Shown here piece by piece: positions 1-64,000 of a stretch of 64,000 nucleotides of DNA; the stretch's first letter is position 1; every line of letters begins with the position of its first letter. The DNA lies in assembly GCA_015063695.1 (NCBI GenBank), contig SVTQ01000003.1, positions 1-64,000 of the forward strand, given 5' to 3'. This DNA comes from Oscillospiraceae bacterium (lineage in GTDB: Bacteria > Bacillota > Clostridia > Oscillospirales > CAG-272). Both the position numbers and the translations under genes were made by a program. The notes under the pieces are model-generated. The model was not told the DNA's origin and did no database searches. It saw only the letters and a list, made by a program, of their open reading frames with translations.

Positions 1-32
1 TCGCTTGTAAAAATTTCGACCGTAGAAACGGC

Positions 33-60
33 GAAACCCCCGATAAAATCGGGGGTTTCT
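33..60 (-). terminator. Intrinsic terminator after tRNA-Leu
   Basis: An 11-bp perfect stem (34-44 with 48-58) closes a three-base loop and is followed by a short T tract in either direction. It lies 30 bases downstream of the tRNA on the minus strand and probably ends its transcript. It could also serve a gene to the left of the window. Confidence 0.7.
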
Positions 61-89
61 TGGGCAATATCTTTTTCATTGCCCTTTGA

Positions 90-173
90 TGGTGCGGATG
101 ACAGGACTTGAACCTGCACATCGGAGATACTGGATCCTAAATCCAGCGCGTCTGCCAGTTCCGCCACATCCGC
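90..173 (-). tRNA. tRNA-Leu (anticodon UAG)
   Basis: Read on the minus strand, this 84-base gene starts GCGGATG and ends CATCCGC followed by an encoded ACCA. The anticodon stem CTGGA/TCCAG encloses the loop TTTAGGA, giving anticodon UAG, which reads CUN leucine codons. A long variable arm and the GGTTCAAGTCC T-arm fit a class II leucine tRNA. A sigma-A type promoter lies just upstream and a terminator hairpin just downstream, so it is a single-gene unit. Confidence 0.96.
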
Positions 174-187
174 GTATGCTGTCATTT

Positions 188-216
188 AGAATATCACAGC
201 TCGCGGGATTTGTCAA
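188..216 (-). promoter_or_regulatory. Sigma-A type promoter of tRNA-Leu
   Basis: On the minus strand TTGACA (211-216) and TATTCT (188-193) are separated by exactly 17 bases and sit 15 bases upstream of the tRNA 5' end. The -35 box is perfect. Confidence 0.75.
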
Positions 217-275
217 GGTTTAATCTCGTTATCACGAAGTCATATATCAGTCTGTGTTACAGCTGAAGCGGAGCA

Positions 276-308
276 CAAAAATCCCCCGTTATAAAAATAG
301 CGGGGGAT
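276..308 (-). terminator. Intrinsic terminator of the LPxTG adhesin gene
   Basis: On the minus strand a stem of ATCCCCCGCTA paired with TAACGGGGGAT is followed by TTTTTG. It begins 8 bases beyond the stop codon of the adhesin gene. Confidence 0.85.
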
Positions 309-316
309 GCTTTTGT

Positions 317-2821
317 TTAGTACGTCTTTTCTTTGCGTTTGAAAATAAGCAGAGAAACTGCGATACACACAAGGGTAATACCGCTTGCGGTGAAAACAGT
401 CGTACCGATGCCGCCCGTGCCGGGCAGAACTACACCGGACTGATTTTCAACGGTGATTATTCTTTCATCGGTGTGGCTTGTTTCATCAACGGTAATTTCA
501 AAGGCTTGACCGAGCATGTTATATCCGTCGGGAGCTTTTGTTTCCACGAGGAAGTATTTACCGTAGGCGAGACCGTAGATCGAAGCCTTGCCGTCCTCAC
601 CCGAGGAAACGGAGGTCACCTTTTCACCTTCGAGAGCTACGTTATCATAGAATGAGACCTTAATGACCTTTCCTGCAACACCTGCAATTTCGGTGAGCCT
701 TGTGTCACCTGCACCGATCTCCTCCTGCGTTGCAGGTCGGTACAGCTCAAAGACAGCGCCCGCAAGGGCAACGGACGAGTCCTCTGAGTCCACCTTAAAA
801 AGATTTGCGCCGCCTGTGTAAACCACGGGGATATCGGACCTTTCGATAAATTCGAAGCTTACCGAGTTCACGTATTTAAGCTCTGCGCGGTTGGGGATAT
901 TTGTTCCCATTTCAGCATTTGCGTTTATCTGAGCATCAAAATATACGCGGAGCATATAGCTGTTGAAGCTATTCTCTCCAACGGTATCAGCGATCTTTGT
1001 CATACCGCTTGGGGTCAGCTCGATTTTAAAGGAATCGCGAGGATTTCCCTCGGAGAGGGAATCTGCATCTGTTACTGTGAGGGTGTAATCCGTGTCCGCT
1101 TCAAGGGCAACGGCATCCGCTCCGATGCTGTTTTCAAGAACAACTATGAGATTACCGAGGTAGTCAAGTCGGTTATCAAGAGTATCCGTAATTACGTAGG
1201 ACTTGCCCGTTCCGATATCCTCGGGAACGGTCGTGCCTATGATCCAGGTATGTTTTTCATAAGCATCAAAGGAAGCGGAGTCGTTTCCTTTTTCGCTTAT
1301 ATCCTTTTCAATATGTACGCCGCCCTTGACCTCGTTTTTCGGCTGTATGGTTATCTCATAAAGCTTTTCGCCTGTCTCCGGGTCGATCAACGGAACGTGC
1401 AGATAGAAGGGCTCAATGGGAGCGACAATGGCAGGGTGAGCTCGTTCCACTATCAGATACACACCGTCGGGAAGTCCGTGGTGGAGAAAATTGAAGGAAG
1501 CTCCGCCGTTTTCATCGGTGGTAACGGAATAGTCCGCAAGGGAAGGATATTTATATTCGGTTGCATCGGGAAGCCTGACTGCGCCGGTAGTATATTCCTC
1601 TTCTGTTGCTACGGGGTAAATATCAAAAGATATACCGCTGAGAGGCTTATTTTCATAAGTGTCATTTCCCACTGCCACGTTTGCCGTCTTGCGGATATTC
1701 AGAATACGGTCTTCGGTTGCAACGACCTCTGCATAGACGGGGAGACGGCTGTTGCTGTATCCAACCATGGACTGAGATGCGCCTCGGGGACCTTCGGAGT
1801 CGAAGAAGAAATATCCCTTTGAGGTCTGATAACCGGAAATATCCAGCATTACCTTTTCGGTTATAAGGGATGCCGGAACGTTGTTTAAAGACAGAGTAAG
1901 TGTCTGTTCGCCGTTTACAAGGTCTGCGCTCGAAGCGTAGTCGCCGAGCCTTGCGGATAATGTAAGAGTGTCACCCGTGACCATATCAACGTCTACAGTT
2001 ACCGTAACGGTGATATTATAGCTGCCGTCGGGATTTTCCGTGTAAACGGGGTCATTAAGGTCCGTGAAGGAAGCAGGGGAAACCGTCTTGCCGTCGGAGG
2101 GCAGAGGTTCAAGGGAGAGAAGATATTTGTATGCCGTCTCAATAGTGGAATTTATAAGGGCAGTATCCTTGTATCGAAGCTCACTGTAAGAACAAAGTGA
2201 GCCGTATTTCGTATTTGTGGGATTAAAAACGTATCTGCAGTATTTGGGGAAGGAGAGCTCTGCGCCGTGAACGGTTCTCCAGATAGCCGCCTGAGTCGCC
2301 GCAATAGCCTCACCTGTGGTAAGACCCTCGGCACCCGAAGCCGCCGCAAGCTCTGCAGTTTTTTCGGCAACTCTTGCCGCGTGGTCTGCATCTGATTCAC
2401 CTGCTACGGGAATAATGTATAAGCCTTCTTTGAGAATGGCGCGAACCATCCCTGCCGTGCTTCCCGAGAAAGAGGAGTCTTCAAGGTTCATTCGGCGGTA
2501 GCTTGTACCCTGAACGGCGGTAACGTTGATGTCGCCGCAGTAGGTGGGAAAATGCTCGCCTGTTATTTCATTATACATGGTGTAAACGAAAGCCTGAATG
2601 GGAACACCGTTTCCTCCGTATTGGTTGTTAAGGTCGTAGCCTATCATACAGGGACTTTGATAAAGGTACAAAGGCTCGCCGTTGCCGTCACGGTTCAATA
2701 CGTAGGTGCTTTGTTCAGTTACTCCGTCCGCAGCAGATACGGGCAGATAAAAGGCGGACAGTACCAAAAGAACGGATATAACAAAAGCGACAGCCCGCTT
2801 GTATGACCTGATATTCTGCAT
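317..2821 (-). CDS. LPxTG-anchored thioester/Cna-type surface adhesin (pilin-like)
   Basis: An 834-aa cell-wall protein. Residues 1-30 form a signal peptide. The N-terminal part has the two hallmarks of a thioester domain: Cys95 in TYCGD and Gln177 in the TQAAIW motif. Known thioester domains cross-link such Cys and Gln residues and can bond covalently to host or substrate proteins. Two or more SpaA/Cna-B-like beta domains follow, with the glutamate-bearing strands YLIVERAHP and YFLVETKAPDG that usually carry intramolecular isopeptide bonds. The C-terminus has LPGTG (about 799-803), a hydrophobic segment and a KRKEK tail for sortase anchoring. Start ATG has AGGAGG 10 bases upstream, a 17-bp-spaced promoter, and its own terminator, so it is monocistronic. 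No sortase gene lies nearby. Confidence 0.92.
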   Translation of the reverse strand: MQNIRSYKRAVAFVISVLLVLSAFYLPVSAADGVTEQSTYVLNRDGNGEPLYLYQSPCMIGYDLNNQYGGNGVPIQAFVYTMYNEITGEHFPTYCGDINVTAVQGTSYRRMNLEDSSFSGSTAGMVRAILKEGLYIIPVAGESDADHAARVAEKTAELAAASGAEGLTTGEAIAATQAAIWRTVHGAELSFPKYCRYVFNPTNTKYGSLCSYSELRYKDTALINSTIETAYKYLLSLEPLPSDGKTVSPASFTDLNDPVYTENPDGSYNITVTVTVDVDMVTGDTLTLSARLGDYASSADLVNGEQTLTLSLNNVPASLITEKVMLDISGYQTSKGYFFFDSEGPRGASQSMVGYSNSRLPVYAEVVATEDRILNIRKTANVAVGNDTYENKPLSGISFDIYPVATEEEYTTGAVRLPDATEYKYPSLADYSVTTDENGGASFNFLHHGLPDGVYLIVERAHPAIVAPIEPFYLHVPLIDPETGEKLYEITIQPKNEVKGGVHIEKDISEKGNDSASFDAYEKHTWIIGTTVPEDIGTGKSYVITDTLDNRLDYLGNLIVVLENSIGADAVALEADTDYTLTVTDADSLSEGNPRDSFKIELTPSGMTKIADTVGENSFNSYMLRVYFDAQINANAEMGTNIPNRAELKYVNSVSFEFIERSDIPVVYTGGANLFKVDSEDSSVALAGAVFELYRPATQEEIGAGDTRLTEIAGVAGKVIKVSFYDNVALEGEKVTSVSSGEDGKASIYGLAYGKYFLVETKAPDGYNMLGQAFEITVDETSHTDERIITVENQSGVVLPGTGGIGTTVFTASGITLVCIAVSLLIFKRKEKTY

Positions 2822-2855
2822 AACGTTATGATCCTCCTCTTAGTTTATATAGTAT

Positions 2856-2884
2856 ATTATACTACTGTCTAAATTAAATTGCAA
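2856..2884 (-). promoter_or_regulatory. Promoter of the LPxTG adhesin
   Basis: On the minus strand TTGCAA (2879-2884) and TATAAT (2856-2861) are 17 bases apart, 35 bases upstream of the ATG. Confidence 0.75.
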
Positions 2885-2903
2885 CCCATAATGCGAAATA
2901 TTG

Positions 2904-2932
2904 TTGTAAAAAGCGTTAATATATGATAAAAT
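2904..2932 (+). promoter_or_regulatory. Probable promoter of the GH25 lysozyme gene
   Basis: TTGTAA (2904-2909) and TAAAAT (2927-2932) are 17 bases apart, about 30 bases before the start codon. The region is divergent from the adhesin promoter and very AT rich, so the exact boxes are less certain. Confidence 0.5.
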
Positions 2933-2964
2933 AATATAAATAAATATTTTATAAAGAGAGAACC

Positions 2965-4794
2965 ATGAAAAACCTTATAGAAAAACTTAGTAGCCTTGAC
3001 AAAAAGGCGTACATAATTATCGGAATATCGGCGGCGGTGCTTGTAGCTCTTATCGTAACGGTATGTGTTCTTGCAGGCGGCAGAGACGGTGAGCCCGAAG
3101 AAACGGACGAGCCTAAGCTTTCTCAGACAGATACGGCTGAGAAGGAGCCCCTCTATGAATTTGAATTCGGCGACGCGGCAGTTGACCCAGAAAATCTTGA
3201 CGAGGAGGGCGAGGCGGGCGCGGCGCTTGATGCGACAAGTCTTCCTTCAAAGTCAAAGCGGGTTAACGCCGTTGACGTTTCCAAGTGGCAGGGAAAGATA
3301 GACTGGAAAAAGGTCAAAGCATCGGGAATTGACGTTGCCTTTATCCGTATCGGCTACAGAGGTGAGAACGGAAAGCTCTACAAGGACGACAATGCCGACT
3401 ACAATATACAGGAAGCTGACAAGGCGGGCGTTCTCGTGGGAGTTTACTTTTTCTCCACTGCCATAAATAAGGCGGAGGCACTTGAAGAGGCAAACTTCAC
3501 CCTTGATGCTATAAAGGGCTACAGCATTTCCTATCCCGTGGTCTACGACTGCGAGGGCTATAAAAACAGCTCCAGCCGAATGAGCGCCCTTTCTCCCGAG
3601 GCGAGAACGGACAACGCAGAGGCTTTCCTTGACACCCTTAAAAAAGCGGGCTACGACGTAATGTTCTACGGCTCCAAAAACGATATTGAAACAAATTCAT
3701 ACTGGCAGATGTCCCGAATAGCGGGGAAGTATAAAGTGTGGGTGGCTCAGTACACCACACCTTCCTACCCCGAAAAGGATGCTCCCGACTATACGGGCCA
3801 TGATGCGTGGCAGTACACCAACAAGGGAACCGTTAGCGGCATTGACGGCTACGTTGATATGGCAGTGTGCTATTTTGAAAACGTAAAGTCATCCCCAAAG
3901 GACAAGAGCTACGTTCCCACGAAGGCAGAGGCTCCCCTTACCGACGAGGAGAAGATATATTCTCACGCAAACGATAAGGTGACCGCCAAGAGCCTTACGA
4001 ACCTCAGAACTAAGGCGACGACAAAGAGCGACGTCGTTGCAGCTCTCAAAAACGGCGAGGTTGTAGAGAGGATCGGCATCGGCTCCAACGGGTGGTCAAA
4101 GCTCTCCTATTACGGTCAGACGGTCTATGCTATCACAAGCTATCTCACCACCGATCTTGACGGAAGCGGAAAGGAGCAGGTTCCCGAGAAGGATATAGTA
4201 CACGACAATCTTTTTGAGCCGAAGCACGATAAGGTGACCGCTAAAAATGAGGTCAACCTCAGAAGCCTTCCCACCACCGACAGCGTGGTCGTGGGCACTC
4301 TCAAAAAGGGTGTTTACCTTGAGAGAACGGCAACAAGCAACAAGGGCTGGTCACGCCTTATTTATAACGGAGAAGCAGTCTACGCCATCACAAGCTATCT
4401 GACAACGACCGTCGGAGGCGACAGCTCCGACACCGAAAAGGAAGAAACAACAAAGCCCGTCTCCGACGGCTTCAAGGCGGTCAGCGAAAAGGTGACGGCA
4501 AAGCAGGCGACCAATCTTCGAACCGCCCCCTCAACGGTCAATTCCGAGGTGGTCTATACCCTTAAAAACGGAGAGTTCATCGAGAGGATCGGTGTACATA
4601 CAAACGGCTGGTCAAAGCTCATTTATAAGGGTCAGACGGTCTATGCCATAACAAGCTACCTGACCACCGAGGTCCCCGAGACAACCACCGCTCCCGAAAC
4701 TACCAAAACACCCGAAACCACGGAAGCCGAAACAACTGCTGAAACAACGGAAGTGGAGGAAACAGAGACGGAAACCTCAGACGTCACAGAATAA
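2965..4794 (+). CDS. Membrane-anchored GH25 lysozyme with three SH3b repeats
   Basis: A 609-aa muramidase-like protein. One transmembrane segment (about 16-38) leaves the rest outside the cell. An acidic linker leads to a glycosyl hydrolase 25 domain (about 98-315) with the family residues Asp104 (DVSKWQG) and Asp195/Glu197 (YDCEGY). Three SH3b repeats follow (about 335-395, 422-482, 503-563), each containing an RTLKNGE/LRxxP-type strand and ending AITSYLTT; they probably bind peptidoglycan. The tail is rich in Thr, Glu and Pro (after 565), as in wall-spanning linkers. ATG is preceded by AAAGAGAG. A strong terminator follows the stop codon at once, so it is a single-gene unit. Likely role: cleaving the glycan in cell-wall turnover or against other cells. 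Confidence 0.93.
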   Translation: MKNLIEKLSSLDKKAYIIIGISAAVLVALIVTVCVLAGGRDGEPEETDEPKLSQTDTAEKEPLYEFEFGDAAVDPENLDEEGEAGAALDATSLPSKSKRVNAVDVSKWQGKIDWKKVKASGIDVAFIRIGYRGENGKLYKDDNADYNIQEADKAGVLVGVYFFSTAINKAEALEEANFTLDAIKGYSISYPVVYDCEGYKNSSSRMSALSPEARTDNAEAFLDTLKKAGYDVMFYGSKNDIETNSYWQMSRIAGKYKVWVAQYTTPSYPEKDAPDYTGHDAWQYTNKGTVSGIDGYVDMAVCYFENVKSSPKDKSYVPTKAEAPLTDEEKIYSHANDKVTAKSLTNLRTKATTKSDVVAALKNGEVVERIGIGSNGWSKLSYYGQTVYAITSYLTTDLDGSGKEQVPEKDIVHDNLFEPKHDKVTAKNEVNLRSLPTTDSVVVGTLKKGVYLERTATSNKGWSRLIYNGEAVYAITSYLTTTVGGDSSDTEKEETTKPVSDGFKAVSEKVTAKQATNLRTAPSTVNSEVVYTLKNGEFIERIGVHTNGWSKLIYKGQTVYAITSYLTTEVPETTTAPETTKTPETTEAETTAETTEVEETETETSDVTE

Positions 4795-4798
4795 AACG

Positions 4799-4830
4799 GA
4801 GCCCTTCGCTGTTGCGAAGGGCTCTCTTTT
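4799..4830 (+). terminator. Terminator of the GH25 gene
   Basis: An 11-bp stem GAGCCCTTCGC (4799-4809) with its complement (4814-4824), a four-base loop and TCTTTT. Confidence 0.9.
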
Positions 4831-4874
4831 CGATTCAAAAAATATTTATTACTTACGATTTGTACAAAGAATAA

Positions 4875-6617
4875 TCATAATTCTTGAAAAACTCCACCGA
4901 GGAATTTTCTCAGCCTAAGAATATCCTTGGTAGTGATCTTTCCATCTCCATCAACGTCGGCTGCTGTAAAAATGACTTTATCTGCTGTAACCGCACCGCC
5001 AAGGTATTTTCTGATAAGAAGGATGTCCTTTGTGGTAACTTTTCCGTCACCGTCTGCATCGCCCGCCATGACGGAGTCTTTGTCTCTTACGGTAACGGTA
5101 AATTCATCTGTGAATCCATTCCATGAAACGATGACGTTTTTGGTTCCCACGGTGGATTCGTAGCCGGAAACGGTATAATCATCAATGATCTCAGTAGTTC
5201 CGTTGTTGTAAACGGCACTTATCACCATTCCGCTTGTATCAAGCTTTTCGCCTTCTCGGTAAACCGTTTTATCGGGAAGAGAGGACACAACTATACCCGA
5301 CAGAGACATGGCAAAAACTTCAACCTCAAAAGCGGCAGTTTTTTCCCCGTAGGTAACGGTTAGAGTTTGTTTCCCGATTATCGTATTATCGAATCCCGAG
5401 ATCATTTCTTTTCGAATGGGAATTTCTTCCTTTGAGCCCTCGTCAAATAAAAGTCTTATAACTCCGCCCGAAACGTCAAGTTCAGAGGTTTCTTCGGCAT
5501 AAGTTTTTTTGGTTGGAACGCTTATAAGGTCTATTCCCGTAAGGGTTCGAACAAATCCGCAAAGGGAGCATTCCGTTTCCTCGGGTGAGTCATAGGAATG
5601 GGGATAAGCCATGGCTCTGGTGAGCGGACAGTAGTTGCAGAAGATATCACAAAGGCTGTCGAAGGTGTGTCGGTGAGCGATGATGACCAGAGGCATGCTT
5701 GCCTCGCTCTCGCAGGTCAGATCCGTTCTGCGGTATCTCTGATAAACGGTGTATTCCTTGCCTTCCTCAAGTCCGTCAAAATAAACGTCAAACTGCCAGT
5801 TTATTCCGTCAAGGCTGTACTCTCCGTTTTCGATCGCCTGAAGTAAGACTGAGCTTGGCCCGATCTGTTCCGCTATGGGCTTGGGAGGAGCATCCACGTG
5901 CGCTCTGATGACCTCACCCGAGCCGTTACAGTCAGCGCAGGGCTCATTTATATAGCCGCTATTTTCGCAGGGAATGCAGTCTGCAAAAACTTTTTTGATA
6001 TTGCTTCCGTTACAAGCGGCGCAGGCATTCCAAAGGCTTTCTCCGCGGCAAGAGCGGCATCTTAACAGCTGATCAAAGGGGACGTATTGTAAAACTCCGC
6101 ACCATCCGCAGGCGTATCGTCCGCCGTTGCAGGCGCTGCATGGTGTTGTTTCAAGACTTGTGTAGCCTTTTCCCTTGCATTCTGTGCAACGGGAAGAGGT
6201 TGCGCCCGTGCCGTCGCATGAAATGCATTGCTTGTTGTACTGAGCGTAAATATAAGCCGAAGCATCGTCGTAATAATAGCCGCCCGGTTCGTACTCGGGT
6301 TCGGAGTTGATCTTGGTCGACCAACCCTTAAAAACGTATCCCGTGAGGCTTGTGGCGGTTTCGGGAAGCCTTACCGCAACGCCTTCAGGCTTCAGAATAA
6401 AACTGACAGAGCCTCCGTTGTTGTATGAAATTCTGTAGTAAATACCGCCGCAAGCGTTACATTGGGTATCGTTCGACGAGTCAAAGGTGTGATTGCAGAC
6501 TGTATCAATAACGGTGGTTTTTGTTGCCCCGTACACCGTAAACGGAACGGCAGAAAACAGAAAGATGATAACGAGAGTTAAAGAGAGAAATTTGTTATAT
6601 TTATTGGAATAATTCAT
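4875..6617 (-). CDS. Secreted dockerin protein with DnaJ-like zinc-finger repeats and Ig-like domains
   Basis: A 580-aa secreted protein. A signal peptide (1-30) is followed by an InlB-type beta-grasp repeat (YVFKGWSTK), then a cysteine-rich block (about 130-240) of CxxCxGxG-like motifs resembling the zinc-binding region of DnaJ, then two group-3-like bacterial Ig domains (about 355-515) and a C-terminal type I dockerin with two calcium loops (DADGDGKVTTKD and DVDGDGKITTKD). Dockerins dock to cohesins on a scaffold, so the protein is probably displayed at the surface. There is no catalytic domain I can recognise. GGAG sits 9 bases before the ATG. The zinc-finger-like block in an exported protein is unusual; it could instead be disulfide bonded. 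Confidence 0.9.
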   Translation of the reverse strand: MNYSNKYNKFLSLTLVIIFLFSAVPFTVYGATKTTVIDTVCNHTFDSSNDTQCNACGGIYYRISYNNGGSVSFILKPEGVAVRLPETATSLTGYVFKGWSTKINSEPEYEPGGYYYDDASAYIYAQYNKQCISCDGTGATSSRCTECKGKGYTSLETTPCSACNGGRYACGWCGVLQYVPFDQLLRCRSCRGESLWNACAACNGSNIKKVFADCIPCENSGYINEPCADCNGSGEVIRAHVDAPPKPIAEQIGPSSVLLQAIENGEYSLDGINWQFDVYFDGLEEGKEYTVYQRYRRTDLTCESEASMPLVIIAHRHTFDSLCDIFCNYCPLTRAMAYPHSYDSPEETECSLCGFVRTLTGIDLISVPTKKTYAEETSELDVSGGVIRLLFDEGSKEEIPIRKEMISGFDNTIIGKQTLTVTYGEKTAAFEVEVFAMSLSGIVVSSLPDKTVYREGEKLDTSGMVISAVYNNGTTEIIDDYTVSGYESTVGTKNVIVSWNGFTDEFTVTVRDKDSVMAGDADGDGKVTTKDILLIRKYLGGAVTADKVIFTAADVDGDGKITTKDILRLRKFLGGVFQEL

Positions 6618-6649
6618 ATAAATAATCTCCGAAAATCATTACTTAAGCT

Positions 6650-6678
6650 ATTGTAACACAACCGGATAAAGTTTTCAA
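6650..6678 (-). promoter_or_regulatory. Promoter of the 580-aa dockerin gene
   Basis: On the minus strand TTGAAA (6673-6678) and TACAAT (6650-6655) are 17 bases apart with a TGn extension before the -10 box. It is back to back with the promoter of the oxidoreductase gene. Confidence 0.65.
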
Positions 6679-6691
6679 GTCATATAATACC

Positions 6692-6720
6692 TTGCAATTT
6701 TCGGAAAAATATAGTATAAT
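6692..6720 (+). promoter_or_regulatory. Promoter of the OYE-type oxidoreductase
   Basis: TTGCAA (6692-6697) and a perfect TATAAT (6715-6720) are 17 bases apart. Confidence 0.8.
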
Positions 6721-6761
6721 ATACTTTGTATAAAAATATATCGATGAAAGGAATTTTTTCG

Positions 6762-8834
6762 ATGGATAAACTCAATCCCAAATACGAGGCGTTGTTTACG
6801 CCTTGGAAGATAGGCAACGTTGAGATCAAAAACAGAATAGTAATGTGTCCCATGGGCGGCACGTCCCTTTTCGGCTGGTTTGAGCTCGGCGGCTGTCACT
6901 TTGACAAGGAAGCGGCAAAGCTTTTCCTTGAGAGAGCAAACAACAACGTAGGTCTTATCATCCCCGGCATCGCGCCTCTTCGTGACACCTTCTGGGGCAA
7001 GTGGCTCTGGCAGAACCCCAAGATGTTCGAAGAGCTGAAGGAGTTCATGGACGAGATACATAAGACTGGCGCAAAGCTCTTCGTTCAGCTCACCGCAGGT
7101 ATGGGCAGAAGCTGGGCGATAACAGAGCTTGTTGCTCCCCTTCATAAGAATAAATTCACAAGAGCCATCCTCAAGCCCATCCTCGACACTTCCCATGAGC
7201 TTGCATCTCCCAGCCCTCAACCTTCACGCTGGGCCCACGATATCATCTGCCCCGAAATGACCGTAGAGCAGATACACGAAATTATCGAAGCTTTTGCAAA
7301 GACCGCAAAGCTCTGCCGCGACGCAGGCGTTGACGGCGTTGAAGTTCACGCAGTACACGAGGGCTATCTCCTTGACCAGTTTGCAATCGAATTTTTCAAT
7401 AAGCGTACAGACAGCTACGGCGGAAGCTTTGAAAACAGATACCGCTTCGCAGTTGAAGTAGTTAAGGCGATAAAGGAAGCCTGCGGCACAGACTATCCCG
7501 TATCCCTCCGTTATTCCGCGCTGTCCAAGATGAAGGGCTTCTGCGAGGGAGCTATGCCCGGCGAGGACTACGTTGAAGTGGGCAGAAATATGGAAGAGTC
7601 CGAAAAGGCGGTAAAGTACCTCCAGGATGCAGGCTACGATATGCTCAATGCCGACAACGGCACCTACGACTCCTGGTACTGGGCTCATCCTCCGATGTAT
7701 ATGCCCGAAAACTGTAACCTTGAGGACGTTGCCCACATCAAGAAGTTCGTTGACATTCCCGTTGTCTGCGCAGGAAGAATGGACGCAGAGGTCGGCGCCA
7801 AGGCCGTTGCGGAAGGTAAAATTGACGGCGTAGGCGTAGCGCGACAGTTCCTCGTTGACCCCGAATGGGTAACAAAGCTTATCGAGGACAGAGTGGAGGA
7901 CATCAAGCCCTGTATCTGCTGTCACGCGGGCTGCTTCAATTTCTCCTCCTCAAAGGGTCACGCAAACACTCAGGATCTGACCGACACCATGGGTCTCTCC
8001 CGTTGTGCCCTTAACCCCAAGACGATGCAGTCAAAGAAATATAAGATTGAGCCTGCAAAGAAGCAGAAGAATATCGCCATTATCGGCGGCGGTATCGGCG
8101 GTATGGAAGCGGCTATCGTTTGCGCTAAGCGCAGCCATACTGTAACTCTTTACGAGAAGAGCTCCCGTCTCGGCGGCGTGTTCGTAGCGGCGGCATCTCC
8201 CTCCTTCAAGGAAAAGGACAGAGCCCTTATCGCGTGGTACGAAAGAGAAGTTGCCAAGTACCCTGCAATCACAATAAAGATGAACTCAGAGGTAAACGAT
8301 ATCGCGAGCCTCGGTGCTGACGAGGTCATCGTTGCAACAGGAGCTGTTGCGAGAAAGCTTCCCACACCCGGCTTTGACAAGGGTATCGAAGCTGTTGACT
8401 ACCTCCTCGGCAACAAGGAAGTAGGCGAGAGGGTAGTAGTTGTCGGCGGCGGTCTCACTGGATGTGAAATAGCTTACGAGCTTTATCTCAAGGGCAAGAA
8501 GCCCGTGATCGTTGAAATGCAGGACGACCTTGTGACGACCCCCGGTATCTGCCTTGCAAACACATCCTATCTCCGCGATTTCTTCAAGACAAACAAGGTT
8601 CCCGTATACCTTGAAACGTCCCTCTGTGAAATTCACGACGACGGCGTGACCGTAAAGGATAAGGAAGGCAAGAGCTTCAAGATAGATGCTGACAGCACGG
8701 TTCTTTCCGTAGGTTATATTCCTGCGCCCGTTGCACCTAAAAAGAAGAACGTTCACGTTATCGGTGATGCTTGTAAAGTTGGTAATCTGCGTACCGTAAT
8801 CTGGCAGGCATGGGACGTGGCAATGAAACTTTAA
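6762..8834 (+). CDS. Old-Yellow-Enzyme/2,4-dienoyl-CoA reductase-like Fe-S flavin oxidoreductase
   Basis: A 690-aa member of the enoate reductase / FadH / BaiCD-BaiH type. Residues 1 to about 370 are an FMN-binding TIM barrel (opening LFTPWKIGNVEIKNRIVM; GVDGVEVHAVHEGYLLDQF; WVxxLIED). A cluster-binding segment CICCHAGC plus a later Cys (SRCALNP) matches the 4Fe-4S site of the family. The second half has two Rossmann motifs, IAIIGGGIGGMEAA for FAD and VVVGGGLTGCEIA for NAD(P)H. Family members reduce C=C bonds of enoates, dienoyl-CoAs or bile-acid intermediates; the substrate here cannot be told. An in-frame ATG at 6726 exists, but the GAAAGG site at 6746-6751 fits the ATG at 6762. It has its own promoter; the next genes lie beyond a 500-base gap. 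Confidence 0.9.
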   Translation: MDKLNPKYEALFTPWKIGNVEIKNRIVMCPMGGTSLFGWFELGGCHFDKEAAKLFLERANNNVGLIIPGIAPLRDTFWGKWLWQNPKMFEELKEFMDEIHKTGAKLFVQLTAGMGRSWAITELVAPLHKNKFTRAILKPILDTSHELASPSPQPSRWAHDIICPEMTVEQIHEIIEAFAKTAKLCRDAGVDGVEVHAVHEGYLLDQFAIEFFNKRTDSYGGSFENRYRFAVEVVKAIKEACGTDYPVSLRYSALSKMKGFCEGAMPGEDYVEVGRNMEESEKAVKYLQDAGYDMLNADNGTYDSWYWAHPPMYMPENCNLEDVAHIKKFVDIPVVCAGRMDAEVGAKAVAEGKIDGVGVARQFLVDPEWVTKLIEDRVEDIKPCICCHAGCFNFSSSKGHANTQDLTDTMGLSRCALNPKTMQSKKYKIEPAKKQKNIAIIGGGIGGMEAAIVCAKRSHTVTLYEKSSRLGGVFVAAASPSFKEKDRALIAWYEREVAKYPAITIKMNSEVNDIASLGADEVIVATGAVARKLPTPGFDKGIEAVDYLLGNKEVGERVVVVGGGLTGCEIAYELYLKGKKPVIVEMQDDLVTTPGICLANTSYLRDFFKTNKVPVYLETSLCEIHDDGVTVKDKEGKSFKIDADSTVLSVGYIPAPVAPKKKNVHVIGDACKVGNLRTVIWQAWDVAMKL

Positions 8835-8860
8835 GATAGACAGAGATAAACGCGTTACAC

Positions 8861-9059
8861 CGCAGATGCAAGCAATAATAAATCAGACACACTTTTCTTG
8901 ATGAAATGGGTATGTTCAAAAAAGCGGGCATAGCCCGCGCATCTGCTTTGAGAGCGTTTTTCCCTCTACCGTAGGCAACTACGCCGACGAGGAAAAAAAC
9001 TCTCAATCTACCGTCGTTTCTCTCAGTCTCTATCGGAGCGCAGACTTTGTCTGCACTCC
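8861..9059 (+). ncRNA. Candidate structured RNA, copy A
   Basis: This stretch has no open frame but folds well and recurs at 60543. Outer stem GCAGATGC (8862-8869) pairs with GCATCTGC (8939-8946). Inside it are a conserved TTGATGAAAT segment and the hairpin GCGGGC-ATA-GCCCGC. After it comes a GAG-GTTTTT/AAAAAA-CTC helix enclosing CCTC/GAGG and a GTAG-GCAA-CTAC hairpin, then the conserved single-stranded-looking AATCTACC and TTTCTCTCAG, and a final stem 9035-9045 with 9049-9059. The alignment with the second copy shows paired changes, which supports a real RNA. I do not recognise the class with confidence. It sits between the oxidoreductase and the aconitase X genes, in the same direction as both. 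Confidence 0.6.
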
Positions 9060-9073
9060 GGGTGAAGAGAAAT

Positions 9074-9148
9074 TTCTGCTTCGCAGAAGTTATATTCGCT
9101 TCGCGAGTGATATGCCGCTTCGCGGCGTGATATGTTCGCTTCGCGAAC
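9074..9148 (+). repeat. Variable-hairpin array with GTGATAT/GTTATAT linkers (4 units)
   Basis: Four perfect hairpins, each with loop TTC and different arms: TTCTGC (9074-9088), TCGC (9096-9106), GCCGC (9114-9126) and GTTCGC (9134-9148). The 7-base linkers between them are almost the same. The array follows the structured RNA and precedes three GTAGGGG elements. Confidence 0.85.
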
Positions 9149-9175
9149 GTTCAATATGGAACAACATCCCCCATC

Positions 9176-9300
9176 GTAGGGGCGAACTGTGTTCGCCCGC
9201 CCGCAACGTCAACGTTTCACCAAACAACATCCCTATTTGGGTAGGGGCGGATTCCATTCCGCTTTACCATTTATCGTAGGGGCGGATTCCATATCCGCCC
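9176..9300 (+). repeat. Three GTAGGGG palindromic elements before aconitase X
   Basis: Copies at 9176-9200 (core GAACTGTGTTC), 9241-9262 (partly degraded) and 9276-9300 (core GGATTCCATATCC). Each begins GTAGGGGCG; the intact copies end in CGCCC. This and the preceding RNA and array account for the whole 8835-9331 gap. Confidence 0.85.
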
Positions 9301-9331
9301 GAAACAGAATTTATCAGAAAGGTATCCTAAT

Positions 9332-10609
9332 ATGATCTTAACAAAAGAACAGGAAGCCATACTTAATGGCGAGAAGGGTGAGACCCTTGCCAAGGTCATG
9401 AAGACCATGGTGATGTACGGCGAAGCCTTTGAAGCTGAAAAGCTTGTGCCCATCACCTCAAAATATAACCACCTTGTAACCTCCTTCGGTCTCAAGGTAA
9501 TGGCGCCCGTATACGACCTTATGCAGAAGCTTCTGGATGCAGGCGTAATGTCGGGACAGAAATTCTCCGTTGACCCCCGTCCTCTTGACAAGAACGTTCC
9601 CGCTTCATTCCTTCAGAACTTCGTATTCAACAAGTTTATGTACACAAAGCAGGACTTCTACGAAAAGCAGCTCCGCGAGCTCGGTCTTATTGACGACAAC
9701 GCCTTCACCTGCACCTGCTATATGTCAGAGGTCGGTAATAAGCCTCAGAAGGGCGAGGTCCTCTCCTGGGCTGAGTCCAGCGCGGTAGTTTACGCAAACT
9801 CCGTTCTCGGTGCAAGATGCAACCGTAACTCGGGTATTATCGACATTATGGGCTCCATCGTCGGCTACGTTCCCTATTTCGGACTTCTCACCGATGAAGG
9901 CAGAAAAGCGACCTGGGTAGTCAAGGTTCAGACCACAAAGAAGCCCGAGGCACAGCTTCTCGGTTCCGCCATCGGTATGAAGGTAATGGAAGACGTGCCC
10001 TACGTTGTAGGTCTTGATAAATGGATCGGCACGGAGCTTGACGATGCGGCGTGCTCTTACCTCAAGGACTTCGGCGCGGCAACGGCATCCAACGGTGCAG
10101 TCGGTCTCTACCATATTGCAAACCTCACCCCCGAAGCAGTAGAGCTCGGCGAGAGCCTTATCGCAGAGGGCGCGAAGGAATATATCATTGACGACGCTGA
10201 GCTTGAAAGAGTTCAGAAGAACTATCCCGTTATCTGGAAGAAGGAGGATGCAAAGCCGAAGCTATGCTTCGTAGGCTGTCCCCACCTCTCTTTTGAACAG
10301 CTTAAGGACTGGACCGTAAAGCTTGAAGCGGCTCTTAAGGAAAGCGGCAAAAAGAAGGTCGTTATCCCCACGGTATTCACAGCGGCACCGGGCGTTCTTG
10401 AAGTATTCAACAAAACGGAATACGCTGAAAGACTTAAGGCGACAGGCGTTATCACATCCTACATCTGCCCCCTTATGTACATGAACAATCCCCTTTGCAA
10501 AACAATGCCCGTTATAACCTCCTCCAACAAGCTTCGCACCTATACAAGTGCAAGATATTACAGAGACGAGGAGCTTCTTGAGATCATCACCAAAGGAGGT
10601 AAGAAGTAA
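9332..10609 (+). CDS. Aconitase X, large (catalytic) subunit
   Basis: A 425-aa protein of the AcnX catalytic family (formerly DUF521). Family signatures are clear: MILTKEQEAILNGEKG at the start, TCTCYMSEVGNKPQKGE and WAESSAVVYANSVLGARCNRN in the middle, and GLLTDEGR. AcnX enzymes are Fe-S dehydratases; characterised members are archaeal phosphomevalonate dehydratase and bacterial cis-3-hydroxy-L-proline dehydratase. In the split form a large and a small subunit make the active enzyme, as here. Neither mevalonate nor hydroxyproline genes lie nearby, so the substrate is open. AGAAAGG lies 9 bases before the ATG; the stop codon overlaps the next start. Confidence 0.9.
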   Translation: MILTKEQEAILNGEKGETLAKVMKTMVMYGEAFEAEKLVPITSKYNHLVTSFGLKVMAPVYDLMQKLLDAGVMSGQKFSVDPRPLDKNVPASFLQNFVFNKFMYTKQDFYEKQLRELGLIDDNAFTCTCYMSEVGNKPQKGEVLSWAESSAVVYANSVLGARCNRNSGIIDIMGSIVGYVPYFGLLTDEGRKATWVVKVQTTKKPEAQLLGSAIGMKVMEDVPYVVGLDKWIGTELDDAACSYLKDFGAATASNGAVGLYHIANLTPEAVELGESLIAEGAKEYIIDDAELERVQKNYPVIWKKEDAKPKLCFVGCPHLSFEQLKDWTVKLEAALKESGKKKVVIPTVFTAAPGVLEVFNKTEYAERLKATGVITSYICPLMYMNNPLCKTMPVITSSNKLRTYTSARYYRDEELLEIITKGGKK

Positions 10610-11052
10610 TGAGAGAATTCAAAGGCAGAGTAGTAACTCCCGGTGAAGTAACTGCGGAAGCGGTAGTAACGAAGCAGGGCTTCAACACCCTTGCATCCTT
10701 CCAGATGGCACTTCAGTTTGGTGACAAGGAAGTAAAGTGCGGCGACCAGAACAATGAAGAGCTCCACGGCAAGCCCCTTATCGGCAAGGCTCTGTGTCTG
10801 CCCCAGACCATCGGTTCAACAACAGGCGGCCTCGTTCTTTACTGCGCGTGCTCCATGGAAAGAAACCCTGCGTGCATGCTCTTCGCCAACCATATCGACT
10901 CCCTTGCGGCTGCAGGAGCTATCCTTGCTGACGTGTGGGTAGATGCAGTGACCATGCCCGTTATCGACTGCCTCGGTGACGAGTTCCTTGACTACGTAAA
11001 GGACGGCATGCAGATAACCGTTAAGAACGACGGCACGGTAATAGTTGACTAA
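10609..11052 (+). CDS. Aconitase X, small (swivel) subunit
   Basis: A 147-aa protein of the AcnX swivel family (formerly DUF126). It carries the expected GKALCLPQTIGSTTGG segment, which corresponds to the conserved glycine/serine-rich loop, and the pattern ending in a beta-rich C-terminus. It joins the large subunit to form the dehydratase. TAATG overlap of one base with the large subunit and a strong AAAGGAGG site point to translational coupling. Length is normal for a stand-alone small subunit. A GAACCCC-type element and a terminator follow directly. Confidence 0.9.
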   Translation: MREFKGRVVTPGEVTAEAVVTKQGFNTLASFQMALQFGDKEVKCGDQNNEELHGKPLIGKALCLPQTIGSTTGGLVLYCACSMERNPACMLFANHIDSLAAAGAILADVWVDAVTMPVIDCLGDEFLDYVKDGMQITVKNDGTVIVD

Positions 11053-11054
11053 GT

Positions 11055-11088
11055 GACCCCCAAACAGACAAGTCTGTTTGAGGATCCC
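11055..11088 (+). repeat. GAACCCC-family element after aconitase X
   Basis: Starts two bases after the stop codon. Outer arms are slightly altered (GACCCCCAAA / TTTGAGGATCCC); the inner core CAGAC-AA-GTCTG is a perfect palindrome and equals the core of the copy at 19632. Confidence 0.8.
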
Positions 11089-11096
11089 TTGAACAT

Positions 11097-11129
11097 ATCC
11101 CCGAAGCCAAAGCGCTTCGGGGATTTTTC
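11097..11129 (+). terminator. Terminator of the aconitase X operon
   Basis: A 10-bp stem TCCCCGAAGC (11098-11107) with GCTTCGGGGA (11114-11123), followed by TTTTT. Confidence 0.88.
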
Positions 11130-11157
11130 TGAATATGAAAAACGTGCCCTTTTTATT

Positions 11158-11230
11158 AGCCTTCTCCCACTGGAGAAGGCTAATTCTTGTTCAACGCAAA
11201 AACGTGCCTCCCGAGGGAAGCACGTTTTTT
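11158..11230. repeat. CCTTCTCC element joined to an ACGTGCC terminator hairpin
   Basis: AGCCTTCTCC-CACT-GGAGAAGGCT (11158-11181) is followed by a fixed spacer (TTCTTGTTCAACGC) and the hairpin AACGTGC..GCACGTT flanked by A and T runs (11196-11230). The same combination appears near 19667-19720 and, in part, at 23243-23292. The hairpin can end transcription from either side and probably serves the minus-strand gene that stops at 11432. Confidence 0.75.
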
Positions 11231-11358
11231 AGTTTACAGTTATAAGCCTCGCTTGCGCTCAGCGTTATGAGTTTGCTTTGCAAACGTTATGATATGATTG
11301 CCTCTGTAGTCATACTTCACCTTGGTCGCACTCATAACGATGCGTCAGCATCTCATAG

Positions 11359-11419
11359 GCGGGCGGATAGGCGCCCTGAGCGAAGCGAGGAAGTACCCTT
11401 GGGGTAATTCCGCCCCTAC
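11359..11419 (-). repeat. GTAGGGG element interrupted by a 37-base insertion
   Basis: The outer parts GCGGGCGGAT and ATTCCGCCCCTAC are those of a GTAGGGG element in reverse. Between them lies a segment (11369-11406) that recurs in reverse at 26518-26553 with two differences. Just before it, 11238-11290 holds a degenerate hairpin array with a GTTATGA linker, including the clear unit GTTTGC-TTT-GCAAAC (11271-11285). Confidence 0.7.
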
Positions 11420-11431
11420 AGATAAAGGCAA

Positions 11432-14400
11432 TCATAACTCATCTATGACGCCGCCGAGGTACTTTCTGAGCATCAGAACGTCCTTCATGGTAACCTTGCC
11501 GTCAAGGTCGGCATCTGCCGATGTGAGGTTGATCTTATCTGTGGAAACAGCACCGCCGAGGTATTTTCTCAGCATCAGCACGTCCTTGGTGTTGATCTTT
11601 CCGTCGCCGTCAGCATCACCGATCACGTAGTCGATCTCGGCAACAACGTAGTTACTGAAGTGGTCAACGTCAAAGACCATCTTTCCGTCAATGAATTTTG
11701 CCTTCATGTCGATACGCTTGCCGTTTTCGTCCTGATAGTAAACGCGGCACTTGTCGCCGTCAAGTCCCTGAGGTACGGGAATGGCAACGGTAACCTCGCC
11801 TTCGGGCTGAACAACTTCACCGTCAAGAGTGAGGTAAATGTCGAACATAACTTCTTTTTCCTCGGGAAGCACTTCGACCTGTTCTGCAACGAGAATTATC
11901 TCCTCGGTGATGTTATCGGAGGTGGTGCCCGTGACCGTGATACCCGTGGTTTCGTTCTTTACTTCGATCTCTTCTTCAACGATGATGTAAGCAATACCCA
12001 TATTGTCGGCATGAGCCTTCGCTTCGGAGTTTTCGTAGCAAATGAAGTGAGGATAAATGCTTACGTTAAAGTAGTAGTAGGAAAGGGAACCGTCAGAGTC
12101 CATATTGTAGTCCATAAAGTAGCCTGCCGCAAAGGCATCAAACTCGGTGTCAGCACCCTTGACCGTAATTTCAAGTCCTTCGATGTTGTCGAAAGCGCAA
12201 TCAAGAACCAGCTTTGTTTCCTTGGGAATAGTAACGGGAGCCGTTCTTGCGGGAGGACAGTAGATAAGAGTGGAGAGATCCTTTGAGTAAAGGATGCCGT
12301 CAACTACTGTGAAATATGGGTTATCTTCATCAACGGTTATCTCCTTGATGGAGGTGCATCCGACAAATGCGCCCTGACCGATCTCCTTAAGCGTTGAAGG
12401 AATATGGAGCTTTTCAAGGGAATAACAGTTTGCAAAAGCAGACTCTCCGATAACCTCAAGACCTTCGGGAAGGTTTATATCCTTAAGTCCGTAGCAGTTA
12501 ACGAACGCCATAGTTCCTATTCTGCGAAGTCCCTCGGGGAGAACGACCTTTGTGAGACCGTCCGTGAAGTAGTAGCGATAGCCCCATTCTTCAAGATATT
12601 CGTCGCGGTACTCGGCATTTTCAAAGGCATAGTTGGCAATAGTGAGAGTACCGTCCTTAACGGTTACGGTCGTGTTCTCTATGATGTCGCCCTTGTACTT
12701 GTAGAAGTGGTTGTCTGCGTATGTTGCGCCCTCGGGCTGACTTTCAAACCAAGCTGTATTGTCAAATGCGTGAGCGCCTATCTCAAGTGCTGTGTCGGGA
12801 AGGTCGATATCCGTAAGGTCGGTTGCGTTCTGGAAAGCTCCGTATACGATATTCGTAACGGAACCGGGAATAGTAACGGAGGTGAGCGCGGAGTTTCTGA
12901 AGGCTCCGAGGTCAATAACCTCAAGACCGTCCTTGAGTGTTATTTCCTTCATGCCCGTTCCCGAGAAGGCGTATCTTCCGATGTAGTAGATTATACCCTT
13001 TGCTGTAACCTCTTCGAGGGAAGAACAACTGTTAAAGGAGCTGTCTCCTATGACGGTTATCTTTTCGGGAAGGGTTATGCTTCTGAGAGAAGAACATCCT
13101 GCAAAGGAAGATGTTCCAAGGTCCTCAAGGGAGCTTGGAAGAGTGATCTCTTCAAGAGCTTCGCAGTAAGCGAAGGCACCGTTCAGTGAAAGAATACCTT
13201 CACCGAGAGTTACGTTTTCAAGTGAAGGACACCAATTGAACGTATTTTCAAGGTTTTCAACAGTGCCGGGAACAACTGCTGATACAAGCTTTGCGCAGTT
13301 GTAGAATGCGTAGTCTCCAAGATCCCGTGCTCCTTCGGGAATTTCAATTTCATAAAGACCCGCATGTGCAAAAGCATAGTCGCCCACGGAACGGAAGTTT
13401 TCGCCAAGCTCAACGTAGGAGAGTTTTTCACAACAGTCAAAAGCACGTTTACCGATGGTTTCAACACCTGTAACGGAAATGCCTTTAAGATCGTAGCAAG
13501 AGGCGAAGGCATAATCGCCGATAGCTTCAACAGTTTCGGGGATTTCGACCTCGGCAAGATTTACGCACCATGCAAATGCGCTGTACGTTATCTCGGTAAC
13601 GCTTCCGGAAACGGAAACGTACGTAAGGTCAAAGCAGCTTTCAAAAGCATGGGGGGCGATAGTCTCAACGCTCTCCGGCATTTCGTACTCACCTGCAAAA
13701 TTCTTGTCGCAGGAGATTACAGTCTTCATGTCGGGGGAGTATGTAACTCCGTCAATAATATTATAGATCGAAGAACCGTCTTCATAGATGGGGTATACGA
13801 GAGGGTGATTGTAGATAACTTCAAAATTTTCGCAGCCGTCGGGAATAACGATAGACTTTCCGTTTATACCCTGAGGAACTGCAACGAGAGTTTTTCCGTC
13901 CTTTGTATAAACGGAGTAGCCTATTGTCTTGTAGGTCTCGTTGTCTTCGCTTACGTTGATGGAGAAGAGGGAGCCGCAATCCTCGAAGTAGGAGTCCTCA
14001 AGGTAGGAAACGCCTGCGCCGATATGTACTTCAGCAAGATTATAGAGAGAGCTGTTTATAAGCTCTTCGCCGATAAACTTAACGGAGTCGGGAATCGTGA
14101 TCTCGGTTATGCTGTCGCCGTTCCAATCGTCAAAGAGATATTCAACGCCGATAACGGGATATCCGTCGATCTCATCGGGAACAACAAAGCCGCCCTTAGT
14201 CCAATAGTTGTAGTATGTGATGACCGCGCCGCCGTCCTGAACGAAGTATTCGTATTCGTCAGATCTTTCGGGTTCTTCGGGTACGGAGTCGTCTGTCTTG
14301 AACTTTGCGTTTGCAGAAGCGGAAAGATGCTTGAAGTAAGCGGTAAAGCCGTTTTCTCCGCCCTCTGTCCAAGGATTGTTTACCTGGTCGTGTGAGAAAT

Positions 14401-16222
14401 AAATATCGCTTTCCCAGCTTCTCGTTGCATTGTAGCGGTCAATGTAAGAGGAGCCGTCCTTCATGGTCACCTTGTATACGAAGTCGGGGCAGTAGTAGTA
14501 ATCGCCGTCAGTCCATACGGTCTCATCTGAGGAGAGAACGGTGTTTACGCTTATAATTTCAAAAGAAGCGAAGGGAGTTTCTCTGATAGTAAACGTAAAG
14601 TTACCTTTCACACCCTTGAACGTTACGCTGCCCTTGTGTGTGCCGGGTGTAAGCGCCGTTTCATAGGTCTGGGAGGGCATGGAGATGGTGGGATAGCTTC
14701 CGAATTCGTTTGCGATCTGCCAGTCCTTGCCTTCGAAAACGGTGCCGTCGGTAAGCTCAACGGTATAGATAATATTGTAAGAGTCGGGCAGGTAGTACAT
14801 AAACCACTTTTCGCCGTTTTCATAGTTGTAGTAGCCGTTTGTAAACTCTTCGATCTCACCGTTGTAAACGGCGGAAATGCTCTTGTAGGGAGAGGGAACT
14901 ATCTTTATGTTGCAGACAGCCTCAAAGCCGCCGAAGTAGACCTTCATGGGGTGCTCTCCGATGCCTGCCTGATCGTCAACTGTCTGTCTCCATCCTTCGT
15001 AGGAAGGGCTTTGACCGAAGATCTCGTATATGTAGCTGCCGTTTCCTTCGTAAACCGCGCCGTCCTTGGTGGTAACGACGTAGATTATTTCGGGAATGTA
15101 GTAGCGGTACCATTCGGTGCCGTCTGTGTTTTCCCAGTTACCGCCCGTGTGCTCAACGATATCCTTTGCAGGGTAAGCGGAAAAGCTTGCAACGGGGTTT
15201 TCAATAATTTCGAAATCAAAGGAAACTTCAATTCCCATAATGGATGCAGTACCCTGATGAACACCGATTCCGAGCTGATTGTTTTCGTCCTGAGAGGGGA
15301 GCCAGTACTGGGGCCATACGCCGACAGCTTCGTTTATCTGATAAGGATAACCGCTGACAATGGTGCCGTCCTTCATTTCAACGTGGAAAACGAGGGCAGG
15401 AGAGTAGTAACAGTACCACTGTCCGTTTGCGCCATCCTGCCAGTTGCCGTTTGAATGCTCGATAACGGGTGAGGGAGTTTCGACCCAAAAGCTTGCAACG
15501 GGGCTTTCAGCTATCTCAAATGCAAAGGTGCACTCTTTGTCAAGAAGTGTGACCTTACCCGTATGATGACCTATGCCGAGAGGGGCTTCTGCGCTCTGCT
15601 CGGGCATTTCGCGCTGAGGCATGTATCCGATGGCGTTATAGATCTCACTGGACTGTCCCGTGTATGTGGAGCCGTCCTTCATATTTACGGTGATCGTCAG
15701 ATCATTCGGCTCTTGGTAGTAGAACCACTCTGTGCCGTCGGCCTCGGTGTTCCAATAACCGCCTGTGTGCTCGATAATGGGAGCATTAACCGCTGCGGAA
15801 ATGCTTTCAACGGGGCTCTCAACGATATTGAAGGAGTACTGTCCCGTAACGTACTCGCCTGCGGGGCCTCTGCAGTCAGCATTGCCCGTCTGAGGGCCGA
15901 GACCGAGAGGAGCCTCTGCGGACTGTTCAAGTCCCCATGAGTCAATTCGGTAACCGTAGTTGTTCGAAAGCTCCCATGAATAACCGCTCAGAGTTGAGCC
16001 GTCAGACATGGTGAGGGTGTAATAAACGGTGGGTGAATAGTAGTAGTACCACTCAACACCGTCCGTGTTTTCCCAGTAGCCGTTGCCGTGCTCAATAACG
16101 TCTTCGCCGACACCTGAGAGAGCCACTACGTAAGGATCTCCTGCGGCGCTGACGGGGACAGCCGACAGAGCCATGGGAAGAACCATCATAATGGCAAGAA
16201 ATAACGATAGTGCTTTTTTCAT
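11432..16222 (-). CDS. Giant secreted leucine-rich-repeat (BspA-like) dockerin protein
   Basis: A 1596-aa secreted protein. Signal peptide 1-27. Residues about 30-620 contain six related repeats with the pattern xxISAxxxxxIEHTGGYW..WFYY..P..Y.VTMKDGSxYxG, each about 95 aa, resembling Ig-like or bulk adhesin modules. Residues about 640-1390 are BspA-type leucine-rich repeats (LREITIPDSV, AFxxCxSLxxVxLPEGL). A short beta-rich region precedes the C-terminal type I dockerin (DADGDGKINTKD / DADLDGKVTMKD). BspA repeats usually mediate binding to host or matrix proteins; the dockerin would attach this adhesin to a cohesin scaffold. AAGGAG lies 9 bases before the ATG. It is 46 bases downstream of the transpeptidase gene and may be the last gene of that operon. 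Confidence 0.92.
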   Translation of the reverse strand: MKKALSLFLAIMMVLPMALSAVPVSAAGDPYVVALSGVGEDVIEHGNGYWENTDGVEWYYYYSPTVYYTLTMSDGSTLSGYSWELSNNYGYRIDSWGLEQSAEAPLGLGPQTGNADCRGPAGEYVTGQYSFNIVESPVESISAAVNAPIIEHTGGYWNTEADGTEWFYYQEPNDLTITVNMKDGSTYTGQSSEIYNAIGYMPQREMPEQSAEAPLGIGHHTGKVTLLDKECTFAFEIAESPVASFWVETPSPVIEHSNGNWQDGANGQWYCYYSPALVFHVEMKDGTIVSGYPYQINEAVGVWPQYWLPSQDENNQLGIGVHQGTASIMGIEVSFDFEIIENPVASFSAYPAKDIVEHTGGNWENTDGTEWYRYYIPEIIYVVTTKDGAVYEGNGSYIYEIFGQSPSYEGWRQTVDDQAGIGEHPMKVYFGGFEAVCNIKIVPSPYKSISAVYNGEIEEFTNGYYNYENGEKWFMYYLPDSYNIIYTVELTDGTVFEGKDWQIANEFGSYPTISMPSQTYETALTPGTHKGSVTFKGVKGNFTFTIRETPFASFEIISVNTVLSSDETVWTDGDYYYCPDFVYKVTMKDGSSYIDRYNATRSWESDIYFSHDQVNNPWTEGGENGFTAYFKHLSASANAKFKTDDSVPEEPERSDEYEYFVQDGGAVITYYNYWTKGGFVVPDEIDGYPVIGVEYLFDDWNGDSITEITIPDSVKFIGEELINSSLYNLAEVHIGAGVSYLEDSYFEDCGSLFSINVSEDNETYKTIGYSVYTKDGKTLVAVPQGINGKSIVIPDGCENFEVIYNHPLVYPIYEDGSSIYNIIDGVTYSPDMKTVISCDKNFAGEYEMPESVETIAPHAFESCFDLTYVSVSGSVTEITYSAFAWCVNLAEVEIPETVEAIGDYAFASCYDLKGISVTGVETIGKRAFDCCEKLSYVELGENFRSVGDYAFAHAGLYEIEIPEGARDLGDYAFYNCAKLVSAVVPGTVENLENTFNWCPSLENVTLGEGILSLNGAFAYCEALEEITLPSSLEDLGTSSFAGCSSLRSITLPEKITVIGDSSFNSCSSLEEVTAKGIIYYIGRYAFSGTGMKEITLKDGLEVIDLGAFRNSALTSVTIPGSVTNIVYGAFQNATDLTDIDLPDTALEIGAHAFDNTAWFESQPEGATYADNHFYKYKGDIIENTTVTVKDGTLTIANYAFENAEYRDEYLEEWGYRYYFTDGLTKVVLPEGLRRIGTMAFVNCYGLKDINLPEGLEVIGESAFANCYSLEKLHIPSTLKEIGQGAFVGCTSIKEITVDEDNPYFTVVDGILYSKDLSTLIYCPPARTAPVTIPKETKLVLDCAFDNIEGLEITVKGADTEFDAFAAGYFMDYNMDSDGSLSYYYFNVSIYPHFICYENSEAKAHADNMGIAYIIVEEEIEVKNETTGITVTGTTSDNITEEIILVAEQVEVLPEEKEVMFDIYLTLDGEVVQPEGEVTVAIPVPQGLDGDKCRVYYQDENGKRIDMKAKFIDGKMVFDVDHFSNYVVAEIDYVIGDADGDGKINTKDVLMLRKYLGGAVSTDKINLTSADADLDGKVTMKDVLMLRKYLGGVIDEL

Positions 16223-16268
16223 GTATCTATCTCCTTATAAAATTTATCATATTAAAAAGCTTTACGCT

Positions 16269-17636
16269 TTAATGACCGTTGCATTTATCGGGCATCTGCC
16301 TTTTCCAGAAGTAACCTATCTCCATTATGCGGCAGTTTTCTCCCAAAAGAAGTCCCGTCTCAGGGCAGAAGGCGCCTTTAATGACCTCGTCGCAGGCAGG
16401 GAATTCCGTTTTGCTCTCATCGGTGACGAGGGGAGATGCGGCACTTCTGAATATTTCTGACGCGTAGTTTTTGTTTGTTCCGTCATGCCACACGGAAAGG
16501 GTAAAATCGGGAGTTGAGCCGACGAACCAACTGCCTTCAAAATTCTCGCCCGTGCCCGTTTTAGCCGCAACGGGAACTTTTCCGAGAGCGCCGTCCTTGC
16601 CGGTGCCGCCTTCTTCCGTTACGGTCTGAAGCAAACGGTTCATGATATCAGCCGTTGAAGGCTCAATGACCTGTACTCCGTCGGTATATTCGGCGAAGTA
16701 GGATAAGGTTAAGATGCCCACCGAGGAAATCTCCGTTATAGTCTCAGGCTTATAATACTTTCCGCCCGTGGCAAATATCTGATAGCAGCCTGCCATATCA
16801 ACGGGGGAAACACCCGTGCTCAGATATCCGAGGGCAAGAGCGGAAAGGATCTCATCCTCGCCGAAGGCTGCGGCAGTTTGCTTTTCGAAGGAAACGTCAA
16901 AGCCGAGCTTACCTTCAAGGAAGGACAGGGAATTTGAAACTCCGTATTCAAGGAGAGCCTTTACCGCCACGGTGTTGAGAGACTTTTTGATTGCCGTCTG
17001 AACGGTGACGTTTTCCATGGCGTAGGTGCCCGAAGCGTTGGAGGGCCAGTTGCGCTCGGTGCCGTCGGCATCCGTTACCTTCTTGACGGGAGAGTCCTCA
17101 AAGACAGTAGACCAGGTCATAAGTCCCGCATCAATGGCAGGAGCGTAAACGCTCAGCGGCTTTATTGCCGAGTAGGGCTTTGTCTTTTCGGTGGCAAAAT
17201 TTACGTATTCATCGGTATAGATGCTCTTGCTGTAGACCGCCGTCAACCATCCGCTGTTATCGACAGCGGCAAGAGCGGCGTTTGAATTTTCAATAAGAGA
17301 GCTTTCGGCGGCAGCCTTCAGCGCCGAGAAAACCGAAGGGTCAAAGCAGGTAGAAATATCAAAGCCTTCCGAAAGAAGCGCCTTTTCTGCCTCTTCTTCG
17401 GTGTAGCCGTTTAGTGAGAGAGTCTCTACCGCCTCTTTTTTAACTATGTCGATATAAGGAATATATTCCTCGTTTTCGGTCTCGCACACACCTTCTTCAA
17501 GAGAGGTTACGTACCCCATAACGTTTCCGTTCCTGTCATAGACAGCAGAAGGATTCTTTTTCAGAGAGCATCCCGAAAGGCAGGGAAGAGCAAACGACAG
17601 AAGCAGAATAAGTGATAATATCTTTTTAGCCTTCAA
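16269..17636 (-). CDS. Penicillin-binding transpeptidase lipoprotein
   Basis: A 455-aa protein with a lipobox (LSGC, Cys23) and a penicillin-binding transpeptidase domain. All three active-site motifs are present: SxxK at Ser156 (SAIK), SxN at Ser219 (SLN) and KTG at 359-361. There is no glycosyltransferase domain, so it resembles the C-terminal half of class A enzymes or a class B enzyme with a short N-terminal region. As a lipoprotein it would act on the outer face of the membrane, cross-linking peptidoglycan or a related chain. Its start overlaps the end of the O-antigen-ligase-like gene by 11 bases, so the two are co-translated. This pairing suggests a role in building a cell-surface polymer. 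Confidence 0.88.
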   Translation of the reverse strand: MKAKKILSLILLLSFALPCLSGCSLKKNPSAVYDRNGNVMGYVTSLEEGVCETENEEYIPYIDIVKKEAVETLSLNGYTEEEAEKALLSEGFDISTCFDPSVFSALKAAAESSLIENSNAALAAVDNSGWLTAVYSKSIYTDEYVNFATEKTKPYSAIKPLSVYAPAIDAGLMTWSTVFEDSPVKKVTDADGTERNWPSNASGTYAMENVTVQTAIKKSLNTVAVKALLEYGVSNSLSFLEGKLGFDVSFEKQTAAAFGEDEILSALALGYLSTGVSPVDMAGCYQIFATGGKYYKPETITEISSVGILTLSYFAEYTDGVQVIEPSTADIMNRLLQTVTEEGGTGKDGALGKVPVAAKTGTGENFEGSWFVGSTPDFTLSVWHDGTNKNYASEIFRSAASPLVTDESKTEFPACDEVIKGAFCPETGLLLGENCRIMEIGYFWKRQMPDKCNGH

Positions 17637-19332
17637 GGTATACCTCCGTCTTTTCTATATACTCAGTTATATTTTGAGGAAACGCTATCCTCGGTTGGTC
17701 TTTTATTTTTTTGCCTTCCCCGCTCATTTTTTCGGGCAGAGAATAAAGCTTTTCGGCACAGCTCACAAGCTCGGCTCGGCAGTAGTCGGCACTTTGTATG
17801 TCCCCCGCCTGTTCATAGAGAGAAATACCCGTAATAAGCATCGTGCAGTATTCCTCGTATTCCTCATAAGCAAAGGGCGCAAGGCGAAGGACTTGCTTCT
17901 TATGGTTTATAACGCTTGCAAAATTTCCCGCCGAGAAGGCTTCTCTTGCCTTGGCGCTGTACGCAACGGAAACGTGAGCGTTGCGGCTGAGTATCCTCTC
18001 GGCGATCTCCGCCATTTCCGCCGTCGTTTCAGCTTCGGTGAGAAGGACGGTATCGTTCTGTGTGTTGGCACTGTATATGCGGGCCGAAGCCTCGTTTGCC
18101 CCGAAGCTCATAAGAGCAAAAGCGGCAGTGAGCCAAAGAGCCATAATGGAAAGCACTGACGTACAGACCGTAAAGAAAACGGGCTTTTTCAGAATGACCG
18201 TCTTTCCCGAATGTGTATCGAGAAGAGTTATAAAGAGCATAAACATTCCGATAAACTGAAGGTCGAAGTCAAAAAGCGCGTGCGCCGTAAATACAAGAAG
18301 AATAATTCTGAGAGTACCGCTTGTGTTTTTTGAAAATATGCTCCTTATAATTGATGCCACGAAAAGAAGAGCAGGGATGATACCGACGTCAAGAGCAAGC
18401 TGCAGAATATCGTTATGTACGTAGCGAACGGAGTAGAGACCCGTCTGGAACTCCTGCTGAAGATAGTAATATCCGAGATATCCCGTTCCGAAGGGGTGCT
18501 CAAGTATAATGGGAAGCGCATCCTTGAAATAAAGGAAACGTCCGATAAATGTGCTTGAAGAAAGGGAAATGGTCAGAAATCTTCCGAAGACGGAATATCC
18601 GTCGGAAAGAAGGGCGATAAGCACCGCGGCAAGAGCGACAGCCCCAAGCCCTGCGCCCACTGCAATTTTCACCTTCCTGTTTTTTACGGTGAAAATAAGA
18701 AGGATAAGAGAGACTGCAGTCAGAACAAAAACGGTACGGCTTCCCGAATAGAGAATACCTCCGAGAAGTACGATAGCATAAAGAGCGTTTTTGACCCCGA
18801 ATTTTCCGCCCGTCAGTGTCAGAATAAGACAGACGAGAAGGAACATAGCAAAGGTGTTGGGGTAAGCGAAAAAGCCCGAAAGTCTGCCTGCTACGGTGAA
18901 GTATTCACTGAGCGCAGGAATTTGGGCAAGCCCTGCGGAAACGGCAGTCATTATAACCCCGATGAAGGGCAGATATGCCGTCACCTTCTCCTTCCCGTCC
19001 TTGTCCCTCTGCCATAAAAGAATAAGGAAAAGGGGGACGGGCATAAAGCGGAAAAAGCCGGCAAAAGCCGCACCGCCGTCAACAGCCCAAAGAGAGCTCA
19101 ACAGATAGAAAAGAGCTATGGTAAAAACGGAAACGGACGTAAGGTTTACGTATACCGCAAGCTCCTTGTTTTTTATGAATAAAACGATAAGAAAAACTCC
19201 GAGAAGGGCGCAGAAAAGCATAGCGGAAAACTCGTAAAAGAGCCCCACTGCAAGAAGGGAAACTATTAAGAATAAAGAAGCGCCGTCAAGGTGCATTTTT
19301 TTTGCAATAGCGCCAAAGCCTTTCTCTGCCAT
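17626..19332 (-). CDS. O-antigen ligase/polymerase-like membrane protein
   Basis: A 568-aa polytopic membrane protein with about ten transmembrane segments and the large outside loop typical of the Wzy_C/RfaL group (around RFLYFKDALPIILEHPFGTG and VHNDILQLALDVG). The last 140 residues are soluble and helical, possibly TPR-like. Such proteins join or polymerise surface glycans. A GTG at 19344 opens the same frame, but GAGG inside that stretch is well placed for the ATG at 19332, which I prefer. It heads the operon with the transpeptidase gene and perhaps the 1596-aa adhesin. Confidence 0.85.
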   Translation of the reverse strand: MAEKGFGAIAKKMHLDGASLFLIVSLLAVGLFYEFSAMLFCALLGVFLIVLFIKNKELAVYVNLTSVSVFTIALFYLLSSLWAVDGGAAFAGFFRFMPVPLFLILLWQRDKDGKEKVTAYLPFIGVIMTAVSAGLAQIPALSEYFTVAGRLSGFFAYPNTFAMFLLVCLILTLTGGKFGVKNALYAIVLLGGILYSGSRTVFVLTAVSLILLIFTVKNRKVKIAVGAGLGAVALAAVLIALLSDGYSVFGRFLTISLSSSTFIGRFLYFKDALPIILEHPFGTGYLGYYYLQQEFQTGLYSVRYVHNDILQLALDVGIIPALLFVASIIRSIFSKNTSGTLRIILLVFTAHALFDFDLQFIGMFMLFITLLDTHSGKTVILKKPVFFTVCTSVLSIMALWLTAAFALMSFGANEASARIYSANTQNDTVLLTEAETTAEMAEIAERILSRNAHVSVAYSAKAREAFSAGNFASVINHKKQVLRLAPFAYEEYEEYCTMLITGISLYEQAGDIQSADYCRAELVSCAEKLYSLPEKMSGEGKKIKDQPRIAFPQNITEYIEKTEVYLEG

Positions 19333-19362
19333 TTTCTGCCTCACATATAGTTATTCACAATA

Positions 19363-19391
19363 ATAATATACTATTATAGAAATAATGTCAA
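19363..19391 (-). promoter_or_regulatory. Promoter of the ligase-transpeptidase operon
   Basis: On the minus strand TTGACA (19386-19391) and TATTAT (19363-19368) are 17 bases apart, 31 bases before the ATG. Confidence 0.8.
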
Positions 19392-19440
19392 TGATTTACA
19401 GTGTTAAAAAATTTAAAATAATAATAAAATCGCGCACCTT

Positions 19441-19690
19441 TTATTAGCCTTCTCCAGTGGGAGAAGGTGTTACCGAAGGTGACGGATGAGGTGTTCCGTA
19501 ACATCAAAGTAACTCCTCATCCACCACGCGAGAACCCCAAAAGTCGCAAGGACTTTTGAGGACCCCAGCACGCGAGAACCCCAAAAGTCGCAAGGACTTT
19601 TGAGGACCCCAGCACGTGGTCCCCCTTCTGAGAACCCCAAACAGACAAGTCTGTTTGAGGACCCCAGCCTTCTCCCGCAGGAGAAGGCTA
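19441..19690. repeat. Composite block of CCTTCTCC elements with three inserted GAACCCC elements
   Basis: One CCTTCTCC element runs forward (19446-19500, with TTACC-GAA-GGTGA and GGATGAGG). A second runs in reverse from CTCCTCATCC (19513) to GAGAAGGCTAA (19690). Its inner palindrome CCACG/CGTGG is split by two tandem 44-base units, each holding a GAACCCC element (19532-19566 and 19576-19610, core AAGTC-GCAAG-GACTT). A third GAACCCC element (19632-19665, core CAGAC-AA-GTCTG) sits inside the CCCTTCT arm. No gene is seen between 19333 and 19888. Confidence 0.8.
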
Positions 19691-19769
19691 ATTCTTGTTC
19701 AACGCAAAAACGTGCCCCCCGACTGTCCGTTTTTCATATTACGGAATAATTTCGACCAACGTGTAATTC

Positions 19770-19840
19770 GTAGGGGCGAGCACCCCGAGAACCCCAAACA
19801 TTCACGCAGAATGTTTGGGGACCCCTTATGCTCGTCCGCC
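19770..19840 (+). repeat. GTAGGGG element with a GAACCCC element nested at its apex
   Basis: GTAGGGGCGAGCA (19770-19782) and TGCTCGTCCGCC (19829-19840) are the two halves of a normal GTAGGGG element. The insert (19783-19828) contains a complete GAACCCC element (19789-19825, core ACATTC-ACGCA-GAATGT). The split is exactly at the centre of the GAGCA/TGCTC palindrome. Confidence 0.88.
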
Positions 19841-19844
19841 AAAC

Positions 19845-19875
19845 AAAAAACGTGCCTCCCGAGGGAAGCACGTTT
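19845..19875 (-). terminator. ACGTGCC-type terminator of the 1054-aa dockerin gene
   Basis: Stem ACGTGC/GCACGT with inner CTCCC/GGGA pairs, followed on the minus strand by TTTTTTG. It is nearly the same as the hairpin at 11196-11230. Confidence 0.8.
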
Positions 19876-19888
19876 CGTTGTTAAATCT

Positions 19889-22800
19889 TTATTTTTGGGG
19901 AAATTCAGTAATTACACCGCCGAGGTATTTTCTCAGCATCAGCACGTCCTTCATGGTAATCTTACCGTCAAGGTCAGCATCCGCCGCGGACAGGTTGAGC
20001 CTATCTTTGGAAATTGCACCGCCGAGGTATTTTCTCAGCATCAGTACGTCCTTAGTGTTTATCTTGCCGTCACCGTCAGCATCACCGCGAATAAATTCCG
20101 GTGCCTTTTCCCAAAATGCTCTAAGGGTCAGATGTGCCGAAACGGTCATGATCTCACCGGGGTAATGCTTTTTGCCTCCAATTTCCCAAAAGCTGAATAC
20201 CATGCCATCGGGAGCGGTGAAGTCGCACTCGGGAAGAGTGTAAGTCCCTTCCGTCATGGTGATGGGGTCTATCGTACCGTGGCCGCCGTGTCCGTCAAAA
20301 GTGATAACGTAAATATTTTCCCATACAGCAGTGACGGTTATATCCTTTGTAAGAGTTATTTTGCTTCCCACAGCGTATTCCTCGCCGTCAACGCTCCATG
20401 CTTTAAACTGCGTTCCCGCAGGGGGCGTAAAGGGGCAGGAGGGCAGGGTGTAGGAACCCTTCATACCGTTTGCAGGGCCGTAGTAGCCCGAGCCGCCGTT
20501 TGCATCGAAGAAAACTGTATATGTTGAAAAACTGTCAAGAGTCCAAAGGGCGGTAAAGACTGTGTCAGCGGTTATTCTGACCGTTGTGCCGGGGAGCAGA
20601 ACGATATCGGTATCATTAAGGCACCAGCCTGCGAAAACAAATCCGCCCTTTCCGATGGGACCTATGGGGGGGCTGAAGGTGCATCTCGGCAGCGTGATCT
20701 CTCCCGTGACACCGTTTTGGCGAACCAATGAACCGGAGCCCTCGCCGGGAAGGAACGATGCCGTATAGCTTATGAGCGGAGCTCTTTTCCAGGTAGCAGT
20801 TATGACCGTGTCCTCAAGAATGAGGAGCGTATCACCGGGGCGGTATATCACCCCGTCAATGCTCCAACCGCCGAAAATGCGGTCAAAAGGCGAAATAAAT
20901 TCGCATTTCGGCAGAGTGTATACGCCGTATACGGAAACGTCAGCCATAGAGCCGCTGCCGCCGCCTGCTTCAAAGGTGACCTTGGGAGCCATGCTCGGCA
21001 TATCGAAGGTGAGCCAGTAATAATCGTAGTCTGCGTCGCGCTGAAGTCTTGTGGCAGTGCAGGTGCCGTAGGAGGTCTTTAGCGTGACGTTTTCTTTTTT
21101 CAGGTCAAAGGCGCTGTAACCGTCCTCAACGTAAAGCCTCATGGTGAAGTAGTATTCAGAGCCTTTTTCGAAGAAAGAGCCGTAGGGAATGGAGAGAAAG
21201 TCACCGCCGAAGCCGTATTCATAGCTGATATCGTAGAACCAATAATGAGAATAGTAGCCGATGTCGGGCTCGGGGATCATTATACATTCGGGATAGGTGA
21301 AGGTAATATCCATTGACGACTCGCCCGGCTCATAGCCGTTCATGACTATCTCAAGGGATTCAATGGGAGTTGCCTCTATCTGAGGAAGCTTGAATATTAT
21401 CTCGTAGCCGACAGTCCTGTTATTGATCTGATGGACCTCGGCGTTTTCGAAACCGCTCAGCGCAAATTTATCTTTTTTTAGCTTATTTCCGTCGTAGAAG
21501 TCGGCAGGGAAGCTGTAGCCGTCGTCAAGGCGGAAGGCTATCTGCACGTAGTAGTCCGTTGCGGGCTCAAAGAGGGAGGGACCGTCGTATACGCCGCATC
21601 CGTAGCTGTAATAGTCCTTCCAGATCATATACGAATTGCCATCTATAAGGCTGCCGTAGCCGCTTCCCACAATGGAAAGATCATCCGTTGCAACGTCCGC
21701 CGTAATACTTGTTACCCGTTTGTCTCTTTCATATCCCTCAAGGGTAAAGAGCACCTTTTCGTCGGTGATATCCGAGCCGGGCACGGGAGGAAGACGGAAG
21801 GAATGTATATAACTTCCGTCGGGCTGTAAAACGGGGTTCGAATAGGAGGTAAGCTCCCCAAATACTCCGAATAATCTGACGTAGTCGCCGGTAAGACCGT
21901 AATAGTAGCCGTCCTCAACGGCGTATCTTACATACAGATAATGTGAAAATGATGAGGAGACAGTGTCGGTGCCCTCAAGGATCTTGTCGCCTTCGGTTAT
22001 CCAGTAGCCGTGGCCGTATCCGCCGTTTGCGAGAGAGATATGGGGAGAATCGAGAACGGAAACGGACACAAGCCCTGCAAGCATGCCGTGATGATATACG
22101 CCGCCGAGGGACGCATTGAAGTCGCACTTCTTTACGCCGGGCTTGTACGTTCTCCATACGGAGATCTCAAGATCGCCGTAAACGTCTATGACGTCTCCGG
22201 GATAGAACTTTTCGTCTCTGCCGTCGCCGTCTGTGTCAATACCCCAATAGTCGAAGAGCGACGCATCATCTAAGTAGAAGAAGTTCTCGGGAAGAGTATA
22301 TTTTCCTGCGCCGACCGTTACCTCCTTCATGGGGTAGTCGGTGGTGCCGGGAACTAAATAAGCATAATCAATAAATGTGAGAGTATAGGTCCTGGAGGGA
22401 TCCGTATCGACCCATTTTGCGTAAAAGGTCACGTCGGAATCAATACTCGCGGTGCTTTCGGGGAAGTACCATTTGCCCTCGGTGCCGCCTACTGTCCAAC
22501 CGATGAAAATCATTCCCTCGGGGGCGGTAAAAGCACACTCGGGAAGGGTAAACTCCTTCCATACCTTTGATACGTCCTCCATGGTGCCCGAGCCGCCGTT
22601 TGCATCAAAGGAAACGGTGTAGCCGAGAGATTTGAATTCCAGGTGACAGTAAAGGGGGCTTCGCTCGTCGTCGCGGGTCAGGGTGATACCCTCGCTGCTT
22701 CCGTTGACCGTCACCTTCAATTTGTCCGTGTCCTCGGGAATGTAGTTGTCGCCCACAGCTTCGACGTAGAGTTCAAGCTCATAAGGTATGCCGCCCGTGG

Positions 22801-23053
22801 CCTTGGTGCCGTTGCGATAATGGCTTTCGCCGCCGTCCCAGCTTATGTACCAGTCAACGTAGGTCACCTCATAAAGGGACTCGTCTCCGACGGTCGGCTC
22901 AAAGTCAAGATACTCGCCGATGGCAGGCGGTTTAATTGTAATATCTATCTCAGTTACCTCCTGCGCCGCAAGAACGGCCGCGGGAACACTTCCGAGAAGC
23001 ATCATAAATGAAAGAATAATACACAGTGATTTTTTGAAAAAGCTACGTTTCAT
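19889..23053 (-). CDS. Secreted InlB-repeat dockerin protein
   Basis: A 1054-aa secreted protein. Signal peptide 1-29 (KKSLCIILSFMMLLGSVPAA). At least seven InlB/Listeria-Bacteroides repeats are spread along it (pattern VxFDANGGSGxM...YTLPxCxFTxPxGxxFxGW), two near the N-terminus and five in the last third; between them are several beta-rich segments of unknown family. The C-terminal type I dockerin (DADGDGKINTKD / DADLDGKITMKD) is nearly the same as that of the 1596-aa protein. The role is probably adhesion on a cohesin scaffold. The open frame extends upstream to 23146, but the GAGGAGG site at 23059-23066 fits the ATG at 23053. Confidence 0.91.
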   Translation of the reverse strand: MKRSFFKKSLCIILSFMMLLGSVPAAVLAAQEVTEIDITIKPPAIGEYLDFEPTVGDESLYEVTYVDWYISWDGGESHYRNGTKATGGIPYELELYVEAVGDNYIPEDTDKLKVTVNGSSEGITLTRDDERSPLYCHLEFKSLGYTVSFDANGGSGTMEDVSKVWKEFTLPECAFTAPEGMIFIGWTVGGTEGKWYFPESTASIDSDVTFYAKWVDTDPSRTYTLTFIDYAYLVPGTTDYPMKEVTVGAGKYTLPENFFYLDDASLFDYWGIDTDGDGRDEKFYPGDVIDVYGDLEISVWRTYKPGVKKCDFNASLGGVYHHGMLAGLVSVSVLDSPHISLANGGYGHGYWITEGDKILEGTDTVSSSFSHYLYVRYAVEDGYYYGLTGDYVRLFGVFGELTSYSNPVLQPDGSYIHSFRLPPVPGSDITDEKVLFTLEGYERDKRVTSITADVATDDLSIVGSGYGSLIDGNSYMIWKDYYSYGCGVYDGPSLFEPATDYYVQIAFRLDDGYSFPADFYDGNKLKKDKFALSGFENAEVHQINNRTVGYEIIFKLPQIEATPIESLEIVMNGYEPGESSMDITFTYPECIMIPEPDIGYYSHYWFYDISYEYGFGGDFLSIPYGSFFEKGSEYYFTMRLYVEDGYSAFDLKKENVTLKTSYGTCTATRLQRDADYDYYWLTFDMPSMAPKVTFEAGGGSGSMADVSVYGVYTLPKCEFISPFDRIFGGWSIDGVIYRPGDTLLILEDTVITATWKRAPLISYTASFLPGEGSGSLVRQNGVTGEITLPRCTFSPPIGPIGKGGFVFAGWCLNDTDIVLLPGTTVRITADTVFTALWTLDSFSTYTVFFDANGGSGYYGPANGMKGSYTLPSCPFTPPAGTQFKAWSVDGEEYAVGSKITLTKDITVTAVWENIYVITFDGHGGHGTIDPITMTEGTYTLPECDFTAPDGMVFSFWEIGGKKHYPGEIMTVSAHLTLRAFWEKAPEFIRGDADGDGKINTKDVLMLRKYLGGAISKDRLNLSAADADLDGKITMKDVLMLRKYLGGVITEFPQK

Positions 23054-23077
23054 CCTTGTCCTCCTCAAATGTAAAAC

Positions 23078-23132
23078 GCAGTCCGTTTTATTAAACTTAC
23101 GTGAAAAATTTGTCCCGAAAAGAACGGACTGC
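23078..23132 (-). promoter_or_regulatory. Leader hairpin of the 1054-aa dockerin gene
   Basis: GCAGTCCGTT and AACGGACTGC form a perfect 10-bp stem around a 35-base loop, between the promoter and the ribosome site. It may stabilise the transcript or be a protein-binding site; nothing in the sequence says which. Confidence 0.5.
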
Positions 23133-23152
23133 AAGTATATTATCACATATTA

Positions 23153-23181
23153 ATTATAACTCCGACAGAAGGATTTGTCTA
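23153..23181 (-). promoter_or_regulatory. Promoter of the 1054-aa dockerin gene
   Basis: On the minus strand TAGACA (23176-23181) and TATAAT (23153-23158) are 17 bases apart. Confidence 0.6.
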
Positions 23182-23263
23182 CCCACCACGGCGAGAAATT
23201 TTGGATAATACTTATATAAAAGTGTGGGGAAAAGTGTGGGGAAGGCTAATTTCTGACTAAACG

Positions 23264-23292
23264 CAAAAACGTGCCCCCGAAGGAGCACGTTT
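23264..23292 (-). terminator. ACGTGCC-type terminator of the XRE regulator gene
   Basis: AACGTGC/GCACGTT stem with CCCC/GGAG inner part; minus-strand T run GTTTTTGCG. Third member of the hairpin family seen at 11196 and 19845. Confidence 0.7.
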
Positions 23293-23299
23293 ATTAAAG

Positions 23300-23530
23300 T
23301 CAATCATCTTCAAGTAATTTAGATGGCGGAATATTCAGAACCTCTGCCATTTTGAATAACGTCTCAAGTGAAATTCCGCGCACGGTGCCGGTTCCTTCAA
23401 CCTGACCGACAAAGCTTACGCTTTTATCAATAAGCTCTGCAAAGTATTCTTGTGTGAAGCCTGCTTTTCTTCTGTAATATGCGATTTTCAGACCAAGTGT
23501 TATATACTTATCGGGGAATTCTGTTTTCAT
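23300..23530 (-). CDS. Small XRE-family helix-turn-helix regulator
   Basis: A 76-aa protein that is almost entirely one Cro/C1-type helix-turn-helix domain (LGLKIAYYRRKAGFTQEYFAELIDKSVSFVGQVE, positions about 12-47, written here only as a pattern of helices 1-3), ending LNIPPSKLLEDD. Such proteins bind operator DNA as dimers. The odd GTGTVRG after helix 3 replaces the more usual G.R.PS. It is divergent from the SLOG gene with 140 bases between, so it may control that gene and itself. GAGGCGG precedes the ATG. Confidence 0.85.
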   Translation of the reverse strand: MKTEFPDKYITLGLKIAYYRRKAGFTQEYFAELIDKSVSFVGQVEGTGTVRGISLETLFKMAEVLNIPPSKLLEDD

Positions 23531-23610
23531 ACTGCCGCCTCTTATTCTTTGTATACGTATATTTTATCGAAAAACAGGGAGATTTATTATAAGATAAAAC
23601 TGCAGAAATA

Positions 23611-23639
23611 TTTACATGGAGTGAAAGATAATGTATAAT
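23611..23639 (+). promoter_or_regulatory. Promoter of the SLOG gene
   Basis: TTTACA (23611-23616) and TATAAT (23634-23639), 17 bases apart, 35 bases before the chosen ATG. Confidence 0.7.
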
Positions 23640-23673
23640 GATTAAAAAATCATTTACTATGGAGGATAGAAAT

Positions 23674-24153
23674 ATGCAAGAAAAGACCTGCTGCTTTTTC
23701 GGACACAGAGAAATAAACGAAACGGAAGAATTGAAAAATAAGGTATACGCATGCATAGAAAGACTTATTACGGAAGAAAACGTTGACACGTTCCTTTTTG
23801 GAAGTAAGAGCCGCTTTGACAGCCTATGCCTTGAGCTTGTAACGAAGCTGAAAGAAAAATACAGCCATATTAACCGAATATACGTGCGTGCGGAATTCCC
23901 CTATATCAGAGACTCTTACAGAGCCTATTTGCTGAAATATTACGATGATACCTACTATTCCGAAAAGCTTCTCGGTGCAGGCAGAGCAGTATACGTTGAG
24001 CGTAACCGTGAGATGATAGATAAGAGCCGCTTTTGCATCGTTTACTACGACGAAGGGCATGCGCCTAAAACCCGAAAAAGCGGAACAAAAATTGCACTCG
24101 ATCACGCTCTCAAAAATAAAAAGGAGATAATAGTCTTTCCCGACGGCTTATAA
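23674..24153 (+). CDS. SLOG-superfamily protein (DUF1273/YpsA-like)
   Basis: A 159-aa protein with the TCCFFGHRE opening (residues 4-12) typical of the SLOG/DUF1273 branch of Rossmann-like proteins, a central helix pair, and KSGTKIALDHALKNKKEI near the end, which matches the conserved GT-A-A motif. SLOG domains bind nucleotide-type ligands and are found in stress and defence settings, but most have no known role. ATGs exist at 23653 and earlier, but GGAGG (23661-23665) is 8 bases before the ATG at 23674. It has its own promoter and a divergent XRE regulator. Confidence 0.8.
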   Translation: MQEKTCCFFGHREINETEELKNKVYACIERLITEENVDTFLFGSKSRFDSLCLELVTKLKEKYSHINRIYVRAEFPYIRDSYRAYLLKYYDDTYYSEKLLGAGRAVYVERNREMIDKSRFCIVYYDEGHAPKTRKSGTKIALDHALKNKKEIIVFPDGL

Positions 24154-24197
24154 TGCAAAGCCCTTCTTGACGGAAAGAGCTCAAAGTGGTAGAATTT

Positions 24198-24454
24198 GTA
24201 GGGGCGGATTCCATATCCGCCCGCGATATGTTTGCCTTACGGCAAACTCGATATAATCCCTTGCGGGATTTCGATATGTCCCCTTTGGGGACGCGATATG
24301 TTCGCTTCGCGAACGCGAAATACCAGACCAACATCCGATCCGTAGGGGCGAGCATTGCTCGCCCGCGATATGCGCCAAAGGCGCGCGATATAACCTCATT
24401 TCATTCGGTTGCGATATGTCCCCCTTGGGGACGCGATATGTTCGCTTCGCGAAC
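24198..24454 (+). repeat. Two GTAGGGG elements, each followed by a four-unit GATAT hairpin array
   Basis: The whole 24154-24481 gap is filled by this block. GTAGGGG elements: 24198-24224 and 24342-24366. First array: GTTTGCC (24230-24247), AATCCC (24255-24270), GTCCCC (24278-24292), GTTCGC (24300-24314). Second: GCGCC (24372-24384), a poor AACC/GGTT pair (24392-24410), GTCCCC (24418-24432), GTTCGC (24440-24454). Every hairpin is preceded by GATAT. The last unit ends 16 bases before the AAAGG site of the next gene. Confidence 0.9.
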
Positions 24455-24481
24455 GTGAAACACCCCCGAAAGGAAATATAA

Positions 24482-25327
24482 ATGAAAATCGACTTCCACA
24501 CCCACACATTTCCCGAAAAAATAGCAGAAGCGGCGATCTCAAAGCTCAGCGCTGCCTCAAACACCGTCCCCTTCACCGACGGCACGGAAAACGGCCTTCT
24601 TTCCTCCATGGAGAAGGCAGGCATCGACCTTTCCGTGGTCCTTCCCGTGGCAACTAATCCCCTGAAGGTCACAAAAATAAACGAAACCTCCGCCGCCGCA
24701 AATGAAGCTTCGGAAAAGATACTCCATTTCGGATGCGTTCACCCCCTCTGTGAAAATATCGAAGGGGAAGTGCGCCGCGCGGCAGACCTCGGTCTTCGTG
24801 GAATTAAGATACACCCCGTCTATCAGGGTGTGGATATATGCGAAGAAAGATTTCTCCGCATCCTATACACCGCGGGGGAAAATGACCTTATCGTCGTAAC
24901 CCATGCAGGAGACGATATAGGCTTCCCGGGTGAGAAAAAATGCTCTCCCGAAATGGTCAGATGCGCCCTCGATACCGTCGGTGACGTAAAGCTGGTCCTT
25001 GCCCACATGGGCGGCTGGCATAATTGGGACACAGTTTGCGAGTACCTTGCCGATACGGGAGCATACATCGACACCTCCTTCTCTCTCGGGGAGCTGTACT
25101 TTGTTGACGATGAAAAGGGGACCCCTTGGGGAGAAAAGCTTCTTTCACCCGAAAAGTTTGTGGAGATAGTGCGCGCCTTCGGCTCCGAAAAAGTCCTTTT
25201 CGGCACCGACAGCCCGTGGAGCTCACAGGCTGAAACTGTCGCTCAGATAAACGCTCTGCCCCTTTCCGATACGGAAAAACAGAATATTTTCCATAGTAAC
25301 GCACGCGCCCTTCTTAAATTGTGTTGA
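24482..25327 (+). CDS. Amidohydrolase (TIM-barrel metal-dependent hydrolase)
   Basis: A 281-aa protein of the amidohydrolase-2/TatD-like fold. Likely metal ligands: His6 and His8 in DFHTHTF, His in IKIHPV, His in VVTHAG, and Asp in FGTDSPW. Members hydrolyse or decarboxylate small ring compounds, esters or amides; the substrate is unknown. Length is normal. AAAGGA precedes the ATG. The promoter of the downstream recombinase overlaps its stop codon, so the two are probably separate units. Confidence 0.85.
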   Translation: MKIDFHTHTFPEKIAEAAISKLSAASNTVPFTDGTENGLLSSMEKAGIDLSVVLPVATNPLKVTKINETSAAANEASEKILHFGCVHPLCENIEGEVRRAADLGLRGIKIHPVYQGVDICEERFLRILYTAGENDLIVVTHAGDDIGFPGEKKCSPEMVRCALDTVGDVKLVLAHMGGWHNWDTVCEYLADTGAYIDTSFSLGELYFVDDEKGTPWGEKLLSPEKFVEIVRAFGSEKVLFGTDSPWSSQAETVAQINALPLSDTEKQNIFHSNARALLKLC

Positions 25328-25352
25328 CCAATCTATAATTTTATGTTACAAT
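25324..25352 (+). promoter_or_regulatory. Promoter of the Xer-type recombinase
   Basis: TTGACC (25324-25329) overlaps the amidohydrolase stop codon; TACAAT (25347-25352) follows after 17 bases. Confidence 0.7.
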
Positions 25353-25384
25353 AAAGGGAAATGGGAAGGAAGGAGGCGGCAGTC

Positions 25385-26431
25385 GTGCCCTATCAGTTGA
25401 ATTATGACGAGTTTCCCGCATGTATGCGCGAGTTTGCAAACTATAAGCGCGCCATTCAGGGATGCTCCGCAAAGACCGTTGAAGAGTATATGACGGATCT
25501 CCGCACCTTCGCAAGATACCTTGTTGTGGTGGAAAACGGCCTTGAGCTGACCTACGAGACCCTCACCTCAGCGGGCATAAAAGATCTGACCCTTGACTTT
25601 TTCGGAAAGGTAAAGCCCTCTCAGATAACCGAGTACCTCAGCTACTCTATGGACGGCAGAGGAAATAATGAAAATACCCGCAGCCGAAAGCTCTCCTCCA
25701 TAAAGTCCTTCTATAAGTATTTCGTAAATAAGATACACAAGCTTGAAGTTAACCCCGCCATAGATATCGAGACCCCGAAAAAGAGGAAAGCGCTCCCGAA
25801 GCACCTTTCCCTTGAAGAGAGCGTAAGTCTACTCTCTGCGGTCAGCGAGGACACCATGAACCCCCACCGCAAAAGGGATTTTTGTATCATCACTCTTTTT
25901 CTCAACTGCGGAATGCGTCTCTCGGAGCTCTGCGGAATTGATACGAACCATATCGACCGCGACTACTCCTCCATGAGAGTTATCGGTAAGGGTAATAAAG
26001 AAAGACTTATATACCTGAACGATGCCTGCCGCGAGGCAATACTTGCCTATCTTCCCGACAGACAGAGAATGATCGCCGAGAAGCCGGGAGCTGACAGAAA
26101 GGCTCTGTTCCTCAGCAGGCTCGGTTCCCGTATTTCAAATAAAACGGTGCAGTGGATAGTCAAAAAGTACCTCGGTGCCGCAGGCCTTGAGATAAAAGGC
26201 TATTCCACCCATAAGCTGCGCCATACGGCGGCAACCCTCATGTATCAGACGGGGGAAGTAGATATACGAGTTCTTAAGGATATCCTCGGTCACGAACAGC
26301 TCACCACAACTCAGATATATACCCACGTCAGCGATAAGAGCATGAAGAGCGCCATGGACAAAAACCCCCTCTCAAATATCATGCCCAAAAGCAACACCGC
26401 AGAGGAAATAAATAACGACGAAAACGATTGA
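25385..26431 (+). CDS. XerC/XerD-like tyrosine recombinase
   Basis: A 348-aa tyrosine recombinase. An N-terminal SAM-like core-binding domain (to about residue 130) precedes a catalytic domain with Arg in CGMRLSEL, Lys in GKGNKERLIYL, His-x-x-Arg in HKLRHTA, His in LGHEQLTTT and the Tyr nucleophile in QIYTHVS. The size and lack of extra domains suit a chromosome dimer-resolving Xer protein rather than a phage integrase. No dif-like site or mobile cargo is near. An ATG at 25361 is in frame, but AGGAGG (25371-25376) is 8 bases before the GTG at 25385, which I take as the start. Confidence 0.87.
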   Translation: MPYQLNYDEFPACMREFANYKRAIQGCSAKTVEEYMTDLRTFARYLVVVENGLELTYETLTSAGIKDLTLDFFGKVKPSQITEYLSYSMDGRGNNENTRSRKLSSIKSFYKYFVNKIHKLEVNPAIDIETPKKRKALPKHLSLEESVSLLSAVSEDTMNPHRKRDFCIITLFLNCGMRLSELCGIDTNHIDRDYSSMRVIGKGNKERLIYLNDACREAILAYLPDRQRMIAEKPGADRKALFLSRLGSRISNKTVQWIVKKYLGAAGLEIKGYSTHKLRHTAATLMYQTGEVDIRVLKDILGHEQLTTTQIYTHVSDKSMKSAMDKNPLSNIMPKSNTAEEINNDEND

Positions 26432-26457
26432 TAGGCAAACACGTTCGACCAACGTGA

Positions 26458-27744
<1,287 letters not shown>

Positions 27745-27745
27745 G

Positions 27746-27774
27746 TCATAAAAAGAATACCCTCCGCATATCTT
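27746..27774 (+). promoter_or_regulatory. Possible sigma-E promoter of spoIVA
   Basis: TCATAAA (27746-27752), 14 bases, then CATATCTT (27767-27774) resembles the mother-cell sigma-E pattern. The match is partial. It would start transcription near 27781, inside the loop of the overlapping hairpin. Confidence 0.35.
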
Positions 27775-27803
27775 TGAACAAAAAGACTGTGCGGAGGTTT
27801 TTT
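27761..27803 (+). terminator. Terminator of tgt whose 3' arm contains the spoIVA ribosome site
   Basis: CCTCCGCA (27761-27768) pairs with TGCGGAGG (27790-27797), followed by TTTTTT (27798-27803). The 3' arm includes GGAGG (27793-27797), the ribosome site for the TTG start of spoIVA at 27807. Confidence 0.75.
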
Positions 27804-27806
27804 GTT

Positions 27807-29291
27807 TTGAAGAACACAGGTATTTATGAAGATATAGCAAAAAGAACGAACGGGGATATTTACGTCGGAGTCGTCGGCCCCGTCAGATGCGGAAAATCAA
27901 CCTTTATAAAGAAGTTTATGGATACCCTCGTGATACCAAATATAACGGACGAAAACGAGAGAAAAAGAGCAACGGACGAACTGCCCCAAAGCGCAGGCGG
28001 CAGGACTATAATGACCACCGAGCCGAAATTCATCCCCGAAAATTCCGTAAGGGTGGATATAGGAAACGCACACCTCAACGTAAAGATGGTGGACTGCGTG
28101 GGCTATATGGCAAAAGGTGCGGAGGGTAACATGGAGGATGGTCACGCAAGAATGGTCTCGACTCCTTGGGATGCGGAGCCTGTCCCCTTTGAAGAAGCGG
28201 CGGAGAAGGGAACAAGGAAGGTCATTTCCGAGCACTCAACGGTGGCAGTTCTCGTCACCTGCGACGGCACCTTCGGAGACCTTCCGAGGGACAGCTTTAT
28301 CCCTGCCGAGGAGAGAATAGTAAATGAGCTGACAGGTCTTTCAAAGCCTTTCGTTATCATTCTCAATTCCGCCGTTCCCGAAGACGAAAAGTCCCTTTCC
28401 CTCGCTATGTCCCTCGAGGAAAAATATAAGGCACCCGTCGCCCTTGTTAACTGTACCGAGCTTGACAGAGCCGATATCGAGCAGATAATAAATATGCTGA
28501 CCTTTGAGTTTCCACTCCGTGAGCTGACCTTTGAAATGCCCGACTGGACAGGGACTCTCCCCGAAGACCATTGGCTCCGCGGTGCGCTTCTCACAACGGT
28601 AAAAAGTGTTGCGGAAAGCACATCCAAGCTCTCTGAGGTCTCCTATATCGGAGGCAGTGAGGTCTCCTCTCCCATGGGTGACGTACACGTGGGAGCCGTT
28701 GCCGCCCGCGTTGACCTCGGAGAGGGAACTGCATACGTTAAGCTGACCCTTGAGGAAGGGCTTTTCTACCGCATGATAGAGGAGCTTTGCGATATAACCG
28801 TAACAAATAAGGGCGAGCTTCTTTCAAAGCTCTGTGAAATGGCGGAAACGGAAGCGGAATATGAAAAATACCGCGAGGCAATAGACGAGGTCGAAAGGTG
28901 CGGCTACGGTATAGTCATGCCGACAGTCTCCGAGCTTGAGCTTGAAGCTCCCGAGGTGGTAAAACAGCAGGGAGCATACGGTGTAAGGCTCCACGCGGGA
29001 GCCCCCTCCATCCACCTTATAAAAACGAGGATCGAGACTGATATCAACCCCATGATAGGCACGGAAAAACAGTCCGAGGAGCTTGTAAGCTACCTGCTTT
29101 CGGAGCTTGAAAACGATGCTTCAAAGGTCTGGGACTCCAATATGTTCGGGCGCTCCCTCTATGAGCTTGTCAGCGACGGACTGCGCGCAAAGCTTACAAA
29201 CATCCCAAACGATGCGAGAGGGAAGATAGGAGATACGTTATCGAGGATAATCAATGAAGGAAGCACGGGACTGGTTTGTATAATACTTTGA
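27807..29291 (+). CDS. spoIVA: Stage IV sporulation protein A (spore coat ATPase)
   Basis: A 494-aa protein that in Bacillus polymerises on the forespore surface and forms the base layer of the coat. The start of the protein (GIYEDIAKRTNGDIYVGVVG) and the Walker A motif GPVRCGKST (Lys30) align with the family position by position. The middle and C-terminal polymerising regions are also present, ending in the family-typical hydrophobic tail (STGLVCIIL). Homologues begin at the TTG at 27807, with GGAGG 9 bases before; an upstream ATG at 27774 lacks a site. Its presence shows that the host forms endospores. Confidence 0.96.
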   Translation: MKNTGIYEDIAKRTNGDIYVGVVGPVRCGKSTFIKKFMDTLVIPNITDENERKRATDELPQSAGGRTIMTTEPKFIPENSVRVDIGNAHLNVKMVDCVGYMAKGAEGNMEDGHARMVSTPWDAEPVPFEEAAEKGTRKVISEHSTVAVLVTCDGTFGDLPRDSFIPAEERIVNELTGLSKPFVIILNSAVPEDEKSLSLAMSLEEKYKAPVALVNCTELDRADIEQIINMLTFEFPLRELTFEMPDWTGTLPEDHWLRGALLTTVKSVAESTSKLSEVSYIGGSEVSSPMGDVHVGAVAARVDLGEGTAYVKLTLEEGLFYRMIEELCDITVTNKGELLSKLCEMAETEAEYEKYREAIDEVERCGYGIVMPTVSELELEAPEVVKQQGAYGVRLHAGAPSIHLIKTRIETDINPMIGTEKQSEELVSYLLSELENDASKVWDSNMFGRSLYELVSDGLRAKLTNIPNDARGKIGDTLSRIINEGSTGLVCIIL

Positions 29292-29360
29292 GATAATGTG
29301 AAATTCCGTAGGTGGCGTAATCTATTTTCGCCCGCCAACCCAACAGACAGTCCACATTTC

Positions 29361-29468
29361 GGGAGGATATGGAATCCTCCCCTACGAAAAAATTACGTCC
29401 TTACCTCACGGTATAACATCGAATAACATCATCATTAACCGTAGGGGAGGGGTTTGGTCCTCCCGCCC
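29361..29468. repeat. Two GTAGGGGAGG elements
   Basis: 29361-29385 (reverse, core GGATATGGAATCC) and 29441-29468 (forward, core GGGTTTGGTCC with arms AGG/CCT). A degraded copy lies at 29309-29336. These belong to the AGG-type subset, the same as the copies inside the transposase gene. Confidence 0.75.
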
Positions 29469-29575
29469 TTCTAATGAATAGTGAAAAATGAATAATGAAT
29501 AATTTCGGTTGGCTTTTGCTCACGCAAAAGCCTCCTTTTTTCATCTTTATGTAAACCTTCGACCAACATATCTCG

Positions 29576-29729
29576 GTAGGGGCGACCATTGGTCGTCCGC
29601 CGCATACGAACATTTCAACGTAGGGGCGAGCATCGCTCGTCCGCCGCATACAAACATTTCACCGTAGGGGCGAGCATCGCTCGTCCGCCGCATACGAACG
29701 TTTCCCGCAGGGGCGACCATTGGTCATCC
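29576..29729 (+). repeat. Tandem row of four GTAGGGG elements, 44-base period
   Basis: Copies start at 29576, 29620, 29664 and 29707. Cores are CCATTGG, GCATCGC, GCATCGC and CCATTGG. Spacers are nearly the same (GCATAC.AACATTTC), so this is a local duplication. The rest of the 29292-29931 gap holds the two elements above and an AT-rich stretch with two CCCACACTTTTTT repeats (about 29800-29845); no gene is seen. Confidence 0.85.
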
Positions 29730-29931
29730 TTCTTATTTGCAACAGATATCGCTGCACAAAGTGCAATATCACTGTGCAAAAGTTCACTTTTGCACTCCTT
29801 CCCACACTTTTTTCCACCCTTTTTGGGTAGCTTCCCACACTTTTTTATGAAAAAACGGCAAAAGTGTGGCGACAAAATATAAATTTTATGTTAATATATA
29901 TGTGTATAAAAAGGTTATGGAGGACGAAAAA

Positions 29932-32900
29932 ATGAAACTGAATGTCTTCAGAAGATCGATCTGCTTTATGCTTGCGTTTTTCATGCTGCTTGGCGTGATA
30001 CCGAACGGCGTTTGGCAGGTCAATGCCGGCTACGAAGACGGCACCGAATGTGAATTTTGCGGCGGTTACCGATTTGACGACTGGCTTTGCGACTGCGGTC
30101 CTCATTGCTCGGAAAATGCCGACGGTGACTGCTACGAACAGCACCATTGCCCCGAGTGTGAGCAGGCGGTAAGCGCTCCCATCTGCGATGAATGTAAGCT
30201 TTGCGACAATTGTGATGATTTCGACGTACATTGTCTCTGGTGCGGGGAACATACGGGAGACCTTTGCGATGTGTGCACTATGTGTGACAACTGCCTTGAA
30301 AGATACGGTACTCACTGTTGCGAATGCGGTAGCTGTCTCACGGAATCCGGTGACGAATGTCCCTACCACGGCGTTGAGTGGGAAGAGCCCACTAACCATT
30401 GCAGCAGTTGTGCTGAATTCTATTCTTGCCAAGTTTGCGGAGAGTGCTTTGTTCTCGACTGGAGTGACTACTGCGATGACTGTCAACACTGTAGTGAATG
30501 TTTTGAATTCAGCGAATACCATTGCGAAAAGTGTCTCCAGCACGACGAAGATCTCTGTCCTAACTGCGGCCTTTGCCCCTTCTGTCAGGAAGACACCCAT
30601 TGCGGCGACTGCGGAGAATGTATCATGACGGTAGGCGAATGTCCCACCCACCCCATGGAAGACGGAGCCGACAACCACTGCGAATACTGTGCCTTTACCT
30701 GCGAAGAATGCGGCGAGTGCTTTTTCAGCGAAGGCGAAACTGAATACTGCACTCAATGCCAAAAGTGCTATGCCTGCGGGGTAAACAGTTATGAACATTG
30801 CATTTACTGCCTTGAATGTCTCCCCGGTGAAATATGCGAAGACTGCGGAGCGTGTATACAATGTGCCGTTGACGAAGGACTTCATTGCAGTATATGCGAA
30901 GAACACGGCTACGATTGGTGTGAAGACGGCGGCGACGGCTCTCATTGCTTAGACTGTTCTATGGAATTCCTTTGCGAAGAATGCGGAGAATGTGCTTCCT
31001 GCCTTGACCGTGAATTCTGTACCGACTGCGGACTTTGCAACGAATGTTGCCGTGACGTAGCTATAGACGAAGGCTGTGCTTGCGGTGACTACTGCATATA
31101 CAGCGTCGATTGGGACGGGCATTACTGTAACGAATGCTCTCAGTTCTTCTGCGTCATAGACGTCTGCGAGGACTGCGGCTTGTGCGTTGAGTGCTGTGAA
31201 AACTATTCCGACTGTGTAAACGGACTCTGCGTTGAAGATCCCGATTACGATAAACATTTCTGCGAAGACTGCGGAAAGTGCTTCTGCGAAACAGACTACT
31301 GCAACTTCTGCTATGCAAGATCCACTTACCTCTGCGGCGACTGCTGCGCCGAAAGAAGTTATAATAACTACGGCTGTGACCACGGCGTTTGCTCAAACAG
31401 TTGGGAGTGGAGCGAACATTTCTGCACCTCCTGCGGTGACTGTTATGAAAAATGTACCCATACTCCCGTAAAACACACCCACAGATTTCTTATGGGAGAA
31501 GAAGTTTGCCGTATATGCGGTGTTCATAAACTGGGCATTCCCGTAATAACCGAACAGCCTAAGGACCAAACGGCTTACGTTTCCGATGAAAGCGACGATG
31601 AATCTGTACTTGCAAACAACACCGTGACCTTCACCGTAAAGGCTACGGGCAATAACCTCAAATATCAGTGGTACATAGTTGAAAACGGAGTCCGTACTCC
31701 TCTTGAGGACTCCAAACACTACTACTATGATATTATGGAGTATTCGGGAACTGACACGAATAAACTGACCGTCTGGATAGATACAGAGTCCTGCGGAACC
31801 ACCCGTCAGTTCGTCTGTAAAATTAACAGCGGCAAGAACGTCATGAACTATGTTAACTCAACCGTGGCGACTCTTACCATAGACCATAAATACGGTGCTT
31901 TTCAGAAGGATTACAACGGCGGCTACACACATATCCACGTCGTAATTGACGGAAAAGAAACCGTTCTCAGCTTCCCCTACGCATATCAGCACTACAAATA
32001 CTGTGTCGCCTGCTCCGCCAAAGCCGAGGAAGGCTTCCACCGCTACGGCGGCTGGTACGTGGGAGTTGCCCCCACAAAAGACAACGGCGGCTATATGTAC
32101 CGCTACTGCCTTGACTGCGACTATCAGGACGTAAAGGCAGTTGACAAGCTTCCCGAGGCTCACGTACATAAAGTTGACCTCTCCCTCGGCCTCTCTTACA
32201 ACTCCAAAGGACATTGGGGAAAATGTGTTTGCGGATTTGAGACCTACAACATAGAACCCCATGAAATGACGGATTGGGAAACGGTAAAATACGCAACGGC
32301 TTCAGAGACGGGAGAAGAAAAACGCTCCTGCAGCGAATGTGATTATACAGAGACGAGAACAGTACCCAAAGTCAGCCATAAACATACCTACTACACATGG
32401 GAATATATCATTGAAAACGGTTATATCGACGACGATACCGATAACCTTCCCTATGAAGGCGAATACGGTAAGACAGACAGAAGATACCATTACGCTTACT
32501 GTTTACAGCCCGGTTGCGATTCTGTACTGAAACGTTCACACGCCTTCAATCAGAAGTGGATAACTTACCCCTCCGATAAGGAAGACGGCGTTATTAATAT
32601 GGAATGCGGCGAATGTATGTACAGCTACAGCAAGACCGCTTCCCTCGGAAAGTATCCCGTTATCGTCACAGGAGGAAGAGCGGCAACTCCTGCTGCCCGT
32701 CCCGGAGCAAAAGTAAAGATATACCGTCTTGAAAACTATACTCCCGGAACCTATCTTAACGATCATTTTGACGCATACTTCACCTACGATACAGGTAAAA
32801 CGTGGGTAAGTATTGAAGTAAACTATCATGCTCCCGATGCCTCCGATGATTCGGAATACTGGTATTTCAGAGTACCTTCTATTCCCACCGGAGTTCATCC

Positions 32901-34086
32901 CGCTGTGGACTCGGTATGGGTAGAAGTCGAAGGTGAAATTATCGACTGTGTAGAAAACCATGGCGAGCAGTATATGATAAACAAATACCTGAAGCTTGTT
33001 GGTGAAGTTGAAGCGACCTGCGGTCATCCCGGCTATACGGGCGACCTTATGTGGACTTGCTGTAACCTTATCGAAGAGCAGGGCGAGGTTACTCCTCAGC
33101 ATGAACACGGAACCCTCGTTACACGGGGCAGTACCCTTGGCAGTTGTACCAAAAGAAGCTACAGCGGCGACAAATGCTGTACCGTTTGCGGTCAGGTGGT
33201 TGTAAAAGGCTCCTACGGCGACTACACACACCGTGTCACGGTTCTTGAGGAAAGCGTTCCTGCAACCTGTACCTCCTCGGGACACACACGAGTTTTCGGA
33301 TGCGCAAAGTGCGGTAAAGTGACCGATCACGGCAGGAACATTCCCAAAACGGAACATAACTGGGTAGAGGTTGAAGCGGTAGCCGGTGATTGTACGACCA
33401 AGGGCAAGCTTGCCCACTATAAGTGCAGCGACTGTGATGCTGTATCCCTTGACGGCGAAATCAGACTCTATAATACTTCACTTCTGACTGTTCCCGCAGG
33501 CCACGAATACGGAGAATACGTTGTGCTGAACTCCACCCATCATGCAAGAGTATGCTCAAGAGACGGCTCCCACGCGGAAAGTAAAGAGCACACCTTCGAC
33601 GGCTCAAGCTGTACCGTTTGCGGTTATAATAAAACCGTGGCAGGTGTTGCTCTCAGCGGTACGGTTACAAGCGGCGGAAGCGATCTTGCAACCGTCAAGC
33701 TCGCACTGTATAAAGACGGGCTCTCCGTTCCTTCTTATGAGGTCAATGTTGTGGGATGTTATGCTCCCTTCGGATTTGCAAACGTTCTGCCCGGAAAATA
33801 CACTTTGAAGGTCGAAAAAATAAATCACTTGACCTATGAATACAGTTTTGAGATTAAAGACGATAAGTTTATCACTGTAAATCTTAATATGCTTGGTGAT
33901 GCCAACGGTGACGGCAAGGTCAACACCAAAGATGTGCTCCTTATAAGAAAATATCTCGGCGGCGTTGTCGGTTTAGACGAAATAGAGTTTAAAAACGCCG
34001 ACGTTGACTGCGACGGAAAAATCACCCTTAAGGATGTTCTGATGATCAGAAAATTCCTCGGCGGCGTCATAACCGAACTAAACTAA
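29932..34086 (+). CDS. Giant cysteine-rich secreted dockerin protein
   Basis: A 1384-aa secreted protein. Signal peptide 1-32. Residues 40-531 contain about 100 cysteines, mostly as CxxC pairs spaced by 2 (CDECKLCDNC, CEECGECASC, CTDCGLCNECC), with many Asp and Glu: a rubredoxin/zinc-ribbon-like or disulfide-rich solenoid that I cannot assign to a family. An Ig-like domain follows (about 536-640), then His/Cys-containing repeats (HEHGTLVTRG.., GHTRVFGCAKCGK), a carboxypeptidase-regulatory-like beta domain (about 1240-1310) and a C-terminal type I dockerin (DANGDGKVNTKD / DVDCDGKITLKD). GGAGG is 8 bases before the ATG at 29932; an earlier in-frame ATG at 29866 lacks a site. A terminator follows, so it is monocistronic. 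Confidence 0.9.
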   Translation: MKLNVFRRSICFMLAFFMLLGVIPNGVWQVNAGYEDGTECEFCGGYRFDDWLCDCGPHCSENADGDCYEQHHCPECEQAVSAPICDECKLCDNCDDFDVHCLWCGEHTGDLCDVCTMCDNCLERYGTHCCECGSCLTESGDECPYHGVEWEEPTNHCSSCAEFYSCQVCGECFVLDWSDYCDDCQHCSECFEFSEYHCEKCLQHDEDLCPNCGLCPFCQEDTHCGDCGECIMTVGECPTHPMEDGADNHCEYCAFTCEECGECFFSEGETEYCTQCQKCYACGVNSYEHCIYCLECLPGEICEDCGACIQCAVDEGLHCSICEEHGYDWCEDGGDGSHCLDCSMEFLCEECGECASCLDREFCTDCGLCNECCRDVAIDEGCACGDYCIYSVDWDGHYCNECSQFFCVIDVCEDCGLCVECCENYSDCVNGLCVEDPDYDKHFCEDCGKCFCETDYCNFCYARSTYLCGDCCAERSYNNYGCDHGVCSNSWEWSEHFCTSCGDCYEKCTHTPVKHTHRFLMGEEVCRICGVHKLGIPVITEQPKDQTAYVSDESDDESVLANNTVTFTVKATGNNLKYQWYIVENGVRTPLEDSKHYYYDIMEYSGTDTNKLTVWIDTESCGTTRQFVCKINSGKNVMNYVNSTVATLTIDHKYGAFQKDYNGGYTHIHVVIDGKETVLSFPYAYQHYKYCVACSAKAEEGFHRYGGWYVGVAPTKDNGGYMYRYCLDCDYQDVKAVDKLPEAHVHKVDLSLGLSYNSKGHWGKCVCGFETYNIEPHEMTDWETVKYATASETGEEKRSCSECDYTETRTVPKVSHKHTYYTWEYIIENGYIDDDTDNLPYEGEYGKTDRRYHYAYCLQPGCDSVLKRSHAFNQKWITYPSDKEDGVINMECGECMYSYSKTASLGKYPVIVTGGRAATPAARPGAKVKIYRLENYTPGTYLNDHFDAYFTYDTGKTWVSIEVNYHAPDASDDSEYWYFRVPSIPTGVHPAVDSVWVEVEGEIIDCVENHGEQYMINKYLKLVGEVEATCGHPGYTGDLMWTCCNLIEEQGEVTPQHEHGTLVTRGSTLGSCTKRSYSGDKCCTVCGQVVVKGSYGDYTHRVTVLEESVPATCTSSGHTRVFGCAKCGKVTDHGRNIPKTEHNWVEVEAVAGDCTTKGKLAHYKCSDCDAVSLDGEIRLYNTSLLTVPAGHEYGEYVVLNSTHHARVCSRDGSHAESKEHTFDGSSCTVCGYNKTVAGVALSGTVTSGGSDLATVKLALYKDGLSVPSYEVNVVGCYAPFGFANVLPGKYTLKVEKINHLTYEYSFEIKDDKFITVNLNMLGDANGDGKVNTKDVLLIRKYLGGVVGLDEIEFKNADVDCDGKITLKDVLMIRKFLGGVITELN

Positions 34087-34094
34087 AAAAATCA

Positions 34095-34125
34095 CCCTCG
34101 CGCTTCTTGCGCGAGGGGCTTTTTG
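34095..34125 (+). terminator. Terminator of the cysteine-rich dockerin gene
   Basis: CCCTCGCGC (34095-34103) with GCGCGAGGG (34109-34117), then CTTTTTG. Confidence 0.9.
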
Positions 34126-34220
34126 TCCTTGAATACGACACAAAACGACAAAAACTATTGAATTATATTTATATATGTGATATAATAATCTATAATTGTG
34201 CGAAAAATAATTGCATACCC

Positions 34221-34335
34221 GTAGAGGCGAACTGTGTTCGCCCGCGATATGTTCGCATAGCGAACTCGATATGTCCTCTTTGAGGACTCGATATATTTGC
34301 CTCTTTGAGGCAAATTCGATATGCCGCTTCGCGGC
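34221..34335 (+). repeat. GTAGAGG element and four-unit GATAT hairpin array in the capA leader
   Basis: GTAGGGG-type element (one base changed) 34221-34245, core GAACTGTGTTC. Units: GTTCGC-ATA (34251-34265), GTCCTC-TTT (34273-34287), ATTTGCCTC-TTT (34295-34315) and GCCGC-TTC (34323-34335). Linkers are TCGATAT. The last hairpin ends 7 bases before the GGAGG site of the next gene. Confidence 0.9.
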
Positions 34336-34352
34336 GAGATAAGGAGGGAACA

Positions 34353-35582
34353 ATGAAAAGGTTTATATCACTGACACTTGTAATATTTACTATGCTGACC
34401 TTGTTTGCATGCAACAGACAAGAGCCTGCGCCGGAAGAAACACCTGACAACACCGAAGAGATAATAGACGTTGACGTTCCCATGTCCGAGATCGAGACAG
34501 AGCCTCTTGAAACGGAGCCGCCCGTAGTTTATAATACAAGCTTCGTTTCCTGTGGCGACAACATCATATATTACGGAAACGTCCGCGATGCCAAAGCGGC
34601 GGCAATTCCCGGCGGCAGGACCTATAACTTCATGCCTGCCTACACAAGCATTAAAGACTACGTTGCATCCTTTGACATCGCCTATATCAATCAGGAAACA
34701 CTGATGTGCGGCGAGGGCTACGAGCTCTCCTACTATCCCATGTTCAACGGCCCTCAGGACCTTGCATACGACCTTGTTGAGGTAGGCTTTGACGTAATAA
34801 ACATCGCAAACAACCACATGCTTGACAAGGGCGGCGACGGACTGCAGAAGACCATTGATTTCTGGAAGACAATGCCGGTGACTCTTATCGGCGGTTACTC
34901 AAATAAAGCAGAGTACGATAACGTACCCATAATCGAGCGAAACGGCATAAAGATTGCCCTTCTTTCCTACTGTGAAATGACCAACGGGCTCACCATTGCC
35001 GCAAAATACGATACCTATATCCCGTATTTGGGGGAAGCCGACTTTAAGGCTCACGTTAACAGCGTTAAGGACAAGTGTGATATCATAGTTGCCTCCGTCC
35101 ATTGGGGGCAGGAGAACGTCTACACGCCAAACGATGCTCAGAAGACGTGGGCAAAGCAGATGGCTGATGCAGGCATTGACGTTATCCTCGGTCACCATCC
35201 CCACGTTATCCAGCCTATAGAGTGGATAAAGGGAGAAAACGGAAACGAGACCCTCTGTGCCTACTCTCTTGGTAATTTCATGGCGGAAATGGCGGCGGCA
35301 GGGAATATGGTAGGCGGTTTCCTCTCCTTTGACATAACCAAGGTGGAGGGCGAGAGCGCAACTGTTGACAATGTGCTTTTCGAGCCTACGGTATTTCATT
35401 TCCCATCAAATTTCTATAACAATCATATCTATTTCATGAAGGACTATTCCGAGGACCTTGCAGCGGTTCACGGAGTAAGGACCTACTATAAGAAGCCCAT
35501 TAATTTTGATATGCTTAAGGGAATAGTCAGAGATACCATCTCCGAGGAATTTCTTCCCGAGCATTTTAAAAGCGAAAGCTGA
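34353..35582 (+). CDS. CapA-family lipoprotein (PGA capsule-like metallophosphatase fold)
   Basis: A 409-aa protein with a signal peptide and lipobox (LTLFAC, Cys20). The CapA-type calcineurin-like domain has SCGDNIIYYGN, AYINQETLMCG, NIANNHMLDKG, VASVHWGQE and ILGHHPHVIQP, which carry the predicted metal ligands. CapA is needed for poly-gamma-glutamate capsule in Bacillus, but many relatives lack the other cap genes, as here. The start at 34353 is set by AAGGAGG; the frame is open from 34305 through the hairpin array. It is 11 bases from the phosphodiester glycosidase gene, so the three genes to 37863 probably form an operon for surface glycan work. Confidence 0.88.
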   Translation: MKRFISLTLVIFTMLTLFACNRQEPAPEETPDNTEEIIDVDVPMSEIETEPLETEPPVVYNTSFVSCGDNIIYYGNVRDAKAAAIPGGRTYNFMPAYTSIKDYVASFDIAYINQETLMCGEGYELSYYPMFNGPQDLAYDLVEVGFDVINIANNHMLDKGGDGLQKTIDFWKTMPVTLIGGYSNKAEYDNVPIIERNGIKIALLSYCEMTNGLTIAAKYDTYIPYLGEADFKAHVNSVKDKCDIIVASVHWGQENVYTPNDAQKTWAKQMADAGIDVILGHHPHVIQPIEWIKGENGNETLCAYSLGNFMAEMAAAGNMVGGFLSFDITKVEGESATVDNVLFEPTVFHFPSNFYNNHIYFMKDYSEDLAAVHGVRTYYKKPINFDMLKGIVRDTISEEFLPEHFKSES

Positions 35583-35593
35583 CAGAGGTAAAA

Positions 35594-36790
35594 ATGGAAC
35601 AGACAGAAAAGATATTTATTTCCGAGAGCGAGCTTGAGTTTATCGCCTCGGAATATTCCCCCTCCGACGAGATCGACAAAGCGGAAGGAAGACTCACCGC
35701 AGGGAAGATCGCAGGCAGAATAGCGCTCTCCTTCTTCACAGTGTTATTTCTTGCGATATTCGCTCTGTATATGGTCTGCTATACCATATCAACAGGCCCC
35801 AGTGTTACCTTCCGAGACACTTTCGTGCTCTCACAGGGTACTGCCACAAAATGGGTGCCCTTCCTGTTTCTTGACGAGGATACGGTAAACGGTATTCTTG
35901 AAAACAGTGAAAACATCACCGTTGACGTTATGAGCGCAGAGGACTTTGCGGCACTGCACCAGACCGACGTTTCCGACCCCACAGTTCCGACGGTTGACGA
36001 ATGGGAGGGAAGTGTTGACGGCATCAAGGTTTTCACCGAGAGCGGAGATACCTTCAAGGCTTACATAATGCTTGTAAAAGACCCCTCGAGAATTTTCGTC
36101 GGCACCTCCTCCGAAAACTATCAGAATGCAACCGAGGGTATGACTATCTTTGATATTACGAAGAAATACGGCGTAGTTGCAGGCATCAACGGCGGTGAGT
36201 TTGCCGATGCGGGCGGCATGGGTAACGGCGGCCGTCCCATGGGTCTTACCTATTCGCGCGGCGAGTGCGTGTGGAACGACTCCTTAAAGAGAACCTTTAT
36301 CGGCTTTGACAGTAATAATAAGCTCGTAGTTGCGAACTCCATGACCTATGCCCGGGCACAGGCACTCGGGATAAGGGACGCGGTCTCCTTCCAGAATAAT
36401 AACGTGCTTATCGAGTCCTCCGACGGAAACGTAAACCTCCACTACGAAAACAGTAACAAGGAAACGGCACAGCGCACCGCCATCGGACAGAGAGCTGACG
36501 GAACGGTCATTCTCATAGTAACCGACGGACGTTCCGCCTCAAGTATCGGAGCGACCCACGACGATATGATAGATATGATGGTATCTCTCGGTGCGGTCAA
36601 TGCGGCAATGCTCGACGGCGGCTCCTCTGCAGTTATGTACTACGAAAACTACTTCAACGTATTTGACGAATTTTCGGGAACTTCCCTTGATAAGTATCAG
36701 GAAAAGGGACTTATAAACAAATATAAGGCATTTTCAAGCCCCCGTCCCATTCCTACTTTCTTCCTTATCGGAGAGGGGGATGCAGAATGA
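35594..36790 (+). CDS. Membrane-anchored phosphodiester glycosidase (NAGPA/DUF2233 family)
   Basis: A 398-aa protein with one N-terminal membrane segment (about 40-66) and an outside domain of the phosphodiester glycosidase family, known from the human uncovering enzyme, which removes N-acetylglucosamine from a phosphodiester. Conserved segments are GVVAGINGGEF, QRTAIGQRADGTVILIVTDGR and AAMLDGGSSAVMYY. In Firmicutes such proteins may trim teichoic acid or exopolysaccharide phosphodiesters. Sits 11 bases after capA and overlaps the next gene by four bases (ATGA). Confidence 0.88.
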   Translation: MEQTEKIFISESELEFIASEYSPSDEIDKAEGRLTAGKIAGRIALSFFTVLFLAIFALYMVCYTISTGPSVTFRDTFVLSQGTATKWVPFLFLDEDTVNGILENSENITVDVMSAEDFAALHQTDVSDPTVPTVDEWEGSVDGIKVFTESGDTFKAYIMLVKDPSRIFVGTSSENYQNATEGMTIFDITKKYGVVAGINGGEFADAGGMGNGGRPMGLTYSRGECVWNDSLKRTFIGFDSNNKLVVANSMTYARAQALGIRDAVSFQNNNVLIESSDGNVNLHYENSNKETAQRTAIGQRADGTVILIVTDGRSASSIGATHDDMIDMMVSLGAVNAAMLDGGSSAVMYYENYFNVFDEFSGTSLDKYQEKGLINKYKAFSSPRPIPTFFLIGEGDAE

Positions 36791-37863
36791 AAAAACGCAG
36801 AGTATCGGTATTTTACATAATTTATTTTGCGCTTATCGCTCTTTTCCTTGTGGGTCTCTTCTTCGGTCTTTCCGCGTTCCGCGATTACCTCGCAGGATAT
36901 GAAAGCTCCCGTCCCGTCCATACTATGGAAAAGGTGGCAGAGGAGTATTTCCTCGCCGAGGATAAAGTGCCCCTTCTTGAAATATCGGGCTATGAGGTTT
37001 CAAAATACTGCACAAAAGACGCAGTTATTTCCTATCTCGAAACTGCCATTGACAAGGAGACCTTTCAGTTTTTCAACACAGGAGGAAACGATAAGGAGAT
37101 ATTCTATTCCGTCGTTTCAAAGGAGCTAAAAATAGCTAACGTGACCCTCGTCCTTTCGGACGAGCCCGATGCGGAAGGCTTTCCCGTATACAGCCTTGGG
37201 GATATTGAGCTTACCATCGGCGGCAGCGGCGGTCTCAGCATCGAAGCGCCCCTCGGATATTCCGTTTTCGTAAACGGTGAGCCCCTCGGCGAAGACCTTT
37301 TAAGCGGCGAGCCTACGCTTACCGAAAGCTGTAACCACATGTACGGAGATGCGGAAGGCATCAGTCTTGTTAAATATAAGCTTGAAGGAATTTTCGGTGA
37401 ACCCGTTGTCACCGCAACTGATAAATACGGTGAAGCGGTAGAAGGCATCACCGCAGACGAAAGCGGCGTTTTCTATACCGTCCCCGTAAACTATAAGGAA
37501 ATACCCGAGGACCTTAAAAACAGAATACTTAAGGCATCTGAGCTCTATGCGGCATATATGCAGAAGGATGCAACCTTCGGCGCAGTTGCTGCCTACGTTG
37601 ACAGAACGAGCGAGCTTTATACAAACCTTCGCAACACCGCCGTTAAATGGGCAAATCCCCATAACGGCTATACCATAGTTGAACCCGAAGTAATCGAGTA
37701 TTACAGCTATGATGCCGACGGCACCGTTGTCTCCTGCCGCGTTAAATTCGTCCACCTGCTCCACGGCTACGGCGGAAACAATTACGAAGAATCCTTCGAT
37801 ATGACCTTCTATCTTAGAAGCGTCGGCGGCAGATATATGATTTACGCAAGCCATGTAAACTAA
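36787..37863 (+). CDS. Single-pass membrane protein of unknown function
   Basis: A 358-aa protein with one transmembrane helix (about 8-31) and a large outside part, which I do not recognise. It contains a possible PEGA-like segment (GYSVFVNGEPLG, about 159-170) and ends in an NTF2-like region (VVSCRVKFVHLLHGYGG). It overlaps the phosphodiester glycosidase gene by four bases, so the two are made together. The stop codon lies inside the first hairpin of the GCTAAAT array. Likely part of the envelope, role unknown. Confidence 0.85.
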   Translation: MKKRRVSVFYIIYFALIALFLVGLFFGLSAFRDYLAGYESSRPVHTMEKVAEEYFLAEDKVPLLEISGYEVSKYCTKDAVISYLETAIDKETFQFFNTGGNDKEIFYSVVSKELKIANVTLVLSDEPDAEGFPVYSLGDIELTIGGSGGLSIEAPLGYSVFVNGEPLGEDLLSGEPTLTESCNHMYGDAEGISLVKYKLEGIFGEPVVTATDKYGEAVEGITADESGVFYTVPVNYKEIPEDLKNRILKASELYAAYMQKDATFGAVAAYVDRTSELYTNLRNTAVKWANPHNGYTIVEPEVIEYYSYDADGTVVSCRVKFVHLLHGYGGNNYEESFDMTFYLRSVGGRYMIYASHVN

Positions 37864-38043
37864 ATTCCGTTTTCGGAATTTAGTTTACAGCTAAATGTTC
37901 ACTTCGTGAACGCTAAATTCCTTCGGAGCTAAATTTCGCGATGCGCAGCTAAATGTTTTCCTTGCGGAAAACGCTGAAACACCCGACCAACGTGCACATT
38001 CGACCAACGTCAAACCGGTAGGGGCGACCATTGGTCGTCCGCC
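37862..38043 (+). repeat. GCTAAAT-linked hairpin array plus a GTAGGGG element
   Basis: Hairpins AAATTCCG-TTTT (37862-37881, its 5' arm contains two bases of the stop codon), GTTCAC-TTC (37897-37911), TCC-TTC-GGA (37919-37927), a weak one near 37935-37945, and GTTTTCC-TTGC (37955-37972). Linkers are GCTAAAT instead of GATAT. A GTAGGGG element (38018-38043, core CCATTGG) follows two GACCAAC copies and ends 5 bases before the AAAGGA site of the PAP2 gene. Confidence 0.85.
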
Positions 38044-38062
38044 TCTCAGAAAGGAACAAACC

Positions 38063-38626
38063 ATGCAATCCATTCTCAATTTTGACTTCGGCATCCTCAA
38101 TTTTCTCTACGAAAACGTAAGATGCCCCTTCCTCAATACATTTTTTGAGCTCGTGACCCACCTGGGTGACGGCGGCATCTTCTGGATAGCAATTGCCGCA
38201 GTCCTTCTCATCTTCAAAAAGACAAGAAAAACAGGCCTTATTATGGGCATCGCCCTTGTTTTCGGCCTTCTCACCTGCAACCTCGGCCTTAAGCCCCTCG
38301 TTGCGAGAATAAGACCCTACGACCTTATGGCAGAGCAGGGTGTCACCATAGATATCCTTCTCTCAAAGATGCCCCACGATTTCTCCTTCCCCTCAGGTCA
38401 TACAGTGGCATCCTTTGAAGGCGCAGTGGCAATATTCACACAGAATAAGAAATGGGGAACAGTTGCCCTTGTAATTGCCTTCCTCGTAGCATTCTCCCGT
38501 ATCTACCTTTACGTCCACTATCCCACAGATATCATCGGCGGCATAGTCCTCGGAACGGTAAACGCCCTCCTGGCACTCCTTATCGTAAACGCGATCCGGA
38601 AGAAGTTTGTTAAAAAAGAAGTATAA
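38063..38626 (+). CDS. PAP2-family membrane phosphatase
   Basis: A 187-aa protein with five or six transmembrane segments and the three PAP2 motifs: KPLVARIRP, PSGH and SRIYLYVHYPTD. Such enzymes dephosphorylate undecaprenyl pyrophosphate or phosphatidic acid on the outer side of the membrane. The small size and lack of extra domains fit an undecaprenyl-pyrophosphate phosphatase of the BcrC type, but the substrate is not proven. AAAGGA precedes the ATG; a two-way terminator follows. Confidence 0.9.
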   Translation: MQSILNFDFGILNFLYENVRCPFLNTFFELVTHLGDGGIFWIAIAAVLLIFKKTRKTGLIMGIALVFGLLTCNLGLKPLVARIRPYDLMAEQGVTIDILLSKMPHDFSFPSGHTVASFEGAVAIFTQNKKWGTVALVIAFLVAFSRIYLYVHYPTDIIGGIVLGTVNALLALLIVNAIRKKFVKKEV

Positions 38627-38655
38627 CAAAAACGGCGGAATTTCCGCCGTTTTTC
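38627..38655. terminator. Two-way terminator between PAP2 and the RAYT transposase
   Basis: AACGGCGGAA (38631-38640) with TTCCGCCGTT (38642-38651), A run on the left and T run on the right, so it can serve both converging genes. Confidence 0.88.
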
Positions 38656-38658
38656 TGT

Positions 38659-39234
38659 TTATTCCCCTTTAAAAATATATTTGTAATACCACCGCATGGG
38701 GTTTTCGTAAATGTACCTTCTTCTCGTTTCGTAATCTTCTTTGTCGCGTACAACGTGTTCGGCATATGATCTTTGGAAAATTTTCTCCACACTTAATCGT
38801 TGCTTACAAATTCTTGAGGTGAGCGACTTAAACGCACAAACTACATCATTCAAGGTAGGGGAGGGGCTTGCTCCTCCCGCTTCCACATCACCATGCAAAT
38901 ATATAATTGCATGAATGTGGTCGGGCATTATTACGTAATCTTCAACGGTAACAGTCGTAAATCTTGTTGTAATTAAATGTAATTGTTCTTTTACAATCTC
39001 ACCGCAAGGTTTCAATCTGATTTGAAATTCGGGAGGAGCAAGCCCCTCCCCTACCATAGAGAGATTGCGTCTCGACGTTGTTAGTTTATCGCCATCGGAG
39101 GTGATGTTCACGATCTCCGATAAAACCTGCATTCTGTCTCTTGTGCAGATCGTAATGAAATAAGCTCCTTCCCGGCTATAATCGAAGTCTCTCAGTCGTG
39201 TGGGCTTGCGCTGTGGTAAAACGTTCTCCATCAT
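38659..39234 (-). CDS. REP-associated tyrosine transposase (RAYT, Y1/IS200-like)
   Basis: A 191-aa protein of the Y1 transposase superfamily. It has the usual opening REGAYFITICTRDR, the HUH motif in MPDHIHAII, and the late segment YAEHVVRDKEDYETRRRYIYENP that includes the candidate tyrosine. RAYTs are single-domain relatives of IS200/IS605 transposases that act on nearby REP palindromes and are usually single copy. Two in-frame stretches, VGEGLAPPE and AGGASPSPT, are encoded by GTAGGGG elements (39031-39054 and 38855-38880). The start overlaps the tatD stop (ATGA), so it is coupled to the housekeeping operon. No terminal repeats of a classic insertion sequence are seen. Confidence 0.9.
   Translation of the reverse strand: MMENVLPQRKPTRLRDFDYSREGAYFITICTRDRMQVLSEIVNITSDGDKLTTSRRNLSMVGEGLAPPEFQIRLKPCGEIVKEQLHLITTRFTTVTVEDYVIMPDHIHAIIYLHGDVEAGGASPSPTLNDVVCAFKSLTSRICKQRLSVEKIFQRSYAEHVVRDKEDYETRRRYIYENPMRWYYKYIFKGE
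38855..38880 (+). repeat. GTAGGGG element inside the transposase gene (distal copy)
   Basis: Arms GTAGGGGAGG and CCTCCCGC around core GGCTTGCTC. On the coding strand it is read as AGGASPSPT. It is inverted with respect to the copy at 39031. Confidence 0.9.
39031..39054 (-). repeat. GTAGGGG element inside the transposase gene (proximal copy)
   Basis: Same core as the copy at 38855, opposite orientation, 150 bases away. Read in frame as VGEGLAPP. Confidence 0.9.
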
Positions 39235-40016
39235 ATTCCAAACAGCCTTTTCGTATTCTCCACCGTTGCCTTCGCAACCGTTTCATCATCATATCCCATT
39301 GCTTCTGCAAGGGCTGTGAGGGTATGGAACATATACGCAGAGTAATTTATCTTTCCCCTGTGAGGAACGGGAGGAAGGTAAGGACAGTCAGTCTCAATGA
39401 GAATTCTGTCAAGGGGAACGGATGCCGCCGCGCGCTTTACACTGTTTGCGTTCTTGTATGAAACGGGGCCGCCGAAGGAGATGTACCACCCGAGGTCAAG
39501 CAGCTCCCTCGCCATTTCCGCGCTTCCGCTGAAAGAGTGGAAAACACCCTTTACGCCCTTGTATTTTTTCACTATCTCAAGGCTGTCCCCGTGGGCATCC
39601 CTGTCGTGAACTATAACGGGCAGATCGTGGCGAAGTGCCATTTCTATCTGCTTTTCGAAGAAATAGTGCTGTCTTTCCTTCATGGTGCCGTCATAGTGGT
39701 AGTCAAGACCTATCTCGCCTATGGCAACCACCTTTTTGTGGGCGAGAGTTTCTTCAACGAAGGAGAGCTCACACTCAATTTCGTTCTCGTCAAGCTCCTG
39801 GCAGTCGTTTGGATGGTAACCTATTGCCGCATATACGTTTTCGTATTTTTCTGCAAGCTCAAGAGTAGTCAAAATATTCTTTCTTTTTGTCGCCACGTTG
39901 ATAACGGCTTCAACGCCTGCATCAAAGGATAAACGAAGGGCGGCATCTCTGCCGCCCTCGAATTCCTCTCTGAACCTTCTGTCATCATAGTGGGCATGAG
40001 AGTCTATAAGTTTCAT
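39231..40016 (-). CDS. tatD: TatD-family metal-dependent deoxyribonuclease
   Basis: A 261-aa TIM-barrel hydrolase. Metal ligands are seen in DSHAHYD, GEIGLDYHYD, VIVHDRDAH, GVFHSFSG and ETDCPYL. TatD proteins cut DNA and may also act on D-amino-acyl groups. It follows metG by 11 bases, the same order as metS-yabD in Bacillus subtilis, and overlaps the RAYT gene by four bases. Length is normal. Confidence 0.95.
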   Translation of the reverse strand: MKLIDSHAHYDDRRFREEFEGGRDAALRLSFDAGVEAVINVATKRKNILTTLELAEKYENVYAAIGYHPNDCQELDENEIECELSFVEETLAHKKVVAIGEIGLDYHYDGTMKERQHYFFEKQIEMALRHDLPVIVHDRDAHGDSLEIVKKYKGVKGVFHSFSGSAEMARELLDLGWYISFGGPVSYKNANSVKRAAASVPLDRILIETDCPYLPPVPHRGKINYSAYMFHTLTALAEAMGYDDETVAKATVENTKRLFGI

Positions 40017-40027
40017 TTTTTCGCCTC

Positions 40028-42004
40028 TTATCTTATTCTTTCCCCGAGAGGAGTATCTTCGGAAAGGAATACAACGCGGACCGTGTCTTCGCCGCTTGCA
40101 AGTATCATACCGTTGCTCTCAATTCCGCAGAGTGTCGCGGGCTTAAGATTTGCAACAACGATTATCTTCTTTCCGATAAGGTCCTCGGGCTCGTAGAACT
40201 TTGCAATACCGGAAACGACCTGTCTGGTCTCGTAGCCAAGGTCTATCTGAAGCTTCAGAAGCTTCTTAGCCTTGGGTACCTTTTCGCAGGCGATGACTTT
40301 TGCACTGCGGAGCTCAACTGCCATAAAATCGTCAATACCTATCTGAGCGATACCTTCAGGCTTTTCGGGCTTTTCAAGGTTCTTTGCAATTCTCTCGCTC
40401 TCAGCTTTTGCCGCCTCGATCTCTGCTGTGACCTCAGCCATCATCTTGGCTTCGTCAATACGTGAGAAGAGAACGAAGGATTTTCCTGCCTCTTTTCCGC
40501 TCTCAAGTGCGCCGAAGCTTTCGATGGACTTGTAGCATCTGATGTCTGTGCCAAGCTGCTCAAAAATGGAGTCGCAGGTCGCGGGAATGATGGGGTAGAG
40601 AAGGACAGCGCCTATTCTTATAGTTTCAAGGAGATTGTAAATAACTGTTTCAAGTCTTGCCTTTGCATTTTCGTCCTTTGCGAGAGCCCAGGGCGTTGTT
40701 TCGTCAATATACTTGTTTGCACGGCGGAGCATTACGATAGCTTCGTCGATAGCATCGGCAATGTGGAGAGTGTCCATCTTTTCCTTGAATTTTGAAACGG
40801 CGGTAGCACATGCCGCCTTCAGCTCTGCATCGGTTCCTTCCTCACCGTTGGGTGTGGGAACGATACCGCCGAAGTACTTGGCGCACATGTCAACAGTTCT
40901 CTTTACAAGGTTGCCGAGGGTGTTTGCAAGGTCGTTGTTGTATCTTGCGATAACGGTCTCGTAAGTGATGGAGCCGTCGTTTGCGTAGGGCATTTCGGAG
41001 AGAGCGTAGTAACGAACTCCGTCAACGCCGAAGTGCTCTGCCATCTTGTCCGCATAAATAACGTTACCGCGGGACTTACTCATCTTGTCGGTGCCGAAGT
41101 TGAACCAGGGGTGACCGAAAATGCGTTTGGGAAGCTCTACGTTAAGAGCCATAAGAAGAATGGGCCAGTAGATGCTGTGGAAGCGGACGATGTCCTTGCC
41201 GATGATGTGGTAATCAGCAGGCCAGTTCTTGCGGAAGAGCTCGGGCTGGACCTCGTTTGCAGGGTCGTAGCCGAGAGCGGTAATGTAGTTTGAAAGGGCA
41301 TCTATCCAGACGTAAATAACGTGCTTCGGGTCAAAGGGAACCTGAACGCCCCACTTGAAGGAGCTTCTTGAAACGCAAAGGTCCTGAAGACCGCCTTCAG
41401 CGAGAAGGAAGTTGTTGAGCATTTCCTTCTTTCTTGACTCGGGCTGAATAAATTCGGGGTTGTCCTCGATGTACTTGATAAGTCTGTCGGCATACTTGCT
41501 CATCTTGAAGAAGTAAGCCTCTTCCTTTGCCTTCTGAACGGGACGGCCGCATTCGGGACATTTACCGTCAACGACCTGTGAGTCTGTGAAGAAGGACTCG
41601 TCGGGAGTGCAGTACCAGCCCTCGTATTCGCTCTTGTAGATATCACCCTGGTCGTAGAGCTTCTGGAAGATATGCTGAACTGCCGTTTCGTGGTAATCGT
41701 CGGTAGTTCTGATAAAACCGTCGTAGGTGGTGTTCATCTGATCCCAGATGTCTCTTATCTGACCTGCCACGAAGTCAACGTGCTCCTTGGGAGTAATACC
41801 TGCCGCCGCAGCCTTTTCCTCGATCTTCTGACCGTGCTCGTCAGTACCTGTGAGGAAGTAAACGTCGTATCCTCTCTGTCTCTTGTAACGGGCAATAGCA
41901 TCAGTCATAATGACCTCGTAGGTGTTGCCGAAATGAGGCTTCTGAGACGTGTAGGTAATAGCGGTGGTTATATAAAATTTTTCCTTTTTGCACTTATCGC
42001 ACAT
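40028..42004 (-). CDS. metG: Methionine-tRNA ligase with C-terminal tRNA-binding domain
   Basis: A 658-aa class I aminoacyl-tRNA synthetase. It has the HIGH-like segment HFGNTYEV, the zinc-type CTPDES..CPECG region, the KMSKSRGN loop, and a C-terminal EMAP-II-like tRNA-binding domain (about 550-658). It charges initiator and elongator tRNA-Met. A GTG at 42013 is in frame, but AGAAGG is 8 bases before the ATG at 42004. It has its own extended -10 promoter and heads metG-tatD-RAYT. No T-box leader is seen. Confidence 0.97.
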   Translation of the reverse strand: MCDKCKKEKFYITTAITYTSQKPHFGNTYEVIMTDAIARYKRQRGYDVYFLTGTDEHGQKIEEKAAAAGITPKEHVDFVAGQIRDIWDQMNTTYDGFIRTTDDYHETAVQHIFQKLYDQGDIYKSEYEGWYCTPDESFFTDSQVVDGKCPECGRPVQKAKEEAYFFKMSKYADRLIKYIEDNPEFIQPESRKKEMLNNFLLAEGGLQDLCVSRSSFKWGVQVPFDPKHVIYVWIDALSNYITALGYDPANEVQPELFRKNWPADYHIIGKDIVRFHSIYWPILLMALNVELPKRIFGHPWFNFGTDKMSKSRGNVIYADKMAEHFGVDGVRYYALSEMPYANDGSITYETVIARYNNDLANTLGNLVKRTVDMCAKYFGGIVPTPNGEEGTDAELKAACATAVSKFKEKMDTLHIADAIDEAIVMLRRANKYIDETTPWALAKDENAKARLETVIYNLLETIRIGAVLLYPIIPATCDSIFEQLGTDIRCYKSIESFGALESGKEAGKSFVLFSRIDEAKMMAEVTAEIEAAKAESERIAKNLEKPEKPEGIAQIGIDDFMAVELRSAKVIACEKVPKAKKLLKLQIDLGYETRQVVSGIAKFYEPEDLIGKKIIVVANLKPATLCGIESNGMILASGEDTVRVVFLSEDTPLGERIR

Positions 42005-42051
42005 ATATATCACCTTCTCTTTACAGAATGAAAATTTAACTTAATAAACGT

Positions 42052-42080
42052 ATTATAACAAATCTTTTTATAAAATACAA
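42052..42080 (-). promoter_or_regulatory. Promoter of metG
   Basis: On the minus strand TTGTAT (42075-42080), 17 bases, TATAAT (42052-42057) with a TGT extension. Confidence 0.75.
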
Positions 42081-42140
42081 TACTTGGCGCAGAAATCATC
42101 AGCATTAAATAATATCTGCTATCCGAACAACATCAAACCC

Positions 42141-42310
42141 GTAGGGGCAGATGTGACACGCAGGGCGTGTCAATGATGTTGCTCCTTTGGCGCAAATGAT
42201 GTTACGCTTCGCGTAAATGATGTTGTGACTTCGTCACAAACGGAAACACTCGACCAACATGCACATTCGACCAACATCCAACCCGTAGGGGCGACCATTG
42301 GTCGTCCGCC
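42141..42310 (+). repeat. ATGATG-linked hairpin array flanked by GTAGGGG elements
   Basis: A half GTAGGGG element (42141-42149) runs into the array: TGACACGC-AGG (42154-42172), TTGCTCC-TTT-GGCGCAA (42179-42195, one mismatch), TTACGC-TTC (42202-42216), TTGTGAC-TTC (42223-42239). The last two units and their linkers are identical to 51803-51849. A full GTAGGGG element (42285-42310, core CCATTGG) follows two GACCAAC copies. This fills the gap between rsmI and the metG promoter. Confidence 0.88.
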
Positions 42311-42315
42311 ATCTG

Positions 42316-43200
42316 TTATTCCCCCTCCGCCTCAAGCACCAAGGAATAAGCCTCGCTTTTGGAAATTCCGCGGTCCTTTGCAACCGCCTTTATGGCATCC
42401 ATCTTCTTCATACCCTTTTCGGAGTAGATGGCAAGATGCTCAAGGATATTTTCGGGATATTTATTCTCTTCGGGAACGTCCGTTGCCCCTTCGATAATAA
42501 GAACGTATTCGCCCCTCGGCTCTTTTTCCGAATAGACCTCTGCAGCCTGTGTCAGCGTGTATCTCTCGACCTCTTCGTTGAGCTTTGTAAGCTCACGGCA
42601 AAGTGATATCTTTCTGTCCCCGAAATATTTGAGAATATCATCAAGAGTTCCGCGAAGCTTGTGGGGAGCTTCGTAAATTATCAAGGTGCGCTTTTCTTTT
42701 GCAAGCTCTTCAAGTCTCTCTCTGCGGTCTGCCTTGTTTGTGGTCAGAAAGCCTTCAAAAGCAAATCTTCCCGTGGCAAGACCCGAAAGAGTAAGCGCGG
42801 TAATACAAGCACAGGCGCCGGGGATCGAAGTCACGGGAACTCCTTTTTCCGCGCAAAGCTTTACGATATCCTCGCCGGGGTCGCTTATGGCGGGAGTACC
42901 CGCATCGGTGACGAGAGCACAGCTCTCACCCGCAATAATGCGGTCAACGATGACCTCGCCCCTCTGCCTCTTATTGTGCTCAAAATAGCTTACCATGGGC
43001 TTTGAAATGCCGTATCTCGAAAGGAGAAGCCCCGTATTACGGGTGTCCTCCGCGGCAACGAAATCAACCTCGGAGAGAACCTTCAGGGCTCTCTCGCTTA
43101 TATCCGCAAGGTTTCCGATGGGAGTTGCCACAAGATAAAGTGTTCCGCCTAAAACAGCATTCTTTTCTTCTTTTGATATGTTCTTTTTGGGATAACTCAT
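42316..43200 (-). CDS. rsmI: 16S rRNA (cytidine-1402-2'-O)-methyltransferase
   Basis: A 294-aa member of the tetrapyrrole-methylase fold. Signatures: GTLYLVATPIGNLADIS, AEDTRNTGLLL, DAGTPAISDPG and EAPHKL. It modifies C1402 in the ribosomal decoding centre with S-adenosylmethionine. The order trmN6-rsmI-metG is as in Bacillus subtilis (yabB, yabC, metS). The C-terminal extra helix domain is present, so the protein is full length. Confidence 0.96.
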   Translation of the reverse strand: MSYPKKNISKEEKNAVLGGTLYLVATPIGNLADISERALKVLSEVDFVAAEDTRNTGLLLSRYGISKPMVSYFEHNKRQRGEVIVDRIIAGESCALVTDAGTPAISDPGEDIVKLCAEKGVPVTSIPGACACITALTLSGLATGRFAFEGFLTTNKADRRERLEELAKEKRTLIIYEAPHKLRGTLDDILKYFGDRKISLCRELTKLNEEVERYTLTQAAEVYSEKEPRGEYVLIIEGATDVPEENKYPENILEHLAIYSEKGMKKMDAIKAVAKDRGISKSEAYSLVLEAEGE

Positions 43201-43245
43201 TTCTCATTTCCTGCTTTCTGAAATTAAACGACCAACAGTATTTTG

Positions 43246-43316
43246 GTAGGGGAGGGGCTCGCTCCTCCCGTTTTAATTGAACAAAAAGTCCGTAGGAGAG
43301 AGCCTTGGTCCTCCCG
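43246..43316 (+). repeat. Two GTAGGGG-type elements with a duplicated gene tail
   Basis: Elements 43246-43270 (core GGCTCGCTCC) and 43292-43316 (changed GTAGGAGAG start). Each is followed by TTTT(C)AATTRAACAAAAAGTC; the second of these is the end of the methyltransferase gene, so about 46 bases including the end of the gene have been duplicated. Confidence 0.75.
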
Positions 43317-43319
43317 TTT

Positions 43320-44096
43320 TCAATTAAACAAAAAGTCAAGCGAAAACTCACTGTAAATTCTGTCCATATCCTCCGTATAAACTCTGTTTGCCTTGCTTTC
43401 GCTTTCCTTGTAAATGAAAAGGGGACGTGATACCTGCACCGAGGGAGCAGCACCCTTCTTCGCCTCAGTGAGAATAAGGCAGGGCGCGCTCATTTTGTCG
43501 GGATAAACGAAGACTACCCTCTTGGGTTCAAGACAGTTTTCCTTCAGCGCATGGAATAGCTCCGCCGCGCGGTCGGGTCTGTAAACGGTTGTGAAAATAC
43601 CGCCGTGGCGAAGAAGCCTTGAAGCGCACTTTGCAAAATCGTAGATAGTACCGTTTTCCTCGCGCCTTGCAACGTTCATTTCGTCATTTGCGGGAGCCGC
43701 GCCGCAACCGACGGGCATGTAAGGGGGATTTGAAATAACACATCCGAAGGAACCGGAGGCAAAAACGGGAACCGTGTCGCGGATATCTCCGCTGACCGTG
43801 GTTATGACGTGCCTCATGCCGTTAATTTCGGCGTTTCTACCTATAAGTGATGCAAAGGACTTCTGAACCTCAAAAGCGAAAATATGCCTGTATTTTGCCC
43901 TTGAAGCGCAGAGAAGGGAAGCAACGCCCGTTCCGCTTCCGAAATCGGCGGCGATCTCTTTTCCCATTCTCTTGGAAAAAGCGGCAAGAAGGTAAGCATC
44001 CGTCCCGAAGGTCAGCCCCTTTTTCTTCTGTATAAGCTTCAAATTTTCATTAATTTCGTCAATTCGCTCGTCTTCAAGGAGCTTGATTTCATCCAT
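43320..44096 (-). CDS. tRNA1(Val) A37 N6-methyltransferase-like protein
   Basis: A 258-aa SAM-dependent methyltransferase of the TrmN6/YabB group (COG4123). It has the SAM loop ADFGSGTGVASLL and the adenine-N6 motif NPPY (ISNPPYMPVG). In Escherichia coli the relative modifies A37 of tRNA-Val. The position between ricT and rsmI is that of yabB in Bacillus. The stop lies next to GTAGGGG elements. Confidence 0.88.
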   Translation of the reverse strand: MDEIKLLEDERIDEINENLKLIQKKKGLTFGTDAYLLAAFSKRMGKEIAADFGSGTGVASLLCASRAKYRHIFAFEVQKSFASLIGRNAEINGMRHVITTVSGDIRDTVPVFASGSFGCVISNPPYMPVGCGAAPANDEMNVARREENGTIYDFAKCASRLLRHGGIFTTVYRPDRAAELFHALKENCLEPKRVVFVYPDKMSAPCLILTEAKKGAAPSVQVSRPLFIYKESESKANRVYTEDMDRIYSEFSLDFLFN

Positions 44097-44166
44097 AATA
44101 TATTTTAAAACCTTTCGGTTGAATTAAGTTCAATCATTTTCTAAACGTCAGACCAACGCAGACCGT

Positions 44167-44191
44167 GTAGGGGCGAGCAGTGCTCGTCCGC
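44167..44191 (+). repeat. GTAGGGG element
   Basis: Core GAGCAGTGCTC, preceded by CAGACCAAC. Lies between the ferredoxin and methyltransferase genes. Confidence 0.85.
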
Positions 44192-44215
44192 TAAAGAACG
44201 CCTTACCCGTATAGC

Positions 44216-44246
44216 TTAAACGGCGGAGTATGACTCCGCCGTTTAA
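44216..44246 (-). terminator. Hairpin after the ferredoxin gene
   Basis: A perfect 14-bp stem (44216-44229 with 44233-44246) around ATG. It lacks a good T run on the minus strand, so it may end or merely protect the transcript. Confidence 0.6.
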
Positions 44247-44265
44247 CGATTATTTATGTTTAGGA

Positions 44266-44436
44266 TTACTCAGCAACGGGAGCGCCTACGGGGCAGTTAT
44301 CTGCACATGCGCCGCAATCGAGACATTCGTCAGCGTTGATTACGTACTTGCCGTCAGCTTCTGTGATGCATTCAACGGGGCAACCTTCAACACAAGCACC
44401 GCAGCCGATGCATTCGTCAGTGATCTTGTAAGCCAT
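44266..44436 (-). CDS. 2[4Fe-4S] ferredoxin
   Basis: A 56-aa clostridial-type ferredoxin with two CxxCxxCxxxCP motifs (CIGCGACVEGCP and CLDCGACADNCP), all eight ligands present, plus one extra Cys after the first motif. It carries electrons in fermentation (for example pyruvate:ferredoxin oxidoreductase and hydrogenase). GGAGG sits 8 bases before the ATG at 44436; an in-frame ATG at 44451 lacks a site. Its own promoter and hairpin make it an independent unit inserted within the holB-metG cluster. Confidence 0.95.
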   Translation of the reverse strand: MAYKITDECIGCGACVEGCPVECITEADGKYVINADECLDCGACADNCPVGAPVAE

Positions 44437-44467
44437 GATATGTACCTCCATGTTAAATTATAAATGT

Positions 44468-44495
44468 ATTGTACCACAAAAATCCGCTTTTGCAA
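44468..44495 (-). promoter_or_regulatory. Promoter of the ferredoxin gene
   Basis: TTGCAA (44490-44495), 16 bases, TACAAT (44468-44473) with TGG in front of the -10 box. Confidence 0.65.
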
Positions 44496-44585
44496 TACCT
44501 TTATCCGAAAAATATTTGTATATTAGGGGAAAAAGATGAAAAATCAGCGGATATTGAGGATTTTTGCCATTTGGAAAGAGGGAAG

Positions 44586-45572
44586 TTAGTCGTTGCTGTC
44601 CCTTTTTTCTTCTTTTTTCTCGCCATTTTTGTCTGAATTTCTGTCCTTCGGGAGAACTTTTACGTCGTTCTTGTCGTAAGCCTTGATGGTAATAGTCTCA
44701 TTCTTGTCAACAAACTTGACCTTTACAAGACCCACAAGAGGGCTTGTTTCGATAACAAAACCGACACCGTCGGGAGTTTTGACACGAGCATCAACGCCGG
44801 GCATGGACTTTATAGCTTCCTCGTAGACCTCGTGCTCAAAGCGCAGACAGCACATAAGTCTTCCGCATGTGCCGGAGATCTTTGTGGAGTTGAGGGAGAG
44901 GTTCTGTTCCTTTGCCATCTTGATGGAGACCTGAGCGAAATCGGAGAGGAAGGTAGCGCAGCAGAAGGGTCTGCCGCAAGCACCGAGACCGCCCATGAGC
45001 TTTGCTTCGTCGCGTATACCTATCTGACGAAGCTCGATTCTCGTTCTGAAAACGGAAGCAAGATCTTTAACAAGCTCTCTGAAGTCGATTCTCTTGTCGG
45101 CGGAGAAATTGAAGAGAAGCTTGGTGTTGTCAAAGGTGTACTGAGCGTCGATAAGCTTCATTTCAAGCCCGTGGTCGCGGATCTTCTTCTGACAGATAAC
45201 GAAGGCTTCCTTTTCAAGCTCCATGTTCCTTTCGTATCTTTCAACGTCGGCATCGGTGGCAATTCTCTCGACACTTCTGAGAGGAAGAACGATCTCGGAA
45301 CTCTTGACTACCTTGTTGGGAATGACGACGGTACCAAACTCAGAGCCTCTTGCGGTCTTGACGATAACGCTTGTATCCTTATCGCACTTGATCCCCTCGG
45401 GTGCGAAATAGTAGATCTTGCCTGCTTCGCTGAAGCGGACCCCTACAATTTCAATTTCCTCGGGAAGATCGTTTACTTCTGTTTCTTCAGTTTCGGCTGT
45501 GGTTTTAGCCTCGATTATGGCATCCTCTATTTCCGAAACGTCAAACACGTTATTATATTCTTTATCTTTCAT
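44586..45572 (-). CDS. ricT: PSP1-domain protein RicT (YaaT)
   Basis: A 328-aa protein with the PSP1 domain. The cysteine motifs CGRPFCC and CGRLMCC match those that bind a 4Fe-4S cluster in the Ric complex of Bacillus, which steers RNase Y and affects sporulation and competence. It lies 19 bases downstream of holB, as yaaT does in Bacillus. The last 30 residues are charged (Lys, Glu, Asp) and look disordered. ricA and ricF are not in the window. Confidence 0.93.
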   Translation of the reverse strand: MKDKEYNNVFDVSEIEDAIIEAKTTAETEETEVNDLPEEIEIVGVRFSEAGKIYYFAPEGIKCDKDTSVIVKTARGSEFGTVVIPNKVVKSSEIVLPLRSVERIATDADVERYERNMELEKEAFVICQKKIRDHGLEMKLIDAQYTFDNTKLLFNFSADKRIDFRELVKDLASVFRTRIELRQIGIRDEAKLMGGLGACGRPFCCATFLSDFAQVSIKMAKEQNLSLNSTKISGTCGRLMCCLRFEHEVYEEAIKSMPGVDARVKTPDGVGFVIETSPLVGLVKVKFVDKNETITIKAYDKNDVKVLPKDRNSDKNGEKKEEKRDSND

Positions 45573-45591
45573 AAATATGCCTTTCTGTATA

Positions 45592-46590
45592 TCAAGTTAA
45601 AAGGAGTGTCAGCACAGCGTTTATGCTGACGTTTGCACCGATGTCCCCTTCTGCACTCGTAACTCTGTCATAAAGCTCCGAAAGCCTTGCGATGCTCACC
45701 TTCGGACAAAGCTTTTTAACAACCTCGCTGTCCGTGTAGAAAAGGAGCTCTGCGCCCTTAGTTTTCTTGTAGTATAATATATCTCTCAGCGCCGTCTTGA
45801 TATAGGCGAGCATCTTCATAACGTCCCCTCTTTTCTGAGGGAAAAGGGACGCTGCCTCAAGCTTTGCGGCGGCGGAAGAGGCAAGCAGTGCAGACACCGC
45901 TTCAGATGCGCTTGTGCGAAGCTTTTCATCCGCAGGGTCGCTTTTTTTGAGAAACGACAAAGCTTTGCCGATGGAACCGCCCGCGTTTGAGACCGCAGTG
46001 TTCAAAGCACCTTCGTCGGCTGCAAGCTTTTTGTATTCCGTGTGAGAAAGAACGTAGCTTTTTATCTCTTCCTTATCAAAGACCTCCATCTGAATAACGG
46101 GGGCGCGGCTCTTCACCGTATCAAGAAGTAAAAGGGAATTCTCACAAAGGAGAATGAAAGCGGCAAATTCGGGAGGCTCTTCAAGGGAGAGAAGCAGGGC
46201 ATTCTGAGCCTGAACCGTCATCTTGTCTGCATCCTCAATAACGTAGACCTTGCAGTTCATTTCCGTGGGGGCGAAATATAAAGTTGCCTTTATCCCGTCT
46301 CTGACGGCTGAAACACCAACTGTCGCCTTGTCGCCGCGGCCGACGGTGATAACGTCTGTGCAGACACCTTCAAAAACCTTCCTGCAGGAAGGGCAGGTGC
46401 CGCAGGGAAAGCTTTTTCCGTCTCTGCTTTTACAGAACAAAGCGGCGGCGGTGAGGTGAGCCGCAGTGTGCTTTCCGCTTCCTTCGGGACCTTCGAAAAT
46501 GTAAGCGTGGGACTGTCTGCCCGAGAGAATATCTCGCGCCACTGTGTTTTTCAGTTTTTCGTTTCCGTAAAGTCTCTCAAACAGTTCCAT
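45592..46590 (-). CDS. holB: DNA polymerase III delta-prime subunit
   Basis: A 332-aa AAA+ clamp-loader subunit. It has a P-loop (GPEGSGKHT), a zinc site (CGTCPSCRKV), the EDADKMTVQAQNALL sensor region and SLEEPP. It works with delta and tau to open the sliding clamp. It heads the cluster holB-ricT and has a near-perfect promoter. The C-terminal collar domain is present, so the protein is whole. Confidence 0.94.
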   Translation of the reverse strand: MELFERLYGNEKLKNTVARDILSGRQSHAYIFEGPEGSGKHTAAHLTAAALFCKSRDGKSFPCGTCPSCRKVFEGVCTDVITVGRGDKATVGVSAVRDGIKATLYFAPTEMNCKVYVIEDADKMTVQAQNALLLSLEEPPEFAAFILLCENSLLLLDTVKSRAPVIQMEVFDKEEIKSYVLSHTEYKKLAADEGALNTAVSNAGGSIGKALSFLKKSDPADEKLRTSASEAVSALLASSAAAKLEAASLFPQKRGDVMKMLAYIKTALRDILYYKKTKGAELLFYTDSEVVKKLCPKVSIARLSELYDRVTSAEGDIGANVSINAVLTLLLT

Positions 46591-46621
46591 TGCTCCTCCG
46601 TAATTTTTGCCTTACCGATAC

Positions 46622-46650
46622 ATTATATCAAAACATTAATAAATTGTCAA
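46622..46650 (-). promoter_or_regulatory. Promoter of holB
   Basis: TTGACA (46645-46650), 17 bases, TATAAT (46622-46627) on the minus strand: both boxes are perfect. Confidence 0.88.
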
Positions 46651-46753
46651 ATGTTAAATAGTTCTTTTTTTAGAGTATTCTCTCAGCCTTAAAAATTAAA
46701 CTCGCGGGAATAATATAAACAACAGAAAAACTTTCGCCAAAGGAGGAAAAGCT

Positions 46754-47605
46754 GTGAAAAAAACTTTAATTTTCTTTGCCGTTCTGGCTCTCTCTGCCGT
46801 AATCTTCACCTCGGTTTCGCGGAAAAATACCTCCTCGGACTTCACCTTTCTCGCAATGGACTTTTACGACGTGTTTTCTGCCGAAACCGAAAATGAATTT
46901 TATACAACTTCCGAAAAGTTTAAAAACGAAATATGTTATACAAACGCAAAAACCACCGACAAATATAGACTTATGTCGCTTTTGAATTATGTCGAAAACC
47001 ACCGTATCAGTACAAATGCAGAAAATATACGTGCTGATGTATTGAACATTTTCGGCTCGTGCAGAACTATTTCGGAAGGTGAATATTACGGGGGAATTAC
47101 ACGTATATACAATAAATATCTTGCCGCAGGCGAAGGCGAATGTAATGAAGGCTCTTTCTTTCCCGAAAACAGGATATTTCACCCTCCCGAAAAGAAGAAA
47201 GCCGACAACGTCTTTTCTCTGACGGCTTCTGAGATCAGAGAAAAAAGTTCTTTTCTGTCAGCCGTTGTCTGCGAGGGCTTCGGTGAAAGATACGAAGTCT
47301 CTCCCGACGGAACGGTTTGGCTCTACGGAGAAAACTGTGCGTTCTCTCTCTCGGAGGAATTCGACCCAAGGCTCCTTGTAATTCAAAAGAGAGGAATAAA
47401 TGACGGGCTCCGTCTCCACAGCTTCAGAAGCAAAAACGTTTTCAGCCGCCTTGACCTTATCTGTGAAGGAAATATCATAAAAGCAAAAGACTTCCGCGAA
47501 AGCTTCATTACCGCTGAGTTCGATGAGCTTTCGGGCTTTGTGAGCTACGATTTTTCATCATACAATTTTCCCGTCGGAAGCGGGGCATCTTTTGGCAGAA
47601 ATTAA
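46754..47605 (+). CDS. Exported protein of unknown function
   Basis: A 283-aa protein with an N-terminal hydrophobic segment (about 5-20) that may be a signal peptide or anchor. I do not recognise the rest. It is rich in Glu, Phe, Ser and Asn, has three Cys in the second half, and contains a possible beta unit GERYEVSPDGTVWLYGENC. GTG start with AGGAGG 7 bases before. It is divergent from holB. Nothing in the context suggests a role. Confidence 0.75.
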   Translation: MKKTLIFFAVLALSAVIFTSVSRKNTSSDFTFLAMDFYDVFSAETENEFYTTSEKFKNEICYTNAKTTDKYRLMSLLNYVENHRISTNAENIRADVLNIFGSCRTISEGEYYGGITRIYNKYLAAGEGECNEGSFFPENRIFHPPEKKKADNVFSLTASEIREKSSFLSAVVCEGFGERYEVSPDGTVWLYGENCAFSLSEEFDPRLLVIQKRGINDGLRLHSFRSKNVFSRLDLICEGNIIKAKDFRESFITAEFDELSGFVSYDFSSYNFPVGSGASFGRN

Positions 47606-47629
47606 TATATTATATTTATATTGTAGGTA

Positions 47630-47658
47630 TTGCAAAAAATACGGGGTTGTGGTACAAT
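47630..47658 (+). promoter_or_regulatory. Probable promoter of the Gfo/Idh/MocA oxidoreductase
   Basis: TTGCAA (47630-47635), 17 bases, TACAAT (47653-47658), about 40 bases before the ATG. Confidence 0.65.
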
Positions 47659-47699
47659 ATAATGTGGTAAGATATGTGAACCGTACACGGGAGGCTTTT

Positions 47700-48821
47700 A
47701 TGGAAAGAAGAGTAAATATCGGTATCATCGGCTTCGGAAGCATGGGCAAGACCCACGCATCCTGCATTGAAGATATGAAGTATTACTACAGCGGTCTCGG
47801 TATTGAACCTGTTCTTTACGGAGTGTGCGCATCGAGCCCCGAAAACAGCAAAAAGTACGCTGAAAAATACGGTTTTGAAAGAGCATTTTCCTCTCCCGAG
47901 GAGCTTATAATCTGTCCTGAAATCGACGTTGTTGATATCTGCACGCCCAATATTTTTCACTATGAACAGCTTAAAGCGGCAATAGCGGCAGGTAAGCATA
48001 TCTACTGCGAGAAGCCCCTCTGCACGACCCCCGAGCAGGCTGAAGAGATATGCACTCTCGCAGAGAAAACAAACTCCGTGTGCGCGGTAGTTTTCAATAC
48101 GAGATTTCATCTTCCCGTTATCCGTGCTAAAGAGATTATCGAAAAGGGCGGTATAGGTGATATCGTCTCCTTTAACGTTTCCTTTCTCCACAGCAGCGCG
48201 ACCGATGTTAACAGAACGGGCTGGAAGCAGGATAAAACGGTCTGCGGCGGCGGTGTTCTTTTCGATCTCGGGTCCCATGCCGTTGACATGACAAGATACC
48301 TCTGCGGTGATTTTGAAAAGGTCTTCGGTAAAAGCCAGATAGCGTTCCCCGAAAGACGGAGCTTTGACGGCCGTGAAAACTGGAAAACAAATGCGGACGA
48401 GACTTTCTATATTATCGCCGAGCTTAAGAATAAAGCTGTGGGAAATATTACCGTCAGCAAGATACATCAGGGAACAAACGACGATTTCAATTTTGAAATA
48501 TACGGAACAAAGGGAAGTCTTAAGTTCGGACTTATGGACCCGAACTGGCTCTACTATTATGATGCAACAGCTCCCGAAAAAGTAAGAGGAGTTACAAGAA
48601 TTGAGTGCGTCGGCCGTTTTGATTTTCCCGCAACGGGATTTCCCGGTGCCAAAGCAACAGTAGGCTGGCTCCGCGGTCATATCGGCTCCATGCACAACTT
48701 CCTCGAGGGAGTGGCTGAGAATAAGGCAGTTGAGCCTTCCTTCAGAGACGGTGCAGTCGTTCAGAGAATACTCGATGCGGCTTACCGCTCCGACGAGATC
48801 GGCGGATTTATGCAGTGCTGA
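47700..48821 (+). CDS. Gfo/Idh/MocA-family oxidoreductase
   Basis: A 373-aa NAD(P)-dependent sugar or cyclitol dehydrogenase. The Rossmann motif GIIGFGSMGKTHA opens the protein, EKPLCTTPEQA is the conserved lysine site, and GGVLFDLGSHAVDM is the C-terminal domain motif. The substrate is unknown. GGGAGG (47689-47694) sets the ATG at 47700. The last residues (MQC) and the stop codon are encoded by the first hairpin of the following array, so the array has reached into the gene. Confidence 0.9.
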   Translation: MERRVNIGIIGFGSMGKTHASCIEDMKYYYSGLGIEPVLYGVCASSPENSKKYAEKYGFERAFSSPEELIICPEIDVVDICTPNIFHYEQLKAAIAAGKHIYCEKPLCTTPEQAEEICTLAEKTNSVCAVVFNTRFHLPVIRAKEIIEKGGIGDIVSFNVSFLHSSATDVNRTGWKQDKTVCGGGVLFDLGSHAVDMTRYLCGDFEKVFGKSQIAFPERRSFDGRENWKTNADETFYIIAELKNKAVGNITVSKIHQGTNDDFNFEIYGTKGSLKFGLMDPNWLYYYDATAPEKVRGVTRIECVGRFDFPATGFPGAKATVGWLRGHIGSMHNFLEGVAENKAVEPSFRDGAVVQRILDAAYRSDEIGGFMQC

Positions 48822-49059
48822 CGCACTGATGATATACAACGGCGTTGCCGTTGGTGATATACAAAGCTTGCGCTTTGGTGATATACAACGCTTCGCGTTG
48901 ATGATATACAACGGCGTTGCCGTTGATGATATACAGTGCTGATGCACTGATGATATACAAAGCTTGCGCTTTGATGATATACAACGGCGTTGCCGTTGAT
49001 GATATACAGTGCTGACGCACTGATGATATACAACGCTTCGCGTTGATTTGCTTCGCAAA
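48813..49059 (+). repeat. Eleven-unit hairpin array with ATGATATA linkers
   Basis: Hairpins in order: CAGTGC (48813), CAACGGC (48837), CAAAGC (48862), CAACGC (48886), CAACGGC (48909), CAGTGC (48934), CAAAGC (48958), CAACGGC (48982), CAGTGC (49007), CAACGC (49031) and TTTGC (49047). Only four arm sequences are used before the last one, so units have been copied. Linkers are RTGATATA. The array begins inside the oxidoreductase gene and ends one base from the AGGAGG of coaE. Confidence 0.95.
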
Positions 49060-49073
49060 AAGGAGGCTATATT

Positions 49074-49688
49074 ATGAATAATAATCAAATGATAGGCCTT
49101 TGCGGAAGAAGCGGAAGCGGAAAGGGCTACGTGTGCAAAATATTCTCCGAATACGGAGGACTTCATCTTGACACGGATAATATATACCACAGCCTCCTTC
49201 TTCCTGCGGGCGGTGAAGCTTCCCCCTGCGCGGCGGAGCTTGCCTTCGCCTTCGGTGAAGAAATTTTCACGGCAGAGAAGACCGTAGACAGAAAAAAGCT
49301 CTCATCAATAGTGTTTTCAGACGAAGAAGCACTTGAAAGGCTTAACAAAATAACCCACAAATACATATTTAACGAAACTATGAGGCTGTTTGACAGCTCC
49401 GACGCACCCTTTGCGGTGATGGATGCCCCCGTCCTTTTTGAAAGCGGCTTTGATAAATACTGTAACTTTACGGTGTGTGTCACCGCCGATGACGAGACCT
49501 GCATCCGAAGAATAACCGAGCGCGACGGCATAAGTCCCGAGCGGGCAAAAATGCGCCTTGAAAATCAGATATCAAAAGAAAAACTTACAGAGCTTTGCGA
49601 CTATGAAATAGTAAACAACGGCACAGAAGACGTGCGAAAACAAATAAAAGACATCCTCAAAGAAAGGGGTATAATCAGTGAACTTTAA
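49074..49688 (+). CDS. coaE: Dephospho-CoA kinase
   Basis: A 204-aa P-loop kinase that makes the last step of coenzyme A synthesis. Walker A GLCGRSGSGKGYV, the acidic HLDTDNIYH, and APVLFESGFD with later RxxxRxG-type ITERDGISPERAKMRL (lid region) are all present. AAGGAGG precedes the ATG and directly follows the hairpin array. Overlaps the lytic transglycosylase gene by 11 bases. Confidence 0.94.
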   Translation: MNNNQMIGLCGRSGSGKGYVCKIFSEYGGLHLDTDNIYHSLLLPAGGEASPCAAELAFAFGEEIFTAEKTVDRKKLSSIVFSDEEALERLNKITHKYIFNETMRLFDSSDAPFAVMDAPVLFESGFDKYCNFTVCVTADDETCIRRITERDGISPERAKMRLENQISKEKLTELCDYEIVNNGTEDVRKQIKDILKERGIISEL

Positions 49689-50265
49689 AAAAGCGGCTGT
49701 TCGAAGCGTAGTAATAATTGCCATTGCGGCAGTTTCCATCCTTATCGGATTTCTCTATCAGAACATTTCCGAAAAGGCGGATATGAAAAAATACCCCCTT
49801 GAATACACCGATTTCGTAACGAAGTATTCCTCGGAATACGGCGTGCCCGAGTACATAATCTATTCGGTTATCAAGGTCGAAAGCGACTTTGACTCAAGTC
49901 TTCTTTCCGAAGACGGTGAGATAGGCCTTATGCAGGTAAAGCCCGAGCATCTCAAGGTGTACAGCGGAAGCCTTCGCGATAATTACGATACGGGAATGCT
50001 CTACGACCCCGAGACGAATATCAAATACGGAACCTATCACCTGTCAAAAATGTACCTGAGGCTCGGCACGTGGAGATCCGTCTTTGCGGCAATGTACGCA
50101 GGAGAGGAAACAGTTACCGCGTGGCTTTCCGACGAGGCCGTTTCCGATATTGAAGAAAACGTAAAGCCCAAGCTTCGCGAAATTCCCGACAAGGGATGCA
50201 GAAAATTTACTGAAAAGCTTGAGGATATATCCGAAACCTATAAAAATTTGTATTACACAAAATAA
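49678..50265 (+). CDS. Membrane-anchored lytic transglycosylase (SLT family)
   Basis: A 195-aa protein with an N-terminal anchor (about 9-28) and a Slt70-like domain: catalytic Glu68 in IKVESDFDS, then SEDGEIGLMQVKPE and a GTWRSVFAAMYAGE segment. It cuts peptidoglycan glycan strands and forms 1,6-anhydro ends. It starts at a GTG inside the coaE end, so is coupled to it; the pair coaE-slt is also seen in other Clostridia as far as I recall. Confidence 0.9.
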   Translation: MNFKKAAVRSVVIIAIAAVSILIGFLYQNISEKADMKKYPLEYTDFVTKYSSEYGVPEYIIYSVIKVESDFDSSLLSEDGEIGLMQVKPEHLKVYSGSLRDNYDTGMLYDPETNIKYGTYHLSKMYLRLGTWRSVFAAMYAGEETVTAWLSDEAVSDIEENVKPKLREIPDKGCRKFTEKLEDISETYKNLYYTK

Positions 50266-50299
50266 AATAATTAATCATTCACATAAAGGAGTAAACAAA

Positions 50300-51709
50300 A
50301 TGGAGAACAGTAAAGCAAAGGAACTTCAGGAAAAGCTTTTTTATAAGAAAAAGAGCGCATTTGAAGCTATGAGCGAAAATGAGCTTGACGAGGTAATGGA
50401 ATACGCAAAGGGCTACAGCATCTATCTTGACACTGCGAAAACAGAGCGCGAAGCAGTAGATTACAGCGTGGATATGCTCAAGGCATACGGCTTCGAGCCC
50501 TACGTTCTCGGTATGCCCGTATACCCCGGCGACAGATTTTATCACGTAAACAGAAACAAGAGCCTTATCGCTTTTGTTATCGGCAGCGAAGGCGTTGAGG
50601 ACGGATTTAAAATTCTCGCCGCTCACGTTGACAGCCCCCGTCTTGACCTCAAGCAGCACCCCATCTATGAAGACGGCGGCTTTGCTTATGCAAAGACACA
50701 TTACTACGGCGGTATCAGAAAGTACCAGTGGGCAACGGTGCCCCTTGCGCTTCACGGCGTGGTAGTTCTTAAGAACGGAGAAGAAATTAAAGTAAATATC
50801 GGTGAAAATGAGGGCGACCCCGTATTCTGCATCACAGACCTTCTCCCTCATCTTGCAAAGGACCAGAACGCAAAGACCCTCGCAACTGCATTCAGCGGCG
50901 AAGGCCTCAACGTTCTCGTATGCGCTTCTCCCTTCATGGAGGACGGCAAGGTATGTGACGTTGACGAAAAGATAAAGCTCAACGTTCTCCTCGAGCTCTA
51001 CCGTCTCTACGGTATCACTGAAGAGGACTTCATCAGCGCAGAGCTCTGCTTCGTTCCCTCTGCAAAGTGCATGGATATCGGCTTTGACAGAGCCCTTATC
51101 GGCGCATACGGCCATGACGACCGCGTTTGCGCATACTCTGAGCTGACAGCTATGATAGAAAACCTTGACGGTAAGAACTCCATCATGTGCATCCTGGCAG
51201 ATAAGGAAGAAACGGGAAGCGACGGCGCAACAGGCATGCAGTGCCGCCTTATGGTCGATATCATCGACTCCGTATCCAAGGTCCTCGGAGCTGACGGCGC
51301 GGCGGTAAGAGCGCGCTCCAAGTGCCTCTCAGCGGACGTTGCGGCTACCTTTGACCCCTGCTATCCCGAAGTATTCGAAAAGCGCAATTCCGCCATCGCA
51401 TCCTGCGGCGTAGCTCTCGCTAAGTACACAGGCTCAGGCGGTAAGTACGGCACCAACGACTGCCACGCAGAATTCATCGCTGAGATCAGAGAGATCTTTG
51501 AAAAGGATAACGTTCTGTGGCAGACAGCCGAAATGGGTAAGGTAGACGCAGGCGGCGGCGGAACGGTTGCAAAGTATATCTCCAGATATAATATCGACAC
51601 AGTTGACGTAGGCGTACCCGTGCTCTCCATGCACGCACCCTTCGAGGTGATCTCCAAATACGACCTCTACAGCGCACATAAGGCATTCTGCGCTTTCTGC
51701 AAGTATTGA
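50300..51709 (+). CDS. M18-family aminopeptidase
   Basis: A 469-aa zinc aminopeptidase of the aspartyl-aminopeptidase (M18) family. Metal and active-site segments: AAHVDSPR, ADKEETGSD, GAYGHDDRVCAY and SMHAPFEV. It takes N-terminal, mainly acidic, residues off peptides in the cytoplasm. The frame is open from 50219, but AAAGGAG (50285-50291) fits the ATG at 50300. Full length. Confidence 0.94.
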   Translation: MENSKAKELQEKLFYKKKSAFEAMSENELDEVMEYAKGYSIYLDTAKTEREAVDYSVDMLKAYGFEPYVLGMPVYPGDRFYHVNRNKSLIAFVIGSEGVEDGFKILAAHVDSPRLDLKQHPIYEDGGFAYAKTHYYGGIRKYQWATVPLALHGVVVLKNGEEIKVNIGENEGDPVFCITDLLPHLAKDQNAKTLATAFSGEGLNVLVCASPFMEDGKVCDVDEKIKLNVLLELYRLYGITEEDFISAELCFVPSAKCMDIGFDRALIGAYGHDDRVCAYSELTAMIENLDGKNSIMCILADKEETGSDGATGMQCRLMVDIIDSVSKVLGADGAAVRARSKCLSADVAATFDPCYPEVFEKRNSAIASCGVALAKYTGSGGKYGTNDCHAEFIAEIREIFEKDNVLWQTAEMGKVDAGGGGTVAKYISRYNIDTVDVGVPVLSMHAPFEVISKYDLYSAHKAFCAFCKY

Positions 51710-51736
51710 TTTTAAATACCGACCAACGTATAACCC

Positions 51737-51848
51737 GTAGGGGCGAGCATTGCTCGTCCGAGATATGTTTGCCTTGCGGCAATGATGTTGCGGTAATACC
51801 GCAAATGATGTTACGCTTCGCGTAAATGATGTTGTGACTTCGTCACAA
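51737..51848 (+). repeat. GTAGGGG element and a hybrid hairpin array
   Basis: Element 51737-51760 (core GAGCATTGCTC). Array: TTGCC-TTGC (51769-51782), TTGCGGT-AAT (51788-51804), TTACGC-TTC (51811-51825), TTGTGAC-TTC (51832-51848). The first hairpin is entered by a GATAT linker but left by an ATGATG linker, so two array types are joined there. The last two units are identical to 42202-42239. Confidence 0.88.
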
Positions 51849-51876
51849 ACTGAAACACCAGACCAACGTGTAATTC

Positions 51877-52014
51877 GTAGGGGCGAGCATTGCTCGTCCG
51901 AGATATGTGTCTTCGACACGCGATATGCCCTCTGCGAGGGCTCGATATAATCCCTTGCGGGATTTCGATATGTCCGCTATGGCGGACACGATATATTTTC
52001 CGCTTTGCGGAAAA
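51877..52014 (+). repeat. GTAGGGG element and five-unit GATAT hairpin array before prfA
   Basis: Element 51877-51900. Units: GTGTC-TTC (51907-51919), GCCCTC-TGC (51927-51941), AATCCC-TTGC (51949-51964), GTCCGC-TATG (51972-51987), TTTTCCGC-TTT (51996-52014). Together with the block before it, this fills the 51710-52033 gap. The last hairpin ends 10 bases before the CGGAG site of prfA. Confidence 0.92.
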
Positions 52015-52033
52015 TGCGAGAAACGGAGAAACC

Positions 52034-53107
52034 ATGATAGACAGACTTAAAGAGGCAAACGACCGCTTCGAAAGACTCGAGTGCGAGCTTGCCCTTCCCG
52101 AAACACTCTCAAACATGGAGCTTTACGCAAAGCTCATGAAGGAATATAAAAACCTCGCCCCCCTTATCGAAAAGTACAGAGAGTATAAGAAGTGCGAAAG
52201 CGACACCGAAGGAGCAGCCCTCCTTATGGCAGAGGAGACCGATCCCGAAATGAAGGCCCTCGCCGAAGAGGAATATTACGCAGGCCGCGAAACGCTCTCA
52301 AAGATCGAAGAAGAGCTGAAAATTCTCCTTCTTCCCAAGGATCCAAACGACGATAAGAACGTAATAGTTGAGATAAGAGCAGGAGCAGGCGGTGACGAGG
52401 CGGCGCTGTTTGCAGGTGTTCTTTACAGAATGTACACTATGTACGCCGACACTAAAAAGTATAAGACCGAGCTTGTGAGCTGTAACGAAACGGGTCTCGG
52501 CGGCTTCCGCGAGATAACCTTCATGATATCGGGAGAGGGAGCCTTCTCAAGATATAAGTACGAAAGCGGAGTTCACAGAGTACAGAGAGTTCCCGAAACG
52601 GAATCCTCGGGCAGAATTCATACCTCGACTGCAACGGTGGCAGTGCTTCCCGAAGCAGAGGACGTTGAAATTGAGATAAACAACTCCGATCTTATTATCG
52701 AAACCATCAAGTCAAGCGGCGCAGGCGGTCAGCACGTAAACAAGACAGAGTCCGCTATCCGACTTATCCATAAGCCCACGGGTATCACCATAGAATGTCA
52801 GGACGAGCGAAGCCAGCATAAGAACAAGGATAAAGCCATGAAGCTCCTTCGCACAAAGCTCTTCGACATGAAGCAACAGGAGCAGAACGACAAAATTGCA
52901 TCCGAGCGCCGTTCTCAGGTAGGAACGGGCGACAGAAGCGAACGTATCAGGACCTATAACTACCCTCAGGGCAGAATTACAGACCACAGAATAGGCTACA
53001 CCATATATTCCCTTGAAAGCTTCCTAAACGGCGATATAGAAGGAATGATAGATGCCCTCGCGACGGCAGACACAGCGGAAAAGCTGAAGGGTGCCTCCGA
53101 GGATTAA
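52034..53107 (+). CDS. prfA: Peptide chain release factor 1
   Basis: A 357-aa class I release factor that ends translation at UAA and UAG. The GGQ motif (SGAGGQHVNKTES), the RSERIRTYNYPQGRITDHRI tail segment and the N-terminal coiled domain are as expected. The frame is open from 51890 through the hairpin array, but the family start and the CGGAG site put the ATG at 52034. prmC, often next to prfA, is absent; sua5 follows after 15 bases. Confidence 0.96.
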   Translation: MIDRLKEANDRFERLECELALPETLSNMELYAKLMKEYKNLAPLIEKYREYKKCESDTEGAALLMAEETDPEMKALAEEEYYAGRETLSKIEEELKILLLPKDPNDDKNVIVEIRAGAGGDEAALFAGVLYRMYTMYADTKKYKTELVSCNETGLGGFREITFMISGEGAFSRYKYESGVHRVQRVPETESSGRIHTSTATVAVLPEAEDVEIEINNSDLIIETIKSSGAGGQHVNKTESAIRLIHKPTGITIECQDERSQHKNKDKAMKLLRTKLFDMKQQEQNDKIASERRSQVGTGDRSERIRTYNYPQGRITDHRIGYTIYSLESFLNGDIEGMIDALATADTAEKLKGASED

Positions 53108-53122
53108 ACAGAGGTCAGACTT

Positions 53123-54157
53123 TTGGAAACAAAGTATTTTATTATGGGGCGCGACCCCGACGAAACGATATACAAAGAGTGCGCTGAAATCATAAGACGG
53201 GGCGGACTTGTGGCATTTCCCACGGAAACGGTCTACGGTCTCGGTGTCAGCGCCTTCAGAGGAGAAGCAGTGCCGAAGGTCTTTGAAGCCAAGGGCCGAC
53301 CCTCGGACAACCCCCTTATAGTCCACGTGGCATATCCCGAGGATGCGGAGGAGATAGCACGTACCTCTGAGCTTTACTATAAGCTTGCAGAGCGCTTTAT
53401 GCCCGGCCCCCTGACGGTAATTCTCCCCAAAAAGGACACGGTGCCCGATGCGGTAACGGGCGGACTTGACAGCGTAGGGGTAAGATGCCCCTCCCATCCC
53501 GTCGCCCATAAGCTTATAATCGAGAGCGGTGTGCCGATAGCGGCACCCTCGGCAAACCTTTCGGGAGCTCCATCGCCAACCCTCGGCATCCATGTCATGA
53601 GGGACATGAAGGGAAGAGCCGATGCGGTCATCGACGGCGGAAGCTGTGACTTCGGTCTTGAGTCCACGGTAATAAAGCTTTGCGGTGAGGATGCAGTTAT
53701 CCTTCGTCCGGGAGCGGTCACGGAAGAGGATCTGCTTGAGATATGCAGAAAGGTAACCGTCAGCGAAGCGGTAAAAAATCCCGAAGCGGCAGGGGCGAGA
53801 CCCGAGTCTCCGGGTATGAAATATAAGCATTATTCCCCGAACGCAGAGTTTATCCTTCTTGATACGGACGATAAAGGACTTATAGACTTTATTAACGGAC
53901 AAAAGGAAAAGAACCTCGGTGTTATAATCAGCGAGGAGGAGGCATCGCTCGTAACGGGAGCGTGTACATTCATATACGGCAAAAAGGGCGATATAAAGGA
54001 ATACTGCCACCGCCTTTTCGCCATCTTCAGAGAGGCGGACGATAAAGGAGTTGTCAAGCTTTTCGCGCCTCTTCCCGACGATAAGGGACAGTCCCTTGCC
54101 CTCTATAACAGAATGATAAGAGCGGCAGGAAATAAAATATCAAAAATTCGGAGATAA
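53123..54157 (+). CDS. L-threonylcarbamoyladenylate synthase (Sua5 type)
   Basis: A 344-aa protein with an N-terminal YrdC domain (FPTETVYGLG, KGRPSDNPL, APSANLSG) and a C-terminal Sua5 domain (after about 235, SPGMKYKHYSPN linker). It makes the threonylcarbamoyl-AMP used for t6A37 in ANN-decoding tRNAs. TTG start, with AGAGG 8 bases before. The prfA-sua5 order is common in Firmicutes. One base separates it from the topoisomerase start. Confidence 0.93.
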   Translation: METKYFIMGRDPDETIYKECAEIIRRGGLVAFPTETVYGLGVSAFRGEAVPKVFEAKGRPSDNPLIVHVAYPEDAEEIARTSELYYKLAERFMPGPLTVILPKKDTVPDAVTGGLDSVGVRCPSHPVAHKLIIESGVPIAAPSANLSGAPSPTLGIHVMRDMKGRADAVIDGGSCDFGLESTVIKLCGEDAVILRPGAVTEEDLLEICRKVTVSEAVKNPEAAGARPESPGMKYKHYSPNAEFILLDTDDKGLIDFINGQKEKNLGVIISEEEASLVTGACTFIYGKKGDIKEYCHRLFAIFREADDKGVVKLFAPLPDDKGQSLALYNRMIRAAGNKISKIRR

Positions 54158-54158
54158 C

Positions 54159-56363
54159 ATGGCAAGAAAGAAAAAAACGGACGATAAAAAGCTGATGATA
54201 GAGGCACCCGCCTTTGACCAGCCTATTACCGAAACCATAGAAAAAAACTACATGCCCTATGTAATGACTGTAATAATCTCCCGTGCAATTCCCGAAATTG
54301 ACGGGTTCAAGCCTTCCCACAGAAAGCTTCTTTACACCATGTACAAAATGGGGCTCATGTCGGGACCCAGAGCCAAGAGCTCAAAGATAGTAGGTCAGAC
54401 CATGACACTTCACCCCCATGGGGATGCGTCCATATACGAGACCATGGTCAGACTTACAAGAGGTAACGAGGCGCTTCTTCATCCCTTCGTTGACTCCAAG
54501 GGCTCCTTCGGTAAGCAGTACAGCCGCGATATGGACTATGCGGCGGCGCGTTATACCGAGGCAAAGCTTGATCCCTTCTGTAACGAGCTGTTTTCGGGCA
54601 TAGATAAGGATGCGGTGGACTTCGTTCCCAATTTTGACAACACAACAACGGAGCCAGTGCTCCTTCCCACCACCTTCCCCAATATCCTCATTTCTCCCAA
54701 TATGGGTATCGCGGTAGGTCTTGCATCAAATATCTGTTCCTTCAACCTTGCGGAGATCTGCGACGGAACAATAGCCCTTCTTCGTAATCCCAACACCTCC
54801 ACCGAAAAGCTCATGTCCATAATCAAGGCTCCCGACTTCTCGGGCGGCGGATATCTCATCTACGATAAAGAGCAGATGAGAGCCATCTTTGAGACGGGTA
54901 AAGGAAGCTTCAAGCTCCGCGCAAGATATAAGTACGATAAGGACAATAACTGTATCGAGATACTTCAGATACCTTATTCGACCTCGATCGAAGTTATAAT
55001 GAAGAAGATAAGCGACCTCATGCGCGAAGGAAAGCTTAAGGATATAACCGAGATACGAGACGAAATAGGTCTCACAGGCTTTAAGCTTGCCATTGATATC
55101 AAACGCGGCACAGATCCCGATGCGCTGATGAAGAAGCTCTATAAGCTCACCACCCTTGAAGACGACTTCAAGTGCAACTTCAACGTGCTCATCGGCCAGA
55201 GCCCCATGCAGCTTGGCGTTTCGGATATCCTTAAACACTGGATAGATTTCCGTCTCGGATGCGTGCGCCGTGAGCTGAACTTCACACTCGGCAAGAAGAA
55301 GGATAAGCTCCACCTTCTTCTGGGGCTTGGTAAGATCCTTCTCGATATAGATAAGGCTATTAAGATAGTGCGCGAAACGGCAAAGGAAGCCGAGGTCGTT
55401 CCGAGACTTATGGAAGGCTTCAGAATTGACGAAATTCAGGCTGAATATATCGCCGAAATAAAGCTCCGTCACCTTAACCGTGAGTATATCATCAACAGAA
55501 TTAAAGAGATAGAAACGCTTAAGGGCGAGATAGCAGAGCTTGAAGAGCTTCTCGGAGACGAGCTGAAGCTCCGTGCCTACGTTGCAAAACAGCTCGCAGA
55601 CATCAAGAAGAAATACGGTATTCCCCGTAAAACACAGCTTCTCTATACCGAGGACCTTGAAAACGAGCCCGAGGTGGACGAGACGGAGAATTATAACGTC
55701 CGCGTAGTGTTTACAAAGGGCGGTTACTTCAAGAAGATAACCTTCCAGTCACTCAGAGGTAACGACGAGCAGAAGCTGAAGGAAGGCGACGAAATAGTTT
55801 ATACCGAGGACACGGAAAACGTAAAAGAAATAATGGTCTTCACCGATAAATGCCGTGTCTATAAGGGCAGAATAGCCGATTTTGAAAGCACCAAGGCATC
55901 AGCCCTCGGCGACTATCTTCCCACAAAGCTTAATTTCGATGCCGACGAAAAGGCGATAATGACAAATGTCATTCCCGAGGATGTGACGGGACACAATATC
56001 ATATTCATTTTTGAAAACGGTAAGGGTGTGCGCGTTCCCGTATCATCCTACGAAACAAAAGCAACAAGAAGAAGACTTACGGGCGCATACAGCGCATCAT
56101 CCCCCATCGTCGCGGCAATATACGAAACAGAGCCTGTTGATATCTATATCGAAAACGATGCAGGGCAGGCTATCTGTATAAAGTCCGCCCTCATTCCCGA
56201 AAAAGCAACGAGAACCGCAGGAGGAGTTACCCTCTTCACCCTCAAAAAGGACAGAAAGGTTACCCTTGCGGCAAGCGGCATGAGCATGGAAAAATACCCT
56301 CACGCATCCTGCAAAAAGATTAAAATTCCCGCAACGGGAGTCAACGTTTCCGCAAAGAAGTAA
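54159..56363 (+). CDS. Type IIA DNA topoisomerase, A subunit (ParC/GyrA-like)
   Basis: A 734-aa breakage-rejoining subunit. It has KPSHRKLLYTM, the quinolone-region HPHGDASIY and the catalytic tyrosine at 132 in AAARYTEAKL, followed by the coiled tower and a C-terminal beta-pinwheel that looks short compared with GyrA. It differs clearly from standard GyrA (for example NYMPYVMTVIISRAIPEIDG at the start), so I place it with the ParC-like side branch of Clostridia. Its ATPase partner (ParE/GyrB) is not next to it. ATG is one base after the sua5 stop. Confidence 0.88.
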   Translation: MARKKKTDDKKLMIEAPAFDQPITETIEKNYMPYVMTVIISRAIPEIDGFKPSHRKLLYTMYKMGLMSGPRAKSSKIVGQTMTLHPHGDASIYETMVRLTRGNEALLHPFVDSKGSFGKQYSRDMDYAAARYTEAKLDPFCNELFSGIDKDAVDFVPNFDNTTTEPVLLPTTFPNILISPNMGIAVGLASNICSFNLAEICDGTIALLRNPNTSTEKLMSIIKAPDFSGGGYLIYDKEQMRAIFETGKGSFKLRARYKYDKDNNCIEILQIPYSTSIEVIMKKISDLMREGKLKDITEIRDEIGLTGFKLAIDIKRGTDPDALMKKLYKLTTLEDDFKCNFNVLIGQSPMQLGVSDILKHWIDFRLGCVRRELNFTLGKKKDKLHLLLGLGKILLDIDKAIKIVRETAKEAEVVPRLMEGFRIDEIQAEYIAEIKLRHLNREYIINRIKEIETLKGEIAELEELLGDELKLRAYVAKQLADIKKKYGIPRKTQLLYTEDLENEPEVDETENYNVRVVFTKGGYFKKITFQSLRGNDEQKLKEGDEIVYTEDTENVKEIMVFTDKCRVYKGRIADFESTKASALGDYLPTKLNFDADEKAIMTNVIPEDVTGHNIIFIFENGKGVRVPVSSYETKATRRRLTGAYSASSPIVAAIYETEPVDIYIENDAGQAICIKSALIPEKATRTAGGVTLFTLKKDRKVTLAASGMSMEKYPHASCKKIKIPATGVNVSAKK

Positions 56364-56375
56364 ACGGAGGTCAAA

Positions 56376-57185
56376 ATGAAAAGAAAAAAGCTTATAATCG
56401 CCATTTCCGCCATTCTTGCCACCCTCATTATCGGAGGTGTTATAGTTTACGCGGCGGCATACGACTCCGCAAGCGATCCCCTTGTGGCACTCAGTTATCT
56501 GACGGGAGTGTTCAAGCCTTCCGTTGATAAGGATATCAAAGCGGTAAGCGACAGAGTAACTGCCGCCGAAACAAAGATATCAAACATCGAAAAGCAGATA
56601 GCAAGCGGAAATATCGGCGGCGGCACGGTCGATACCACCGAAATCGATAACAGACTCGATGCTCTTGAGAGCGCAAATACTCTCACCGCAACAGAGATAA
56701 CAGATCTCAAAGCTCAGCTTGAAGCGGCAAGAGGTGAGCTTACCGCGGCAAAAAACGAGCTTGAAGCACTTATCGCCGAAAAGGCATCTAAAGCAGACGT
56801 TGATGCAGTCACCGCATCCGTAAATGAGCTCATGTCCGCTGTCAATACTCAGAGTGAAAGAGTTGACAGCCTTCTTGCGACCTACGGAGAGCTTCTTGAT
56901 GCCCTCACCGCCGATAAAACAACCGGCGGTAAGAATTACGGCTTCACCACCATAACGCTCTATAAGGGTGAAAGACTTGTCTGCGGCAAGGGAGCTGCAG
57001 TTATGCTTCGCGGCGGAGAGGGTACGTATACCGCGTGCTACGACAGCACCGCCTCCGAAAACCTTACAAGCGGAAGCACGGCACCTGCCGAGCATATCGT
57101 GATATTTGACGACGGCGGAAGCTTTGAGACCGTAAGCGACAGAGCTACAATTATGGTAAAAGGAGAATACAGAGTTGAAGGATAA
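56376..57185 (+). CDS. Membrane-anchored coiled-coil protein
   Basis: A 269-aa protein: one membrane segment (about 6-27), a long coiled coil (about 55-185) with heptads such as LKAQLEAARGELTAAKNELEAL (given only as a pattern), then a small beta domain (YGFTTITLYKGERLVCGKGAAVMLRGG). The end domain resembles a small SH3- or cupin-like sandwich. I do not recognise the family. Twelve bases after the topoisomerase gene; overlaps the 36-aa gene. It may be an envelope spacer protein. Confidence 0.85.
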   Translation: MKRKKLIIAISAILATLIIGGVIVYAAAYDSASDPLVALSYLTGVFKPSVDKDIKAVSDRVTAAETKISNIEKQIASGNIGGGTVDTTEIDNRLDALESANTLTATEITDLKAQLEAARGELTAAKNELEALIAEKASKADVDAVTASVNELMSAVNTQSERVDSLLATYGELLDALTADKTTGGKNYGFTTITLYKGERLVCGKGAAVMLRGGEGTYTACYDSTASENLTSGSTAPAEHIVIFDDGGSFETVSDRATIMVKGEYRVEG

Positions 57186-57285
57186 TCAGAAAAAACTGCT
57201 TGTCAGAATATTTGCAATATTCCTCGCCGTGCTTATGGTAGGCGGAAGCGCAGTGTCCCTCATTTCAATGTTGGCATCATTGTGA
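57175..57285 (+). CDS. 36-aa single-pass membrane peptide
   Basis: A short frame that begins with TTG and reads (start)KDNQKKLLVR, then the hydrophobic IFAIFLAVLMVGGSAVSLISML, with two positive residue clusters at the N-side. AAAAGGAG lies 9 bases before the TTG, inside the previous gene, and the two genes overlap by 11 bases. The layout (charged head, one helix, short tail) fits the small DUF4044-like peptides I associate with Clostridia, but the family is not certain. Confidence 0.65.
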   Translation: MKDNQKKLLVRIFAIFLAVLMVGGSAVSLISMLASL

Positions 57286-57332
57286 TCATTTTTAAAACTT
57301 AAGTTTTTCGAAACATTAAAGGGAGAAAAACT

Positions 57333-59147
57333 ATGAATAATAAACGATTAAAAAAGGTTCTTAAAAGAGCACTCGGGGGGCTTCTTTGCATAGTCCTTCT
57401 TGTTACGGCCGTCGTGCAGAGCGGATACCTTGCAGAGCCCGTCCTTGCCGCCGATAACGGTATAAACTACCGTGTCGGTATCGTCTACGGCAAGAGTGTC
57501 AAGAAGACTTTACAAATTACCTCAACTGCAAAATATACCTTCGGTCTGCAGTCCCTCAGCGACAGCTCAAAATCCTTCACAACGCTCGGTACTTTCAATG
57601 CAGGAAGCGTTTACGTGACCGTTGACGGCTATAACAGAAACAGCGACAAGGTATACAGCTATCATCTGCAGATAACGACAAAGCACACAAGCTATTCCTC
57701 TGCCTATTCCGTAGTTGAACAGCTTAAGAAAAAGCTGCCGAATTCTTCGGTTTTCGTTGCCTGCACAGACGGGGCATACTACGTGCGTCTCGGTAACTAC
57801 ACAAGTGCCGCGGCGGCAACAAACGCCATAAGCTCCGTAAAAGCTACCATCGGCTCGTCCTACAGTCTTACGGCTACAAGCCCCGAGGCAAACACACTCA
57901 CTGTCCACGATGCAAACGGCTACATAATTTTGAAGTTCAGAAGCTCAACTCACACCTTGGGTCTGAAGGTCGAAAGCGGTTATATGACCTATAACAGCAA
58001 GACCTACGAGGGAGTTATGTCCTTCAAGAGATATACCACCTCCGATTATGACGGAGTTCAGCTTGTAAGCGTCCTTCCCATTGAAAGATACGTAATGTGC
58101 GTTATCCCCAATGAGATAATGATATCATGGCCCAAGGAGACCATAAAAGCCTTTGCAATAGCAGTGAGAAGCTACGCACTGTCGGGACTCAATTACTATA
58201 ACAGCTCCTACGGCTTCGATATCACCGCCACCTCTCAGGTCTACGGCATGGCGTCAAACCTTGACGACAAGACCTACGGACCGAGGGTAATAAGCGCGGT
58301 AAATGACACGTCGGGGCTTGTCATGGAATATAATGGTAAAGTAGCAGAAGCATACTACTCATCATCGGTGGGCGGAGTGACCGTCGGCTCGGGCGATGCT
58401 TACGTAACGGCATATCCCTACCTTGTGGCAGTTGAAACACCGTGGGAGAAATACGCATCACTCTCCTCGGGCTATCACGGCCTCTGGACTAAAGAGCTTA
58501 CGGGCGCACAGCTCCTTTCCAACATAAAGGCATACGGCTACGCCTCCCTTAAAGGCACCTCAATTACAAAGCTCACCGTTAACTCTTACGGCACGAACTC
58601 AACCTACGTCAAGAGTGTGACCGTTACGGATAATCTGGGAAACACGGCAACCATAAGCGGAGCCGATAACGTAAGGACCCGTCTCGGACTTTACAGCGCA
58701 AACTTTGTTGTGGGAAAGGGAAGTGTAAAGTATACTTATGATACAGTGACCACCGTAGGCGAAAATCCCTATGACGGAAAATATCCTGCCTTCAATCTCT
58801 CGGATTTTAACGTAATAACCTCCGCAGGTAAGCTCCTTTCGAGATTTACCAAGGGAATGAAAATACAGACGGGAAGCGGAGTAGTCAGTACAAATTCGCC
58901 TAAGGCTAATGTTATAACGGGAAGCAGCACCTCAAACGGACATTCCGTATATAATATAACCACGACCACTGCGACGGCAAGCGGCTCCTCATCAAACTTT
59001 ATCTTTGCAGGTAAAGGCTGGGGACACGGAGTAGGTCTCAGTCAGTTCGGCATACGCGATCTCGGTAACCTCGGCTATACTTATGATGAAATGCTTAATG
59101 CTTACTATACGGGTATAAATATAGTCAGCTTTTACTCCTTAAAGTGA
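57333..59147 (+). CDS. SpoIID/LytB-domain cell-wall protein
   Basis: A 604-aa exported protein. Signal peptide 1-40. A SPOR-like region (about 100-165, with YSVVEQLKKKLPNSSVFVA) precedes the SpoIID domain, whose core is LPIERYVMCVIPNEI, WPKETIKAFAIAVRSYAL, YYSSSVGGVT and the final GKGWGHGVGLSQFG. SpoIID domains are lytic transglycosylases that act on glycan strands lacking stem peptides. The length fits a LytB-type modifier protein better than the 340-aa SpoIID of engulfment, though either role is possible. GGAG precedes the ATG; a terminator follows. Confidence 0.9.
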   Translation: MNNKRLKKVLKRALGGLLCIVLLVTAVVQSGYLAEPVLAADNGINYRVGIVYGKSVKKTLQITSTAKYTFGLQSLSDSSKSFTTLGTFNAGSVYVTVDGYNRNSDKVYSYHLQITTKHTSYSSAYSVVEQLKKKLPNSSVFVACTDGAYYVRLGNYTSAAAATNAISSVKATIGSSYSLTATSPEANTLTVHDANGYIILKFRSSTHTLGLKVESGYMTYNSKTYEGVMSFKRYTTSDYDGVQLVSVLPIERYVMCVIPNEIMISWPKETIKAFAIAVRSYALSGLNYYNSSYGFDITATSQVYGMASNLDDKTYGPRVISAVNDTSGLVMEYNGKVAEAYYSSSVGGVTVGSGDAYVTAYPYLVAVETPWEKYASLSSGYHGLWTKELTGAQLLSNIKAYGYASLKGTSITKLTVNSYGTNSTYVKSVTVTDNLGNTATISGADNVRTRLGLYSANFVVGKGSVKYTYDTVTTVGENPYDGKYPAFNLSDFNVITSAGKLLSRFTKGMKIQTGSGVVSTNSPKANVITGSSTSNGHSVYNITTTTATASGSSSNFIFAGKGWGHGVGLSQFGIRDLGNLGYTYDEMLNAYYTGINIVSFYSLK

Positions 59148-59159
59148 TTAAAAAAGACA

Positions 59160-59198
59160 GAGTGTGTTCCCGTACGTAATAGGAACACACTCATTTTA
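59160..59198 (+). terminator. Terminator of the SpoIID/LytB gene
   Basis: GAGTGTGTTCC (59160-59170) with GGAACACACTC (59182-59192), then ATTTT. Confidence 0.85.
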
Positions 59199-59209
59199 TA
59201 AATGAAAAA

Positions 59210-60439
59210 ATGAACTCATATAAGAAAACCCTTTTGTCATGCTACCTCGGGTACGTGACACAGTCAATAGTAATAAACCTTGCGCCGCTGTTCTTTGTTA
59301 TTTTCAAGGACACCTTCGGCTTTACTTATACGTTCCTCGCTAACCTTGTCCTCGTGACCTTTCTTATTCAGATAGCAGTGGATGCGGTCTGCGTAAAATT
59401 CGTTAACTTCTTCGGCTACAGAAAAGTTGCCATCCTCTCACAGTTCTTTTCTGCGACAGGGCTTGCACTTCTCTTTATCCTTCCGAATATCCTCTCTGAC
59501 ATGAGGGCGGCGGTGATGATATCCGTGCTCTTTTATTCGGTGGGCGGAGGACTTATCGAAGTAGTAATAAGTCCCATAGTGGATGCCCTTCCGTCTGAAG
59601 CGAAGGAGTCCTCCATGAGCCTGCTCCATTCCTTCTATTCATGGGGTCAGGTATTCGTAATCGTCGTATCGACCCTTCTTTTAAAGCTCTTCGGTGACGG
59701 GAATTGGTTTTTCATTCCTCTTATTTGGGCGATGCTCCCTGCGGTGAATATAATAAATTTCTTCAGAGTGCCCATAATCGAGCCTGCCCTCGAGGAAATA
59801 AAGTTCACTCCCCGTGAGCTTGTGGAAAGCAAAGTTTTCGTTCTCGCCATGGCGATGATGATATGCTCGGGCGCGGCTGAGCAGGTAATGGCTCAGTGGG
59901 CATCCATGTTCTGTGAAATGGCTCTCGGCGTGCCTAAAGTCGTGGGCGATATCTTCGGTCCCTGCCTCTTTGCCGCCTGCATGGGTATCGGCAGAACGCT
60001 CTACGGCATATTCGGTTCAAAAATAGACCTCAGAGCCGCCCTGACGGGATGCTCTCTTCTGACAGTCTTCTGCTATCTCGGCGCAGTATTTTTTGGAAAC
60101 CCTATCGCGGCACTTGCAAGCTGTGCCCTCTGCGGCCTCGGGGTCAGCCTTATGTGGCCGGGAATGCTTGCCCTTTCCGCATCCCGCTATAAAAGCGGAG
60201 CCGCACTCTTTGCACTCATGGCGATCGGCGGAGATATCGGCTGTTCCGTCGGCCCTTACCTTACGGGCATCGTCTCCGATGCGGTAAGCGGCAGTGAAAA
60301 GGTTCTTTCCATGGCGGCACAAAACGGTATTACCCCCGAACAGCTTGGCCTTAAAGCAGGGATCCTCTCGGGAATAATCTTTCCCGTCCTGCTCCTTGTC
60401 GGAACTCTTCTCATGAAGGAGAAGATAACAAGGAATTGA
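59210..60439 (+). CDS. Major facilitator superfamily transporter
   Basis: A 409-aa protein with about twelve transmembrane helices in two halves. It resembles sugar-type MFS transporters of the FucP/YfkF-like kind (conserved GGGLIEVVISPIVDALP and GVSLMWPGMLALSA). The substrate is unknown. No good ribosome site is seen before the ATG at 59210, which is only 12 bases after a terminator, so the transcript may start within the terminator region or the first codons may be leaderless. Confidence 0.85.
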   Translation: MNSYKKTLLSCYLGYVTQSIVINLAPLFFVIFKDTFGFTYTFLANLVLVTFLIQIAVDAVCVKFVNFFGYRKVAILSQFFSATGLALLFILPNILSDMRAAVMISVLFYSVGGGLIEVVISPIVDALPSEAKESSMSLLHSFYSWGQVFVIVVSTLLLKLFGDGNWFFIPLIWAMLPAVNIINFFRVPIIEPALEEIKFTPRELVESKVFVLAMAMMICSGAAEQVMAQWASMFCEMALGVPKVVGDIFGPCLFAACMGIGRTLYGIFGSKIDLRAALTGCSLLTVFCYLGAVFFGNPIAALASCALCGLGVSLMWPGMLALSASRYKSGAALFALMAIGGDIGCSVGPYLTGIVSDAVSGSEKVLSMAAQNGITPEQLGLKAGILSGIIFPVLLLVGTLLMKEKITRN

Positions 60440-60459
60440 CTTCAGATAATATCAGAACC

Positions 60460-60516
60460 GTAGGGGCGAGCATTGCTCGTCCGCAATATAAAATACGCCC
60501 CCGATTTCGGGGGCGT
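60460..60516 (+). repeat. GTAGGGG element and a GC-rich hairpin after the MFS gene
   Basis: Element 60460-60484 (core GAGCATTGCTC). The hairpin ACGCCCCCG/CGGGGGCGT (60495-60516) follows; it has a T run only on the minus strand and could stop read-through from clpX. Confidence 0.8.
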
Positions 60517-60640
60517 CCAGACCGAAGACAAACTTGGTATAACGCAGATGTGAACAGAAGGATTTGTATAAAGCAAATCCTCCTTGATGAAATCATCTGA
60601 CATGGAAAAGGCGGGCAAAATGCCCGCCACATCTGCGTAA

Positions 60641-60675
60641 GGGGTCCTCAAGTTAGCTCTGCTGACTTGGGGTTC
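60641..60675 (-). repeat. GAACCCC element in a junction of RNA copy B
   Basis: Reverse orientation; core AAGTTAGC-TCT-GCTGACTT with one wobble pair. It follows the outer stem of the RNA, a place where copy A has only a few bases. Confidence 0.8.
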
Positions 60676-60717
60676 TCTTTAAGAGCGTTTTTTCTCTACC
60701 ATAGGCAACTACGGCGT

Positions 60718-60752
60718 GAACCCCAAACATTCGATGAATGTTTGAGGACCCC
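60718..60752 (+). repeat. GAACCCC element in a loop of RNA copy B
   Basis: Core ACATTC-GAT-GAATGT. It separates CTACGGCG from GCGCCTACGAGG, which in copy A are joined as CTACGCCGACGAGG. Confidence 0.85.
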
Positions 60753-60885
60753 TTGCGCCTACGAGGAAAAGAGCTCTAAATCTACCTGCGTTTCTCTCAG
60801 TCTGACTCAGAGTGTAGACTTTGTCTACACTCTGAAAGGGTATGTAAATAACTTTTCTTCGTTATTTACATACCCTTTTTATTTA

Positions 60886-62172
60886 TTATTCAGAAGCCTT
60901 CGTCTTTCTTCTATGCGTGATCTTCGGACTACCCGTCTTTCTCACACACTCTTCCGTAATGACAACCTTTTTAATTGTCTTGTCGGAAGGAATTTCGAAC
61001 ATGATGTCGGTCATTGTTTCCTCAATAATGGAACGCAGCCCTCTTGCACCCGTGTTTCTCTCAATAGCGAGAGAAGCAACAGCCTTCAGAGCTTCTTCGT
61101 CAAATACAAGCTCAACCTCATCCATTCTGAAAAGCTCGGTGTATTGCTTTACAAGGGAGTTTTTAGGTTCCTTCAGAATTCTCACAAGAGCTTCTTCGTC
61201 AAGATGGTCAAGTCCGACGATCACGGGGAGACGGCCAACAAGCTCGGGAATAAGACCGAACTTTACGATATCGTGAGCTGTTACCTCGCGGAACAGTTCA
61301 CTCCTTGCCTTTTCATTCTTAGTCTTTATATCACCCGAATAACCGATAACACTGCCGCCCTTTCGCTTTTCGATCATCTTGTCGATGGTGTCGAAAGCAC
61401 CGCCGCAGATAAAGAGAATGTTGGTTGTGTCTATCTGAATGAAATCCTGATTGGGATGCTTTCTTCCGCCCTGAGGAGGAACGTTGGAAACAGTACCCTC
61501 AAGAATTTTCAGAAGTGCCTGCTGAACGCCCTCGCCCGAAACGTCACGGGTGATGGAGCGGTTCTCGCTTCTTCTTGCGATCTTGTCTATCTCATCAATA
61601 TAGATGATACCGTGCTCAGCCTTGTCGATATCGTAATCCGCCGCCTGAATAAGACGGAGAAGAATGTTCTCAACGTCCTCGCCGACGTAGCCGGCCTCTG
61701 TGAGGGTCGTGGCATCGGCAATGGCGAAGGGAACACCGAGACATTTTGCAAGGGACTGTGCAAGGAAGGTCTTACCCACACCTGTGGGACCGATAAGCAG
61801 AACGTTGCTCTTCTGAAGCTCAACGCCGTTCTTGTCATCGTCGGATGCGAAGTTGTGGCTCAGTCTTTTATAATGGTTGTAAACGGCAACGGCGAGAGCG
61901 ACCTTCGCTTTGTCCTGACCTATAACGTACTGGTCGAGAGTTGCCTTTATCTCAGCGGGAGTCAAAAGCTTTGCGGCAGTGTCCTCCACGACCGAAATCT
62001 TCTTCCCGTCTCTTTCATCGCCGAATGCATCCTCGATTATAAAGTTGCAGACCTCAACGCACTGGTTGCAGATATACGCGCCCATGGGGGAGGGAATAAG
62101 GAATTCGACTTCACCTTCACCCTTGCCGCAGAAGCTGCACTTTGCGATTTTGTTAGTAGAATTTGCCATCAA
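60886..62172 (-). CDS. clpX: ATP-dependent Clp protease ATP-binding subunit ClpX
   Basis: A 428-aa AAA+ unfoldase. The zinc-binding domain has Cys12, Cys15, Cys35 and Cys38; Walker A is GPTGVGKTF, Walker [12 protein letters not shown], with the GYVGEDVE pore loop and sensor 2 GARGLRSI. ClpX feeds tagged proteins to ClpP. It follows clpP by 18 bases in the classic order tig-clpP-clpX. Confidence 0.98.
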
Positions 62173-62190
62173 TAATTCCTTTCGGGAGCT

Positions 62191-62808
62191 TTATGCTCTC
62201 TTTTCGAATATCTTGTCGATGAGACCGAACTCAAGAGCTTCTTCAGCGGTGAGATAGTTGTCTCTTTCGCAAGCCGCGTGCATTTCTTCTACAGTGTGGC
62301 CGCTGTTTTCAGCCATTATGCGTTCAAGCTTTTCTCTTATTCTGAGAAGGTGGTCTGCGTGTATCTGAATGTCAGTCTGCTGACCGCCGAGACCGCCGTT
62401 TATAAGAGGCTGGTGTATCATTATCTCACTGTTGGGAAGAGCAATTCTCTTGCCCTTTGCACCGGCGGAAAGAAGGAATGCTCCCATGCTTGCCGCCATA
62501 CCTACGCAGATAGTGGCAACGTCGCACTTGATGTAATTCATGGTGTCGTAAATTGCCATACCGTCGGAAATGCTTCCGCCGGGGCTGTTGATGTAAAGGG
62601 AGATATCCTTTTCGGGGTCCTGAGCTTCAAGGTAAAGCATCTGAGCAATAACGAGAGAAGCCGTAACGTGATTGACAGCATCGGAAAGGAATATAATTCT
62701 GTCATTGAGAAGTCTTGAGAAAATATCGTAAGAACGCTCGCCTCTGTTGGTCTGTTCAACGACCATGGGAACGAGATTGTTCTGGTATGCATCGCCTATG
62801 TTAAACAT
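62191..62808 (-). CDS. clpP: ATP-dependent Clp protease proteolytic subunit
   Basis: A 205-aa serine protease. Catalytic Ser107 (GMAASMGAF), His132 (SEIMIHQP) and an Asp in the ERDNYLT segment. The frame is open to 62892, but GGAGG 8 bases before the ATG at 62808 and the family start fix the length. It forms the 14-subunit barrel used by ClpX and ClpC. Confidence 0.98.
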
Positions 62809-62848
62809 TTGTGTACCTCCGACTATAAAATAATATTTTCTGCGTTTC

Positions 62849-62937
62849 AGCCTTCTCCTGAGGGAGAAGGGGGACCGCGGCGGGGTCCTCAAAAGTCCTT
62901 GTGACTTTTGGGGTTCTCGCGATGGCGGTGGGTGAGG
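62849..62937 (+). repeat. CCTTCTCC element with a nested GAACCCC element
   Basis: AGCCTTCTCC-TGAG-GGAGAAGG (62849-62870) is followed by GGACCGC..GCGGTGG. Between these two arms is a reverse GAACCCC element (62882-62916, core AAAGTC-CTTGT-GACTTT). Lies between tig and clpP. The rest of the 62809-63128 gap holds the clpP ribosome site and AT-rich sequence in which I see nothing but the hairpin at 63071. Confidence 0.8.
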
Positions 62938-63070
62938 AGTAGCGAAATAACAACGTTGGAACTATATCCTCATCAATATATTAAAGTCCAACATACTTCT
63001 ATTAAATGCAAAAAGGAAACCATTTTCGCGGTAAAGCTTTCTTTTTGTCATAAAACAAGCTTATGTGCAA

Positions 63071-63098
63071 TATACCGCTACTTTTGGGTAGCGGTATA
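63071..63098 (-). terminator. Hairpin after tig
   Basis: TATACCGCTA with TAGCGGTATA (10 bp) 31 bases beyond the tig stop. The T run is weak, so it may slow or protect rather than fully end the transcript. Confidence 0.5.
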
Positions 63099-63128
63099 TC
63101 GGAAACTATTTATGCTCAGGGAGACAAC

Positions 63129-64000
63129 TTACGCGTCAGCTTCTTCCTTCTTAGCCTTTGTTGTTGTCTTCTTTGTTGTCTTGGGCTTTTCTTCGCCTTC
63201 GGCCTTTTCGCCTTCAGCAGCCTTCTTGGTTGTAGACTTCTTTGCAGTTGTCTTCTTTTCGCCGTCAGCGCTCTTAGCTGTGGACTTCTTTGTTGTCTTG
63301 GGCTTTTCTTCGCCTTCAGCCTTTTCGCCCTCAGCAGCCTTCTTTGTAGTTGTCTTCTTCTTAGCAGAAGCCTTCTTTTCTGTGATAACAGCTTCAGCCT
63401 TTACGAGCTCAACTGCCTTCTTAACCTGAATGTCAGCCTTCACGCCGTCAACGGGCATGTACTTCTTAACTTCTTCAACGTCCATACCGTAAGCAGCGGC
63501 AGTGTTCTTGATCTCTTCTTCAACGTCTTTTTCAGTAGCTTCGATGCCTTCGAGCTTTGCGATAGCTTCGAGAGCGAGACGTGTCTTAACCTGGCTTATT
63601 GCGCGAGGTCTCATGTCAGCGCGGAGCTGGTCAAGGGTCATGCCTGTGTACTGGAGGTATGTCTTGAGGTCGAGACCCTGCATTCTGAGGTTGTTGTCCA
63701 TGTCGCGAACGCAGTTTTCTGCTTCTTCGTCGTACATACATTCGGGAATGTCAGCTTCGAGAAGGTCAACGAGAGCTTCGATGAGCTTGTTTTCAACTTC
63801 GTGGTCAGCCGCGTGGTTCTTTCTCTCAGTAATTTTAGCCTTGAGGTCAGCCTTATATTCATCGAGAGTATCAAATTCGGAAGCGAGGGAAGCGAGCTCA
63901 TCGTCAACAGCGGGAAGCTCCTTTACCTTGAGGCCGCCCAGCTTTACCTTGAAAACTGCGGGCTTGCCTGCAAGCTCTTCTGCATGATATTCTGCAGGGA
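63129..64000 (-). CDS. tig: Trigger factor, 3' part, with an unusual Lys/Thr/Glu-rich tail
   Basis: The gene runs off the right edge; 290 C-terminal residues are visible. The first visible part reads AEYHAEELAGKPAVFKVK and ELPAVDDELASLASEFDT, typical of the end of the PPIase domain and the start of the C-terminal chaperone arm of trigger factor, followed by TGMTLDQLRADMRPRA. The last about 80 residues form a low-complexity tail of Lys, Thr, Ala and Glu with two copies of KKAAEGEKAEGEEKPKTTKK. Such a tail is not usual for trigger factor. The order tig-clpP-clpX supports the call. Confidence 0.93.
   Translation of the reverse strand, partial: PAEYHAEELAGKPAVFKVKLGGLKVKELPAVDDELASLASEFDTLDEYKADLKAKITERKNHAADHEVENKLIEALVDLLEADIPECMYDEEAENCVRDMDNNLRMQGLDLKTYLQYTGMTLDQLRADMRPRAISQVKTRLALEAIAKLEGIEATEKDVEEEIKNTAAAYGMDVEEVKKYMPVDGVKADIQVKKAVELVKAEAVITEKKASAKKKTTTKKAAEGEKAEGEEKPKTTKKSTAKSADGEKKTTAKKSTTKKAAEGEKAEGEEKPKTTKKTTTKAKKEEADA

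Follow-up and report, generated by a model that had tools for sequence, protein, structure and literature searches.

REP-associated tyrosine transposases (RAYTs, or TnpAREP proteins) recognise GTAG plus a hairpin on one strand and co-evolve with their REPs (PMC8266576). In REPtrons, such as that of E. coli TnpAREP (PMC8266576), the tnpAREP gene is flanked by REPs, and in REPINs two inverse REPs form a unit with GTAG outward (PMC3116915). Short palindromes read in frame within proteins, namely the Rickettsia palindromic elements and other REPs inside ORFs, were also described, together with repeats that extend over RAYT gene ends (PMC3733652). According to the main text of Quentin et al. 2018 (PMC6006769), the tnpAREP genes of subclass 2.4 (Bertels group 4; motifs NH[IFV]H, WQ and YIxNNP in Table 1) carry REPs inserted without disruption of the frame and generally located between HuH and Y, which may have little impact on the protein and are read as harmless. 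In-frame REPs within tnpAREP genes are thus already published, and this membership feature of subclass 2.4 is present in the gene described here.

The window, i.e. the whole analysed stretch of 64,000 nucleotides, contains at 38659..39234 (minus strand) a gene encoding a protein of 191 aa with the HUH residues H106 and H108, Q154 and the tyrosine Y174, all four of which are invariant in a 64-sequence alignment. The protein matches the profile NF047646 (REP-associated tyrosine transposase; E 7e-18, with a score under the model's own cutoff) and, weakly, Y1_Tnp. The top PDB fold match of its predicted structure (pLDDT 87.6) is 4er8, the E. coli TnpAREP-REP complex with a bound REP hairpin; no meaningful match was obtained in the viral fold library. 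By its HUH motif, catalytic tyrosine, REP-transposase profile and fold match, the gene is a RAYT (TnpAREP) gene. Its motifs are DHIH, FQ and YIYENP, and the family consensus is NHIH, WQ and YIxxNP. The window family resembles subclass 2.4, as characterised in the main text of Quentin et al., in its in-frame GTAG REPs, in the use of a loop after the HuH, and in length, and its motifs appear similar. The TGA stop of a tatD-like gene (39231..40016, minus strand) overlaps the RAYT start codon as ATGA at 39231-39234. This overlap, from which the first-pass annotation deduced a coupling of the two genes, is real, but the coupling is without support as a meaningful feature, because the tatD-like neighbour is specific to its own genome: among the RAYT loci L001-L147 it occurs only at the window's own locus (L001, with the duplicates L007 and L118). 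A general tatD coupling is thereby ruled out, and the neighbour is a chance one.

Two REPs lie within the coding sequence. The REP at site 1 (39030..39055, minus strand) is GGTAGGGGAGGGGCTTGCTCCTCCCG on the coding strand, with its GTAG starting at 39054; it is read as VGEGLAPP (residues 61-68) and, in the structural model, falls in a loop, modelled with low confidence, that links strands 39-43 and 70-74 on the N-terminal side of the HUH. The REP at site 2 (38854..38879, plus strand) has the 26 nt of site 1 on the opposite strand, with its GTAG starting at 38855; it is read as AGGASPSPT (residues 119-127) and is placed in the loop that joins the HUH strand 106-113 to the helix 128-147. The two sites are exact reverse complements over 26 nt (100% complementary) and are separated by a spacer of 150 nt (38880..39029, minus strand), which encodes the middle of the protein including the HUH. 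Each element folds singly as a hairpin with GTAG 5' of a short palindrome and is open in frame; both are GTAG REPs. The gene, its frame, both peptides and the inverted arrangement 150 nt apart had been correctly recognised in the first-pass annotation, whereas its coordinates (39031-39054 and 38855-38880) differ slightly from those of the exact pair. A scan for promoters and terminators yielded nothing particular to the in-gene elements.

The inverted-repeat score between the two regions of the window gene is 26, compared to a mean of 8.8 and a maximum of 18 in 500 synonymous recodings with the protein kept fixed. The window contains 26 occurrences of GTAGGGG versus 4.7 expected, a number reached in none of 100 shuffles. 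A chance origin of the elements is ruled out by the recodings and by the GTAGGGG excess.

Like REPtrons, the window gene has cognate GTAG REPs in cis, but these lie within the coding sequence, whereas those of a REPtron lie beside the gene. The pair shares with REPINs the two inverse REPs with GTAG outward; however, its spacer (~140-150 nt) is part of the gene, and no copies of the spacer outside RAYT genes were found by tblastn in the same genome. The pair is REPIN-like in layout, but the dispersed units expected of a mobile REPIN were not seen in this genome. The elements of PMC3733652 are likewise read in frame, but they sit in many unrelated genes, in contrast to the two fixed sites in the gene of the presumed enzyme observed here. 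The family also differs from IS200/IS605 elements, which have terminal hairpins bordering the gene and many near-identical copies: the RAYT paralogues of the window's genome are 37-75% identical, and most pair-bearing genes lack a REP in the 500 bp outside. In comparison with the main-text description of subclass 2.4, the REPs of the window family form an inverted matched pair, one site precedes the HuH, the copies co-vary with REP type and flanking REPs are mostly absent. Supplements and most subscription papers aside, we found in the literature no account of a matched inverted pair, a pre-HuH site, co-variation or exclusion of flanking REPs, and the matched, co-evolving pair with a pre-HuH site appears to be new.

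The genome of the window contains five RAYTs, and all five carry an inverted GTAG pair at the same two sites. Four kinds of REP are found among them: GTAGGGGAGGGGCTTGCTCCTCCCG (contigs C34 and C14), GTAGGGGGCGACGTCCTCGACGCCCCG (C13), GTAGGGGAGGATATCATCCTCCCG (C44) and GTAGGGACAGGCGTCCTCGACTGTCCG (C19). The two copies are identical within each of the four intact genes; the C19 gene (G000:C19:20287-20861; L005, L006) is broken across frames, and its two REPs, which have diverged, match imperfectly. A REP census was performed on a 412-kb sample of this genome, window included. Outside the pairs of the window gene and the C14 gene, 11 more window-type copies with at most one mismatch were found in this genome. 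Within the window, a dispersed REP of the window-gene type with one mismatch is located at 43246..43270, and REPs of related type at 29441..29465 and, more diverged, at 43292..43316 (all on the plus strand). The relationship of these three to the in-gene elements had already been noted in the first-pass annotation; a fourth element included there, at 29361, shares only the lower stem and differs in the inner stem and loop.

The in-gene elements were compared among 127 distinct RAYT frames, mostly from Clostridia and including the window's own paralogues; they were picked by similarity to the window RAYT and many of the loci are MAG contigs, and the pair-bearing fraction does not describe RAYTs in general. 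A matched in-gene pair (score at least 14) was found in 96 of the 127 frames. The elements occupy the same sites and are in frame, so that the original observation holds and is broader than first described. None of 960 synonymous shuffles equalled the pair score of the gene concerned, and a score of at least 20 was reached by 85% of own pairs versus 11% of cross-gene pairs. The GTAG of site 1 is in phase 0 in all 93 genes, that of site 2 is in one phase in 82 genes and in a second phase in 10, and GTAG points outward in nearly all pair genes. Pair-bearing isolates include Chakrabartyella piscis and Christensenella intestinihominis, and Monoglobus pectinilyticus was added by inspection. Relatives on plasmids and phages are few and distant, and M. 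pectinilyticus, with an in-gene pair, is among them; viral contigs gave pattern matches but no relative by tblastn. The breadth beyond Bacillota rests on few loci, such as L104 (Anaerolineales), which has a double-foot element at site 2. Perfect double-foot palindromes (GTAG...CTAC) were observed in frame at site 2 of L104, L136 and L138, distant relatives that share this form of REP with subclass 2.4 as presented in the main text of PMC6006769. The RAYTs L020, L062 and L141 contain several tandem copies of the REP-encoded peptide (e.g. GSPLPIK repeats in L062).

A GTAG REP within 500 bp outside the frame is absent for 77 of 94 pair genes and for 5 of the 26 others; 21 of these 26 genes without an in-gene pair have REPs outside. 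The contrast has p 5e-9 before tree correction and the tree leaves two supported independent comparisons, so that an exclusion of flanking REPs by the in-gene pair is not established. At some loci (L029, L087 and L114) one REP is inside the gene and its partner just outside. The impression is that of a REPtron whose flanking pair has been taken into the gene.

Dispersed copies were compared in 24 genomes, of which 14 were picked for a window-type RAYT. Window-type REPs occur in all 14, as the choice of these genomes already ensures for at least the in-gene copies, and 5 of the other 10 have none; one exception (G175) has 28 window-type copies, a pair of them inside another of its RAYT matches. 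R-type REPs number 77, 38, 9, 14, 4 and 36 in the genomes with an R-type RAYT, two of which (G181 and G175) were assigned to this class by the position of REPs within their RAYT matches; most other genomes have none (p 0.001). A third REP type showed no clear contrast between genomes with and without a matching RAYT. Dispersed copies of a given REP type thus tend to be more numerous in genomes with a RAYT of the type, in line with the earlier suggestion that the enzyme is a candidate for spreading the family. Judged by eye from coordinates, dispersed R-type pairs in G181, G231 and G285 also have the GTAG-outward layout, with shorter spacers. With up to 3 mismatches allowed, two genomes, G022 (98% complete) and G261 (93%), have no copy besides their in-gene pair. 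The window's genome contains no further exact copy of the C44 type, the nearest ones differing at 2 paired bases. Because of these cases, mere hits from an abundant repeat cannot account for the in-gene pairs.

Homologues with the same peptide and synonymous DNA that has lost the palindrome would be expected if the peptides were conserved for protein function and the palindrome were a by-product. This explanation draws on the V-G that opens site 1 in 93 of 93 genes and the P-T that closes site 2 in most; however, these residues are GTAG and CTAC read in fixed phase, and the other positions vary widely, with up to 14 different residues. Moreover, genes grouped by identical or near-identical peptide, and scored for codon identity at identical residues, keep the DNA as well as the peptide, and the refutation proposed in the first-pass annotation fails. 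Codon identity in the elements versus the rest of the gene is 0.92 versus 0.50 in the VGEGLAPP group (18 genes), 0.95 versus 0.43 in the VGRGLAPA group (9 genes), 0.96 versus 0.55 in the VGTGVLDCP group (4 genes) and 0.92 versus 0.49 in the VGxGAxDxP group (10 genes). Protein-only conservation is ruled out for these four peptide groups, and as an explanation of the family it is very improbable. The stems of 31 distinct 27-nt elements are 98.8% paired, with a covariation of 0.377 versus 0.097 in shuffles (relatedness ignored). The two copies are identical in 42 of 93 pair genes. The stem differences between non-identical copies comprise 28 compensated on both sides, 5 that retain pairing through G-T, 16 that disrupt a stem pair in one copy and 4 unpaired double changes; GTAG is the same in both copies throughout the counted genes, genes without GTAGGG in either copy being left out. 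Since stem changes are compensated where the copies differ, each hairpin is held beyond the mere match of the two copies, and it is the hairpin rather than the peptide that is conserved. As judged from these comparisons, what is maintained in the in-gene pair is the hairpin, as DNA (or RNA). The 27-nt elements keep an unpaired purine-purine position (G/A) in the middle of the stem, a feature that recalls the irregularity in E. coli REP stems.

We favour, with a probability of about 55%, the reading that the window gene is a self-contained "internal" REPtron, carrying its own cognate inverted REP pair in its coding sequence. Its matched REP hairpins, oriented with GTAG outward like those of a REPIN, would be accommodated in two loops of the RAYT that tolerate almost any peptide; the pair would be kept as a DNA (or RNA) hairpin and would change in step with the RAYT's REP type. 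By replacing the flanking REPs of ordinary REPtrons, it would prevent recombination and transfer from separating enzyme and substrate, and on arrival in a new genome the gene could found a new REP family. We infer that the window RAYT binds and cuts its in-gene hairpins, that the pair serves as a master substrate and that the linkage is the selected benefit. Against this reading, about a fifth of the relatives presumably work without an in-gene pair, the 16 one-sided stem changes disrupt a stem pair in one copy, and for some REP types no matching RAYT was found in the genome that contains them (e.g. R-type REPs in G231). The more extended proposal, in which the coding sequence doubles as substrate, the co-evolving pair joins enzyme and target heritably, and the hairpins seed REP families and possibly restrain synthesis, is put forward tentatively, at somewhat less than even odds.

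Near to the published reading of subclass 2.4, in which Quentin et al. (PMC6006769, main text) judge such insertions harmless, is the alternative that functionless REPs entered tolerant loops, were inherited, and owe their regularity to template switching (quasi-palindrome correction) or to conversion from dispersed copies. Both sites are indeed loops in the predicted structure, the peptides vary widely, REPs turn up now and then in other long ORFs, and template switching, whether within a hairpin or from one to another, could make the copies alike without selection. Nevertheless, GTAG is invariant and its orientation and phase are fixed across divergent genes, the REP type changes in both copies together, the pair persists as the sole copies found in a genome, and REPs inside other long ORFs are few in the 412-kb sample compared to two in each of the five RAYTs; we therefore consider such passive insertion unlikely. 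Autoregulation, in which the RAYT binds the hairpins or a 26-bp duplex in its mRNA, or RNase III cuts that duplex, and its own synthesis is limited, seems doubtful to us. The predicted fold of the window RAYT mRNA pairs the two sites fully (z -5.2), and in-gene pairs persist where no dispersed copies were found, as a role in cis predicts. The same holds for every gene whose two copies are identical. However, a duplex needs only matching sites, yet the hairpins are kept when the copies differ, as seen in the 28 compensated changes, and GTAG is invariant, which together point to recognition of a single hairpin; genes with flanking REPs also manage without an in-gene duplex.

The in-gene pairs bear on the spread of REPs and on the reason for the retention of RAYTs. 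With enzyme and presumed substrate in one reading frame, about 100 naturally matched pairs can be read from gene sequences, and gene and probable substrate appear to evolve as one piece. Swaps among the paralogues of one genome would put REP specificity to the test, and synonymous recoding would separate a substrate role, feedback and passive insertion.

Other repeats were also observed in the window. The REP type GTAGGGGCGGATTCYATATCCGCCC (window positions 9276, 24198 and 26462) is one of the most frequent in the genome sample and is carried by none of the five RAYTs, and a RAYT of M. pectinilyticus (L151) carries exactly the GTAGGGGCGGATTCYATATCCGCCC pair in frame. The GTAGGGGCGGATTCYATATCCGCCC REPs are possibly orphans, whose enzyme was lost or lies in a missing part of the genome. 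Arrays of other short palindromes, unrelated to GTAG REPs, are located at 48809-49047, 34220-34319, 24269-24464, 19527-19610 and 62882-62921, with sequences such as GATATACAACG..., GATATGTTCGC... and AACCCCAAAAGTC....
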